This document shows, in pieces, positions 1-53,092 of a stretch of DNA of 53,092 nt. Made by a program: the position numbers and the translations under genes. Within the stretch, counting starts at the first letter, position 1. Each line of letters opens with the position of its first letter. The notes under the pieces were generated by a model, which had not been told where the DNA came from, searched no databases, and worked only from the letters and a program-made list of their open reading frames with translations. This stretch comes from Calditrichota bacterium (GTDB taxonomy: Bacteria > Calditrichota > Calditrichia > Calditrichales > J004): assembly GCA_003696775.1 (NCBI GenBank), contig RFFS01000061.1, forward strand, positions 1 to 53,092. Reading direction: 5' to 3'.

Positions 1-200
1 AGTTTCGCGCCCCGCCGGGTTAAACGCGGAGTGGGGGCGTAGCCGATATCCAGTAACCGTGAAGGGATGACATGCGTGGGCCCTGCCTTAGGTATAAAAT
101 CGTTATCTTCGTAGGAGGGAAGCGGTGTGTGGGACAGTTTCGGCGCGCCACAGGCCACCAGCATCATACTCAGTATAAGGATCAAACTATCGCGGCGCAT
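1..200 (-). CDS. Putative lipoprotein, 3' part off the left window edge
   Basis: Reverse strand from ATG at 200 reads MRRDSLILILSMMLVACGAPKLSHTPLPSYEDNDFIPKAGPTHVIPSRLLDIGYAPTPRLTRRGAK with a lipobox (LVAC) and no stop before the edge; begins 1 nt after the upstream stop codon. Not in the ORF track. Confidence 0.7.
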   Translation of the reverse strand, partial: MRRDSLILILSMMLVACGAPKLSHTPLPSYEDNDFIPKAGPTHVIPSRLLDIGYAPTPRLTRRGAK

Positions 201-201
201 C

Positions 202-3006
202 TTAAAAATCCCATCCGAAGAAAAATTGAGTGAACCCGCCCTGATCCCAATCGCGGAAATCCGTGCGGCGGCCAAAATCCCAGCGCAAAACAAGGAAGCC
301 CAGTGGCAGACGCACACCCAGCCCGTAGCTGCCGCGCACGGAAGTCAGTGTATCGTTCCAGGCGTTACCCGCGTCCAGAAACACGGCGCCGCGTATGGAA
401 CGAAAGCCAAGTGATAAAAAGGGCAGTTTTACGCCCACGGCATCCACCAGCGGGAAACGGAATTCCTGACTGACAAGGAAAATACGTTGTCCATGTAAAG
501 ACCAACGAGGTACGCCGCGCAGGTCCCAACTGCCGCCAAAGTAAAATTGCCGCGCCTCTTTACCGGCGTTAAACAGGGTATAAAGCCTTACCGCGTAGGA
601 GGTGCGCAGGGAAAGGCGTTGATAGTATCTGAAATCGAACAGACCCGTCAGGTAATTAACATTATTAAAAGCGAAATCATAGGTGTTGCCCAGTGTAACA
701 TTAAATCGCCAACCGTCGATGGGCCCGGTGGGTGTCCACAGGGCGTTATCGTGGACAAAGGAAAGAAAAGAGGCGTTCAGCCAGGCAAAGCGCCGCCGCC
801 CGAAGCCCCAGTTTTTATCGGAATAGCTTAAACTCTGGCTGAAAGAAATACGCGAAAAGGTGGACAGGGGATAGAATATGCTGATGCTGCCGCCGGCCCG
901 GTCTTCATAATAAAAGGCGTCTTCGGGATTAAAATATTCTCCCGCGAAACGAAAGACACCGTAAGCGTAATTGACCTTTTTTTCCAGGGAGATATGATTG
1001 ACGGCAAAATTAAAACTGCTCAGAATATCCGAACTGGTACGGGCATTGTTATACACCAGAATATTATAGATGTCATTGCCGAGCACATCGGAAAAGGAAA
1101 AGGCGGCGCCACCGGTGGTGCCGAAAACAGGGTCCTGAGAAAGCTGGGATTGCGCGATATCGAGTGTGTATTCTTTTTCATAACGGCGTTTGGCGCGGAT
1201 GCCTTTGGCGCTGATGGTCGGGTAGAGCCAGCCGTCTGCCGCGGGCGGTGCAAAGCGCAGCGGCTGAAAGGCGAGCGTATCCTGTTGACGCAGCACATTG
1301 TTCATACGGCGGATCTGAAAACGGCGGCTTTCAAAAGCGCTGAACAACAGATCGCCGTCGGGTGTCCAGGCCGGGTCAAACAAGGTCCCCACGGCCCGTG
1401 TGAGCCGCGCTGTTTGCGGCAGGCCGGCCTGAAACGGGCGGCGCATCAGATAGATGTTGGCCGTGCCTTCCCGGTCGGAGGTAAAGGCCAGCCATTGCCC
1501 GTCCGCGCTCACCGCCGGCGCGGCATCGTGTTGCCGGCCGTATGTCAGGTAGCGGATATCCGTGCCGTTGCTGTCGCAGCTAAATAAATTGGTGGCGCCT
1601 TCTCCGCCAAAGGCGCCCCGGTCGGAGCCAAAAATGATGCGTCCCCGTGGTGTAAATACAGGATCGAAATCGTCATAAACATCGCGGGTAAGCCGTTTCA
1701 GGCGCTTGCGCCGGTAATCAAACAGATAAAGGTCCTTGTAACCGGCCATGGATAAACCGCTAAAAACCAACCGCTCGCCGGTCGCATCCCAGGACGGGGA
1801 ATAAATGCCGGCCAGTTGCGTGCCGTCGGTTGTTTCAAGCGGCATTTTGCCCAGAAGCCGACGTTCCGGCACGTTATAAATATAAAGCACATCGTGGGCA
1901 CCGCTTTTGGCCGAAAAGGCCAGCAAACCTGCCCTGCTAACGCTGATTTTTGAATCGAAAATATGAAAAGATTCAAAATCGGATGTGGCCTCGCCACGTA
2001 CCAATACCTCCGGCTCCGGCGGCTCTTCCTCATCCCCGATATCCGTATATTGCAAAAAAATGGAAGCGTAACCCGAGTGATTGCCGAGATAAAGCACCGC
2101 GTCACGATCCTTTTCACGATAATAGACCGGTTTAAAGTTAAAGCCTTCTTCCTGAAGCGCATCGCTTTTTTGGCTGATAAAGTCGGTACGGGCCATCAAC
2201 GGATAGTATTTTTTCTTGAGATAATAGAGATATTCCTTGTCAAATTCTTCGTAATCCTTACCGATGGCTTCCTGAAAGGCGTCTTCAAATTTTTCATGCT
2301 TCCAGAGTGCTGTCATGATCAACAGCAGTTTGTCCGCTCCGTATTTTTGACTGATATAACCCAAAATATGCTGACCGATTTTATACATGGAGAAGGTGCC
2401 GTTGACCACATAGATATTTTTCAGACCCAGTTCGTAGTTGTTAAGCACGGCATCTTTAATGATCATTTCGCCACGGGCATCCCAATCGGTGGACCATAGC
2501 TCGGCCAGGCCTTCCGTGAACCATAGCGGCGGAAACGGGCCGTCCACTTTGTTATGATCACGCAGAACGGTGCTGACCTTGGCGTGCATAAACACATGTA
2601 CCAGTTCATGGCGTATCACATGGCGAAAATTATGCAAATTGCCATTGGAAGGAATGACTACCCGGCCTTTAATGAATTCAAAAAAGCCACCCACGCCTTC
2701 CGGGATAAACCCCGGTGTGATATTGGTTTGTTGAAAATGCAAATGGGTGCTGTAAAAAATAAGCGGTATGCGCCGGTTGATATAATGATTGAAACGCGGT
2801 TGCAGATCGCGGAAGGCCTCTTCGGCCAATGCCGCGCCGCGGCGGGCCATGTCTTCCATTTCCGGATAGTAATAGATGTTAAAGTGTTCCGTTTCCATCA
2901 CCTGCCAGTCGAAACGGGTATATTGTACTTTGTTCCGTCCGAAATAAAATCCCTGTGCCGTCAATAACGGAGCCAGCAACCAAACGATGACAAGTGTTTT
3001 TTTCAT
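202..3006 (-). CDS. Peptidase MA-like (gluzincin) domain + TolB/PD40-like beta-propeller + BamA-like C-terminal outer-membrane barrel
   Basis: 934 aa; signal peptide; HELVH with downstream GLAELW; propeller repeats (SPSWDATGERLVFSG, APAVSADGQWLAFTSDREGTANIYLM, DPAWTPDGDLLFSA); C-terminal barrel-like strands ending in ...FFFGWDF. Confidence 0.85.
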   Translation of the reverse strand: MKKTLVIVWLLAPLLTAQGFYFGRNKVQYTRFDWQVMETEHFNIYYYPEMEDMARRGAALAEEAFRDLQPRFNHYINRRIPLIFYSTHLHFQQTNITPGFIPEGVGGFFEFIKGRVVIPSNGNLHNFRHVIRHELVHVFMHAKVSTVLRDHNKVDGPFPPLWFTEGLAELWSTDWDARGEMIIKDAVLNNYELGLKNIYVVNGTFSMYKIGQHILGYISQKYGADKLLLIMTALWKHEKFEDAFQEAIGKDYEEFDKEYLYYLKKKYYPLMARTDFISQKSDALQEEGFNFKPVYYREKDRDAVLYLGNHSGYASIFLQYTDIGDEEEPPEPEVLVRGEATSDFESFHIFDSKISVSRAGLLAFSAKSGAHDVLYIYNVPERRLLGKMPLETTDGTQLAGIYSPSWDATGERLVFSGLSMAGYKDLYLFDYRRKRLKRLTRDVYDDFDPVFTPRGRIIFGSDRGAFGGEGATNLFSCDSNGTDIRYLTYGRQHDAAPAVSADGQWLAFTSDREGTANIYLMRRPFQAGLPQTARLTRAVGTLFDPAWTPDGDLLFSAFESRRFQIRRMNNVLRQQDTLAFQPLRFAPPAADGWLYPTISAKGIRAKRRYEKEYTLDIAQSQLSQDPVFGTTGGAAFSFSDVLGNDIYNILVYNNARTSSDILSSFNFAVNHISLEKKVNYAYGVFRFAGEYFNPEDAFYYEDRAGGSISIFYPLSTFSRISFSQSLSYSDKNWGFGRRRFAWLNASFLSFVHDNALWTPTGPIDGWRFNVTLGNTYDFAFNNVNYLTGLFDFRYYQRLSLRTSYAVRLYTLFNAGKEARQFYFGGSWDLRGVPRWSLHGQRIFLVSQEFRFPLVDAVGVKLPFLSLGFRSIRGAVFLDAGNAWNDTLTSVRGSYGLGVRLPLGFLVLRWDFGRRTDFRDWDQGGFTQFFFGWDF

Positions 3007-3322
3007 GAGTTTCCGGAATATGGAGAAAGTTCCTTATATGCTCGTCAATTCTTGCGATAAATTCAAATCAAATAGCCCGGAATATGTTCCGTCAGTGTAA
3101 AGAAAGAATGTCCTTTTCATCATTTTATCGTGTAAGTATTTAATTTTTATTTAATGATATCAAACGACGGTGGGCCGGTCTCGTACCTAAACCGATATAG
3201 AAACAAATGGAATAAATCATCTGGATGCCGGAAATTTGAATGAAAAAATTAGCGCTTTTATTTCTATATTTTTAAGTTGTCACTTCATTCGTGGCGATTT
3301 ATTAACCGAAAGAGATTAAGCC

Positions 3323-4594
3323 GTGGCCCGTTCCAGGGAAGCTTGTATCAATCATCCGCAAAAGTTCACCGCACGCAAATGTTATTACTGCAAGGCGGCG
3401 GTGTGCAGTCAATGTCAATACACCCGTTTTCATCATATCTTTTGCGGGCCGCGCCACGCCTGGCTTTGGCGGGCGGGGGATCTATGGCAACGCTATAAAC
3501 CCACCCGGGAACTGCTTTGGCTGGGCGCTTTTATTCTACTTAGTAACATCATCCTCTACTACTTTATGGCACCCGAAAGCAATTCGTCGGCCTCCCCCCC
3601 TCCCGGCGTTTCTTTTGCCGACTCGGTTTATGATCCGCGAACGGAAACCCCGTCCATGGACAGTGTCCGTCTGGACCTGGGGCGGAAGTTGCTTTTAAGC
3701 GTCAACGGTTTGCGCAACGGGAGCGTTAATCTGGTTATTAACGGAAAATTAACGTACGCCTCGTCCGCGGATGGAGACCTGCCGGCGCTTGTTCTTAACG
3801 ATGGCGCCAACCATGTGGCTTTATGGACTTTAAACGCCGCCGGACAAAGCAGCCTGTTGGATTCCTTTACCATTCATTACAGCAGCGCCCGATTGCGCCG
3901 CCTCAGCCGGGCGATATATTACTTTAAGACCAGCGAAAAAGCCGTGGCGCTGACCTTTGACGGCGGCTCAAGCAATAAGGGAACCGAACAGATTCTTGAT
4001 ATCCTCAAAGAGAATCATATCCGCTGTACCATGTTTCTGACCGGCCGTTTTATGGAACATTACCCGGAACTGGTGCGGCGTATTCTGCGGGATGGTCATG
4101 AGATCGGTAATCATACCTATAATCATCCTCATTTTACCAATCTGGAAATTGACGGTACCAACAAAACACGCGCCTCGATGACCGAAGCGCGTTTTAAAAA
4201 CCAACTGCTGCGAACCGACAGTATTTTTAGCCGGCGGTTCGGGGGGAAACTTAAGCCCTACTGGCGGGCGCCCTTCGGCGAAATCAACCCGCGGATTTTG
4301 CGCTGGGCAGCGGAAACCGGTTTCCGTCACATCGGCTGGTCGGCGCGCTGCGACTCCTGGGACTGGGTGCGCGACCCTTCTTCATCGCTGTACCGGAGCG
4401 CGGCGGAAATTCGCGATCATTTTCTGAAATTGGAAGCCCAAAAAGGCCTGGAAGGAAAAATTATCCTGATGCATCTCGGAAGTGAGCGTGAAAAGGATTT
4501 CCCCTATGAATCGCTGGACAGTCTGATCAGGGAATTGAAAAAACGCGGTTATCGTTTTGTAACCGTCAGCGCATTTATGAAACCTGTTAGTTAA
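3323..4594 (+). CDS. Membrane-anchored polysaccharide deacetylase (NodB) with N-terminal B-box-like Cys/His cluster
   Basis: GTG start; CINH..CYYC..CSQC..CGPRH cluster; TM segment ELLWLGAFILLSNIILYYFM; NodB motifs ALTFDGGSS and GHEIGNHTYNHPHF. Confidence 0.85.
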   Translation: MARSREACINHPQKFTARKCYYCKAAVCSQCQYTRFHHIFCGPRHAWLWRAGDLWQRYKPTRELLWLGAFILLSNIILYYFMAPESNSSASPPPGVSFADSVYDPRTETPSMDSVRLDLGRKLLLSVNGLRNGSVNLVINGKLTYASSADGDLPALVLNDGANHVALWTLNAAGQSSLLDSFTIHYSSARLRRLSRAIYYFKTSEKAVALTFDGGSSNKGTEQILDILKENHIRCTMFLTGRFMEHYPELVRRILRDGHEIGNHTYNHPHFTNLEIDGTNKTRASMTEARFKNQLLRTDSIFSRRFGGKLKPYWRAPFGEINPRILRWAAETGFRHIGWSARCDSWDWVRDPSSSLYRSAAEIRDHFLKLEAQKGLEGKIILMHLGSEREKDFPYESLDSLIRELKKRGYRFVTVSAFMKPVS

Positions 4595-4611
4595 GCCCGG
4601 AAAGGAATCGG

Positions 4612-5808
4612 ATGTTTCGCCTGTTTTTTTTACTGTTGCTTTTGATTGAGCTGCTTACGGCCAAACCGTATGTGTTACTGATATCCTGGGATGGATGCCG
4701 TTGGGATTACCCGGCGCGCGGCTCTTTCCCGACCCTGAAAATGATGGAGGAAAACGGCGTGACCGCCACCTCCCTGCAACCTGTTTTCCCGAGTAAAACC
4801 TTACCCAATCATTATAGCCTGGTTACCGGCCTGTACCCGGTTCATCACGGCATAGTTTATAACATCTTCCTTAACCCTGCCAACGGGGAACAGCATGTTA
4901 TCAAACGAAAAGCCCGCAGCCTTTTTCCCGCGCATTGGTATGGCGGGGAACCCCTGTGGGTAACCGCCCGGAAAAACGGCCTGAAAAGCGCCAGTATCTT
5001 CTGGGTCGGCTCCGAAGTGGATGATGCCGCCCGGCGTCCGGATTATTGGAGCTATTACGATCATCATTTGAGTCATGCCCGACGTATCGAAAAGCTAAAG
5101 GAATATCTGGCTCTGCCTATCGCACAACGTCCGCGTATGATTACCATGTATTTCAGTGATACGGATGACGCGGGTCATCAATATGGCCCGGAATCACCAC
5201 ACATAGCGGAAGTCATGGCCCGGTTGGATAAAGCCCTGGCAGGTATTTTCCAAACCATTCGCGCCGCCGGTTTACAGGACAGCGTGAATGTGATTCTGGT
5301 GTCCGATCATGGTATGACGGCCCTTTCCCCTCAGTGTGTCATCCCGATTAAGGAGCGGCTCGCGGGTCTGGATTATCAGGTGAACGGCAGGGGACCGGTT
5401 GCCGGTTTTTTTGCCGAAAAGTCGGTGTTGGACACCATACGCCAACGACTAAAGCCTTACGCACGGATGTGTGATATTTATACCCGGGAAAACCTACCGG
5501 CATATTATCATTTCAGGGATAACCCCATGATCGGCGACCTTGTGGTGGTTGCCCGTCCGGGTTGTTTTTTGCAATGGGATGCGCCGTTGCAAAGTAAGGG
5601 GAGCCATGGCTATGACAACCGTTTTCTCGATATGCACGGTGTGTTTCGCGCCGTGGGGCCGGCTTTTAAAAAGGGATACCACACCGGCATGGTGCGCAAC
5701 ATCGATGTGTATCCCCTGGTATGCCGTCTGTTGGATATGCAACCGGCGGAAGTGGACGGGGATGTGCTGCGCATCGAACATGTTTTGAAAAACAATTTCC
5801 AGGAATAA
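4612..5808 (+). CDS. Type I phosphodiesterase / nucleotide pyrophosphatase (ENPP-like), exported
   Basis: Signal peptide; LLISWDGCRWDY..FPSKTLPNHYSLVTGLYPVHHGIVYN; SDTDDAGHQYGP; VSDHGM. Confidence 0.9.
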   Translation: MFRLFFLLLLLIELLTAKPYVLLISWDGCRWDYPARGSFPTLKMMEENGVTATSLQPVFPSKTLPNHYSLVTGLYPVHHGIVYNIFLNPANGEQHVIKRKARSLFPAHWYGGEPLWVTARKNGLKSASIFWVGSEVDDAARRPDYWSYYDHHLSHARRIEKLKEYLALPIAQRPRMITMYFSDTDDAGHQYGPESPHIAEVMARLDKALAGIFQTIRAAGLQDSVNVILVSDHGMTALSPQCVIPIKERLAGLDYQVNGRGPVAGFFAEKSVLDTIRQRLKPYARMCDIYTRENLPAYYHFRDNPMIGDLVVVARPGCFLQWDAPLQSKGSHGYDNRFLDMHGVFRAVGPAFKKGYHTGMVRNIDVYPLVCRLLDMQPAEVDGDVLRIEHVLKNNFQE

Positions 5809-5844
5809 GACGAAAACCATCATTCATTTGATGAAAGGAAGCAT

Positions 5845-6090
5845 ACCGCAAAGGCACCTGCCATGTCAAACGGGCACGGCGAAGTATCCATTATCCAAAA
5901 GCATGTAAAAAAGCCGATGTAAAATGTAAATGGGGGATTTGTTTTGCCCACCATCTACCATGTCATGTCGAGCGGAGCGAGGTATCTTTTTTGCATGCTC
6001 CCCTTTGACATAAGGATTAAAACCGCAAAGGCACCAGGACGCTAAGAGTTTAATAATATATTATGTGAAAACCCTTGCCATTATCCAAAA
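5845..6090. repeat. Degenerate dispersed intergenic repeats (CGCAAAGGCACC / CATTATCCAAAA direct repeats and a GTCATGTCGAGCGGAGCGAG element)
   Basis: ACCGCAAAGGCACC at 5845-5858 and 6022-6035 (exact 14 nt); CCATTATCCAAAA at 5888-5900 and 6078-6090 (exact 13 nt); TGTCATGTCGAGCGGAGCGAGGTATCTTTTTTGC near 5960-5994. Confidence 0.6.
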
Positions 6091-6416
6091 TGCCTCCGCT
6101 TGTGTCATACGGGGCGACTCTACATGCGTTTGTACTTCAAAAAGTCCGTTCAAGCATTCAAGTCCTTTTAAGAAACCGATATTCTGCTTTGCCTATTTAC
6201 TTAAAATTATAAATCTACTCCCATTTACATATTAATATGTGTACTTTTACATATTTATATCCATGTAGTATTTAGTTTAAATCCTTGATAATAAGACGTT
6301 TACGAAAAAATTATTTTTTTGGCATAAAAAATGTATTAAACCTTTTTGTTATAGCTGCGGCCTGGCTAATAGTCGGATAACCCATATTTCCTAAATCCAT
6401 AATCACAGGAGGCATC

Positions 6417-7643
6417 ATGAAATTCATTTCCCTGGATAAATTTGAAGAGAAGATAGTCTTTCGTACGTCGCATATCTTCTTTCTTTCTTTGGTGGGAGTG
6501 GTGCTGCTGGCCATGGTCATCAGCGTCTTTTTGTTTTTATGGGGACTCACCCCATCCCTGAAGCCCACCGTGGAAAAAGCGGCCTATCCGCCGCCGGTAA
6601 CCGTCTCACTGGATGAGATTAAACACGCGCTTAAGCCGGCAAAACAAATAAATACACAAACCCAAAATGCAACCGAATCCTCCTACTTAACCATTGCCGG
6701 GAATGATGACAATCCGCAACAAACGGACAGTTCGCGGGTAAAATATGACCAGCGCATAGCCCGTATGAAGGAATTATTGCCTCCTAAAAAATTTCTCTGG
6801 AAAAACAAAGGTCATTACGATTATTGGAGACGTTGGAAGATTGATACCTACGGCATTCAATCGCAACTCGATTTTCGATTTAACAGCGTGCATGCCGGGA
6901 GTTTTGTTGATAAAAAGCGTTTACTGGACAGTTATATCACCATCCTGGAAAAGTTCGATATGGGTAACCGTTATAAGGTCTTGCAAAGTTTATTGGCCTA
7001 TACCCGCGGGACAACAGACCAGGCCGTGCAAAACATGAAGGTACTGGCCCGGGCGGTTCCTTATTTCAATAAAGAAGATGGGGCATTTTTATCGAAATTG
7101 TCTCGTTTTGGCCGTAAGAATCCACGGGACGGTCAGGCTTTTATTGCCCATGTCGCCACGGTTATATCACGATTTGATCCGTCGCAGCGTGAAAAGGCGT
7201 TGGATAATATGATCGCCGCCTATTACAACTTATATAACGACATCAATCGTCAAAAAGAAGCCACACAGCGCTTTATGCCGTTGTTATCCAAACTTGAAAC
7301 CGGTGAGCAGGCCCGGGCCCTTACGCTGTTTTATAACACCTTTGAAAATAAAAACCGCGCCTGGCGTGATACCATCGCCCGGATCGACCGAGCGTATCAA
7401 AATGAACTGTTTGACGCGGAAAAGGCCCTGGCTATGAAAAAGCAAGCCAAATCCGAATATCGCAAAAATGCCTTAATCGGTTTGGGAGGGGGTATTGTCT
7501 TCATTGCCATTGTTGCCCTGATATTGAGCTTGTTGTCCATACAGCGCAACATTGCTGAATTAAAAAGCATGACGATCAAACCGGCGGATATTGTCGCGAA
7601 ATCGCCTAAAGACAGCGCCATCAAAGTTCAAAAAACAATTTAA
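6417..7643 (+). CDS. Hypothetical two-TM protein with large extracytoplasmic domain
   Basis: 408 aa; SD AGGAGG before ATG; N-terminal TM (FLSLVGVVLLAMVISVFLFLW) and C-terminal TM (IGLGGGIVFIAIVALILSLL); no family recognised. Confidence 0.75.
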   Translation: MKFISLDKFEEKIVFRTSHIFFLSLVGVVLLAMVISVFLFLWGLTPSLKPTVEKAAYPPPVTVSLDEIKHALKPAKQINTQTQNATESSYLTIAGNDDNPQQTDSSRVKYDQRIARMKELLPPKKFLWKNKGHYDYWRRWKIDTYGIQSQLDFRFNSVHAGSFVDKKRLLDSYITILEKFDMGNRYKVLQSLLAYTRGTTDQAVQNMKVLARAVPYFNKEDGAFLSKLSRFGRKNPRDGQAFIAHVATVISRFDPSQREKALDNMIAAYYNLYNDINRQKEATQRFMPLLSKLETGEQARALTLFYNTFENKNRAWRDTIARIDRAYQNELFDAEKALAMKKQAKSEYRKNALIGLGGGIVFIAIVALILSLLSIQRNIAELKSMTIKPADIVAKSPKDSAIKVQKTI

Positions 7644-7647
7644 ATCA

Positions 7648-8019
7648 ATGATCAAAACATCTTTTACGCGGATGGGTCGGTTTATTGTATTAAGTTGCCT
7701 GGGGAGCGTTCTTTCCTGTGCTTCACCCACGGAAGGGGTCATTGTTGAGGCGGTTTCCCGCTCACTGGAAAAAAGAGTGCCCGTCACACTGGCCTCTTAT
7801 CTGACCGGTGGGCAAAACGCTCTTGTTGAGGAAGTGCGCGTTTTGGAGATAAGTAAAGTGATCGGTAAAGGGAAACATACCTATTGGCGGGCACAAATAT
7901 ACGCCCGGGGCGTGTGCCGGGTGATGTTTGGTGGCCACAAAAGTTTTGAAGGGAAAGCGGTTTACCGGATTTATAAAGATGCCTTTGATAACTGGCGGGC
8001 GGCGCCGGATGAGTTTTAA
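7648..8019 (+). CDS. Small putative lipoprotein of unknown function
   Basis: MIKTSFTRMGRFIVLSCLGSVLSCASPTEG...; lipobox-like VLSC; start trimmed from 7591 to 7648 to avoid overlap with the upstream gene. Confidence 0.65.
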   Translation: MIKTSFTRMGRFIVLSCLGSVLSCASPTEGVIVEAVSRSLEKRVPVTLASYLTGGQNALVEEVRVLEISKVIGKGKHTYWRAQIYARGVCRVMFGGHKSFEGKAVYRIYKDAFDNWRAAPDEF

Positions 8020-8085
8020 ATCCGCCGGGCCGGGTGATTGATTAAGCGGAGTGTCTGTTCCCCTCCTGTGTTGAGTCGCGGGAAT

Positions 8086-8119
8086 AAAAAAAGGGAAGTC
8101 CCTTAAGGCTTCCCTTTTA
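8086..8119. terminator. Bidirectional intrinsic terminator between convergent genes
   Basis: AAAAGGGAAG-TCCCTTAAGG-CTTCCCTTTT: 10-bp perfect stem with A/T runs on both sides. Confidence 0.85.
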
Positions 8120-8137
8120 TGTTTATCCCTTGAGCGG

Positions 8138-9415
8138 CTATACAATCATACCCGCGCCAACGGTTACATTGGTGGCTTCGTCAATCAGTATCAGGCTGCC
8201 GGTGACCCGGTTTTTACGGTAGCTGTCGAAAAAGAGCGGCTTGGTGGTGCGGATTTTTATCCGTCCGATGTCGTTCATGCCGATATGTTTGTCTTCCGTA
8301 TTACGATCCAAAGTATTTATGTCGATTTTATAAGTCACTTCTTTGATCATGCACCGTACGGCATTGGTAGTGTGCATCAGGGCATACTTGCCGCCTGGCG
8401 TCATAGCCTTTTCGTTCAGCCAGCAGATCATCAGGTCGATATCCTGACTCACCTGAGGCCGGTTGTTGGCGCGGACAATCATGTCTCCCCGGCTGATATC
8501 GATATCATCTTTCAGCGTAAGCGTTACGGATTGGGGCGCGAAGGCCATGTCCTGATGTTCCTTGTAAAAATCGATGCTTTTGATCCGGGATGAAAAGCCC
8601 GATGGCAGTACAACCACTTCGTCACCCACGCGCAGGGTGCCGCTGGCCAGGCGACCGGCATAACCGCGGTAATCGGGAAACTCGGCCGATTGGGGGCGGA
8701 TGACAAACTGCACCGGAAAACGCGCGTCGATATGGTTGTTATCGCTGCCGATGTAAACGTTCTCCAACAGGTACATCAGGGTCGGGCCCTGATACCAGTC
8801 CATTTTGGTGGAACGCCTTACAACATTGTCGCCCTTCAGCGCGCTGATGGGTATAAAGTGGATATCCTTGATGGCCAGCTTAGCAGCAAAGCCCATAAAG
8901 GTGGTGCGTATCTCCTCAAACACATCTTCCTTATAATCCACCAGGTCCATTTTGTTAATGCAGATGATCACATGGGGGATTTGCAGCAAAGAAGCGATAA
9001 AAGCGTGACGCAGGGTTTGTTCAATCACGCCGTGACGCGCGTCCACTAATATCAGCGCGGCGTTGGCCGTGGAGGCGCCGGTAACCATGTTACGGGTATA
9101 TTGCACATGGCCCGGTGTATCGGCAATGATGAATTTTCTTTTGGGCGTGGCAAAATAGCGATACGCCACATCAATGGTAATGCCTTGTTCGCGTTCAGCA
9201 CGCAGACCGTCGGTAAGCAGGGCCAGGTTCACATCTTCGGCGCCGGTGCGCATACTGGCCTGTTCAATGGCTTCCATCTGGTCTTCGAAGATGGCTTTGC
9301 TGTCATACAGTAGGCGTCCGATGAGAGTGCTTTTCCCGTCATCCACGCTGCCGGCGGTGGTAAAACGCAGCAGTTCGCTGGTGTGATAATTTTGCAGCAG
9401 GGTTTGTGCATCCAT
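8138..9415 (-). CDS. cysN: Sulfate adenylyltransferase subunit 1 (GTPase subunit)
   Basis: RFTTAGSVDDGKSTLIGRLLYDSKAIFEDQ; DTPGHVQYTRNMVTGAS; NKMD; adjacent to cysD. Confidence 0.96.
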   Translation of the reverse strand: MDAQTLLQNYHTSELLRFTTAGSVDDGKSTLIGRLLYDSKAIFEDQMEAIEQASMRTGAEDVNLALLTDGLRAEREQGITIDVAYRYFATPKRKFIIADTPGHVQYTRNMVTGASTANAALILVDARHGVIEQTLRHAFIASLLQIPHVIICINKMDLVDYKEDVFEEIRTTFMGFAAKLAIKDIHFIPISALKGDNVVRRSTKMDWYQGPTLMYLLENVYIGSDNNHIDARFPVQFVIRPQSAEFPDYRGYAGRLASGTLRVGDEVVVLPSGFSSRIKSIDFYKEHQDMAFAPQSVTLTLKDDIDISRGDMIVRANNRPQVSQDIDLMICWLNEKAMTPGGKYALMHTTNAVRCMIKEVTYKIDINTLDRNTEDKHIGMNDIGRIKIRTTKPLFFDSYRKNRVTGSLILIDEATNVTVGAGMIV

Positions 9416-9417
9416 TT

Positions 9418-10323
9418 TTAGAAATATCCTTCCTTTTTTCGGTCTTCCATGGCCGCTTCGGAACGTTTGTCGTCGGCGCGGGCGCCACGTTCTGTTATAC
9501 GGCTCGAAGCCACCTCATTGATGATATCGGTCAGGGAATCGGCGCGTGATTCCACGGCGCCGGTACAGGTCATATCGCCGATGGTACGGAAACGTATGAT
9601 TCGTTTTTCCCAGCTTTCGCCCTCGCGTAATTGGATGTAGGGCGATTTGGCCAGCAGAACGCCGTCGCGTTCCACCACTTCCCGCTCATGCGTGTAATAG
9701 AGGGACGGGATGTCGATGTTTTCCAGCGCGATGTATTGCCAAACATCGAGTTCGGTCCAATTGCTGATGGGGAAAACCCGAAAGTGTTCACCCATGTTTT
9801 TCCGTCCGTTAAACAGATTCCACAATTCCGGCCGTTGATTTTTGGGGTCCCACTGGCCGAATTCATCGCGATGGGAAAAGAACCGTTCCTTGGCGCGCGC
9901 TTTTTCCTCGTCGCGCCGACCGCCGCCCATGGCCGCGTCCACTTTCAGTTCCTCCAGTGCATCCAACAGGGTAACCGTCTGAGCGCGGTTCCGGCTGGCG
10001 TTGGGGCCGGTTTCCTCGGCCACTTTGCCCGCCTTGATGGAATCTTCCACATAGCGGACTTCCAGACGGGTGCCGGTTCTTTCCATCAGGGCGTCGCGGA
10101 ATTCCAACGTTTCCCTGAAATTGTGGCCGGTATCGATATGCAGCAGGGGAAAAGGCAGCCGGGCCGGGTAAAAGGCTTTGATGGCCAGATGAAACATAAC
10201 GATGGAATCCTTGCCACCGGAAAAGAGCATCACCGGACGCTCGAACTGGGCGGCCACTTCGCGAATCACATAAATGGATTCGGCTTCCAACTCACGTAAA
10301 TGGTTCAGTCTGAAATTCTTCAT
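9418..10323 (-). CDS. cysD: Sulfate adenylyltransferase subunit 2
   Basis: LESIYVIREVAAQFERPVMLFSGGKDSIVM; GGGRRDEEKARAKERFFSHRDEFGQWDPKNQRPELWNLFNG. Confidence 0.97.
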   Translation of the reverse strand: MKNFRLNHLRELEAESIYVIREVAAQFERPVMLFSGGKDSIVMFHLAIKAFYPARLPFPLLHIDTGHNFRETLEFRDALMERTGTRLEVRYVEDSIKAGKVAEETGPNASRNRAQTVTLLDALEELKVDAAMGGGRRDEEKARAKERFFSHRDEFGQWDPKNQRPELWNLFNGRKNMGEHFRVFPISNWTELDVWQYIALENIDIPSLYYTHEREVVERDGVLLAKSPYIQLREGESWEKRIIRFRTIGDMTCTGAVESRADSLTDIINEVASSRITERGARADDKRSEAAMEDRKKEGYF

Positions 10324-10931
10324 TGTGTTTTCTTTCTGATTATGGGTAAGACAAATTCCAGCAACAGATGCAGAGAGGTCTGCAAATCCTGTTGTGCCGT
10401 ATTGATTTCCAGATCGGGGTGGGTCGGCGCTTCGTATGGTTGATGTATCCCGGTAAAATTCGGGATTTCGCCACGTCGCGCCTTTTTGTACAAACCTTTA
10501 ACGTCGCGTTCTTCACACACTTCAAGCGGGGCATTGACATATATTTCATAAAAGTCATCACCGATAATTTCCCGCGCCTGTTGCCGCATGGCCCGCGTGG
10601 GGCTGACAAAACTGTTGATGGTGATGACACCGCATTGCACGAAAAGCCGCGCCACTTCGGCGATGCGTCGGATATTTTCACGACGGTCGTCCTCGCTGAA
10701 TCCCAAATTGTTATTGATACCGCTGCGGATATTGTCCCCGTCAAGAATCTGGGTCAGATAGCCCAACTCAAACAGGGCATTTTCCAAAGCAATGGCCAAT
10801 GTGGATTTCCCCGAACCGGACAGGCCGGTCAGCCAGAATACGGCGGCGTGTTGACGCAGTTTTTCTTCTTTTGCCGCCCGACCCAGCATACGGTCAAAAA
10901 CGGGATGGATATGTAACAGGTTGTCAGTCAT
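10320..10931 (-). CDS. cysC: Adenylylsulfate (APS) kinase
   Basis: FWLTGLSGSGKSTLAIALE; LDGDNIRSGINNNLGFSEDDRRENIRRIAEVA; 4-nt overlap with cysD. Confidence 0.96.
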   Translation of the reverse strand: MTDNLLHIHPVFDRMLGRAAKEEKLRQHAAVFWLTGLSGSGKSTLAIALENALFELGYLTQILDGDNIRSGINNNLGFSEDDRRENIRRIAEVARLFVQCGVITINSFVSPTRAMRQQAREIIGDDFYEIYVNAPLEVCEERDVKGLYKKARRGEIPNFTGIHQPYEAPTHPDLEINTAQQDLQTSLHLLLEFVLPIIRKKTQ

Positions 10932-11155
10932 GTGTTTTCCCGGGACAAACGGTTATTGTCGTATGAATCAGGGATGTGTTAAAGGTTTCACGATTAAAAA
11001 TCGGCTTAAATTACAATTTTTTTTCGTACCGGACAAAAGAGGTTAATTTAGCTTTGTTTCGGATGTTCTTCGTGATATGTATCAAGCAAATTTACGTCAT
11101 AAACATGAAGATGATTCTATTTGGCATGATGAATGTTTCTCTCAACTTAAAATAA

Positions 11156-12049
11156 TTAACGGGCGCGGGGATGATAGGCGTGGTATTCCCTTTCAATCAC
11201 CGAGCGATCCAGGTGGGTGTAAATTTGTGTGGTGCTGATATCCACATGGCCCAGCATTTCCTGCACGGCGCGCAGATCGGCGCCGTTTTCCACCAGGTGG
11301 GTGGCAAAGGAATGGCGCAGGGTATGGGGATGTATTTTTTTGGTGATGCCCGCTTGCCGTGCCGCTTTGTCCAGAATTTTCCAGTAACCCATGCGGCTCA
11401 TGGGCTTTCCCAGTCGGTTCAGGTACAGCACATTGCCCGCCGAGGGGCTTTTGGCCAACAGCGGCCGGGCCTGGTCGAGATACCGCTTGATCCAACGCAG
11501 AGCGGTAGGGGAAATGGGCACCAGGCGTTCCTTGCTGCCTTTCCCAAAAACGCGTACAATGCCTTCCTCAAACCAGATATGCGGTATTTTTATGGTCAAT
11601 ATTTCGGAAACACGCAGACCACAGGCGTACATATGTTCGAACATGGCGCGGGTACGCAAGCCTAAAGGGGTATGGATTTCCGGCACGGCGCATAAACGGT
11701 CAATTTCCCCGGCGCTGAGCACCGAAGGCAGGCTACGCGGCAGGCGAGGACGGTCGATGTGGCGGGTCGGGTCGTTTTGTGTTTCGTTTTCACGAATTAA
11801 AAAATGATGAAATCCACGGATGGAAGAGAGATTGCGGGCCACGGTGGCCGGGGACAGTCCCAATTCGCTCAACATCTGAATCAACTGGCGTACCTGTTCC
11901 GGCCGGATATCATCCGCGTGGCGGATGTCCCGCTTTTCGAGATAGTCGATGTAACGTTCCAGGTCGCGGCGGTAAGCGTCCACGGAATGGGCGGACAGGT
12001 TTTGTTCAAAGGAAAGGTAACTGAGGTAGAGCTTAAGCAGGTAACGCAC
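11156..12049 (-). CDS. xerD: Tyrosine recombinase XerD/XerC type
   Basis: SAM-like N-terminus; catalytic ACGLRVSEIL, HTLRHSFATHLVENGADLRAVQEMLGH, TQIYTH. Confidence 0.9.
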   Translation of the reverse strand: MRYLLKLYLSYLSFEQNLSAHSVDAYRRDLERYIDYLEKRDIRHADDIRPEQVRQLIQMLSELGLSPATVARNLSSIRGFHHFLIRENETQNDPTRHIDRPRLPRSLPSVLSAGEIDRLCAVPEIHTPLGLRTRAMFEHMYACGLRVSEILTIKIPHIWFEEGIVRVFGKGSKERLVPISPTALRWIKRYLDQARPLLAKSPSAGNVLYLNRLGKPMSRMGYWKILDKAARQAGITKKIHPHTLRHSFATHLVENGADLRAVQEMLGHVDISTTQIYTHLDRSVIEREYHAYHPRAR

Positions 12050-12063
12050 GGCCTGTTCCGCGG

Positions 12064-12510
12064 TCAGGATGCCGGGTCATTACCAAGCAGGGGCTCGGTG
12101 AGGGACAAGGCGATGCCGGAAAGCATCACTTCCGGCGCCAACTGACTGAAATCACCGGAAAGCAGTTGACGATCCACATTGGTGAAAATGGAACAGCCGG
12201 CCTGACGTTCCACAATAATGCCCGACAGACGTCCGCTGAATTCGGCAAAAAAGGTGACTTCTTCCAGCACTTCGCTGGCCACGTAACCGGTACAAAAATG
12301 CAGCTGTGAATGGGTGTAGGGGGTAAAAATGGATATCAGGATGCCTTTTTTATCACCGATCATCAATTCTGGGTAAATTTCGATGGTCAGCCGTCGGCCT
12401 TCTTCCGGGTTTTCCAAAACGGCGCGGAATTGATCCCCGCGTTTTTTAAACCGGGTTTTAAGTACGTCTTCGATCTTTTTCAGGTCATCGTCTGTAAATT
12501 TGAATGCCAT
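12064..12510 (-). CDS. Hypothetical protein
   Basis: 148 aa ORF in a co-directional run between bshB1 and xerD; no family recognised. Confidence 0.7.
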   Translation of the reverse strand: MAFKFTDDDLKKIEDVLKTRFKKRGDQFRAVLENPEEGRRLTIEIYPELMIGDKKGILISIFTPYTHSQLHFCTGYVASEVLEEVTFFAEFSGRLSGIIVERQAGCSIFTNVDRQLLSGDFSQLAPEVMLSGIALSLTEPLLGNDPAS

Positions 12511-12538
12511 GCCTTATCCTTCATCTCTTTGGCGAAAG

Positions 12539-13246
12539 TTACGTAAATTGTTTCAAAAGGTTGTTTACCCGGACAGGTGATTTTACGAAAAAAGGTTCAC
12601 CATATTCAACACCAATCTGGAAACCGTACCAGGCGGCGCGGGTTTCCACGTTTTTAAGGAAGGCGGGATCGCTGATATATGTGGCCGGTTCCTTTGAGTC
12701 GGGGTTATGAAACTGGCTGCCATAGGCGCGGACGGCCTCCATCTTTTGAGCAAATTCATCGCTGATATCGACAATGAAAGACGGCTTTTCCTGATGATGC
12801 ATAAAATAGTAAATAATCTGCCGGGGGCGCCAGGGCGGCTGGCCGGTATCCCATTTGGGCAAACCGCTGAAAAACACCGCTTCGCTGATCAGACGCGAGG
12901 TATGGACATGATCCGGGTGACGGTCTTCATGAAAGGGCGCCAGTATGATGGCCGGCCGCCAGTCACGCAGCAAACGGATCACCTTTTCCTTATTGGCTTC
13001 GTTTACCGTTACCCGTCCGTCGTCGATATTCAGATTGACACGTTGGTCCACCTGTAAAATCGCGGACGCTTTTTGCGCTTCGCGGGCGCGTTGTTCCGCC
13101 GACCCGCGTGTTCCCAGTTCTCCGCGGGTCATATCGGCTATGGCGGTTCGATAGCCCTGTTTTTTCAGTTTAAGCAACACGCCGCCGCAAAACAGTTCGG
13201 CGTCGTCCGGGTGTGGCGCGCATACGGCTACATCAATCTTGGTCAT
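12539..13246 (-). CDS. bshB1: Bacillithiol biosynthesis deacetylase BshB1 (LmbE family)
   Basis: VAVCAPHPDDAELFCGG..LTRGELGTRG-like (MTRGELGTRGSAEQRAREA); HEDRHPDHVHTSRL. Confidence 0.9.
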   Translation of the reverse strand: MTKIDVAVCAPHPDDAELFCGGVLLKLKKQGYRTAIADMTRGELGTRGSAEQRAREAQKASAILQVDQRVNLNIDDGRVTVNEANKEKVIRLLRDWRPAIILAPFHEDRHPDHVHTSRLISEAVFFSGLPKWDTGQPPWRPRQIIYYFMHHQEKPSFIVDISDEFAQKMEAVRAYGSQFHNPDSKEPATYISDPAFLKNVETRAAWYGFQIGVEYGEPFFVKSPVRVNNLLKQFT

Positions 13247-16200
13247 CGTCGGTGGCTTCCTTTTTATCTAAAAAACTCATTTGCCGGGAAGGGTTATTCT
13301 GAACCGATTCAATAAAACGGTTGATTTGTTGCTCAATATCGAACAGGGTGCCTTTTTCACCCACATAATCCCGGGTTTTAATATTTAAAGAGCGTACCAG
13401 ATCGCTTAAACTAACCAGCACGGCCTGGATGCGCTTAATCTGAAAACGGGTGATCTCATTGAATTTATCCTGATATTTTTTGTCCATACTCACCAGCTGC
13501 GCCATGCCGCTGATGCTGGCGATGGCGTTGTTGATGTAATGGGACAGTGTGGCCAGCAAGCGGTTCAGGGCTTCGATGCCGGCCAGCAGGCGTTCCCGGT
13601 TGATACGGTCTTCCAGGTCCCGGTTGTGCTCGCTGAAATCTTCCATGTTCAGGTTGATTAGTGACACATTGCCTTTTTTATCCTTCAGGGCGGTGGCGGA
13701 GGCCACCAGTTCCACTATTCGGCCGTCACTGCTTTTTTTGCGCAGTTCTAACATGCGTATCACATCATTTTGTGCGGCCTTTCGGATGATTTTTTCAAAG
13801 GGCCACGCATCCTCCGGGCTGTCCAGAACGTCTATGGATTTATGAAGAATGTGGGATTTCGGGTAGTTAAAAACTTCTTCCGCCCGCTTATTCCAGGTGA
13901 TGATGCGGCCTTTCATATCCACCGTGATCAGCATATGGCCGGAGTGTTCCACGATATTGGCCAGCAACGCGCCGGTCAGCTCCAGTTCCCTTGTGCTCTG
14001 GCTGATTTTTTCCTGTAAAGCCCGGTTCACGGCGGCGATTTGATGCGCCTTGTATCTAAAATACCAGATGAAGGGCAGGGTGACCAGAACGATCATAATA
14101 AAGATAAACCACCAGGAAAGCCAGAATGGCTGACGCACGGTAAACGGAAAGTCGAGTTGGGGGAAATGAAACACGGTTTCACCGACCCGGGCCCGGAGTT
14201 GCAGGGTGTAAGCCCCCGGCGCCAGACTGTTGTAGCGGATACGGCTGCCAGGCGGCAGTTCAATCCAGTTGTTATCCAGGTTGTTAAGACGGTATTCCAG
14301 AATCAGCGCTTCGGGATTGTAATAATACAATCCCTGTACGTCAAACAGGATGCCCGGATGCAGGCGGGTAAAGGAATCGCCTCTTTTCAAAGGCTCGGCG
14401 GTCCGGGAGCGGCCCGTCAACCGGCTGGCTTTATGGATGATGATTTTGGGCTGCGGCATGGGACGGAAAACCCAATCGGATTCCAATACCGTTAAACCGC
14501 CGAATAGTCCAAGCCATAATCGACCGGATGTATCCAGCATACTGGCATTTTGAGTGGTGAATTCATTGCCTACCAGTCCGTCGGTTTTGGTTACGGAGAG
14601 ACCGGCCTTGCCGTTCCGGAAATATTGCAGGCCCTCGTCGGAGCATATCCATATCCCGCCGCGTTTGGGGTCGGGCAATATCTGGGCGATGATGGTGCCG
14701 TTTAGTCCGTTTGACCGACCGTATAGCCGGAATTGATCGCCGTTCATTTTGATGATCCCGCGGTCCGCGCCCAGCCAGATGATACCCTGTGTGTCCCGCG
14801 TTATGGTATATATCGCCCGGTCCGGCAGTCCGTCTTGTTGTTGTATAAATTGGAATGCGCCGTTTTTATAACGCACCAGACCGTTGTCGGTGCCGATCAG
14901 CAGTTCCTTTTTATCCTTTAACGGCGTGATATCCCACACGCTGCGTATATTGTGTCCGGCAATCTCCGGATAGGTTTTGTCTTCCTTTTTGTTTAGCGAA
15001 AAAAGCCCTACGGTTGTGGCAAACCAGTAGATGCCCTCATGGTCTTCGGCCATGTCGATGAAGGTACTCTCCACCTGGAGAGATTGTAACCGTATCCGCT
15101 TCAATTCGCCCTTATCATACCGCGCCAGGATGTCTTCGCCGCCAAACCAGAGACGGCCTTCGCGATCCGGATAAATAAACCAGATGATTTCATCATCCAG
15201 AGCCCTGAAGCGCGGATCACGGGATAAACGGCCGTTGACAATACGGTAAATCCCTTTGTCCGTGGCCAGGAGTCGTCCCCGGATGGCGGGATCATACGCG
15301 ATGCCGTTTACCACAGGGCTGGCGAGACCGTCTTTTTCCGTGTAGCTGTATATCCGGCGGTTATTAAAGCTGAACAAACCACGGTTGTAACTGCCCAGCC
15401 ATAAATTGTCTTCCTGATCAAACAACATGGCGCGTATATCCACGCCGGGCATGCCGTTTGTACGGTTCCAGCCTTGCAACGATCCGTTATTCAAACGGTA
15501 CAGTCCTTTGTCCGCGGCTATCCACAGGGAGGCGTGATGCAGGGTCAGCCGGTTGATGTCCGCTTTTAACAGGCGTTTGGCGGGAAATAAACGGCCATCC
15601 GGGTGACGCTGTAATTTGTATAGGCCGCTGGATGCACCCAGCCAGATTTGTTGCGGTGTAAATAAAAACGTTTTCAGACGGCCTTTAATTTTTAATGTAT
15701 AATGGGCGATGTGTTTGCCCTTCGGATCAAATTGGGAAAGTCCCGTGTCATCCAATACCCAGATGTTACCCTGAACATCCGCTTTGATTTCCTTAACGGA
15801 AACCTTTTCACGCAGGGTTGTTATGTTGATGCTGTCTGAGTGGGGCAGGAAATATAAACCGTTACGCCGCGTGCCCACCCATAAACCCCGGGGAGTGTGC
15901 CATAAGGCGGAAATGGAAAAACGTTTGAAAAAAGACTGGGTGGACATAACGGGCTGGTTTTGATTGTAATCCCATTTCATGGAAGCCAAACCGAGGGCGG
16001 TACCTATCCAGATGGTGTTGCTGTCCCCGGGAGTCAACACCAGTACTTCATTGGCGGGCAGTCCGTTTTCCACGGAAAAGGGACGGAATTCACGCGCGTC
16101 ATAACGAACAACGCCGACACCGGTACCAATCCAGATATAACCGGTTTTATCCTGATACAGGGCAAAAATCTGATTAGCGTTAAAGCCTTTATCCGCATAG

Positions 16201-16274
16201 GTTTTAAACGGATATGTCTGACTGCCCGCAGGATAAACGACCATGAAAAGAATTAACAGAGTCAGGTATCGCAT
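13233..16274 (-). CDS. Two-component regulator propeller / Y_Y_Y / PAS sensor with DHp-like region but no HATPase_c
   Basis: Repeated ..IWIGTGVGVVRYD.., ..LWLGSYNRGLFSFNN.. propeller blades; Y_Y_Y-like ILEYRLNNLDNNWIELPPGSRIRYNSLAPGAYTLQLRA; TM; PAS; DHp-like LLATLSHYINNAIASISGMAQLV; ends ~85 aa later. Confidence 0.85.
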   Translation of the reverse strand: MRYLTLLILFMVVYPAGSQTYPFKTYADKGFNANQIFALYQDKTGYIWIGTGVGVVRYDAREFRPFSVENGLPANEVLVLTPGDSNTIWIGTALGLASMKWDYNQNQPVMSTQSFFKRFSISALWHTPRGLWVGTRRNGLYFLPHSDSINITTLREKVSVKEIKADVQGNIWVLDDTGLSQFDPKGKHIAHYTLKIKGRLKTFLFTPQQIWLGASSGLYKLQRHPDGRLFPAKRLLKADINRLTLHHASLWIAADKGLYRLNNGSLQGWNRTNGMPGVDIRAMLFDQEDNLWLGSYNRGLFSFNNRRIYSYTEKDGLASPVVNGIAYDPAIRGRLLATDKGIYRIVNGRLSRDPRFRALDDEIIWFIYPDREGRLWFGGEDILARYDKGELKRIRLQSLQVESTFIDMAEDHEGIYWFATTVGLFSLNKKEDKTYPEIAGHNIRSVWDITPLKDKKELLIGTDNGLVRYKNGAFQFIQQQDGLPDRAIYTITRDTQGIIWLGADRGIIKMNGDQFRLYGRSNGLNGTIIAQILPDPKRGGIWICSDEGLQYFRNGKAGLSVTKTDGLVGNEFTTQNASMLDTSGRLWLGLFGGLTVLESDWVFRPMPQPKIIIHKASRLTGRSRTAEPLKRGDSFTRLHPGILFDVQGLYYYNPEALILEYRLNNLDNNWIELPPGSRIRYNSLAPGAYTLQLRARVGETVFHFPQLDFPFTVRQPFWLSWWFIFIMIVLVTLPFIWYFRYKAHQIAAVNRALQEKISQSTRELELTGALLANIVEHSGHMLITVDMKGRIITWNKRAEEVFNYPKSHILHKSIDVLDSPEDAWPFEKIIRKAAQNDVIRMLELRKKSSDGRIVELVASATALKDKKGNVSLINLNMEDFSEHNRDLEDRINRERLLAGIEALNRLLATLSHYINNAIASISGMAQLVSMDKKYQDKFNEITRFQIKRIQAVLVSLSDLVRSLNIKTRDYVGEKGTLFDIEQQINRFIESVQNNPSRQMSFLDKKEATDDDQD

Positions 16275-16337
16275 AAATGGAATATAGTGTTTTACCGGGT
16301 TGAATAATAGTTTTTTAAAAGAGCGCGGCAGGATGTT

Positions 16338-16934
16338 TCAGACCGCCGGCGGTTTTTTCCCTGCATTATAGATGGCGCCGCCGCCGCGCGCATACTGTTG
16401 TAAAACCGCCCGCGCCCGGTCACGGTGGATGTCTGTTATTACGGCGATCCGGCGTGATTCCAGCGCCCGTACCCAATTGTCGGGTTTGGGGCCCTCGTCA
16501 AAACCGATTGCCCGGGCGTCCTCTTCCCGTGCGCCGGAAACCACATAACGTACTCCGGACCAGGGGATGGCGCCCAAACACATGGCGCAGGGCTCGGTGC
16601 TGGTCACCAGTTCATAAGCGGGCCGATACGCCGCGCTCAGGTCATAGGTGGCGCATTGGCGTTGGGCTAAACTGATGGCTACGATTTCGGCATGTAAAAC
16701 GGAAAGTTTTTCACTGGTTACAAGATTAACGCCCAGGGCAATTAACCGGCCGCTGTCGTGTTCAAAAACAGCCGCGGCAAACGGGCCGCCGGTACCGGCT
16801 TCCACATTGCGTTGCGACGCTTCGATTACAAACCGCATCCGTTCTTCGGTTTGGGGTGTTGCCGTATAACCGTGGCAAAATGCCGCGATCCATTCCGGTA
16901 AGTGAAATGTTACCGAGTCAGGTTGCCTGCACAT
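16338..16934 (-). CDS. Nucleoside/guanine deaminase-like (CMP/dCMP deaminase fold)
   Basis: Zinc motifs HAEIVAIS and TEPCAMCLGAIPWSGV. Confidence 0.85.
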   Translation of the reverse strand: MCRQPDSVTFHLPEWIAAFCHGYTATPQTEERMRFVIEASQRNVEAGTGGPFAAAVFEHDSGRLIALGVNLVTSEKLSVLHAEIVAISLAQRQCATYDLSAAYRPAYELVTSTEPCAMCLGAIPWSGVRYVVSGAREEDARAIGFDEGPKPDNWVRALESRRIAVITDIHRDRARAVLQQYARGGGAIYNAGKKPPAV

Positions 16935-17179
16935 GCCTCATTCTCCTCAGGGTATTTCATCCAAAAAAGCCGTGGAACCGGTATGACAGAAATATGTCCG
17001 GTCTGCATTCCATATTCGGTTAATTATGTCGTGAATTTGGTTTTAATTTTAAAAACAGCTTCTAATCGGGACTTAAGCGCGGATAACCGTCCATGGTTTT
17101 AAAAGGGCTTTTTCCTTAAAACAAATTTGGATACTTTGTTGACCTGAGTTTGTTCATATCACATAAAGCGAGGCAATGT

Positions 17180-17929
17180 ATGTCATTATTAAAGGATAAA
17201 ACTGTATTCATCACCGGTGCCAGCAGTGGCATTGGTGCCGCCTGCGCGCGCGCCTTTGCCGCCGAAGGCTGCCGATTGATTTTACTGGCCCGGCGCGGAG
17301 AGCGGCTGGCGGCTTTAGAGGCGGAACTCAAGGTGCCGGTGCGTACCATTACGGCGGATGTGCGTGACCGGAAAGCGCTGGAAACAGCCCTGAAAAGTGT
17401 CGATGAAGTGGATGTGTTGGTCAATAACGCCGGACTGGCTCTCGGTACGGATAAACTGCACGAAGCCGCTCCCGAAGACCATGATACGATGATCGATACC
17501 AATGTGAAAGGAGTCTTGAATATCAATCGCATCCTGACACCGCGTATGATCCGGCGCGGACACGGCGATATCATTCATATCGGGTCCATCGCCGGCCATG
17601 AGGTGTATCCCGGCGGGTCGGTTTACTGTGCTTCCAAGCACGCCGTGGATGCCCTTGTTAAGGGTTTACGCATGGATGTGGTGGATACGCCGCTGCGGGT
17701 GTCATCCATCGATCCGGGGTTGGTGGAAACGGAATTCAGCGTGGTGCGTTTTCACGGGGATGCGCATCGGGCCGACCAGGTCTATCGGGGGCTGGAACCG
17801 TTGATTGGTGATGATATAGCGGCGATCGCTGTGTTCATCGCTTCACGACCGCCTCATGTTCAGATTGCCGATGTGGTGGTTTTCCCTACGGCGCAGGCCT
17901 CGGCCACGGTGGTCCATCGTTCCGAATAA
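17180..17929 (+). CDS. SDR family oxidoreductase (YdfG-like)
   Basis: MSLLKDKTVFITGASSGIGAACARAFAAEG; NNAGLAL; YCASKHAVDALVKGLRMD. ORF start trimmed from 17150. Confidence 0.9.
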   Translation: MSLLKDKTVFITGASSGIGAACARAFAAEGCRLILLARRGERLAALEAELKVPVRTITADVRDRKALETALKSVDEVDVLVNNAGLALGTDKLHEAAPEDHDTMIDTNVKGVLNINRILTPRMIRRGHGDIIHIGSIAGHEVYPGGSVYCASKHAVDALVKGLRMDVVDTPLRVSSIDPGLVETEFSVVRFHGDAHRADQVYRGLEPLIGDDIAAIAVFIASRPPHVQIADVVVFPTAQASATVVHRSE

Positions 17930-17935
17930 GCCTTC

Positions 17936-18994
17936 TCAGCAAAGGGTGTCCAATATCAGGTTCACCGATTCGATAATCCGTTGGTCACGCGGGCGGATAT
18001 CCGGCTCAAAGGGCAGACCGGTCAGATGTTGCAGGCCGAGTATGTAGCGAACGGCGATTTCACGGGCTTGTTCGGGGCTGAACTGCATGTTTTTGTTTTT
18101 CACCATGCCGCGGGCAAATTCCTTGGAAAAGCTCACCGGTTGGCCTTCGCGTTTGAGTACGGCGCCGTTATCATCCAAACGCCAAAAACGGGATGAATCC
18201 ATGGTATAAACTTCATCGGCCACCACAATCTGTCCGGCGCTGTTCACGCCGTGTTCGGTTTTGGTATCCACAAGGATCATCCCTTTTTCCCGTACATACT
18301 GACTGATGATACCGAAGGCCATCAGCGAGGCGTTGCGTATTTGGATATGCTGGTCACGGGTACATATATGATGTTCAAATAAATAATCCGGAGAAACAGT
18401 CATATCGTTTTTATCCTTGGTGGAGGGTGTGTCCAGCGGATAGGGCAGGGGGCCGTTTTCTTGCAGCGTGGATACTTCCAGCACATGTCCCGCGTACTTC
18501 ATGGTTTCCAAACCGCGTTCCCGTGCCTTGAGCCAATGTTGATAAAGGGAAGTGGAGGTGCTGCTTTGGGCCATGTACATACGGATCACGTTTTCATACA
18601 TCACCAGTTTAAGATTTTCCGCCGGAATAACGGTGGAAGTGGGGTGCAGGCCGTCCACTTCAAATTGGGAAGTGCCCAACACCTCGCGAACCAACTTCAG
18701 CATGTGGTCATGATTGATGGCCAACACCTGATCCTTAAAGGGAATGGCGCCCCGGTTCACGTCGTGTGTACTGATGCGGTTGTTGCGAAACATCAGCCGC
18801 AAGGGGCGTCCGTCTTTTGTTTTCAGGTCCGGGGCAAAGACGGAATCGGACACTTTGCCTTCCAATACTTTGGCGCCTTTCAGCCGGGGTAGTTCGTTGT
18901 CTTCTATCATTTGGCGAATGGGGCGACCTTCATTAACACGGTCACCATAGGTTGTCACAAGGTCGCGTGCTTCGGCCTCGGTTAACAAACTCAT
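17936..18994 (-). CDS. purC: Phosphoribosylaminoimidazole-succinocarboxamide synthase
   Basis: KVLEGKVSDSVF; NRISTHDVNRGAIPFKDQVLA; LVDTKTEHGVNSAGQIVVADEVYTMDSSRFW. Confidence 0.9.
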   Translation of the reverse strand: MSLLTEAEARDLVTTYGDRVNEGRPIRQMIEDNELPRLKGAKVLEGKVSDSVFAPDLKTKDGRPLRLMFRNNRISTHDVNRGAIPFKDQVLAINHDHMLKLVREVLGTSQFEVDGLHPTSTVIPAENLKLVMYENVIRMYMAQSSTSTSLYQHWLKARERGLETMKYAGHVLEVSTLQENGPLPYPLDTPSTKDKNDMTVSPDYLFEHHICTRDQHIQIRNASLMAFGIISQYVREKGMILVDTKTEHGVNSAGQIVVADEVYTMDSSRFWRLDDNGAVLKREGQPVSFSKEFARGMVKNKNMQFSPEQAREIAVRYILGLQHLTGLPFEPDIRPRDQRIIESVNLILDTLC

Positions 18995-19019
18995 TAACTA
19001 ACTCCGTTTTTATTAAGAA

Positions 19020-19673
19020 TTATTTGACAATGGCGCCTTTACGTTGTTTTTGCCGCATCAGCTCCATCAGTTTTTGATGCACCTTTAGTGTGCGTTGTTC
19101 CAGATCCTCAAGCGTCCCGTTGTTGTCGATTACAAAATCGGCCCAGGCGGTTTTATCCTCGAGTGGAATTTGTTTGCCGACACGATCCAGAAATTGTTGG
19201 CGGGACATGCCGTCGCGTTCCATAACCCTTTTTTCGCGGCGACTCATGGAAGCGGTGACCACAATGATCACATCGAAATTACGTTCGATACTGATTTCAT
19301 AAATCAGAGCGGCGTCGATAACTATCAATGGATATCGGCCGGAAAAACGCGCTTTTTCCATTTCTTCTATGATGTTTTCCACCATGCGCGGGTGCACCAG
19401 TTGGTTCAGCCGACGGGTCTGGGTAATGTCCTTAAAGGCGCGTTCGGCCAGCAGGGCCCGGTTTAGCCGGCCACCGGCATCAAAAATATCATTGCCAAAA
19501 ACTTTTTTCAGATCGCGTTGCAGGGATTTGTTTTTGGCGATGGCTTTTTTGGCCATCTCATCGGCGTTGATGACCTTGGCGCCGCGTTTTTCCAGGATGG
19601 CGGCCACGGTGGATTGTCCGCTGCCGATGCCGCCGGTGATGCCCACGATCAGGGGATTATTATATTTTGCCAT
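19020..19673 (-). CDS. coaE: Dephospho-CoA kinase
   Basis: LIVGITGGIGSGQSTVAAILEKRGAKVINADEMAK; LVHPRM. Confidence 0.95.
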   Translation of the reverse strand: MAKYNNPLIVGITGGIGSGQSTVAAILEKRGAKVINADEMAKKAIAKNKSLQRDLKKVFGNDIFDAGGRLNRALLAERAFKDITQTRRLNQLVHPRMVENIIEEMEKARFSGRYPLIVIDAALIYEISIERNFDVIIVVTASMSRREKRVMERDGMSRQQFLDRVGKQIPLEDKTAWADFVIDNNGTLEDLEQRTLKVHQKLMELMRQKQRKGAIVK

Positions 19674-19674
19674 A

Positions 19675-22600
19675 TTACCTCATAATTACACATTTTCCGG
19701 AACGACGTTGGCCGCCGATTTCCAGAATATACAAATAAACGCCCGCGCTGACCGGCGCGCCGTTATCATCTTTCTTATCCCATGCCACGCCGCCAAAGTT
19801 TACCGTCTCGCGCAGCGTTCGTACCACTTTTCCCCGCAGACTGTATATCACGATTTGTGCCTCTCCGGCGGGTAAACGGGAAAAGTAGATGGTCGTATTT
19901 TCCGGTTTATCCGGTTGCGGATAAACCCTTAATTTGTCCAGACTTGTAACGGCCTGAAACAAACTGATTTTTGAATTTTCGCGGATCGGGCGTCCCTGTG
20001 TGTCGTGCAGGTTGTTCAATTCGATCCAGGAAGCCTGTCCGCTGGCGCCGGAAAATGTCCGGGCATCCAGCGTCAACCGGACGCGGGTGGAATCCCCCTC
20101 CGGCAGGGTCGCTTCGCTGACCGAACCCGATGGCTGTACGGTATAACGGCTTACATCCGTTAATTCCGCGCCCCGCATCAACCCGCTGAATACAATTTCC
20201 ACGCTTCGGTTATCCACGGAATGACTCAAAACAAACGGCGCCCGGCCCGGCGTCCGGTATTGATAAACGACGCGACGCGCCCGGGAAGCCAGTAACATGC
20301 CGTCTTCGGCGCGGAATTCCTCCAGGAGCAGTGTGTCCGGCTGCTCCGTGGAAAAAGATTGTTCAAATGTAACCAAAATTTCATTGTCGTGCCCGCTCAA
20401 AACGACGGAACTTGCACTGTGGGCCCTGCTATTGAGATAAACACGGAAGTCAGCGGCATTTTGCGTCCGAAGCGGTTTGTCAAATTCGATGCGCACGCTG
20501 CGTTGATCCACATCCCTGAGGCGTATAATGCGCAACGGCGCGCGGATACGCAAAGAATCACTCAGGCCATAATAACTTTCCGGTATCGTTCGATTACGGT
20601 TCACCGCGGTTACGGCATATTGATATAAGGAGTCGCGTTGCAGCAGACTGTCTTTAAATACGGGCTGTGTAACGCTGTCGGTTACCGTCCATTCTCCGTT
20701 ATTCATTTTTCGATATATTTTGAAATAATCAGCCTGCATGGTGATCCAGCCAAGGGTGACGGCCGCGCTGTCGGTCATGTTTAATGTAACAAACGCCGGC
20801 GTGGCGGGACGATCGGCGGCATGCGCACTGTATCCGACGAGGGCATTGCCGGTATTAAAGTAGAAACCTTCGCTGCCCGTCCCGCTTAGATCGCTTATCA
20901 AAACGGTATTGGAACGCGCCGTTTCACTCAGCCATACCGCCTGCCAGTGGTTATCCACGCGTTCGAACAGATAGAGCCGGGGGAAAAAAGCGCAGAACAG
21001 GGTGGCGCGGCCGTTCAGGGAACGCACGGTCATGCCGCTGTCGAAATCGCGGGTATCGCTAAATCCGTAGAGAGCCAGGGTGTCGGTGCGCGTCAGCTTG
21101 CCGCCGGACATGCGGAATGTTTCCACCTGCCAGTAGCGGGCGTCGAATTCGTGCTCATAGTTGACATTCTCACTGGTATGGGATGCCACAACCAGCAGGC
21201 TGTCATCGGCGCTGATCATTTCCGTGGCATTGGGAAAGCGGCTATGGGTTACGTCTTTCAACTTATAGGCATTGTCGCCAGTGTTGCCGAAAACCAACAC
21301 ATCCCCGTCATAATCGCCATAAATGATTTCCGTGCGACCGTCTCCATCCAGATCGGCAAGGGCCACGCGGGGCACGCCCAGACGGTTGGCGCCTTCGGAT
21401 GTGTTTTCCAAAAAGGTGCTTTCCGTAAAGCTGTTGTCACCGACGCTTTCGAGTAATCGGTAACCCGCGTCGCCGTCTCGCACGATGATTTCCATGCGGC
21501 CGTCCCGGTCCGTATCCGCATAGCCCGCGCCCCAATAGTTGCTGGTATCCTGCCATATGAGCGTGGAGGGGAACGCGCCCGGTGTGTCGGCTTCAAATAT
21601 CCAACTTAGCCGACCATAGCCCAATAAGATATCCGACCGGCCGTCGCCGTCCACATCCCCGCCATCGCGGGGGATGGCTGAAAAGGAAGTTTTAAGGCGG
21701 AGTTCAAATTGACCGTTTTCAAATTCATAAATTTCCACCGGACCAAAGGCATTCTCCTCATCATAGCGGCTTAACATTACCTCCGGTTTGCCATCCCTAT
21801 CCAGGTCGAGGGTATGATCCAGATAATAACCGGCAGGCAGTGTCTCTTGCAGGGATTCAAAAGCACGCCATTGGTACGGATCCCCCATAGACAAAGTATC
21901 GGAGCCCATCACCGGACGGGCACGCAATCCCGCCCGATTTACGGCGGATACCTTAAAAGTATAACGTCCCGGATAACTTGTGCCGTCCAGCTTGATGCGC
22001 TGTATGGTGCTCTCATAGGGCGAGGTAACACGCGTGGAATCGCCATTGGCGTGGAACAGGGTTACATCACCCACCGCCACGTCGGAAGTGTTGAAGGTGA
22101 TCAGCGTGGCTTCCGATCGACCGTCAAGCAGCGGTGTAACGGCAATCCGGTTGATAACCGGCGCGGTGCGATCCAGATGAAAAAATCCATGACGCTCCAA
22201 TAGGGAACCGTCTTGCAATTGTACCCTGAGGCGCAAACCGTACGTGGTATCGGCAAGCGTGTGCGCGGGGAGCCGGGCGATGGTGTCCTGCCAGGCCTGG
22301 CGTCCGGTAACCTCGACGATATCCTGCCAGTTTTCCGGCGTTTCGCCGATACCGTAGGATAAGACATAGGAAGATAAGTCCGGATGCAGGATGGTGGCGG
22401 TAATGGCGATGGTGTCTTCCGCCACGGCGCTGTTAATGGCCGGGGACTCGATACGCAACGTGGCGGCATAAGGTACCCGCAGTGCTTTACCGGCATTCAG
22501 GCGACCGGCGCCGCTGTAGGCATCCCAGCCATTGAACAAGATATCGTCGCTGGCGGAGGTGATGATATGGCGGATTTCCTCCGGGGTTAAAGTGGGATGG

Positions 22601-23775
22601 ATGCTGTATATAAGAGCCGCCGTGGCGCTGACCAGAGGCGCGCTGAAGGATGTACCGTTAAGCGTGTTGTAACCACCACCGGGCGCGGTGCTGATCAGAT
22701 CGGTTCCCGGGGCCAGCAGGTCAACGGAGGTTCCGTAATTGGAAAAACCGGCCAGTCCGTCCTGAGGGGTGGAAGCGCCCACGGAAATAACTTCCGGCAG
22801 GCCCGATGGGAAATGTATCTGATCCGTGGCGCTGTTTCCCGCCGAGGCGATGCAGATTACGCCCCGGGCGCTGACATAACGGATCACATCTCTCAAAAAA
22901 CGAGACAGGGCGGTGTCGCCAAAGGACATGTTTACCACCCGGGCACCGTTGTTAAGCGCGTAAAAGAGCGCGCGGGCCACATCATCTTCCTCGAGATAAC
23001 CGGAAGCGGTACCGGCGCGCAGCGGCATGATGCGCACGCCCGGCGCCAGGCCGCTGATCCCCCTGCCGTTATTCGCCGTGGCGGCAATCAAACCGGCGAC
23101 TTCAGTGCCGTGGCCGCCGCTGAATTCATCCATGGGTCGGTTGTCGGGGGTGGTGTAATCCCCGCCGTCCGGAAAGCGCGGCGCGTCGGTAAAATCCCAG
23201 CCGATCACATCATCCACAAAGCCATTGCCGTCATCATCCTTGTCGTTGATGTCACCCGGGTCAAAACGGCCGTTCCCGTTGATATCCTCGGCGATGTTGA
23301 TCCATAAGGCGTCTTGCACATCGGGGTGCTCATAATCCACGCCCGTATCGATAATACCCACCACCACATCCGGGCTGCCGGTGGTTACCTGCCAGGCCGA
23401 AGGCGCGTTGACCTTTTCCAAATACCATTGTTGTGCGCTGAGGGAGTCCGCGCTATACGGCTCCACCTTAAAATGCCCCACCTGTTCGCTGTAATCGCTC
23501 CAGCCGGCGGCATCCAGAGCGTTGATCAGACCACCGGGCGCCCGCTCTATGATCAGCCAATGATCAAACGGCGTGTCGCCCCTGTAACGTAAATGCGTTT
23601 CGGAAACACGCATGGCCTCAACGGCCTGCGCGGATACCGGCCATGCGAGCTGAGCAAAATCTTTTTGCAGGAGGGCACGCTTGTTTTTATAGCCGTCTGG
23701 TGTCAGGTGCACAAAACGGGCCTGTCCCCAAATTACCGTGATGCTGAATAATAATGCTGTAAATAAACGTGACAT
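19675..23775 (-). CDS. Secreted subtilisin-like (S8) protease with FG-GAP-like repeats and FlgD/T9SS-type C-terminal module
   Basis: Triad motifs VGIIDTGVDYEHPDV, GGHGTEVAGLIAA, NGTSFSAPLVSATAAL; repeats DVDGDGRSDILLGYG, DTDRDGRMEIIVRDG, DLDGDGRTEIIYGDYDGD; C-terminus VYPQPDKPENTTIYFSRLPAGEAQIVIYSLRGKVVRTL...GVYLYILEIGGQRRSGKCVIMR. Confidence 0.92.
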   Translation of the reverse strand: MSRLFTALLFSITVIWGQARFVHLTPDGYKNKRALLQKDFAQLAWPVSAQAVEAMRVSETHLRYRGDTPFDHWLIIERAPGGLINALDAAGWSDYSEQVGHFKVEPYSADSLSAQQWYLEKVNAPSAWQVTTGSPDVVVGIIDTGVDYEHPDVQDALWINIAEDINGNGRFDPGDINDKDDDGNGFVDDVIGWDFTDAPRFPDGGDYTTPDNRPMDEFSGGHGTEVAGLIAATANNGRGISGLAPGVRIMPLRAGTASGYLEEDDVARALFYALNNGARVVNMSFGDTALSRFLRDVIRYVSARGVICIASAGNSATDQIHFPSGLPEVISVGASTPQDGLAGFSNYGTSVDLLAPGTDLISTAPGGGYNTLNGTSFSAPLVSATAALIYSIHPTLTPEEIRHIITSASDDILFNGWDAYSGAGRLNAGKALRVPYAATLRIESPAINSAVAEDTIAITATILHPDLSSYVLSYGIGETPENWQDIVEVTGRQAWQDTIARLPAHTLADTTYGLRLRVQLQDGSLLERHGFFHLDRTAPVINRIAVTPLLDGRSEATLITFNTSDVAVGDVTLFHANGDSTRVTSPYESTIQRIKLDGTSYPGRYTFKVSAVNRAGLRARPVMGSDTLSMGDPYQWRAFESLQETLPAGYYLDHTLDLDRDGKPEVMLSRYDEENAFGPVEIYEFENGQFELRLKTSFSAIPRDGGDVDGDGRSDILLGYGRLSWIFEADTPGAFPSTLIWQDTSNYWGAGYADTDRDGRMEIIVRDGDAGYRLLESVGDNSFTESTFLENTSEGANRLGVPRVALADLDGDGRTEIIYGDYDGDVLVFGNTGDNAYKLKDVTHSRFPNATEMISADDSLLVVASHTSENVNYEHEFDARYWQVETFRMSGGKLTRTDTLALYGFSDTRDFDSGMTVRSLNGRATLFCAFFPRLYLFERVDNHWQAVWLSETARSNTVLISDLSGTGSEGFYFNTGNALVGYSAHAADRPATPAFVTLNMTDSAAVTLGWITMQADYFKIYRKMNNGEWTVTDSVTQPVFKDSLLQRDSLYQYAVTAVNRNRTIPESYYGLSDSLRIRAPLRIIRLRDVDQRSVRIEFDKPLRTQNAADFRVYLNSRAHSASSVVLSGHDNEILVTFEQSFSTEQPDTLLLEEFRAEDGMLLASRARRVVYQYRTPGRAPFVLSHSVDNRSVEIVFSGLMRGAELTDVSRYTVQPSGSVSEATLPEGDSTRVRLTLDARTFSGASGQASWIELNNLHDTQGRPIRENSKISLFQAVTSLDKLRVYPQPDKPENTTIYFSRLPAGEAQIVIYSLRGKVVRTLRETVNFGGVAWDKKDDNGAPVSAGVYLYILEIGGQRRSGKCVIMR

Positions 23776-23831
23776 GAGCCCGTAAACAGGTAAATGGTTG
23801 TTGATGACGGCGATGATCTTCCGTTTTTGGA

Positions 23832-24998
23832 TCAGCTTTGAATTTGTAAAAATTTATCCAGGAATGCGATTTTCTTTTTAAAACGCGGATTATCGGGTTC
23901 GCGATTGCACAGTTCCCCGAAAACATGGCGCGCCTCGTTGAATTTTTTTTGGGCGATAAGTATTTCACCGAATGTGGGGGTTATCAGGCTGGGATTGGTC
24001 ATGAGCTTTTCAATGGTCACCTCTTCTTCCTCGTCGTCGGCCGGGGCCATTTCGGACATGGCCGGAGGGGGCATGGTTTCAACCGGGATGGCGGGAGCTT
24101 CCGCCGCCGCTGTTTCGGGCAGGGATTCGGGCTCTTCATCGGCGCTCAACAACAGGTCATCTTCCGGCGATTCTTTTTGCAGTTCGTTGAGCAGCATTTC
24201 GGTCTCATCTACGGGAGGTGTCGGGGCCTCTTCAGGCGTTGCGGTTGCCTCTTCCGATATTTCGACGGTTTCATCGAGAATCAGATCATCCACTTCCAAC
24301 CAGTCGCCTTCATCGTCCGCCGCGTTCTGTTCCTCTTCCCCGGGAACAAACATGTCATCCATCAGCAGGGCGAAATCCTGGTCGGTTTTATCGAATCCGC
24401 TTAAATCCGGCTTTTGCTCCTTAGCGGGGTTTACTTCCAATAAGGGCTCATCGGCCAGCGGGTCCAGCAGATCGCTGTCGCTTAAATCAAGGATTTCCGT
24501 TTCATCCGGTTTGTCCGGCGTGGTTTCGGCGGCGGCAAGCGGTGTTTCTTCTTCCGGAATAAGAAGTGTATCATCCGTGTTTAAAAGCTCATCATCGGTT
24601 TCATCGACGGGGGCAACAGGTTCGGGTGCCGTGGGCTCCGTGGCGGCCAGTTGTTCCTGCAGGTCGTCATCATAGGGATAAAACATGCGTGCTTTTTTCA
24701 GCCAGTCCGTACTGAGTTGGCGCAGGCCTTCTTCCTTAAAAAACAGAGCGAGTTCCTTCATGGCGCGCAGATTGTTGGGGGCGTAGTTAAGCGCCCGCTC
24801 AAATTCGGCCCGGGCGTCGTCTTTTTTGTCCGATGCTTTGTAGCATAAGCCCAATACAAGATGGCCGTCGGCATAGCCTGGAAAACGCCGTACACCGGCC
24901 TCACACAGATAAAGAGCGTTTTTCACTTTGCCTTCTTCCAGCATTTTGGACGCGCGGGAGGCAAATAAAATAAAATCTTTTTCCATCACATCGGACAT
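23832..24998 (-). CDS. TPR-containing protein with long acidic linker
   Basis: N-terminal TPR-like helices (YADGHLVLGLCYKASDKKDDARAEFERALNYAPNN); Asp/Glu/Pro-rich middle; C-terminal TPR-like helices. Confidence 0.8.
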   Translation of the reverse strand: MSDVMEKDFILFASRASKMLEEGKVKNALYLCEAGVRRFPGYADGHLVLGLCYKASDKKDDARAEFERALNYAPNNLRAMKELALFFKEEGLRQLSTDWLKKARMFYPYDDDLQEQLAATEPTAPEPVAPVDETDDELLNTDDTLLIPEEETPLAAAETTPDKPDETEILDLSDSDLLDPLADEPLLEVNPAKEQKPDLSGFDKTDQDFALLMDDMFVPGEEEQNAADDEGDWLEVDDLILDETVEISEEATATPEEAPTPPVDETEMLLNELQKESPEDDLLLSADEEPESLPETAAAEAPAIPVETMPPPAMSEMAPADDEEEEVTIEKLMTNPSLITPTFGEILIAQKKFNEARHVFGELCNREPDNPRFKKKIAFLDKFLQIQS

Positions 24999-25016
24999 GG
25001 GTAAATACTCCTCGGA

Positions 25017-25505
25017 TTACCAACCACTTAATGTTGTATTAACTATATCCTCGACGATAATTTCCAGGGCTTCATCCACGGCGGCGTCTATTTCATCCTG
25101 CCCGGCGTCGGCGGATAACAAAGCGTAGGCCGAAAATGTTTTATCGTAAAGCTTTTTGGACATGCGCACATCGTCCGCGCGCACCTTGATGTTTACCGTC
25201 AGACGGTATTCGGCCACGGTTTCACCCGGTTCGATGGCCTGTTCCGTGCGTTGGACGGATTGCACGCTGCCTTTGAGGATGATGTCGGCGCGACCGGCAT
25301 CGGTAACAGCCAGGGTGTTGTCTTCCACAAAACCGTTTAAGATGCTGTCGGTCACCTTTTCGCGGATGCCGGGCCAGGCGCTGCGGTCGTCAAACAGGGG
25401 CACGGCCACCGTTTTAAGGTGCGATGGCAGGGCGCCTTTAAAGGAATAAAAGCCGCAGGCCTGCCATAATACGCCGATCAGGATCAGGAAAAGGAATTTT
25501 CTCAT
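25017..25505 (-). CDS. LptE-like LPS-assembly lipoprotein
   Basis: MRKFLFLILIGVLWQACGFYSFKGALPSHLKTVAVPLFDDRSAWPGIREKVTDSILNGFVEDN; lipobox; characteristic LptE family N-terminal pattern. Confidence 0.8.
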   Translation of the reverse strand: MRKFLFLILIGVLWQACGFYSFKGALPSHLKTVAVPLFDDRSAWPGIREKVTDSILNGFVEDNTLAVTDAGRADIILKGSVQSVQRTEQAIEPGETVAEYRLTVNIKVRADDVRMSKKLYDKTFSAYALLSADAGQDEIDAAVDEALEIIVEDIVNTTLSGW

Positions 25506-26683
25506 AATCCGTATTCTTTGATTTTACGATAAAGGGTGCGCTCGCTAATTTGTAGGGCGCGGGCGGTTTTACGACGGCTGCCGCCAAATCGGTTCAGGGT
25601 TTCCTTAATCAGTTCGCGTTCCATGCCGGCCAGTGTGGTCGGTTTTACCGCGTTGTCGTCGGCTTTAAAAGAAGAGGCGTCCTGTTCCGACATAAATCCG
25701 AGTGGCTGTGGCGGTGCCGCGGGCAAATTGCGGTTCATCTGACTTTGCATAAAGGCGCTGAACATCTGCTTCAGTTCGGAAATATCCAGTTTCAAAGCGA
25801 TCAACGTGCGGTAGATCAGTTCACGCTCCACCTGTTCCGGTGTTTTGTTAACCGGCATGGGCAATTGATCACCGGTTCCGGCGCTGAAGCCGTTATTCAT
25901 TTGCAGTGTGCTGCGTACATAATCCGGGCGGATCACCCCGCCGTGATTGAGAATGATGGCGGTTTCCACAAAATTACGCAATTCCCGCACATTGCCCGGC
26001 CAGTCAAAACGCACCATCAGCTCCACCGCTTCCGGGGAAAAACCTTTAAAATTGATTCGGTTTTTATCCGCGAACTGACGGGCGAACAGTTCTATCAATC
26101 CCGGTATATCTTCCCGGCGTTCGCGCAGGGGCGGTATATATAAAGTGATGGCCTTCAGCCGGTAGTAGAGGTCCCGGCGGAACTGGTTTTCCTGAACAGC
26201 CTGTTCCAGATTGCGGTTGGTGGCGGCAATCACGCGTACATCCACTTTTTGAATTTCCGTGCCGCCCACGCGCATAAATTCCGATGTTTCCAGCACGCGT
26301 AGCAACTTAACCTGAGTGTTCAACGGCATCTCACCAATTTCGTCGAGAAAAATGGTGCCTTTGTCGGCCATCTCAAAATAGCCTTTTTTGCGGCCGATGG
26401 CGCCGGTAAACGATCCTTTTTCATGGCCAAATAATTCGGACTCTAAAATGCCTTCCGGTATGGCGCCGCAGTTCACGGATACCAATGAACGGTTTTTACG
26501 CCCGCTCAATCGATGGATGGCGTTGGCCACCACTTCCTTCCCCGTGCCGCTTTCGCCGATAATCAATACGGATAGCTCCGTGGGCGCCACCATGGCGATG
26601 GTTTGCAGCAATTCTTCCACCTTGGGGTGTCTGCCGTAAAAACCGGTGATCTTTTGAAGTTCTTCTATGGAAATGTTATGCAT
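25502..26683 (-). CDS. Sigma-54-dependent activator (AAA+ and Fis-type HTH, no receiver domain)
   Basis: GESGTGKEVVANAIH; FGHEKGSFTGAIGRKKG; DEIGEMPLNTQVKLLRVLE; HTH KETLNRFGGSRRKTARALQISERTLYRKIKEYGL. Confidence 0.93.
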   Translation of the reverse strand: MHNISIEELQKITGFYGRHPKVEELLQTIAMVAPTELSVLIIGESGTGKEVVANAIHRLSGRKNRSLVSVNCGAIPEGILESELFGHEKGSFTGAIGRKKGYFEMADKGTIFLDEIGEMPLNTQVKLLRVLETSEFMRVGGTEIQKVDVRVIAATNRNLEQAVQENQFRRDLYYRLKAITLYIPPLRERREDIPGLIELFARQFADKNRINFKGFSPEAVELMVRFDWPGNVRELRNFVETAIILNHGGVIRPDYVRSTLQMNNGFSAGTGDQLPMPVNKTPEQVERELIYRTLIALKLDISELKQMFSAFMQSQMNRNLPAAPPQPLGFMSEQDASSFKADDNAVKPTTLAGMERELIKETLNRFGGSRRKTARALQISERTLYRKIKEYGL

Positions 26684-26921
26684 GGATGGTTACGTATCCG
26701 ATTGTTTGCGCTCTGTTATAACAGTAAAATGAAATGTAGGGATTAATTAAACGCAATTCAACGCGGGAAAAAATGTTTCGTTGCATCGGGCATGGCATGG
26801 ATATGGCTTTGAAAAGTCCGGTTACGGGTCTTTCGGTTCAAAATTGTTTGTCATCCGTAAAATAGACTTTTTATGTATCGTATTTATGGTTAAAATAACC
26901 GTTTTTATAAAGGAAAATAAG

Positions 26922-27878
26922 ATGAAAAACTTTGCACTGATCGGCGCGGCGGGTTATGTGGCCCCGCGGCATATGCAGGCCATCCGCGATACGGGTAACC
27001 GTTTGGTTTGCGCGCTGGATAAAAGTGATTCGGTCGGTATTCTGGACCGTTATTTCGACGATGTGGATTTTTTCACGGAATTTGAACGCTTTGACCGCCA
27101 TGTGGAACGGCTGCGTATTCAGGAACCGGAAAAAGCGCTGGATTATGTGAGTATCTGTTCGCCCAATTACATCCATGACGCGCATATACGTTTTGCCCTG
27201 CGCGTGGGCGCCGATGCCTTGTGTGAAAAACCGTTGGTGCTCAATCCGTGGAATCTGGACGCGCTGGAGGAACTGGAACAACGCAGCGGTCAACGTGTCT
27301 GGAATGTGTTGCAACTGCGCGTACATCCTTCATTACTGGCGCTTAAGGAACGGTTGGCGCAAACCCCTTCCCGCGAAAAGCATGAAATCGATCTGACCTA
27401 TATCACCTCACGCGGTAAGTGGTATGATTTTTCCTGGAAAGGGGAACTGCCCAAGTCCGGCGGTATCGCTACCAATATCGGTATTCATTTTTTTGATATG
27501 CTGATCTGGTTGTTTGGCGCAGTTCAGGATGTGAAGGTCTATCGCTCGGAAGCGCGGCGTAACAGCGGTTTTCTGGAACTGGAGCGCGCCCGCGTGCGCT
27601 GGTTTTTGAGTCTGGAAAAAAGCGACCTGCCCGAAGCGATTCGCGCAGCGGGACAACCCACCTATCGTTCCATCACACTGGATGGCGGTGAAATAGAATT
27701 TTCAGGCGGTTTTACGGATTTGCATACGGTGATTTATGAGAATATGCTGGCGGGTCGCGGCTTCGGCCTGCGCGACGCCCGGCCGTCCATTGAGGTAGCG
27801 CACAGGATACGCCATGCCTTGCCCGCCACACCTTCCTCCGGACAGCAACACCCTTTTTTGGAGAAAATCAATGCGTGA
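26922..27878 (+). CDS. wlbA: Gfo/Idh/MocA oxidoreductase, WlbA-like (UDP-GlcNAcA 3-oxidase)
   Basis: MKNFALIGAAGYVAPRHMQAIRDTGNRLVCALDKSDSVGILDRYF; CSPNYIHDAHIRFALRVGADALCEKPLVLNPWNLD; start trimmed from 26781. Confidence 0.85.
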   Translation: MKNFALIGAAGYVAPRHMQAIRDTGNRLVCALDKSDSVGILDRYFDDVDFFTEFERFDRHVERLRIQEPEKALDYVSICSPNYIHDAHIRFALRVGADALCEKPLVLNPWNLDALEELEQRSGQRVWNVLQLRVHPSLLALKERLAQTPSREKHEIDLTYITSRGKWYDFSWKGELPKSGGIATNIGIHFFDMLIWLFGAVQDVKVYRSEARRNSGFLELERARVRWFLSLEKSDLPEAIRAAGQPTYRSITLDGGEIEFSGGFTDLHTVIYENMLAGRGFGLRDARPSIEVAHRIRHALPATPSSGQQHPFLEKINA

Positions 27879-28479
27879 ACGGAATTTTTTTGTTCATCCC
27901 TCCGCCTATGTGGATGAGGATGTGGTCATTGGAGCAGGAACGAAAATCTGGCATTTTTCCCATATTCAAAAAGGCGCACGAATCGGAGAAAATTGCGTGT
28001 TTGGTCAGAATGTAAATGTTGGCAATAACGTGCATATCGGCAACGGTTGTAAGGTGCAAAACAATGTTTCCATTTACGAGGGCGTGGAACTGGAAGATTT
28101 TGTTTTTTGCGGCCCGTCGATGGTGTTTACCAACATACTGGAACCGCGCTGCGAATTTCCCCAGCGTGGCGGCGCCTTTTATCTAAAAACGCGCGTGGGG
28201 CGGGGCGCCAGCATCGGGGCCAATGCCACTATTGTATGCGGACATGACATCGGGCGGTATGCCTTTATCGCCGCCGGCGCGGTGGTTACCCAATCGGTAC
28301 CGGATTATGCCCTGATGGCCGGCGTCCCCGCGCGGCAAATAGGTTGGATGAGTCGTCACGGCGCGCGCCTTACCCAACAGGCGGACGGCATCTGGCTGTG
28401 TTCCAAAAGCGGATGGCGCTATCAATTGCAAGAGGGTGTGATGCGTTGCCTGGATAAAGACGAAGCCGAAACGGTATAA
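27871..28479 (+). CDS. wlbB: Left-handed beta-helix acetyltransferase, WlbB/WbpD-like
   Basis: FVHPSAYVDEDVVIGAGTKIWHFSHIQKGARIGENCVFGQNVNVGNNVHIGNGCKVQNNVSIYEGVELED hexapeptide repeats; overlaps wlbA. Confidence 0.87.
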   Translation: MRERNFFVHPSAYVDEDVVIGAGTKIWHFSHIQKGARIGENCVFGQNVNVGNNVHIGNGCKVQNNVSIYEGVELEDFVFCGPSMVFTNILEPRCEFPQRGGAFYLKTRVGRGASIGANATIVCGHDIGRYAFIAAGAVVTQSVPDYALMAGVPARQIGWMSRHGARLTQQADGIWLCSKSGWRYQLQEGVMRCLDKDEAETV

Positions 28480-28488
28480 TTGTTTATT

Positions 28489-28533
28489 AGCCGCCCCGGC
28501 AGGGTTGTATAATCCGGGCTGCGGCTCTTTTTT
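28489..28533 (+). terminator. Intrinsic terminator after wlbB-like gene
   Basis: AGCCGCCCCGG ... CCGGGCTGCGGCT followed by CTTTTTT. Confidence 0.75.
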
Positions 28534-28704
28534 GTTGAAAATATCAAAAAATATTGCATTATTTCCAATTACATGTAAAACCCAACTACCGCGATATTTT
28601 GTGAAATCGCCCTTCAATAATATTCCTCAAATGTGAACTGTTTGTTAAAAACCAGCCGGATACTTGTACCATACGCAAGTTTAATCTAACCGGAGGGCAT
28701 TTTT

Positions 28705-29439
28705 ATGTCTATTTATCGTTTTATGATCGTAGCCGCCGTTGCGGCCCTGGCCTGGTCTTGTCAGCAGGGGGATACCATAAATTCCGCGGATGCGCCGGAC
28801 GCGCGTTTCGGACGTTCCGCCGATCGCGTGGACACACATGGTCTGTATATGCTTTACGATATCACCATAGAGAATATGACCCCGGCCACCGCACCGGGCG
28901 CCAGTCAGCCCATGTCGCCGGCTGTTGTGGCTTCCCACAATTTGCATACGGCCGTTTTCAAAACAGGCCGCCTGGCTTCCGATGAACTGGCTCAACTGGC
29001 GGAAGATGCCGTCAGCGCGCCGCTGGTGGAATCCTTAAACGACAACCCGCTGGTTTACGATGTGCAACAGGGCGATGGCGTTATTTTTCCGGGCGCTTCC
29101 ACCACCATCCGTATTAAGGCGCGTCCCGGTTTTCAAAAACTGTCCATCGTTTCCATGCTGGTGAATACCAACGACGCTTTTATGGGGGTGGACGGTTTGT
29201 TGATGCCGTTGAAAGGTTCCAAAACCGTTTATGCTTATGCCTATGACGCGGGCAGTGAAAAAAACACGGAATCCATGGATCACATCCCCGGGCCCTGCTG
29301 CGGCAGTCCGCATGTGCGCGTTCCCACCTCGGAACCGATCCATTTACACGGCGGCATACAAGGCGTTGGCGATCTCGATCCGGCGATTTACGGCTGGGAC
29401 GGCCCTGCTGCCCGCATTACGGTAACCCGCGTGCAATAA
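28705..29439 (+). CDS. Spondin_N domain lipoprotein-like protein
   Basis: SD GGAGG; signal peptide with AWSCQQG; YDITIENMTPATAPGASQPMSPAVVASHNLHTAVFKTGRLASDELAQLAEDG-type Spondin_N pattern. Confidence 0.85.
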   Translation: MSIYRFMIVAAVAALAWSCQQGDTINSADAPDARFGRSADRVDTHGLYMLYDITIENMTPATAPGASQPMSPAVVASHNLHTAVFKTGRLASDELAQLAEDAVSAPLVESLNDNPLVYDVQQGDGVIFPGASTTIRIKARPGFQKLSIVSMLVNTNDAFMGVDGLLMPLKGSKTVYAYAYDAGSEKNTESMDHIPGPCCGSPHVRVPTSEPIHLHGGIQGVGDLDPAIYGWDGPAARITVTRVQ

Positions 29440-29471
29440 TATTTGGCGCCGTTTAATTCATGGTCTATTTT

Positions 29472-29503
29472 ACAGAATCCGCCTGGGGCGGGTTCTGTTT
29501 TTT
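29472..29503 (+). terminator. Intrinsic terminator upstream of the response regulator
   Basis: ACAGAATCCGCCTGGGGCGGGTTCTGTTTTTT: near-perfect stem plus T-run. Confidence 0.8.
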
Positions 29504-29520
29504 ATTAAGGGAATGTATAA

Positions 29521-30243
29521 ATGAACGAAAAAACAGTTTTGATGATTGAGGACGATGTCAATATCGTTGATCTGGTGGAGATTCATCTGAAGGATATCGG
29601 CTTGCGACTGGACAAGGCTTACGATGGGCTTTCCGGACTGGAAAAAGCCCTCAGCGGCGATTACGCCCTGATCATACTCGACCTGATGCTGCCCCACATG
29701 GACGGATTGGAAGTATGCCGTCGCTACAAACAAAACGATCCCTACACTCCCATATTGATGCTCACGGCCAAATCGGAAGAACTGGACAAGGTGATCGGGC
29801 TGGAGTCCGGCGCGGATGATTATCTCACCAAACCGTTCGGCGTAAGGGAATTAACCGCGCGCGTCAAGGCTATTTTGCGTCGCATTGACCTGGAGGACGC
29901 CAGGAACGAAGCCGCGCAGAGCGGACCGCTGTTATGTTTTGACGGCCTGACCATCGACCGCGATAAGCACAAGGTGATTGTCAACGGCCGTCGCGTGGAA
30001 TTGACGGCCAAGGAGTTTGATCTTCTGACCCTGTTCGCATCGCATCCCGGCAATACATATAGTCGGGAGCGCCTGCTCTCCCTGATCTGGGGCGATCATT
30101 ATGAGGGCTATGAGCACACGGTGAGTTCCCATATCAACCGATTGCGAAACAAAATTGAAAGTGATCCCACCAAACCGAAATTTATTAAAACATTATGGGG
30201 CGTCGGTTACCGTTTTGATGCACCCGGGGAGTCGGACGAATGA
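29521..30243 (+). CDS. OmpR/PhoB-family response regulator
   Basis: REC: MIEDDVNIVDLVEIHL, LDLMLPHMDG, LTAKSEE, KPFGVRELTARVKAILRR; winged helix: LTAKEFDLLTLFASHPGNTYSRERLL. Confidence 0.95.
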   Translation: MNEKTVLMIEDDVNIVDLVEIHLKDIGLRLDKAYDGLSGLEKALSGDYALIILDLMLPHMDGLEVCRRYKQNDPYTPILMLTAKSEELDKVIGLESGADDYLTKPFGVRELTARVKAILRRIDLEDARNEAAQSGPLLCFDGLTIDRDKHKVIVNGRRVELTAKEFDLLTLFASHPGNTYSRERLLSLIWGDHYEGYEHTVSSHINRLRNKIESDPTKPKFIKTLWGVGYRFDAPGESDE

Positions 30244-31715
30244 AATGGTTTCAATCCTTTTACGGGCGTTTGTCGCTCATCTTTTTGATATTGCTATTTA
30301 TTCTTGGCGCGGTGCAAAGCTATCTTACCATGCATTCCTGGCAAAATTATTATTATGAGGCGGATCAGAAATTAAACCGGCGTCTGGCTGCCGACATGTC
30401 GCGTGAATTCGCCCCCTTTTTAAAAGATAGTCTCGATCTTTCCCAAGTGGAACATGCCATTCATTATATGATGGTCATCAATCCCAAAATCGAAATTTAT
30501 GTTTTGGATGAGCAGGGAAAGATTTTGGCCTTTTTCGCGGAGCCGGGTAAAAAGGTGGCCGTTTCCCATGTGGCACTGGAACCGATACGTCGTTTTTTGG
30601 AAAATGATGCTGAACAGACGCTGATCACCGGCAGCGATCCGCGCCATCCGGAAGAACGCAAACCATTTTCGGCGGCGGCGCTCAACATAGGGCCGGATCA
30701 AAAAGGCTACCTGTATATTGTGTTGGGCGGCGAACTGTTTGAGGAAGCGCTGGCTTCCAGTCGCGAGGGCTATGTGGCGCAAACCATTGTGAAAGGATTG
30801 TTGCTCACCGTCTTTTTTACGGCGGTGATTGGTTTGATACTCTTTGCCGTGCTCACCGGACGGTTAAGGCGCATAAGCAACGGTATGAGCCTTTTTGAAA
30901 AAGGGGCTTACCAGACCCGTTTACCGGAAAACAGCAACGATGAACTGGGCCGCGTGGCGCATACTTTCAACCGCATGGCCGAAACCATCGAGGCCAACAT
31001 CGAAGAACTTAAAAAGACCGACACGCTGCGCCGTGAGCTGATCGCCAATGTCTCGCACGATTTACGCAGTCCGTTGGCATCCATACGGGGCTATCTGGAA
31101 ACACTGCACATTAAAAAAGGGCACCTCAGCGACGAAGAACAGGATAAATATATGCGCATCATTTTGGATGCCACCCGGAGCCTGGAACAACTGGTATCGC
31201 AGTTGTTTGAGCTTTCCAAACTGGACGCTAATCAGATTGAACCGCACATGGAGCCGTTTTTGATAAAGGAACTGGCCTTTGAAGTTAAGATGAAATTAAC
31301 ACCGCAGGCCGAAATGGCAGGGGTATCGCTGGAAGTAGCCATACCGGAAGAACTGCCGCAGGTATATGGCGATATCGCTTTAATCGAACGTGTTTTAACC
31401 AATCTGATCGAAAATGCCATACGCTATTCCCCCAGGGGCAGCCGGGTGGTTATAAGCACCGATCTGGAAGGGGAAAGCCTGCGCGTGCGGGTAATGGATA
31501 ACGGCCCCGGTATCGATGAAGAAAAATTGCCCTTTATTTTCGACCGTTTTTACCGCGTGGAGGGCAGCCGTTCCGGAAAAACGGGTGGCAGCGGTTTGGG
31601 CCTGGCCATCGCCAAAAAGATCATGGAAGTGCATCAAAGCGCATTAACCGTGGCCAGTAAAAAAGGCGAAGGCAGCGCGTTCAGTTTTAAGCTGCCCACC
31701 TGGAAAACGGCCTGA
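30240..31715 (+). CDS. HAMP sensor histidine kinase
   Basis: NVSHDLRSPLASIRGYLETL; NLIENAIRYSP; DNGPGIDEE; GGSGLGLAIAKKIMEVH; 4-nt overlap with the response regulator. Confidence 0.95.
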   Translation: MKWFQSFYGRLSLIFLILLFILGAVQSYLTMHSWQNYYYEADQKLNRRLAADMSREFAPFLKDSLDLSQVEHAIHYMMVINPKIEIYVLDEQGKILAFFAEPGKKVAVSHVALEPIRRFLENDAEQTLITGSDPRHPEERKPFSAAALNIGPDQKGYLYIVLGGELFEEALASSREGYVAQTIVKGLLLTVFFTAVIGLILFAVLTGRLRRISNGMSLFEKGAYQTRLPENSNDELGRVAHTFNRMAETIEANIEELKKTDTLRRELIANVSHDLRSPLASIRGYLETLHIKKGHLSDEEQDKYMRIILDATRSLEQLVSQLFELSKLDANQIEPHMEPFLIKELAFEVKMKLTPQAEMAGVSLEVAIPEELPQVYGDIALIERVLTNLIENAIRYSPRGSRVVISTDLEGESLRVRVMDNGPGIDEEKLPFIFDRFYRVEGSRSGKTGGSGLGLAIAKKIMEVHQSALTVASKKGEGSAFSFKLPTWKTA

Positions 31716-31719
31716 ATGT

Positions 31720-32640
31720 CTATTTGTTGACCGCAAATTGAAACACATCGGGACGCGCGTAATGTCCGGCCACATCAAACATCCGTTTGGCATCCTGTAT
31801 GAGTTTGAAATCCAGTTCCGCGTAAAGAATGGTTTCTTCCGCGCGCGCCGGACCGGCCAGATAGTTGCCTTTCGGGTCGATGATGCAACTATTGCCCTGA
31901 TTGATCCATTCCCGTCCTTCCGGATACAATTGCTTAAACTCCCAACCATCGGGTATGTTGTCCACACGCATGGCCGTACAACAATTGATGACAAACATGC
32001 CGCCTTCGCGGGCGATGTATCGCATTGCGTCCAACCAGGAAGCACCGGAGTCCCAGGTGGGGGCAACATAAATCTGCACACCCTGGTTGTACATGGCCTG
32101 GCGGGCAAGCGGCATATAATTTTCCCAGCAGATGAGTCCGCCCAGTTTCCCTATGGATGTGTCATGGGCGTCAAATGTGCTTCCGTCCCCGCCGGCCCAT
32201 ATCATGCGTTCGCCGCCGGTGGGAATTAATTTGCGGTGCTTTCCGAGAAGGTTGCCGTTGGAATCGATATAAACCAGAGTGTTGTACAGGCTGGCGTTAC
32301 TGGCTTCGGTATTGCGTTCATGGACGCCGATGACCACATTGATCCCGGCGGAACGGGCCGCCCGGCAAAGAATTTGGGTCGTATCATCGGGGATGGCAAC
32401 CGCGTTATCCAGCAGGGCGGCGTATAAGTCGTTAAGTATGGCCCCTTTGCTGTTGGGCACCAACCACACCCAATCCGGATATCCCGAAATAAACACTTCG
32501 GGGAATACAGCCAATTGCGCGCCGTTTTGCGCCGCTTCGGATATTAAATCGCACACTTTTTCCACGGTTTGTTTTTTATTTAAGAAAACCGGCGCCGCCT
32601 GTACGGTTGCGACTTTCACTGCGTTGTGAGATGATGGCAT
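31720..32640 (-). CDS. Nitrilase (carbon-nitrogen hydrolase)
   Basis: VFPEVFISGYP (Glu), GKHRKLIPTGGERMIW (Lys), GGLICWENYMPLARQAMY (Cys). Confidence 0.9.
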   Translation of the reverse strand: MPSSHNAVKVATVQAAPVFLNKKQTVEKVCDLISEAAQNGAQLAVFPEVFISGYPDWVWLVPNSKGAILNDLYAALLDNAVAIPDDTTQILCRAARSAGINVVIGVHERNTEASNASLYNTLVYIDSNGNLLGKHRKLIPTGGERMIWAGGDGSTFDAHDTSIGKLGGLICWENYMPLARQAMYNQGVQIYVAPTWDSGASWLDAMRYIAREGGMFVINCCTAMRVDNIPDGWEFKQLYPEGREWINQGNSCIIDPKGNYLAGPARAEETILYAELDFKLIQDAKRMFDVAGHYARPDVFQFAVNK

Positions 32641-32914
32641 GATTTTTCTCCTATGTTAAAGATGTGTGTGTAATGACTGAACGGGCCGGTCCAAAGGTAT
32701 TATTTTATAAACCTGTGTAAGCGACTTATAACAGTCCGATTATCAAATAGGGCAGTACCGATCTCTAACGCAACATTCTTTTAAATATTCCTGCAACGGG
32801 CGATGCGAAATTACACAGGAATCTCAACCATACATTTTTACACCCGTTTAGATTTTTTCGACCACGCAAATTTTGTAACTTCACAGGCTTTGAATGTGCA
32901 CAAGGAGTTTTATC

Positions 32915-34000
32915 ATGCCTTTGGTTCCCGACCATATAAAAAATTTGGTACCGTACAAAGCCGGTAAAGGAATTGCCGAAATCGAACGGGATTACAAACC
33001 GGAACGTATTGTCAAGCTGGCCTCGAACGAAAATCCTCTGGGTCCGTCGCCACGCGCCCTGCAGGCCATAGAAGCTTCCCTTGCCGGGTTGCATCGTTAT
33101 CCCAATCCGGCCAGCATGGGTTTGCGACAGGCGTTGGCCCGTCGTTTTGACGTGCTGGAGGAAAATGTGATCAGCGGACACGGATCGGAGGGTATCATGT
33201 CCGTTATTATGCGTACCTTTCTGTTGGATGACGAAGAAGCACTTACCTCGGAAGGTACGTTTATCGGTTTTCGTGTGTTGGCACAGTCACGCGGCATTCG
33301 TCTGCGTACCGTTCCCTTAAAAGACTATCGTCTCGATCTGGAAGCCATCGCCGGTGCTATTAACGATAAAACCAAGATCGTTTATCTGGCCAATCCAAAC
33401 AATCCCACCGGCACCATATTCACGGTTAAGGAATTCCTTGCCTTCATGGAACATGTTCCATCCCATGTATTGATTATCATGGACGAGGCTTATTTTGAGT
33501 TTTGTTTTGAAGAACCGGTCTATCCCGATTCCATGAAATACCGCCTGGATAATGTGATTACTCTGCGCACCTTCAGCAAGGCCTATGGTCTGGCCGGCAT
33601 CCGAATCGGCTATGGTTTTGCCCGCGCGGAAGTGATTAACAATCTGATGAAGGTGAAACTGCCGTTTGAGCCGAGTATCCCGGCTCAGGAAGCGGGATTG
33701 GCGGCCATGGATGATGAAGAGTGGTTAAAAAAATACATCGATCTGAACAAAGAAGGAAAACGCTTCTTTTATGAGACGTTTGAACAACTGGGCCTGCGGT
33801 ATATCGAATCTCACGCCAATTTTGTCACACTGGTGTTTGATACGGAAAAACAGGTGGCACGTCTGAATGAGCGGTTGTTGAAAAAAGGCGTAATTGTACG
33901 ACCGCTGGCGGCTTTTGGTCTGCCCCATTGCCTGCGTGTCAACACCGGGTTGCCCGATGAAAACGCCTATTTCGCCGATATGTTGAAGGCTTCCTTATAA
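32915..34000 (+). CDS. hisC: Histidinol-phosphate aminotransferase
   Basis: LASNENPLGPSPRALQAI; NPNNPTGTIF; MDEAYFEF; RTFSKAYGLAGIRIGYG; SD AAGGAG; start trimmed from 32894. Confidence 0.93.
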   Translation: MPLVPDHIKNLVPYKAGKGIAEIERDYKPERIVKLASNENPLGPSPRALQAIEASLAGLHRYPNPASMGLRQALARRFDVLEENVISGHGSEGIMSVIMRTFLLDDEEALTSEGTFIGFRVLAQSRGIRLRTVPLKDYRLDLEAIAGAINDKTKIVYLANPNNPTGTIFTVKEFLAFMEHVPSHVLIIMDEAYFEFCFEEPVYPDSMKYRLDNVITLRTFSKAYGLAGIRIGYGFARAEVINNLMKVKLPFEPSIPAQEAGLAAMDDEEWLKKYIDLNKEGKRFFYETFEQLGLRYIESHANFVTLVFDTEKQVARLNERLLKKGVIVRPLAAFGLPHCLRVNTGLPDENAYFADMLKASL

Positions 34001-34036
34001 AATCGTAACGCGGGGGTAAGAAAAAAAAGACTTTGC

Positions 34037-34066
34037 TTGACATAATTTTTGGAAATACCGTATATT
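34037..34066 (+). promoter_or_regulatory. Sigma-70-like promoter for rpoN
   Basis: TTGACA (34037-34042), 18-bp spacer, TATATT (34061-34066), about 37 bp before the predicted rpoN ATG. Confidence 0.65.
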
Positions 34067-34102
34067 GCTTACATAAATCGTGCCAAAATTAACAGAGACC
34101 GT

Positions 34103-35569
34103 ATGAATAATATCTATCTCGGACAAAGCCTGCGCATGGAGCAGAAGTTGACACCCCAGCAAATCTTGCTGTCAACTTTGCTGCAACTTCCCCTGTTGAG
34201 TCTGGAACAGCGTATAAAAAGCGAGCTGGAACAAAATCCCGTTCTGGAAGAAGGCGATGATGAAGAGACCGCGGATGACGTGGTAAGCGAGGATCAGGCC
34301 GAGGAAAAGGAAATCCGTACCGAACTGGAAGAGCTGGATAAAAACAGCTCATCGGAGGAATATGACGTTAAGGAACTGGAAAAAGCTCAGGACGAAACTG
34401 AAATAGAAGACCTGTTTAAGGATGAAGACACCTTCGAAATTCGTATTCCCAAGGATAAAAATGTGGAAGAATACGAACGTCCGGAAATCAACCGTTCCAC
34501 CCTGACGGAGCATTTGCGGGAGCAACTGCATGAGCTGAACCTTTCCGAACAGGATTTGGAAATAGGTGAGGAACTGATCTGGTATATCCGGGATGACGGT
34601 TATCTTGATCCGCAACTGGACCTGAATGACCTTGCCGAAAAATACGAGACGACCCCGGCCCATGTGGAAGAGATTCTGTTCAAAATACAAAAGCTGGACC
34701 CCACGGGCGTCGGCGCGCGTAATTTACGGGAATGTTTACTGGCGCAATTGGAAGACCAGTCCCTGCCCGATCCGGTGGCCGTGGATATCATTAAAAATCA
34801 TTTTACGGATTTTAAGAATAAACGCTTCGATAAACTGCTCAACGCGTTGGAAATCGATAAGGAACGTCTGCAGGAAGCGATTGAGGAAATCATCCGTCTC
34901 AACCCCAAACCGGGTGAAGGGTTGTTTGACAGCCGCACCAATTACATCATTCCGGATTTTATCGTGGAAAAGGTGGATGGTAAATTTGTGGTTACTCTGA
35001 ACGACTGGAATATTCCTCCTTTGCGGATCAGCCCGACATACAAAAACATGTTGTTGGATAAAAAGAACACCGACAGTGAAACGCGCAATTATATCCGTAA
35101 AAAGGTGGAAAACGCCCGCTGGTTCATCAATTCCATACATCAACGCAAAATAACCATGTTAAAAGTGATGGAGGCCATCATTCAAAAACAGTATGATTTT
35201 TTTGAAAAAGGGCCGGATTATATCAAACCGTTGATCATGCGTGAAATCGCCGAGATGATCGAAATGGACATCTCGACGGTCAGCCGGGTGTGCAACGGCA
35301 AGTATGTGCAAACGGATTATGGTGTTTTTGAGTTGAAGTATTTCTTTAACGAACGCATCGAAAACGAAGACGGCGAGGAAATCGCCACGCCGCGCATCAA
35401 AAAACGGATTAAGGAAATTGTAGAAGCCGAGGATTCAAAAAAACCGTTAAGCGATGATAAAATATCGGCATTATTAAAAAAAGAAGGATTCCCCATCGCC
35501 CGTCGTACGGTTGCCAAATACCGGGAACAACTCGGTATCCCCGTGGCGCGCCTGCGTAGGGGGTTATAA
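34103..35569 (+). CDS. rpoN: RNA polymerase sigma-54 factor
   Basis: QSLRMEQKLTPQQILLSTLLQLPLLSLEQRIKSELEQNPVLEE; DISTVSRVCNGKYVQTDYGVFELKYFF; RPON box variant IARRTVAKYREQLGIPVARLRR. Confidence 0.96.
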   Translation: MNNIYLGQSLRMEQKLTPQQILLSTLLQLPLLSLEQRIKSELEQNPVLEEGDDEETADDVVSEDQAEEKEIRTELEELDKNSSSEEYDVKELEKAQDETEIEDLFKDEDTFEIRIPKDKNVEEYERPEINRSTLTEHLREQLHELNLSEQDLEIGEELIWYIRDDGYLDPQLDLNDLAEKYETTPAHVEEILFKIQKLDPTGVGARNLRECLLAQLEDQSLPDPVAVDIIKNHFTDFKNKRFDKLLNALEIDKERLQEAIEEIIRLNPKPGEGLFDSRTNYIIPDFIVEKVDGKFVVTLNDWNIPPLRISPTYKNMLLDKKNTDSETRNYIRKKVENARWFINSIHQRKITMLKVMEAIIQKQYDFFEKGPDYIKPLIMREIAEMIEMDISTVSRVCNGKYVQTDYGVFELKYFFNERIENEDGEEIATPRIKKRIKEIVEAEDSKKPLSDDKISALLKKEGFPIARRTVAKYREQLGIPVARLRRGL

Positions 35570-35606
35570 CGCCCACATTAAACGGAATGGTTGAAAGTAC
35601 CGGAAT

Positions 35607-36398
35607 ATGATTCATTTACGCTCCCCCGAAGAAATCGAAAAAATACGAAAAAGCGCCCGGTTGGTCAGCAAAACCCTGGGAGAAATCGCCGCGCGCATTG
35701 AGCCGGGTGTAACCACTCTGGAACTGGACCGGCTGGCGGAAACCTATATCCGCGATCACGGCGCCGCGCCGGCGTTTAAAGGATATAACGGCTTCCCCTA
35801 TACACTGTGCATGTCGCGCAATGAGGAAATTGTGCATGGTTTTCCCTCCAACAAACCGTTGCGGGAAGGCGATATCATATCCGTGGATTGCGGCGTGAAA
35901 TGGGACGGCTATCATGGGGATCATGCCTACACTTTTGTTGTAGGGCATGTACCCTTGCCGGTTCTGAAGTTATTACAGGTGACCAAGGCCTGTCTGGACG
36001 CGGGCATCAGGGAAATGCGCACGGGGAATAAGATCGGTGATGTATCGCATCGCATACAGGAAATGGCCGAAGCCCACGGCTACGGTGTGGTGCGCGAACT
36101 GGTGGGGCACGGTGTGGGCCGTGACCTGCACGAAGAGCCGCAGGTTCCCAATTACGGGCGGCCGGGCAAGGGGCCGCGTATTCAAAACGGTATGGTGTTG
36201 GCCATCGAACCGATGATTAACATGGGCACGGCCCGGGTGTTGCAATTGGATGACGGCTGGACCGTGATCACCGCTGATCGGCAACCTTCGGCCCACTTCG
36301 AACATGATGTGGCCGTGGTCAACGGGCAACCCGAGGTACTCTCTACATTTGAATATGTGGAAGAAGCCTTACGCAAAAAAGGCGCGGTCATTATTTAA
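35607..36398 (+). CDS. map: Methionine aminopeptidase type I
   Basis: MIHLRSPEEIEKIRKSARLV; NEEIVHGFPSNKPLREGDIISVDCGVKWDGYHGDHAYTF; GHGVGRDLHEEPQVPNYG; AIEPMI. Confidence 0.96.
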   Translation: MIHLRSPEEIEKIRKSARLVSKTLGEIAARIEPGVTTLELDRLAETYIRDHGAAPAFKGYNGFPYTLCMSRNEEIVHGFPSNKPLREGDIISVDCGVKWDGYHGDHAYTFVVGHVPLPVLKLLQVTKACLDAGIREMRTGNKIGDVSHRIQEMAEAHGYGVVRELVGHGVGRDLHEEPQVPNYGRPGKGPRIQNGMVLAIEPMINMGTARVLQLDDGWTVITADRQPSAHFEHDVAVVNGQPEVLSTFEYVEEALRKKGAVII

Positions 36399-36413
36399 CC
36401 CTGGAAAAACAAT

Positions 36414-36833
36414 ATGAAAATTGCTGTGGATTTTGACGGCACTATTGTGGAACATAAATACCCGGAAATCGGCAAACCCATTCTGTTTGCCTTTGAAGCC
36501 CTAAAAGAACTGAATCGCAGGGGGCATAAGCTGATATTGTGGACCTATCGCAGTGGCAGGGAACTGGATGAAGCCGTGGCTTTTTGCCGGGAAAAGGGCG
36601 TCGAATTTTATGCCGTCAATAAAAGTCATCCGGATGAGGTGTTTGACCCGGAAGAAATGAGCCGTAAAATTGACGCCGAATTGTTTATAGATGACCGTAA
36701 CCTTGGCGGCTTCCCGGGATGGGCGGCCATCCTGCATGAATTACATCCGGAAGATTTTGCCGTGGATACTGGCGCATCCGAAGGGGTGTTGGGGCGGCTG
36801 AAACAAGCCTGGCGGGAAATCACCCGCCCGTAG
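36414..36833 (+). CDS. HAD-like hydrolase (BT0820-like)
   Basis: MKIAVDFDGTIVEHKYPEIGKPILFAFEALKELNRRGHKLILWTYRSG; DDRNLGG. Confidence 0.85.
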   Translation: MKIAVDFDGTIVEHKYPEIGKPILFAFEALKELNRRGHKLILWTYRSGRELDEAVAFCREKGVEFYAVNKSHPDEVFDPEEMSRKIDAELFIDDRNLGGFPGWAAILHELHPEDFAVDTGASEGVLGRLKQAWREITRP

Positions 36834-37179
36834 GCCCGTTTAGGGCAAAGGCCTCCAGCGCGCTTTCACTGCTGTTGTGTATTTCAATGATTTCATTGAG
36901 TTTGGTGATGTCGAAGACCTTGCGGACACTGGCGTTTACCGATGTGAGTTTCACATCGCCCTTTTTCTCGCGCACCAAGCGCATGGCCCGTATAATCCCG
37001 CCAATCCCAAGGCTGCTTATCATGCTGACGTTTTTAAGATCAAGGATGATTTTGGGGCCGTTCTTTTCCACAACCGACATCACATAGCTGTTCAGTTTAT
37101 CCATATCTTCCTTATGGGCCAGGTTGCCCTTTACAGACAGAATGGTCACATCTCCTTTTTGATTTTCAACAAAATGCAC
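36820..37179 (-). CDS. STAS-domain anti-anti-sigma factor
   Basis: LDLKNVSMISSLGIGGIIRAMRLVREKKGDVKLTSVNASVRKVFDITKLNEIIEIHNS. Confidence 0.92.
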   Translation of the reverse strand: MHFVENQKGDVTILSVKGNLAHKEDMDKLNSYVMSVVEKNGPKIILDLKNVSMISSLGIGGIIRAMRLVREKKGDVKLTSVNASVRKVFDITKLNEIIEIHNSSESALEAFALNGPTGG

Positions 37180-37389
37180 GGTCTTCTCCCGCAGGTTTTA
37201 ATGGTGTATCAAATTGTAGTTGAGGAATAAAATATCTTTCGTCCATTTTTGTGAAAGATCGAGCATTAAAAACGGAATTCTTTAAAAAGAGACGGCTTTC
37301 TGAAAAAGTGTTAAATGACTGATGTACAATCAAACCATTTCATAACACGGCTTAATCCCTGCCGGGGACTCAAAACATCCTGAGGGCCC

Positions 37390-38091
37390 TCAATTGTTGC
37401 CGGGCAGGTCTAACCAGCCGTGGATCAGATTCCGGACCACGGAGATGTAGGCTGCTTCCAGACGGAGAAAATCCCGGCTCTGTACGTGTTTCATCCAGGG
37501 TTCCTTTTCTTTCCAAAGGTCAAACAGCGTCCGGGTCATTTCCGGATGTCCCTGAAAACCGTACGCCCGAGCGCCGACTCGGATAATCTGCACGCGACAG
37601 GAAGTGCCTTCTCCCAAAACACGGATATTCTCATTTGGCAGAACGGTTTCGCCGTGTAAATGAAAAATGGGAAACGAAGCGTCCAAACGGCTTGTAACGG
37701 GGTCTTCCCGTCCATCAGCGTTTAAATGAACACGCCAGGGGGCGCCCTGCTCATCCAGGCAGCCGGTCTCTTTTTGGGGGGCGCGTATTACCTGCCCGCC
37801 CGCCGCCCGGCCCAGTAATTGCATGCCCAGGCAAATACCGAGGTACGGTTTGCCTGCTTCGAGCACCGTTTCGGTAAAAGCACGCATGCGGCGCATTTTC
37901 GGGGTATCGTCATTGGCGCTGTCCGGGCCGCCCATAACAATGCATCCATCAAAGCTGTCGGGTTCAGGCGTCTCCAACAATTTGCTCAAATCGTAAAAAG
38001 AAAGACGGCAGCCCGCTTCCCGCAAGAGGTGTAAAAAACGCCCCGGGCCTTCATGAGGCACGTGTTGTATGATCGCAATGTGCTTATTCAT
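37390..38091 (-). CDS. Class I glutamine amidotransferase-like protein
   Basis: YLGICLGMQLLGRAAGG nucleophile elbow; FHLHGE; FQGHPEMT. Confidence 0.88.
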   Translation of the reverse strand: MNKHIAIIQHVPHEGPGRFLHLLREAGCRLSFYDLSKLLETPEPDSFDGCIVMGGPDSANDDTPKMRRMRAFTETVLEAGKPYLGICLGMQLLGRAAGGQVIRAPQKETGCLDEQGAPWRVHLNADGREDPVTSRLDASFPIFHLHGETVLPNENIRVLGEGTSCRVQIIRVGARAYGFQGHPEMTRTLFDLWKEKEPWMKHVQSRDFLRLEAAYISVVRNLIHGWLDLPGNN

Positions 38092-38959
38092 CGGATTTCA
38101 CCTTTTGCCAAATACGCTGATCGTGCGCCGGGACAATCTGTAATGCCGGGTCCTGTTGCAGCCATTGATGCATCACATCGATCATCCGCCGCACCTGTTC
38201 GGGGTCTTCATCCGCCAACATGCGGGACAACCATGCCTTTTCATGGTTTTGAGTAATCTGGTCATAATTCCAGACCACATCGCCGGGGAAAAAATAACGC
38301 CGGCCGTTCTCCGCGCGTACATACATCCCCACGGAGCCGGGCGTGTGACCGCCCATCCATACCCATACCACGCTGCTGTCGCCATATAGGTCGTAACTGG
38401 AATGGAAACCGTGAAAGTCTTTTTGTTCAAAAGGGATGAACCGCCAGCGGGTCGAGGCCAGGCCTGTTTGTGACTTAAAAACCCTGGGTGGTCCGGAATG
38501 GAGAATGAAATTTCTTTCTTCCCTGGCAACCCAAACTTCCAAATCGGGGAAATCCGGCAAGCCGGAAGCATGATCCCAGTGGCTGTGGCTTAAATAGATA
38601 CGGTTCGGGCGGGGCAGGGTGCTGTCGGCCTTCAACTGATCAAAAACACTGACTCCTTTTTCATATCGAAAAAGAGGAGCGGCCCACCAGGGCATTTCCG
38701 CGTCAAATTGTTCGTCGATCTGCCTGCCCAGTCCGCTATCGAATAAAAAGGCATCCCGGCCGTGTTGCACCAAAACGGCGCCATAAATCAGGTGATATGT
38801 TTGTATTAACGACCCGCCTTCGATAGTAAAAGCCTCGCGGGTTGTGCCCCGGCCGGTTTCCAGCAACCATAAACGTACGGCGCTGCCATCACCCGCGTAA
38901 AGGGGTAGGGAAAGCGGGATGAGTATAAACAGGAAAATGATAAATTGATAAACAGGCAT
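38084..38959 (-). CDS. Exported MBL-fold metallo-hydrolase
   Basis: IYLSHSHWDHASGLPDFP; GGHTPGSVGMYV; FFPGDVVWNYD; hydrophobic N-terminus; likely start 38959 (ORF extends to 38986). Confidence 0.88.
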   Translation of the reverse strand: MPVYQFIIFLFILIPLSLPLYAGDGSAVRLWLLETGRGTTREAFTIEGGSLIQTYHLIYGAVLVQHGRDAFLFDSGLGRQIDEQFDAEMPWWAAPLFRYEKGVSVFDQLKADSTLPRPNRIYLSHSHWDHASGLPDFPDLEVWVAREERNFILHSGPPRVFKSQTGLASTRWRFIPFEQKDFHGFHSSYDLYGDSSVVWVWMGGHTPGSVGMYVRAENGRRYFFPGDVVWNYDQITQNHEKAWLSRMLADEDPEQVRRMIDVMHQWLQQDPALQIVPAHDQRIWQKVKSDE

Positions 38960-39083
38960 GATGAGTTTCCGGTTAGAATTGCGCAAACCAAAAAGTAATC
39001 ATAATCTGCCCGTGATAAAAGTGATTTTGCCCCGGGCGGCTAAATTCCCTAAATTCAACGCCCTTGTATAATCGGAAAAGAAA

Positions 39084-39449
39084 ATGTTTAGATTATCTAC
39101 GCAAAAAATGATATCGGCCTCGCATATACTGCGCGAATATGACGGTCCCTGCGGACGTTTACATGGCCATAACTGGTATGTTAAAATGGATGTAACAGCC
39201 GGTGAAACCGATGCAATCGGTCTGGCTATTGACTTTAAGGAAATGGACGATCTGCTATGGGAAGTGATCGGCCCCATGGATCATGCCCATTTGAATGATA
39301 TCCCGCCCTTTGATCGTATCAACCCGAGTGCGGAAAACCTGGCCCGGGAGATTTACCGCCGCCTGAAACCGCGCCTGCCCGTGTCGGTGCGACTGGAAAA
39401 GATTACGATCTGGGAAACCGATCAGTATTGGGTGGAATACTATGAATGA
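39084..39449 (+). CDS. queD: 6-carboxytetrahydropterin synthase
   Basis: ISASHILREYDGPCGRLHGHNWYVKMDV; DFKEMDDLLWEVIGPMDHAHLNDI; first in queDEFC run. Confidence 0.94.
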   Translation: MFRLSTQKMISASHILREYDGPCGRLHGHNWYVKMDVTAGETDAIGLAIDFKEMDDLLWEVIGPMDHAHLNDIPPFDRINPSAENLAREIYRRLKPRLPVSVRLEKITIWETDQYWVEYYE

Positions 39450-40101
39450 AATGAAAAAGGGCCGCTTACGCGTCAATGAAATTTTCCATAGCATCCAGGG
39501 GGAGTCACGCCATGCCGGTCGTCCCTGTGTGTTTATCCGTCTGACCTATTGCAATTTACGTTGCAGCTGGTGCGATACGCCTTATTCCTTTTATGAAGGG
39601 GAATGGATGACGCCGGAAAGCATTATGGAACAGGTGGCGGCCTTTCATTGTCCGTTGGTGGAAGTGACCGGTGGTGAACCGTTGATGCAGAAAGAAACGG
39701 GAGCGCTGCTGGCCCGTCTGTGTGACGCGGGTTACGAAGTGTTGCTGGAAACCGGCGGCCACATGGATATTTCCCGGGTTGATGAACGGGTGAAACGCAT
39801 TGTGGATGTTAAATGCCCCGGTAGCGGTGAATCCGGGAAAGTACATTGGGCAAATCTGGCCTGTCTCCGTCCGGATGATGAAGTGAAATTCGTCATCGCC
39901 AGTGATGAAGACTACGACTGGGCGCGTCGTGTTTTGGAAAAATACCGTCCGCAGGAGCGCTGCACCGTGCTTTTTTCCCCTGCCTTCGGCATTATGGATC
40001 ATCAGCACCTCGCCACGCGCATTCTGGAAGACGGACTACCGGTTCGTTTTCAGTTACAAATGCATAAATACATCTGGGCGCCGGAAACCCGCGGCGTGTA
40101 A
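39442..40101 (+). CDS. queE: 7-carboxy-7-deazaguanine synthase (radical SAM)
   Basis: EIFHSIQGESRHAGRPCVFIRLTYCNLRCSWCDTPYSF; VEVTGGEPLMQ. Confidence 0.95.
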   Translation: MNEMKKGRLRVNEIFHSIQGESRHAGRPCVFIRLTYCNLRCSWCDTPYSFYEGEWMTPESIMEQVAAFHCPLVEVTGGEPLMQKETGALLARLCDAGYEVLLETGGHMDISRVDERVKRIVDVKCPGSGESGKVHWANLACLRPDDEVKFVIASDEDYDWARRVLEKYRPQERCTVLFSPAFGIMDHQHLATRILEDGLPVRFQLQMHKYIWAPETRGV

Positions 40102-40122
40102 CAATAAATAAAAGGAATCATC

Positions 40123-40479
40123 ATGGCTCAAATAGACGTTTTTGAAAATGCTTATCCCGAGCGCATATATAATATTGTGCATGTAAATGAAGAATTCACT
40201 TCGGTATGTCCCAAAACCGGCTTGCCGGATTTCGGTACTATCACCATCGATTATATTCCAGGAAAACTTTGTCTGGAACTGAAATCGCTCAAATATTACT
40301 TCCTGGAATACCGTAATAAAGGCGTTTTCTATGAAAAATTGGTGAACGATATTCTGGACGATCTGGTGAAAGCCTGCCAACCGCGTTCCATGACCGTAAT
40401 CGGCGAATTTACCACACGCGGCGGGATGCATTCCACCGTCACGGCGGTTTATAAGCCGGAGGATAAGCGTGAAGACTAA
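40123..40479 (+). CDS. queF: preQ1 synthase (NADPH-dependent nitrile reductase)
   Basis: [47 protein letters not shown]. Confidence 0.96.
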
Positions 40480-41164
40480 AGCGGTTGTGCTGGTATCCGG
40501 CGGTATGGATAGTTGCGTGACCGCCGCCATCGCCGCGGAAAAGCATACACTGGCATTTTTGCATCTCAATTACGGACAACGCACCGAAAAAAGAGAAGCA
40601 CAGGCTTTCCACGCCATCGCCGATCATTATCAGGTAAAGGAACGCCTTGAGGTGGATGCCCGCTTTTTCAACACCATCGGCGGCAGCAGTTTAACCGACC
40701 CTAACATACCTGTCAAACAGGCCGATCTGGAATTTGAGGGCATACCGGACAGCTATGTGCCGTTCCGTAACGCCAATATTTTAGCCATAGCCACCAGTTA
40801 TGCCGAAGTGATCGGCGCGGCGCATATTTACATCGGTGCCGTGGAAGAAGATTCGTCAGGTTATCCCGATTGCCGGGAAGCTTTTTACGAGGCATACAAC
40901 AAGGTGATCGATATCGGTACCCGTCCCGAAACCCGGATACGTATCGAAACACCGCTTATTCATATGAAAAAGGCGGAGATTATTCAAAAAGGTATGGCGC
41001 TGGAGGCTCCGTTGCATCTTTCCTGGTCCTGCTATCAGGACAGTGAAATTGCCTGCGGTGTATGCGACAGTTGTGCCCTGCGCTTACGGGGATTTGCCGC
41101 CGCCGGTCTGGAAGACCCCATTCCGTACCGCATCCGCCCGGATTATGACTCTTCCGGCGGGTGA
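40469..41164 (+). CDS. queC: 7-cyano-7-deazaguanine synthase
   Basis: [28 protein letters not shown]; zinc motif [14 protein letters not shown]. Confidence 0.96.
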
Positions 41165-41844
41165 AAGAGGTATTCCAGGTTAGCCAGACTCGTTTCTATG
41201 GAAAAGGGGAGTTCCTTGGCGAAGACGTCGAGAACAACCAGGGCGTTGAGATTGGCGTCTTTATCCACCACGCACCGCATGCGCGCCGCCAGGCCGTTGT
41301 TCACCTGCTGAATTTCTTTATATCCCGCCATCAGTCCTTCCAGTTGCAAATCGGGCATCTTACCTTTTTTATATTCAAAATATTGCCCCAGTAAATAGGT
41401 GCTTACGGAACGGAATACCGTCTCTTCCACGGAAGCAAAAGGCAAATGAAAACGCACCATGGGACGCAGGCGATCCAGTACCGGGCAACCGCTGGTCACC
41501 ATAAAAATTCCCAGCATGGAACTCAATCCGCTTTGCAGGGTGGTGTCCTTGCTGTAGGTACGTTGTTCGGTTTCCACCAGCACATTTACTTTTTGGAAAG
41601 AAAACATTTCCGAAAAGCGGGGGATCACCGTGCTGAGTTTAAGGGCCAGCGGGCATTCGGTGTGTTCGGCGGGGTCCAGAGGGCAATTGGTACATTGATG
41701 ATGCTCCAGCTTGGTCCAGTCCGATGGTTTAACCTGATCGGTTTCCAACATAAGAGTGTCGCGATTCAGGCGAATGGTGTAGGTTGCGCGTGTTCCGTCG
41801 TCAAACATAAAATAATAGGTGATGATGAATGCCTTATCGCTCAT
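41143..41844 (-). CDS. Conserved hypothetical protein with Cys motif
   Basis: [59 protein letters not shown] extends to 41898 but MSDKAF start preferred. Confidence 0.75.
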
Positions 41845-41930
41845 AAACACTCCGTTATTAATGATTTTTAAACAAGCATAGGGTATATAGTCGTTCAACA
41901 GTTTTAAAAAAAAAGTTTTGAAGCCGAAAA

Positions 41931-43025
41931 TCAGGCCACCGCTTCCAATTCCTTAATCGAGTCGATCAGTTTACGTATATCCACCGGTTTACCAAGGATG
42001 GGCGTGTTGTCTCCGGCGATATGGCGGAGCTGATCTTCCACTTCGTAACCGGTTAAAAAGATAAAAGGGGTTTCAATACCCATAGCCCGGACTTGCTCAT
42101 AAAATTGCGGTCCGCTTAATTCCGGCATGGACACATCGCTGATGATATGACTGAAGGTATGGGTTTTAAGCAGTTCAAGGGCGCGCAGCGGATTGGTCAC
42201 GGCGGTATTGGGTATATCGCTTACCCGCAGCATTTCGGAAATGGTTTCCACGATGATCTGTTCATCATCCACCAACAGGATGTTGAGCGCCGCTTCGCGT
42301 GCCGGTTTATTTTGTTTTTGGATTTCCAGTATGTGGGTATCGAGGTAGCTTTTTTTAGATAGACCGGTTATGTCGCGCAGGTTGTCCGTTAGTTGCGCTA
42401 TGCGTTGCACCATGTCATCCATTTTATCAAGATATTTTTCCGCGGAGATGCCGGATCGAACCAGTTCCATGTAATTGGATAAGGCCTGCAGAGGCTGCGA
42501 AAATTCATGTGCTACCGCGCCGGCCAATTCACGGACACTTTTCAGGTTTTCCACTTCAATCAGCTTTTTTTGGTTGGCCCGTATTTCCTTCAATGCCAGT
42601 GTCAGTTCATCCTGTAGGTCCATCAACTGTTGCTGGTTCTTTTTACGTTCTATGGCGTAACGCAGGGAGCGTTCCAGCAGCGAGCCGTTGATCTGCCCTT
42701 TTACCATATAATCGGAGGCGCCGGCGGCCATTACCTGCAGGTCGGTTTCACGATCGGCGGTACGGGTGAGAACAATCACCGGTGTCATGCAAAATTTGGC
42801 GGCGGATTCCTCCAAAAAGTTGATGGCGGTATGGTCGGTATCAATCTGAAAATCGAGCAGACATAAATCATATTGTTGATCCTGGTACGCTTCCAGCCCC
42901 TTCTGATAGTCCGTTACCCGTTTCAGTTCAAAGGTTACATCCAGGTCTTGCAGGATATCCTTGGTGATAATAAAATCGCTTTTCTTATTTTCAATCAGCA
43001 GTGCGTAATAGGTATGCGTGGACAT
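41931..43025 (-). CDS. REC-DHp-REC signalling protein without HATPase_c
   Basis: N-terminal REC (LLDFQIDTDH, LTRTADR), DHp-like ELAGAVAHEFSQPLQALSNYMELV, C-terminal REC (LLVDDEQIIVETISEML, ISDVSMPELSG, LTGYE, GKPVDIRKL). Start trimmed from 43199. Confidence 0.87.
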   Translation of the reverse strand: MSTHTYYALLIENKKSDFIITKDILQDLDVTFELKRVTDYQKGLEAYQDQQYDLCLLDFQIDTDHTAINFLEESAAKFCMTPVIVLTRTADRETDLQVMAAGASDYMVKGQINGSLLERSLRYAIERKKNQQQLMDLQDELTLALKEIRANQKKLIEVENLKSVRELAGAVAHEFSQPLQALSNYMELVRSGISAEKYLDKMDDMVQRIAQLTDNLRDITGLSKKSYLDTHILEIQKQNKPAREAALNILLVDDEQIIVETISEMLRVSDIPNTAVTNPLRALELLKTHTFSHIISDVSMPELSGPQFYEQVRAMGIETPFIFLTGYEVEDQLRHIAGDNTPILGKPVDIRKLIDSIKELEAVA

Positions 43026-43122
43026 AACTTCCCTGTTATTTAATGTAAAATGATAATCGGCGAAGGGGGGAACGGCCTTACCCGTTCGGTGAAAAATGGC
43101 CGGGATCAGGCCGATATGGGGG

Positions 43123-44844
43123 TTAATGTAACATCTTTTTAAACAGGGATTTCGGCTTGCCTCCGTCTTTGTAAAAAGTGTTGAGGAACAAATGCTCACT
43201 TTCCACGGTGCCGATTAAAATTATTTCCTTGTCTTTATGCAGCCGCGTATCCGCCGGCGGGTTGATCTCAATTTTACCGTTATCTTCAATGCCTATAACG
43301 GAAAGTCCGTAATCCTTTCGAAGAGTGGTTTGGGCCAAAGTACGTCCGTGCAGAGCTTCCGGTGTTTTAATGCGGAATACATCCACCCCTTCGGTGATCA
43401 TCATGATATTGCCGCTTTTGAGGTAGTTGAAAATGGATGTGGCGCCGGTGGATGCGTAAGAGATGACAAAGTCGGCGCCGGCGCGGTGCAGCAAGGGGGT
43501 GGCCTGGTCGTGTGTGGCGCGGGCGATGATCTGTATGTCGGGATTGATGGCGCGTGCCAGCGTGGTGATGTAAATATTGCGTTCATCGCTATGGGTGGTG
43601 ATCACCACGGAAGGCGCTTCCTGAAGGCCCAACTTTTTCAGGGTTTCCGGGTCGCGGGCATCGCCGTGAAAAGACGGGTTGCAGCGGGTGATGCGTTCGT
43701 CAATATCCAGCAGGGCATAACGGATACGCCGGCTGTCCAGGAAATGGGCCGTGGCCCGACCGACAACTCCGGCGCCGATAATCAATACCGGTTTGTTAAT
43801 GCTGTTATATATGCAAAAAATTTCGTTGTATTGTTGAATTTGCTCGCGACTGCCGGCCAGAACCAGAGCGGATTGTTCGGTGATGCGTGTTTCGGCCCGG
43901 GCAATCTGAAAACGACCTTTTTCCCAAACCCCCACAACGGTTAGACCGGTTAATGCGCGCAGGTTGGCTTCGCGTACGGTTTTACCGGCCAGTGGCGTTC
44001 CGGAAGCGGTGGCCTCGGCGATGAGCAAATTGTCCATCCGTCCCACCAGATGCGCCAGGGCATCGCCGCCGGAAACACGACGGGCCATGGTTTCTCCCAG
44101 AATTTTTTCCGCTATCAGCACATGGTCGGCGCCGGCCTCTTTTAACAATCTGCCCGCATGCTGGTGTGTGGCGGTGGTTATGACCGGCGTATGTGTATCG
44201 GCCAGACGGATCGCGTGCAACAAGGCCGCGTTGCGTTCATCATGGGCGGTTAAGACCACCAGAGCGGCATGGGCAATGTTGGCGTTTTGGTAGGTGGCCG
44301 GGGCCAATAATGGGCTATGAATCACTTTATAACCCTCATCCACCAGATGCTGGGACTGTTCCATATCCTCGCTAAGGATACAGAAACGCTGGTTGTATGG
44401 CGTAAGCATTTTAATCAGCAAGGCGGTAATTTCATCCATATGGGTAATGATGACATGATTGTCAAAGCTGCGGGCTACTTCCCGGGGGATGCGCGCGGTG
44501 GACTGAAACATCTGTAAAAAAACGAATGGAATGACCACTAAAATGAATCCAATGCCGGTAAGCAGGACGATAACGGTAAATATTTGCCCCGGGAGAGAAC
44601 GGAAGATAATGTCGCCCGTGCCGAGTGTGCTCATAATTTCAAATGTCCAGTAAATGCCGGTAAACCAGTTGTGGCGCATCCCTTCGTATTCGGCAATGAT
44701 GTGGAAGATTAAGGCGTAGAGGCCGATCAGTAAAATGGTTATGCCGACCAGGTTGAGCAGCAATAAGGCGTTTCGGCGGCTGGTTTTTTGTAGCAAAAGA
44801 TTGACGGGCGTTTCCGGAAGGAATTTAAATAATTTGGATTCCAT
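43123..44844 (-). CDS. Ion_trans_2-type channel with two TrkA/RCK-like modules
   Basis: Pore FEIMSTLGTGDIIFRSLPG; second RCK LIIGAGVVGRATAHFLDSRR; TrkA_C-like terminal domain. Confidence 0.88.
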   Translation of the reverse strand: MESKLFKFLPETPVNLLLQKTSRRNALLLLNLVGITILLIGLYALIFHIIAEYEGMRHNWFTGIYWTFEIMSTLGTGDIIFRSLPGQIFTVIVLLTGIGFILVVIPFVFLQMFQSTARIPREVARSFDNHVIITHMDEITALLIKMLTPYNQRFCILSEDMEQSQHLVDEGYKVIHSPLLAPATYQNANIAHAALVVLTAHDERNAALLHAIRLADTHTPVITTATHQHAGRLLKEAGADHVLIAEKILGETMARRVSGGDALAHLVGRMDNLLIAEATASGTPLAGKTVREANLRALTGLTVVGVWEKGRFQIARAETRITEQSALVLAGSREQIQQYNEIFCIYNSINKPVLIIGAGVVGRATAHFLDSRRIRYALLDIDERITRCNPSFHGDARDPETLKKLGLQEAPSVVITTHSDERNIYITTLARAINPDIQIIARATHDQATPLLHRAGADFVISYASTGATSIFNYLKSGNIMMITEGVDVFRIKTPEALHGRTLAQTTLRKDYGLSVIGIEDNGKIEINPPADTRLHKDKEIILIGTVESEHLFLNTFYKDGGKPKSLFKKMLH

Positions 44845-44883
44845 AACACCAATATTCGGTCGCTCCCGTGGGAACGTCAATTT

Positions 44884-45810
44884 TTATGTGGGCAAATGGA
44901 GCGGCAGGGCTTCCCGGCGGTTCAGCCATTGGGGGGGCAGCGTTTCCGTTGCCAGGGCGCACAGTCCGCCCACAATGGCGCCTATGGTATCGGCATCGCC
45001 CTGCGCGGTGGCCACCGTCCACAGGGCTTCTTCAAAATCCTTCAGATAATGGGCCGTGATCCAGAGCGCCAGAGGTACCGTGTCCAAAGCCGCGGCTTTA
45101 TCCCCGTTACCCAGTACCATAATGGCTAACGGTAAATCATCGGGTGAAAGGTTTTGTGCTTGTTCGAGCCTTTGTTTTAACAGGGAATCGGGGATGTTTT
45201 CGATGACGGTCTTAAGCAACGCTTCCGGTGTAATGCCGGGTTGTGTGATGATGGCATGCGCAGCCAGCGCGGTGGCCAGCGCACCGCAACGCGCTTCTTT
45301 ATGAAAATGGGTTATGATGGCGCTTTTTTCCGCTTCCTTTCGCAGCTGATTGATATGGCCCGCGAAATAGGCGCCCACGCATACGGCGCGCACGGCGGCT
45401 TCATTTCCGTAAGATCCTCCGTTGGCAAAGCCGGGTGAAATATAGCGCCAGTCCTGCCCCTGACTTAACAGATTTAATATCTGAAACATACCGTTTCCGT
45501 AACCGCGGAAGGTGTCGTCCTGAAAAGCGCGGACAAAAAAAGCCGCCAGGCTGTCTTCGTCTATGGATTTGTGATCTTCCAGGATTTGACATACCGAGAC
45601 GGCCATGGAAGTGTCCGCCGTCCACGGCCAGGGGCCGTCGGGCAGGGCGCGCCGCGTAATGCCTTTGCGCGCGGAGGCTTTATAAAAGAGATTGCCGAAG
45701 GCGTTTCCCAAGGCCAGGCCTTCCAGGGCTTTATACATATTTTTAAGGGATATTTCCACGGTTGCGGCCTTTCGTTTTGGGGTGGTAAGATCGTTAATTC
45801 TAAAATACAT
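44884..45810 (-). CDS. ADP-ribosylglycohydrolase family protein
   Basis: ALEGLALGNAFGNLFYKAS; WTADTSMAVSV; GSYGNEAAVRAVCVGAYF; GDADTIGAIVGGLCAL. Confidence 0.87.
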   Translation of the reverse strand: MYFRINDLTTPKRKAATVEISLKNMYKALEGLALGNAFGNLFYKASARKGITRRALPDGPWPWTADTSMAVSVCQILEDHKSIDEDSLAAFFVRAFQDDTFRGYGNGMFQILNLLSQGQDWRYISPGFANGGSYGNEAAVRAVCVGAYFAGHINQLRKEAEKSAIITHFHKEARCGALATALAAHAIITQPGITPEALLKTVIENIPDSLLKQRLEQAQNLSPDDLPLAIMVLGNGDKAAALDTVPLALWITAHYLKDFEEALWTVATAQGDADTIGAIVGGLCALATETLPPQWLNRREALPLHLPT

Positions 45811-45838
45811 CCGAAGGCGAAAGGTTGCAATGCGTCAT

Positions 45839-45865
45839 AAAAAAAAGCCGGGCGTTTTGCCCGGC
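45839..45865 (-). terminator. Intrinsic terminator of the CHASE2-cyclase gene
   Basis: On minus strand GCCGGGC-AAAAC-GCCCGGC then TTTTTTTT. Confidence 0.85.
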
Positions 45866-45875
45866 CGGGATAAAA

Positions 45876-48023
45876 TTATTTTGTTGTCATGACAAACACC
45901 CCATCCCATCCCGGTTCCGGCGGATTTTGCTTGTACATACGGCAGCGTTGCACATACCTTCTGGAGGGACCGTCGTTCTCATCTATGGCCAAGGCCTGCT
46001 CAAAATAGTTGATGGCCATATCCCAGCTTTGGGCCAGGTAGGCTTCAAAGCCGCCGCGGAAGAGTTCCAGCACGCGGGCTTTATCTTCGGATATGCCTTT
46101 TTCGCGCGTGCCGACCAGTTCATACACTTTAACCGGTTCCTTTTTACCCACCACGCGCAGCAGGTCCAATTGGCGGGCGATGATCAGATCCCCCGCGGCC
46201 TTGTAGGTTTCCTCACCGATCATGATGAAGGTACCGTATTGTTTGTTGGCCGGTTCAAGGCGGGCACCCAGGTTGACGGCATCACCCATAACGGTGTAGT
46301 CAAAACGGGTTTCCGAACCCATGTTCCCCACGACCATGGGCCCGGTATTTATCCCCATGCGCGCATGCAATTCATCACGTCCCTGCTTGCGCCACAATTC
46401 ACGCATGCGGGCCAGGGTTTCCTGCATTTCCAGGGCGGCGGCGCAGGCGTTGTAGGCGTCGTTGCCATGCGAAACCGGCGCGCCGAACACCGCCATGATG
46501 GCGTCCCCTTCGTATTTATCCAACATCCCGTTGTATTTAAAAACGATGTTGGTCATCTCCGTAAGGTAGTCGTTCAACAGGGAAACCAATGCTTCGGGAG
46601 TCAGGCGCTCCGATATGGAAGTGAAACCGGCCACATCACTGAAAAAAACGGTGCATATTTTTTTCTCGCCACCCAGTTTGATTTTATCCGGATTGGCCAG
46701 CAATTCGTCCACTACGGATTTTGTAACAAAATGGGAAAACGTGGAGCGGATAAACCGTTTATTGCGCTCCTCCGTGGCAAAGCGGTACACATACACCAGG
46801 CTGAAGGTAAAAATGATGGTTAATATCGGGGCGACGATATCGATCCATAAATTGTTGTCAAAAAAGAGGAACGAAGCGGTGAACACATATACCGTTCCCG
46901 TCAATACGACTACAACAATACTCCATACCGGCGACAGAAAGCTGATGATGATACCCAACACGGCGCCCAATGCCAATAAAATGATGAACATGGTATGCCG
47001 GTCCAAACGATGCACAAAATCACCATTAAGCAGGGTGTTCAGGATGTTGGCGTGAATTTCCACACCGGGAAAAGCCTGAAGAATGGGGGTGCTTCGTAAG
47101 TCGAATAATCCCGCCAGGCTGGTGCCCACAAGCATTATTTTATCCTTGAAATATTCCGCCGGAATGTTATGGGAAAGGATATCATAAAAACTGATATAGC
47201 GGAAAGTTTTAAACGTACCGTAATAATTGATGAGCATATTCCCGCGTTCATCAATGGGAATTTCATAAACTTTTTGCCCCCCGCTCCATAAAGACAAGCT
47301 TTCCGGATGATCCACAGCGATGGAATCGGCTTCCAATTTGTCCATGAACATGCGTAAGGCCAATGAGGGATAAAGATGTCCGTTAAAATCGGTGAACAGA
47401 TGTATGGAACGCACCACGCCGTCATTATCGGCGGTGAAGTTGACATGCCCCAGTCCTCTGCTGGCATTAAGCAGTTCAAAGAATTCATTTTCCAGGCGTT
47501 GTTCTTTATGAAAGGAAGGACGGTAGGGGCTTTTGAGACGATAATAAAACCTTTCCGCGTCAAAAGCCGGGGGCTCCCTGTCCATGGCATAGCGAAAATT
47601 TAGACTGTCGGCGCCGCCGAAATAGAGGGCGTTATAAACATTGCCTGAATTCTTTACGGCATTTACAAAGTCCATGTCTTCGGCGGGGCGCCATATATCG
47701 CGGTCAAAGATGATATCCAGACCTATGGCCCCGGCGCCGCCGCTGTTAATATACTTGATGATTTCGGGATAATAGCGGCGAGGCCACTGGGCAAATTTGC
47801 CGAGTTCCGAAACACTGCGACCGTCGATATCGACAATGACGATATTTTCAATACTCTGATCCCGGACATCGGCCACTTTCTGGCGCACTCGCCAGTCGTA
47901 TGTACGCGCTTCGTATTCATACATCAGGCCGGGGGCCAGAACGCTTTCCAACAACCATACGGTTAAGGCGGCCACCGCGCCCCATAAAGCGCCATACAAC
48001 ATTTTGATTACATATTTTTTCAT
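45876..48023 (-). CDS. CHASE2-domain adenylate cyclase with C-terminal TPR-like segment
   Basis: CHASE2 N-terminus (IENIVIVDIDGRSVSELGKFAQWPRRYYPEII); class III cyclase CTVFFSDVAGFTSISERL, MLDKYEGDAIMAVFGAP, DYTVMGDAVNLGARLE; TPR-like tail. Confidence 0.93.
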   Translation of the reverse strand: MKKYVIKMLYGALWGAVAALTVWLLESVLAPGLMYEYEARTYDWRVRQKVADVRDQSIENIVIVDIDGRSVSELGKFAQWPRRYYPEIIKYINSGGAGAIGLDIIFDRDIWRPAEDMDFVNAVKNSGNVYNALYFGGADSLNFRYAMDREPPAFDAERFYYRLKSPYRPSFHKEQRLENEFFELLNASRGLGHVNFTADNDGVVRSIHLFTDFNGHLYPSLALRMFMDKLEADSIAVDHPESLSLWSGGQKVYEIPIDERGNMLINYYGTFKTFRYISFYDILSHNIPAEYFKDKIMLVGTSLAGLFDLRSTPILQAFPGVEIHANILNTLLNGDFVHRLDRHTMFIILLALGAVLGIIISFLSPVWSIVVVVLTGTVYVFTASFLFFDNNLWIDIVAPILTIIFTFSLVYVYRFATEERNKRFIRSTFSHFVTKSVVDELLANPDKIKLGGEKKICTVFFSDVAGFTSISERLTPEALVSLLNDYLTEMTNIVFKYNGMLDKYEGDAIMAVFGAPVSHGNDAYNACAAALEMQETLARMRELWRKQGRDELHARMGINTGPMVVGNMGSETRFDYTVMGDAVNLGARLEPANKQYGTFIMIGEETYKAAGDLIIARQLDLLRVVGKKEPVKVYELVGTREKGISEDKARVLELFRGGFEAYLAQSWDMAINYFEQALAIDENDGPSRRYVQRCRMYKQNPPEPGWDGVFVMTTK

Positions 48024-48047
48024 TCTTACCCCGTTGGTTAGGATTGA

Positions 48048-49181
48048 TTATAACAGACTTAAAGCCTTGTCGCAGGTGTCTAGTAATTCCACTATATCTT
48101 CCCGGGAATTATAAAAATGCGGCGCGATGCGTATGGCGCCTTCGCGTAGAGAAGTGAATATCCGCCGTTCTCGCAAAAAAGTATAAACTTTTTCGGCTTG
48201 TTCATGCCGGAAACTATATATGCCGGACCAATGGGCCGGATCGGCGCTGCCAAGAAAGGTAAAGCCGAGATCGGTCATGCCGTCAACGATTTGCTGCCCG
48301 AGGATAAGCACATGTTGCTCGATGGAAGGCACGCCGGCACGTAGTAAAAGATCAATGGCAGCGCCCAGGCCGGCGATCCCCAAAAAATTTTGCGTGCCGT
48401 ATTCAAAACGTCGGGCGTCATCTTCCCAGTCCAGTTTGTAATCGAAAAAGTCCCAGGCGTTTTTAACGCTTAGCCAGCCGGCAAAAACCGGTTTAAGTTG
48501 TTTGAGCAGGCCGGGGGCTATATACATAAATCCCGCGCCCATCGGGCCCATCAGCCATTTATGGCCGCCACAGGAAAGGAAATCGACCGGCCAGGCCGAC
48601 ACATCAAGTGGTATAACGCCCATTCCCTGGATGGCATCCACGCTAAAGAGCACATCGTGTTCCCGGCACAGGGCGCTGATCGCGGCAAGATCATTGCGAA
48701 AACCGTTCAAAAATTCCACAAAACTTACGGAAACCAGTCGTGTTCGGGGGGTGATGGCCCGACGGATGTCTTCCGGATCAATCATGCCGTTGCGGTTTTT
48801 TATAAAAAGAACTTTCACTCCGCGACTTTCCAGATTTAAAAAGGGATAGACATTAGCCGGGAATTCCATATCGGTCAGGATGATTTCGTCCCCTTCCCGC
48901 CATTCCAGGCCGTTCACCAGCCAGTTAAATCCTTCGGATGTGTTGCCGGTGAAGGCGATGTTTTGCGCCTCCGCGTGGATCAGACGGGCGATACTGGCGC
49001 GGGTTTGTTCGCGCATGTTCAGTACATCCTCATAAAATTCAATTTCACCGAAACAGCGTTCATTGACAAACCAGTCCATCCGGTCGCGCACATCGGTGGA
49101 AAGAGGCGAAACCGCCGCATGGTTAAAATAGAGCTTATTGACTAAAAAGGGGAAAAGGGGTCTGAATTTATTAAAAGCCAT
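48048..49181 (-). CDS. PLP-dependent class V aminotransferase / cysteine desulfurase-like
   Basis: LYFNHAAVSPLS; DAIQGMGVIPLDVSAWPVDFLSCGGHKWLMGPMGAGFMYI. Confidence 0.88.
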   Translation of the reverse strand: MAFNKFRPLFPFLVNKLYFNHAAVSPLSTDVRDRMDWFVNERCFGEIEFYEDVLNMREQTRASIARLIHAEAQNIAFTGNTSEGFNWLVNGLEWREGDEIILTDMEFPANVYPFLNLESRGVKVLFIKNRNGMIDPEDIRRAITPRTRLVSVSFVEFLNGFRNDLAAISALCREHDVLFSVDAIQGMGVIPLDVSAWPVDFLSCGGHKWLMGPMGAGFMYIAPGLLKQLKPVFAGWLSVKNAWDFFDYKLDWEDDARRFEYGTQNFLGIAGLGAAIDLLLRAGVPSIEQHVLILGQQIVDGMTDLGFTFLGSADPAHWSGIYSFRHEQAEKVYTFLRERRIFTSLREGAIRIAPHFYNSREDIVELLDTCDKALSLL

Positions 49182-49195
49182 GGCCAGGTCCTGTT

Positions 49196-49573
49196 TTATT
49201 CAAAAATAACGCCGGGATAGTGAGTTATGTCAGCCGGGTAGCGACTGAAGTCTATGATAAAAATATCTATTCGAACATTATAATCCTTAAATTGAGAATT
49301 TTCAGCTAAAAAGGCGTCGATGCCCAGGTAAAGGGCCTGCTGTTTTTTACGGTTTATACGCATTTCCGCCGTTCCCAACGGCCGGGCGTGAAAACTCTTT
49401 ACCTCGGCCACCACAAGGGTGTCTTCCCTAACCGCCAGCACATCCAGCTCCCAGGGGCCGTGGCGGTAATTGCGCGCCACAATCCGATAGCCCTGTTCTT
49501 GCAGAAAACGGGCACACAGTTCTTCACCTTTTTGCCCCAGTTGCCGACGGGTAAGCGACATAGGCCCTCGCAT
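49196..49573 (-). CDS. YraN / UPF0102 family protein
   Basis: RRQLGQKGEELCARFLQEQGYRIVARNYRHGPWELDVLAVREDTLVVAEVKS. Confidence 0.87.
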   Translation of the reverse strand: MRGPMSLTRRQLGQKGEELCARFLQEQGYRIVARNYRHGPWELDVLAVREDTLVVAEVKSFHARPLGTAEMRINRKKQQALYLGIDAFLAENSQFKDYNVRIDIFIIDFSRYPADITHYPGVIFE

Positions 49574-49618
49574 GGTTGTGTTCCTGTTGTATGGATTTAT
49601 GAAAAAACAGGGAAAGAT

Positions 49619-50380
49619 TCAATGCCCCCGGGACAGTTTGCTCATCAGGTCGTCCTGCGATAACTTTAATAATACCGTGCGTTCCTCATCATTTATCCGA
49701 TTCACGGCCGCGCGGGCTTTTTCTAAATTATAATCGGAATAAACCGGCCCGGGTGTCGTGGGTATGGTGTCCGGCAAGACACCCTCTTCCGGGAGACGGA
49801 CCCCGAGAAACCGGAAAATATCCTGTAACACCATTTGCGTGTTGTTCACAAGCTCTTCATGTAAGATGACTTTAAAACGATGCGGGCCATGCTTGTATGC
49901 TTCCAAAAAACCACCTATATAGGCGGCATATCGATTGACAAAATCCGCCAGTGATATGTTTCTTTTTTTATAGGATGTGTATTGATAGAGGATGGGTTTG
50001 TAAATAACAATGATCGGCGCGCTTACTTTTTTTAGGATATCTTTCAGAATAGGCATGTAAGCAGGTGTTTTATCCAGCAAAAAGGGTGTTTGCGCATCGA
50101 ATAAAGGGGAACTTTCCATGATGCGTGCATACATGGTGTCCCAGTCCGGTGCCGCGATGACCCGGGCCATTTTATCCGGTGTAACAGCCCAATGGCTGGG
50201 ATTTTTGGCCTTGAGCATCCATTCGTAAAAAGGATGGATTTGGGGAAAATCGGCAGGTGATGCACCCAGTAAGACACCACATTCAAATCCGCTGTTAATG
50301 TTGGGGTGACCGCGGATCAGATCGGCCAGCCAGGTGGTGCCGGAGTGTTCCATTCCGGTTACAATTCCAATGAGGGGCAT
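49619..50380 (-). CDS. Sulfotransferase family protein
   Basis: GIVTGMEHSGTTWLADLIRGHPNINSGFECG (PAPS-binding-like N-terminus). Confidence 0.85.
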   Translation of the reverse strand: MPLIGIVTGMEHSGTTWLADLIRGHPNINSGFECGVLLGASPADFPQIHPFYEWMLKAKNPSHWAVTPDKMARVIAAPDWDTMYARIMESSPLFDAQTPFLLDKTPAYMPILKDILKKVSAPIIVIYKPILYQYTSYKKRNISLADFVNRYAAYIGGFLEAYKHGPHRFKVILHEELVNNTQMVLQDIFRFLGVRLPEEGVLPDTIPTTPGPVYSDYNLEKARAAVNRINDEERTVLLKLSQDDLMSKLSRGH

Positions 50381-50450
50381 AAGTTCTCTGTATGTTTAAC
50401 CTGTACCGGCTTTCGGATGTTTTAAACAAGGGTTGAATAAGAGAGCGGGT

Positions 50451-50492
50451 AAAAAAACGGGGCATCAGGTTGTCCCCACGACCTAATGCCCC
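50451..50492 (-). terminator. Strong intrinsic terminator of the predicted small transcript
   Basis: Minus strand GGGGCATTAGGT-CGTGGGGACA-ACCTGATGCCCC (12 bp with one G.U pair), then GTTTTTTT. Confidence 0.87.
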
Positions 50493-50614
50493 TAACGTTG
50501 CATCATCTGTTCAGAGAAAAGAAGATGCACGCTTAAAAGAGTGTTTTCACGAATTTTTTTACAAAACTGTGGGAGCAGCCGGTCTTCCCAGTCTGTTCCT
50601 CTTTCGGGTTCCAT
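50492..50614 (-). CDS. Possible 40-aa small protein inside the candidate transcript
   Basis: ATG at 50614: MEPERGTDWEDRLLPQFCKKIRENTLLSVHLLFSEQMMQR*; no clear Shine-Dalgarno, so weak. Confidence 0.2.
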   Translation of the reverse strand: MEPERGTDWEDRLLPQFCKKIRENTLLSVHLLFSEQMMQR

Positions 50615-50648
50615 GAATGACCCGTTTTAAGATAGCACCCTATTAATA

Positions 50649-50663
50649 GCAAACGGTATGCCA
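50649..50663 (-). promoter_or_regulatory. Sigma-54 (-24/-12) promoter
   Basis: Minus strand TGGCAT-ACCGT-TTGC(T): GG and GC separated by exactly 10 nt; matches TGGCAC-N5-TTGCW with one mismatch. Confidence 0.72.
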
Positions 50664-50735
50664 GAAATGCATGAACAATCCTATCCTATCAATCCGGGAA
50701 TGTGGGGAGGCGGTTTGGCACGGGGATGCCCTTAT

Positions 50736-50773
50736 GTCGGGTGATATCACCGGGCATGGGTGATATGCCCGAC
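50736..50773. promoter_or_regulatory. Putative tandem enhancer sites (UAS) for the adjacent sigma-54 activator
   Basis: GTCGGGTGATATCACCGGGCATGGGTGATATGCCCGAC: perfect palindrome GGTGATATCACC (50740-50751) and near-copy GGTGATATGCCC (50759-50770), 19 bp apart, ~100-130 bp upstream of the predicted start site. Confidence 0.5.
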
Positions 50774-50810
50774 GACCGGCTGTTTTTTCGATAATGGCGG
50801 TGTCATGGGT

Positions 50811-52154
50811 TCATCGATCGATGTTGTATTTTTCAAGACGGTAACGCAGCGTATCCCGGGTAAGATTGAGAAGTCGGGCGGCCCGGCTTTTATTGCCGCC
50901 GGCTTTTTCCAAAGCCTCGAGAAGCAGTTTCTTTTCCAGTTCCTGCAAATCGATCCCGTTTTCCGGCAGGAGGATGTGTTCCTTTGCCCGGGGCGGGTGG
51001 TGAAAAACCAGATCATCGGTTTCGATGCATCCCTCATCCTTAAAAATCATGGCGCGCTCGATGCAGTTGCTTAACTCGCGTATATTACCGGGCCACGTAT
51101 AGCGGGTGATTGCTTTATAGGCCCCGGAGGTAAAACCCTTAATGGATTTGTTGAAGCGGCGATTAAAAAAAGCGACAAAATGATCCGCTAATAAGATGAT
51201 ATCGTTATCCAGTTCGCGTAAAGCGGGTAAGCGAACAGGCACCACATTCAGCCGGTAAAACAAATCCTCGCGGAAGGTGCCGTTTTCCGTTAGTTTTTGC
51301 AAATCCTTGTTGCTGGCGGCAATCAGGCGTGTTTCGACGGTTTTTTCGGAATTGCTGCCCAGCGGGCGAAAACGGCGCGTTTCCAAAAACGTAAGCAGTT
51401 TGGTTTGCAAGGGAAGGGACAGCTCGCTGATTTCATCCAAAAAAAGAGTGCCGCCGTGGGCTTCTTCCACCAACCCTTTGCGGTCATGTACGGCGTGTGT
51501 ATATGCGCCTTTAACGGAACCGAATAATTCCGCTTCCAACAAATTTTCCGGCAGGGCGGCGCAATTGATTTCCACAAAGGGCGCCGTGCTGCCGTGGGCG
51601 GCCTGATGTATCACCCGTGCGATGGTGCTTTTGCCCGTCCCCGTTTCGCCCTGCAATAAAACGGATGTGGGCCGTACCTGCGCCAGTCGTGTGATCATCT
51701 GTTTCAGCTTTTGCATGGCCGGGCTTTCCCCGATAAGGTCGCCGCCGGCGATGTGTCCGCGGGTATCCAGCCGGGCTTGTAAAATGCGGATTTCATTTTT
51801 TTTCTGTTGAATTTCTTCGGTCTGCTTCGCCAGGGCGGTCACATCCCTGAATACGATCCAAAGTCCCGAAACAGGATGACCCGCCGGAAAAATCTGACAG
51901 GTGAAAGTGGCGTTTTGTTTGTTGATGAAAGGCAATTCAAAGGATGTTTTTCCTTTGAGTACCGCGCGCCACACGCTTTCCATGCCTAAAAGTTCCGGTA
52001 CGGCCTCGCACAATGGTTCGCCGCGTAAATCACTGTAACCGGGCGTAAAGTGCAAAAAGGAAGAGTGGTAGTCCCTTATAATGCCTTTTTTATCCGCGTA
52101 GGCAAAAGTAAACCTCAATAAATCGGGTAATTGATCACGCCAGGGCATTAGCAC
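50811..52154 (-). CDS. PAS-AAA+-Fis sigma-54-dependent activator
   Basis: N-terminal PAS-like domain; GETGTGKSTIARVIH; GSVKGAYTHAVHDRKG; DEISELSLPLQTKLLTFLE; C-terminal HTH EALEKAGGNKSRAARLLNLTRDTLRYRLEKYNI. Confidence 0.93.
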   Translation of the reverse strand: MLMPWRDQLPDLLRFTFAYADKKGIIRDYHSSFLHFTPGYSDLRGEPLCEAVPELLGMESVWRAVLKGKTSFELPFINKQNATFTCQIFPAGHPVSGLWIVFRDVTALAKQTEEIQQKKNEIRILQARLDTRGHIAGGDLIGESPAMQKLKQMITRLAQVRPTSVLLQGETGTGKSTIARVIHQAAHGSTAPFVEINCAALPENLLEAELFGSVKGAYTHAVHDRKGLVEEAHGGTLFLDEISELSLPLQTKLLTFLETRRFRPLGSNSEKTVETRLIAASNKDLQKLTENGTFREDLFYRLNVVPVRLPALRELDNDIILLADHFVAFFNRRFNKSIKGFTSGAYKAITRYTWPGNIRELSNCIERAMIFKDEGCIETDDLVFHHPPRAKEHILLPENGIDLQELEKKLLLEALEKAGGNKSRAARLLNLTRDTLRYRLEKYNIDR

Positions 52155-52669
52155 GTCTCTTTCCGCATGGCGGTTGTCAGATGTTGAAACACTTTTTCCA
52201 CATTTTGTCCGTTTTTTGCGCTGGTGGTGTAATAAGGCAACCCCAGGCCGCGGCTGATGCCCAAAAACGATTGATAGCCCGGATGCGCCGTGTTGACAAG
52301 GTCTGTTTTATTGCCCACCAAAATGCTTTCGGCGTTTGGCGCGGTTTTTTTTATGGCTTTTAACATCGAAGGGATCATCTCTATGGAGGCCAGACGGGTC
52401 AGGTCGGCAACCATTATGACACCGGCAGCGCCCGTATAATAATTGACGCTGACGGCATCCCGCGGATGAAAACCTTCCACATCCCATATCAGAAGTAAAA
52501 CACTCTGTCCGTTTTCGCATCTTATTTTTTTTTGAGATATGTTGACGCCGATGGTCGTCAGATAATCATCCGCGAACAAATTTTCCACATAGCGACGTAT
52601 CAGACTGGTTTTTCCCACACCGATATCGCCGGCCAGACATATCTTTTTTTTAATAAGAGACATAAACAC
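52148..52669 (-). CDS. Ras/Rab-like small GTPase
   Basis: G1 GDIGVGKTSL, G2 TIG, G3 WDVEGF, G4 NKTD, G5 TSAK; overlaps the activator start by 7 nt. Confidence 0.9.
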   Translation of the reverse strand: MFMSLIKKKICLAGDIGVGKTSLIRRYVENLFADDYLTTIGVNISQKKIRCENGQSVLLLIWDVEGFHPRDAVSVNYYTGAAGVIMVADLTRLASIEMIPSMLKAIKKTAPNAESILVGNKTDLVNTAHPGYQSFLGISRGLGLPYYTTSAKNGQNVEKVFQHLTTAMRKETC

Positions 52670-52671
52670 GC

Positions 52672-53092
52672 TTACCTGATTGTAAATGTGACCTTACGAT
52701 TTTTCCCCTTCCGGTTTTGGGGTAATACTCTGTATGATGTTTGAATGCTGTGTTCCGGGATGCCGTTACGGGTTAAATACTGTTTAACCGTACGGGCGCG
52801 CTCCTTGGCCAATTGTTCATTTGTCGTTTGTCGGCCGGAATTATCGGCATAACCATGAATATATAATGTGTCGTAGGAGTGCATGGCCAGATAGGTTTTG
52901 AGTCGATCCAGAATCCCCCGATTTACGGAATCCGGTGTGGAAGAAGCTGTCGGAAAATAAACCGTAAAAGCGTCAAGAGACCGCGGTTCCTTTGTTGAAG
53001 GCGCGACGGTTAAGGCATTCCACACCAACGGAAGACCGCTGTAACGGGCAAATAAACGCGCTGCTTTTTGCCGGAGAGCCTCGTCCGGCACC
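52672..53092 (-). CDS. OmpA C-terminal-like domain protein, N-terminus off the right edge
   Basis: YDTLYIHGYADNSGRQTTNEQLAKERARTVKQYLTRNGIPEHSIQTSY; reading frame open to the window edge; stop 2 nt before GTPase start. Confidence 0.85.
   Translation of the reverse strand, partial: VPDEALRQKAARLFARYSGLPLVWNALTVAPSTKEPRSLDAFTVYFPTASSTPDSVNRGILDRLKTYLAMHSYDTLYIHGYADNSGRQTTNEQLAKERARTVKQYLTRNGIPEHSIQTSYRVLPQNRKGKNRKVTFTIR

Follow-up and report, generated by a model that had tools for sequence, protein, structure and literature searches.

The minus-strand interval that follows the gene of a sigma-54 activator in a Calditrichota bacterium raises the question of whether it encodes a regulatory RNA, and of what kind, transcribed from its own sigma-54 promoter under control of the adjacent gene product, as stated in the original prediction. 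We analyzed this interval in the context of the window, that is, the whole 53,092-nt stretch of DNA available for the locus, and compared it with related genomes. Among named genomes, the closest are MAGs of the Calditrichota (Calditrichia): G001 and G003 belong to the same genus as the window's genome (G000, assembly 97% complete), and G004 to the same family. A search of a species collection for further family members returned mainly the same Calditrichota genomes and GTPase loci from other phyla. All coordinates previously given for the minus-strand elements were reproduced, and the reported presence of rpoN in the same window was corroborated by its Pfam domains. The features considered below are as follows.

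50758-50771, minus strand: palindrome 1, CGGGCATATCACCC, putative activator-binding site (UAS), an instance of the motif that a de novo search identified in 16 orthologous loci
50739-50752, minus strand: palindrome 2, CGGTGATATCACCC, putative activator-binding site (UAS), an instance of the same motif
50649-50663, minus strand: sigma-54 -24/-12 promoter, TGGCATACCGTTTGC, with GG-N10-GC spacing
50451-50637, minus strand: predicted noncoding transcript of about 187 nt, its start placed 12 nt after the -12 element
50451-50492, minus strand: intrinsic terminator made up of a stem of 12 bp, one 1x1 mismatch, the cap GU-GGGG-AC (GUGGGGAC) and T7
50472-50479, minus strand: invariant apical motif GUGGGGAC, found with a strong stem at no other locus
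50492-50614, minus strand: ORF of 40 codons, unlikely to be coding (lacks a Shine-Dalgarno sequence, a Pfam match and conservation)
50811-52154, minus strand: sigma-54 activator, proposed regulator of the unit (Pfam Sigma54_activat, 1.5e-64; HTH_8, 2.1e-15)
52148-52669, minus strand: Ras-superfamily (Rup-type) small GTPase of the activator operon (Pfam Ras, 7.8e-33)
52672-53091, minus strand: OmpA-domain protein of the activator operon, running off the window (Pfam OmpA, 2.7e-11)
34049-35569, plus strand: rpoN, encoding sigma-54 (Pfam Sigma54_DBD, 2.3e-59; CBD, 1e-57)
at 50380, minus strand: sulfotransferase, the next gene after the unit, downstream of the terminator

The pattern TGGCAY-N5-TTG(C/T/A) has a single match in the 53-kb window, at positions 50663-50649, where the -24/-12 element with its GG-N10-GC spacing had been predicted. 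Within 700 nt downstream of the activator gene, the same pattern occurs in 11 of 17 orthologous loci, as compared with 0.1 expected and a maximum of two in 300 shuffles. In the sequences that precede these promoters, a Gibbs search revealed the palindrome GGG(G/T)(C/G)A(A/T)AT(G/C)(A/C)CCC (LLR 177, versus 109±2 in 12 shuffled sets), which is present in 16 orthologous loci, mostly 72-127 bp upstream. Both palindromic sites noticed earlier in the window are instances of this motif, and the comparison supports the proposal of a sigma-54 promoter equipped with sites for the adjacent activator. A genome scan for a site upstream of such a promoter, which had been suggested as a check, identified only two places in G000, this unit and a DUF4332 gene whose Shine-Dalgarno sequence is good (contig C149, 1759-2336). 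The site and promoter also precede DUF4332 genes of G001, G003 and three other genomes (G033, G008 and G011), and because of this recurrence we regard the palindromes as sites of a regulon. Judged by these comparisons, the promoter, the upstream sites and the terminator motif described below are not a product of chance, and from their co-occurrence we infer that the neighbouring activator binds the palindromes. In sister families, the promoter precedes the gene of an outer-membrane OmpA protein, followed by MscS and often by MscL. Since the activator locus is followed there by genes for an OmpA beta-barrel, MscS and often MscL, the theme of the regulon is probably envelope or osmotic stress.

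The activator had been described as a PAS-AAA-Fis protein. Pfam recovers the AAA+ and Fis HTH domains of this architecture but not the third one, with no match to a PAS domain at E<=1e-3. Orthologues, 45-57% identical, were found in 17 of the 41 Calditrichia genomes, the window's own included, and the window's protein is only 57% identical to its orthologues from G001 and G003. Its sigma-54 contact motif reads GAYTHA, as compared with the canonical GAFTGA; at the same position, the G001 and G003 proteins have GAYTNA. At the orthologous loci, the activator gene closes a conserved operon that encodes, in this order, a coiled-coil protein, an OmpA-domain protein, a Ras-like GTPase and the activator. 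The G3 region of the GTPase is WDVEG (pattern WDxEG) and lacks the catalytic Gln, and Q117 in the N-terminal part of the activator is invariant in 16 of 16 proteins. Group 1 Rup modules consist of a coiled-coil protein, an OmpA membrane protein, a Rup GTPase that lacks the catalytic Gln, and an output protein in which a Gln N-terminal to the output domain is invariant (Wuichet and Sogaard-Andersen 2014, PMC4316618). The gene set, the Gln-less GTPase and the invariant Gln of the output protein are all present here. The difference lies in the output: those named for Group 1 are c-di-GMP enzymes and histidine kinases, and a sigma-54 activator in this role is absent from the text of PMC4316618. 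By gene order, G3 region and invariant Gln, with the coiled coil judged by eye from the protein sequence, the activator seems to serve as the output protein of an operon for envelope signalling by OmpA and Rup GTPase, of the Group 1 Rup type.

A structured noncoding RNA behind the promoter is predicted only in the family of the window's genome, namely in G000, G001 and G003, and partly in G004. In G001 and G003, the promoter is followed by a leader of about 155 nt with a terminator, by the gene of an orphan histidine kinase (HisKA and HATPase, without a sensor domain by Pfam), and by a second terminator. The order in G004 is promoter, leader, kinase and end terminator, its leader hairpin being weaker and having a GAGGGGGAC loop. 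No orthologue of the kinase was found in G000, where the best match has 28% identity, as compared with 76% between the G001 and G003 orthologues; with such a match, relocation of the kinase gene elsewhere in this genome was rejected. Comparison of G001 with G003 shows purifying selection on the kinase (dN/dS about 0.09, with dS near saturation), which must therefore be expressed, presumably via read-through of the leader terminator. Read-through in these two genomes must occur unless there is an unseen promoter, and this favours, as far as the sequences go, a leader role of the RNA in the relatives.

The 12-bp stem and U7 tract of the terminator were confirmed at 50492-50451. An alignment of five hairpins (that of G000, the leader and end hairpins of G003, the leader hairpin of G001 and the end hairpin of G004) demonstrated a common apical G-U-GGGG-A-C above the mismatch, carried by differing stem sequences. 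In this alignment 98% of cells are paired, and compensatory changes occur at 6 of 11 pairs; the number of compensatory cells, 10 of 55, was matched by none of 500 shuffles, and the cap is invariant. The covariation score is 0.60, versus 0.28±0.06 for shuffled alignments and at most 0.20 when the alignment is slid. The covariation check proposed for the homologous regions, as run on the terminator hairpin of the relatives, thus agrees with a conserved, covarying terminator that ends the noncoding stretch. In 41 genomes of the class, the corresponding covariance model has no matches with E<1e-8 outside this locus; those ranking next, at 6e-4, resemble ordinary terminators, one of them, in G024, having a similar TTGGGGACAA loop. 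On a strong stem, GUGGGGAC occurs only at this locus in G000, G001 (two hairpins), G003 (two) and G004 (one). Because the covariance-model matches are restricted in this way, the cap is a feature of this locus and not of terminators at large, as observed in four genomes of one family. The possibility that GUGGGGAC is a generic terminator loop of these genomes was rejected, its other matches having no stems. The hairpins before and after the kinase gene may be related by descent.

The predicted 187-nt RNA folds with -65.1 kcal/mol (z = -4.4). With simpler Markov shuffles, z is -2.8 for the whole RNA and -1.7 without the terminator, and folds deprived of the terminator have z of about -1 to -2.2. 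The surplus of folding energy comes largely from the terminator, and therefore the other hairpins are weakly better than chance: of the predicted four hairpins plus terminator, the terminator stands and the remaining hairpins are at that lower level. The RNA body of G000 has no alignment with G001 or G003. Blocks of the leader are conserved between the latter two only, where they are 90-100% identical, as compared with 50-62% at third codon positions of nearby genes. This excess of identity indicates selection on the G001/G003 leader, at the level of RNA or DNA.

The only coding candidate in the interval, an ATG-initiated ORF of 40 codons (50614-50492), covers most of it, and as originally stated has no Shine-Dalgarno sequence. 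We consider it very unlikely that the unit encodes the corresponding 40-residue protein. Besides the extent of the ORF, such a protein could be argued for by 22 nt that are identical, and in frame (CKKIREN), between positions 50565-50544 of the minus strand and a response-regulator gene of the same genome (contig C196, 34310-34331; E=6e-4). However, a Pfam search with a cutoff of E = 10 gave nothing for the ORF, the stop codon lies right against the stem of the terminator, and the leaders of the relatives contain no counterpart, their frames being different and mostly containing stops. The 22-nt match is unexplained and possibly due to chance; no second copy of the unit was found in G000, this match to the response-regulator gene being the only one. 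The unit has its own predicted promoter and terminator and no conserved ORF, as expected of a bacterial small RNA gene.

The situation in the relatives suggests another reading, in which the 5' untranslated region of the next gene (the sulfotransferase in the window, the kinase in the relatives) contains the terminator as a conditional stop, read-through being set by a protein that recognises the cap. In agreement with it, the sigma-54 promoter of G001, G003 and, in a weaker form, G004 is separated from the start codon of the kinase gene by a hairpin about 30 nt or less from that codon, and the stretch from the terminator to the sulfotransferase gene of the window yielded no sigma-70-like promoter. 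On the other hand, there is no conservation of the gene that comes next: the sulfotransferase gene, which directly follows the unit in the window, is located several genes away in G003 and has no such leader there. The terminator of G000 is strong (12 bp, T7), and in G001 and G003 the kinase transcript has the same cap at its end, with no same-strand gene directly after it. No competing antiterminator pairing was found; the 5' arm of the terminator is free, being less paired than in shuffles, and thus a dedicated 3' end fits better than a classical attenuator. On these grounds a read-through leader is a rather unlikely explanation for the window. The G003 genes between the unit and the sulfotransferase (locus L033, 5176-10832) encode the kinase, an adenylate-cyclase-like protein and a large outer-membrane receptor-like protein; none of them is present at the corresponding place in the window (50380-50451).

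The same difference in gene content, several genes between the unit and the sulfotransferase, would be expected if the kinase gene had been deleted in this species and its promoter, leader and terminator had been left without a function. The absence of a kinase orthologue from G000 and an RNA body that cannot be aligned with the relatives agree with such a remnant. The two UAS, the promoter and the capped terminator stem are nevertheless all intact in a genome whose activator has 57% identity to the G001/G003 orthologues, and we find decay a still less probable account of the locus than a conditional leader. In order of likelihood, a stand-alone small RNA precedes the read-through leader, and the decaying remnant follows.

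On balance, we favour the explanation that the interval is a sigma-54 unit under control of the adjacent activator, probably producing a short structured RNA that most likely acts in trans and independently of Hfq. This explanation is weakened by an RNA body that has no alignment with G001 or G003, by the z of -1.7 for the fold lacking the terminator, by the read-through that the kinase of these two relatives implies, by the small set of four genomes with the capped terminator, and by the departure of the activator from GAFTGA. An envelope signal would be passed by the OmpA protein and the GTPase to the activator, which would bind the two palindromes, identified by comparison like the promoter itself, and switch on the sigma-54 polymerase. 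An RNA of about 187 nt would then be made and would stop at the capped terminator, whose GUGGGGAC hairpin is a likely contact for a protein or a partner RNA. The unit would be related to the leader RNA that precedes the orphan histidine kinase gene in the relatives. With no kinase orthologue in the window's genome and the RNA on its own there, this RNA is most likely trans-acting and Hfq-independent. Hfq was found in none of 10 Calditrichia genomes by a search with working controls, and contact of a protein with the capped hairpin is therefore likelier than pairing of the Hfq type. CsrA is encoded in 9 of the 10 genomes; few GGA were seen by eye in the predicted loops, the cap apart, and the RNA is probably not a sponge of the CsrB type. 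More speculatively, and with a rather small chance of being correct in full, the Rup module could drive, via sigma-54, a stand-alone Hfq-free RNA whose GUGGGGAC-capped hairpin is presented to a dedicated RNA-binding protein, the cap, as a recognition element of a new kind, marking the leaders and the 3' ends of one regulon.

Most of the known sigma-54-dependent regulatory RNAs are proteobacterial, and the more familiar among them generally need Hfq or its partners. If our explanation is true, such an arrangement extends to the Calditrichota, with Hfq not found in the genomes tested, and becomes linked to a Ras-type GTPase module of bacteria for which an output of this form had not been known. 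The module would then have a testable regulon composed of the RNA/kinase unit and the DUF4332 genes, with the OmpA barrel, MscS and MscL in the sister families.

In Vibrio, the Qrr RNAs are transcribed from sigma-54 promoters, and the activator gene luxO is located beside an RNA gene. The locus analyzed here is similar in that an RNA with a sigma-54 promoter adjoins the gene of an enhancer-binding protein. This likeness is all that speaks for a Qrr-type base-pairing RNA dependent on Hfq, a possibility that we consider hardly credible. Vibrio has several Hfq-dependent copies, whereas here there is a single copy, Hfq was not found, and the Rfam search that had been proposed gave no family at gathering or permissive thresholds, including no Qrr match at E<=10; a BjrC68 match at E=6.9 was dismissed as meaningless. 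The Qrr/LuxO-like logic of the original prediction does not hold as a mechanism. In Pseudomonas, crcZ adjoins cbrB. CrcZ is a sigma-54-dependent noncoding RNA activated by the enhancer-binding protein CbrB (PMC6296734), and it resembles our unit in having a sigma-54-type promoter for a noncoding RNA with an enhancer-binding protein as the proposed activator. CrcZ differs in titrating Crc/Hfq, as opposed to a locus with no Hfq found and no Rfam match.

The glmY-qseEGF locus of Enterobacteriaceae, linked to envelope homeostasis, has a sigma-54 promoter with UAS, the enhancer-binding protein (QseF/GlrR) being encoded at the same locus, and the GlmY RNA gene is located directly before a histidine kinase gene, with which it is co-transcribed in Proteus mirabilis (PMC6075780, PMC8745638). 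The order of promoter, RNA and kinase in G001 and G003 is the same. There are several differences: the activator gene is located here upstream of the RNA, and its product is not a response regulator by Pfam; the kinase is missing from the window's genome; the palindromes are unlike TGT-N12-ACA; and the RNA has no sequence or Rfam match to GlmY/GlmZ. Nevertheless, the promoter, RNA and terminator directly before the kinase gene in the relatives place the locus nearer to glmY-qseEGF than to qrr-luxO, and, by analogy of organization, glmY-qseEGF is the closest known arrangement, with CbrB/CrcZ the second.
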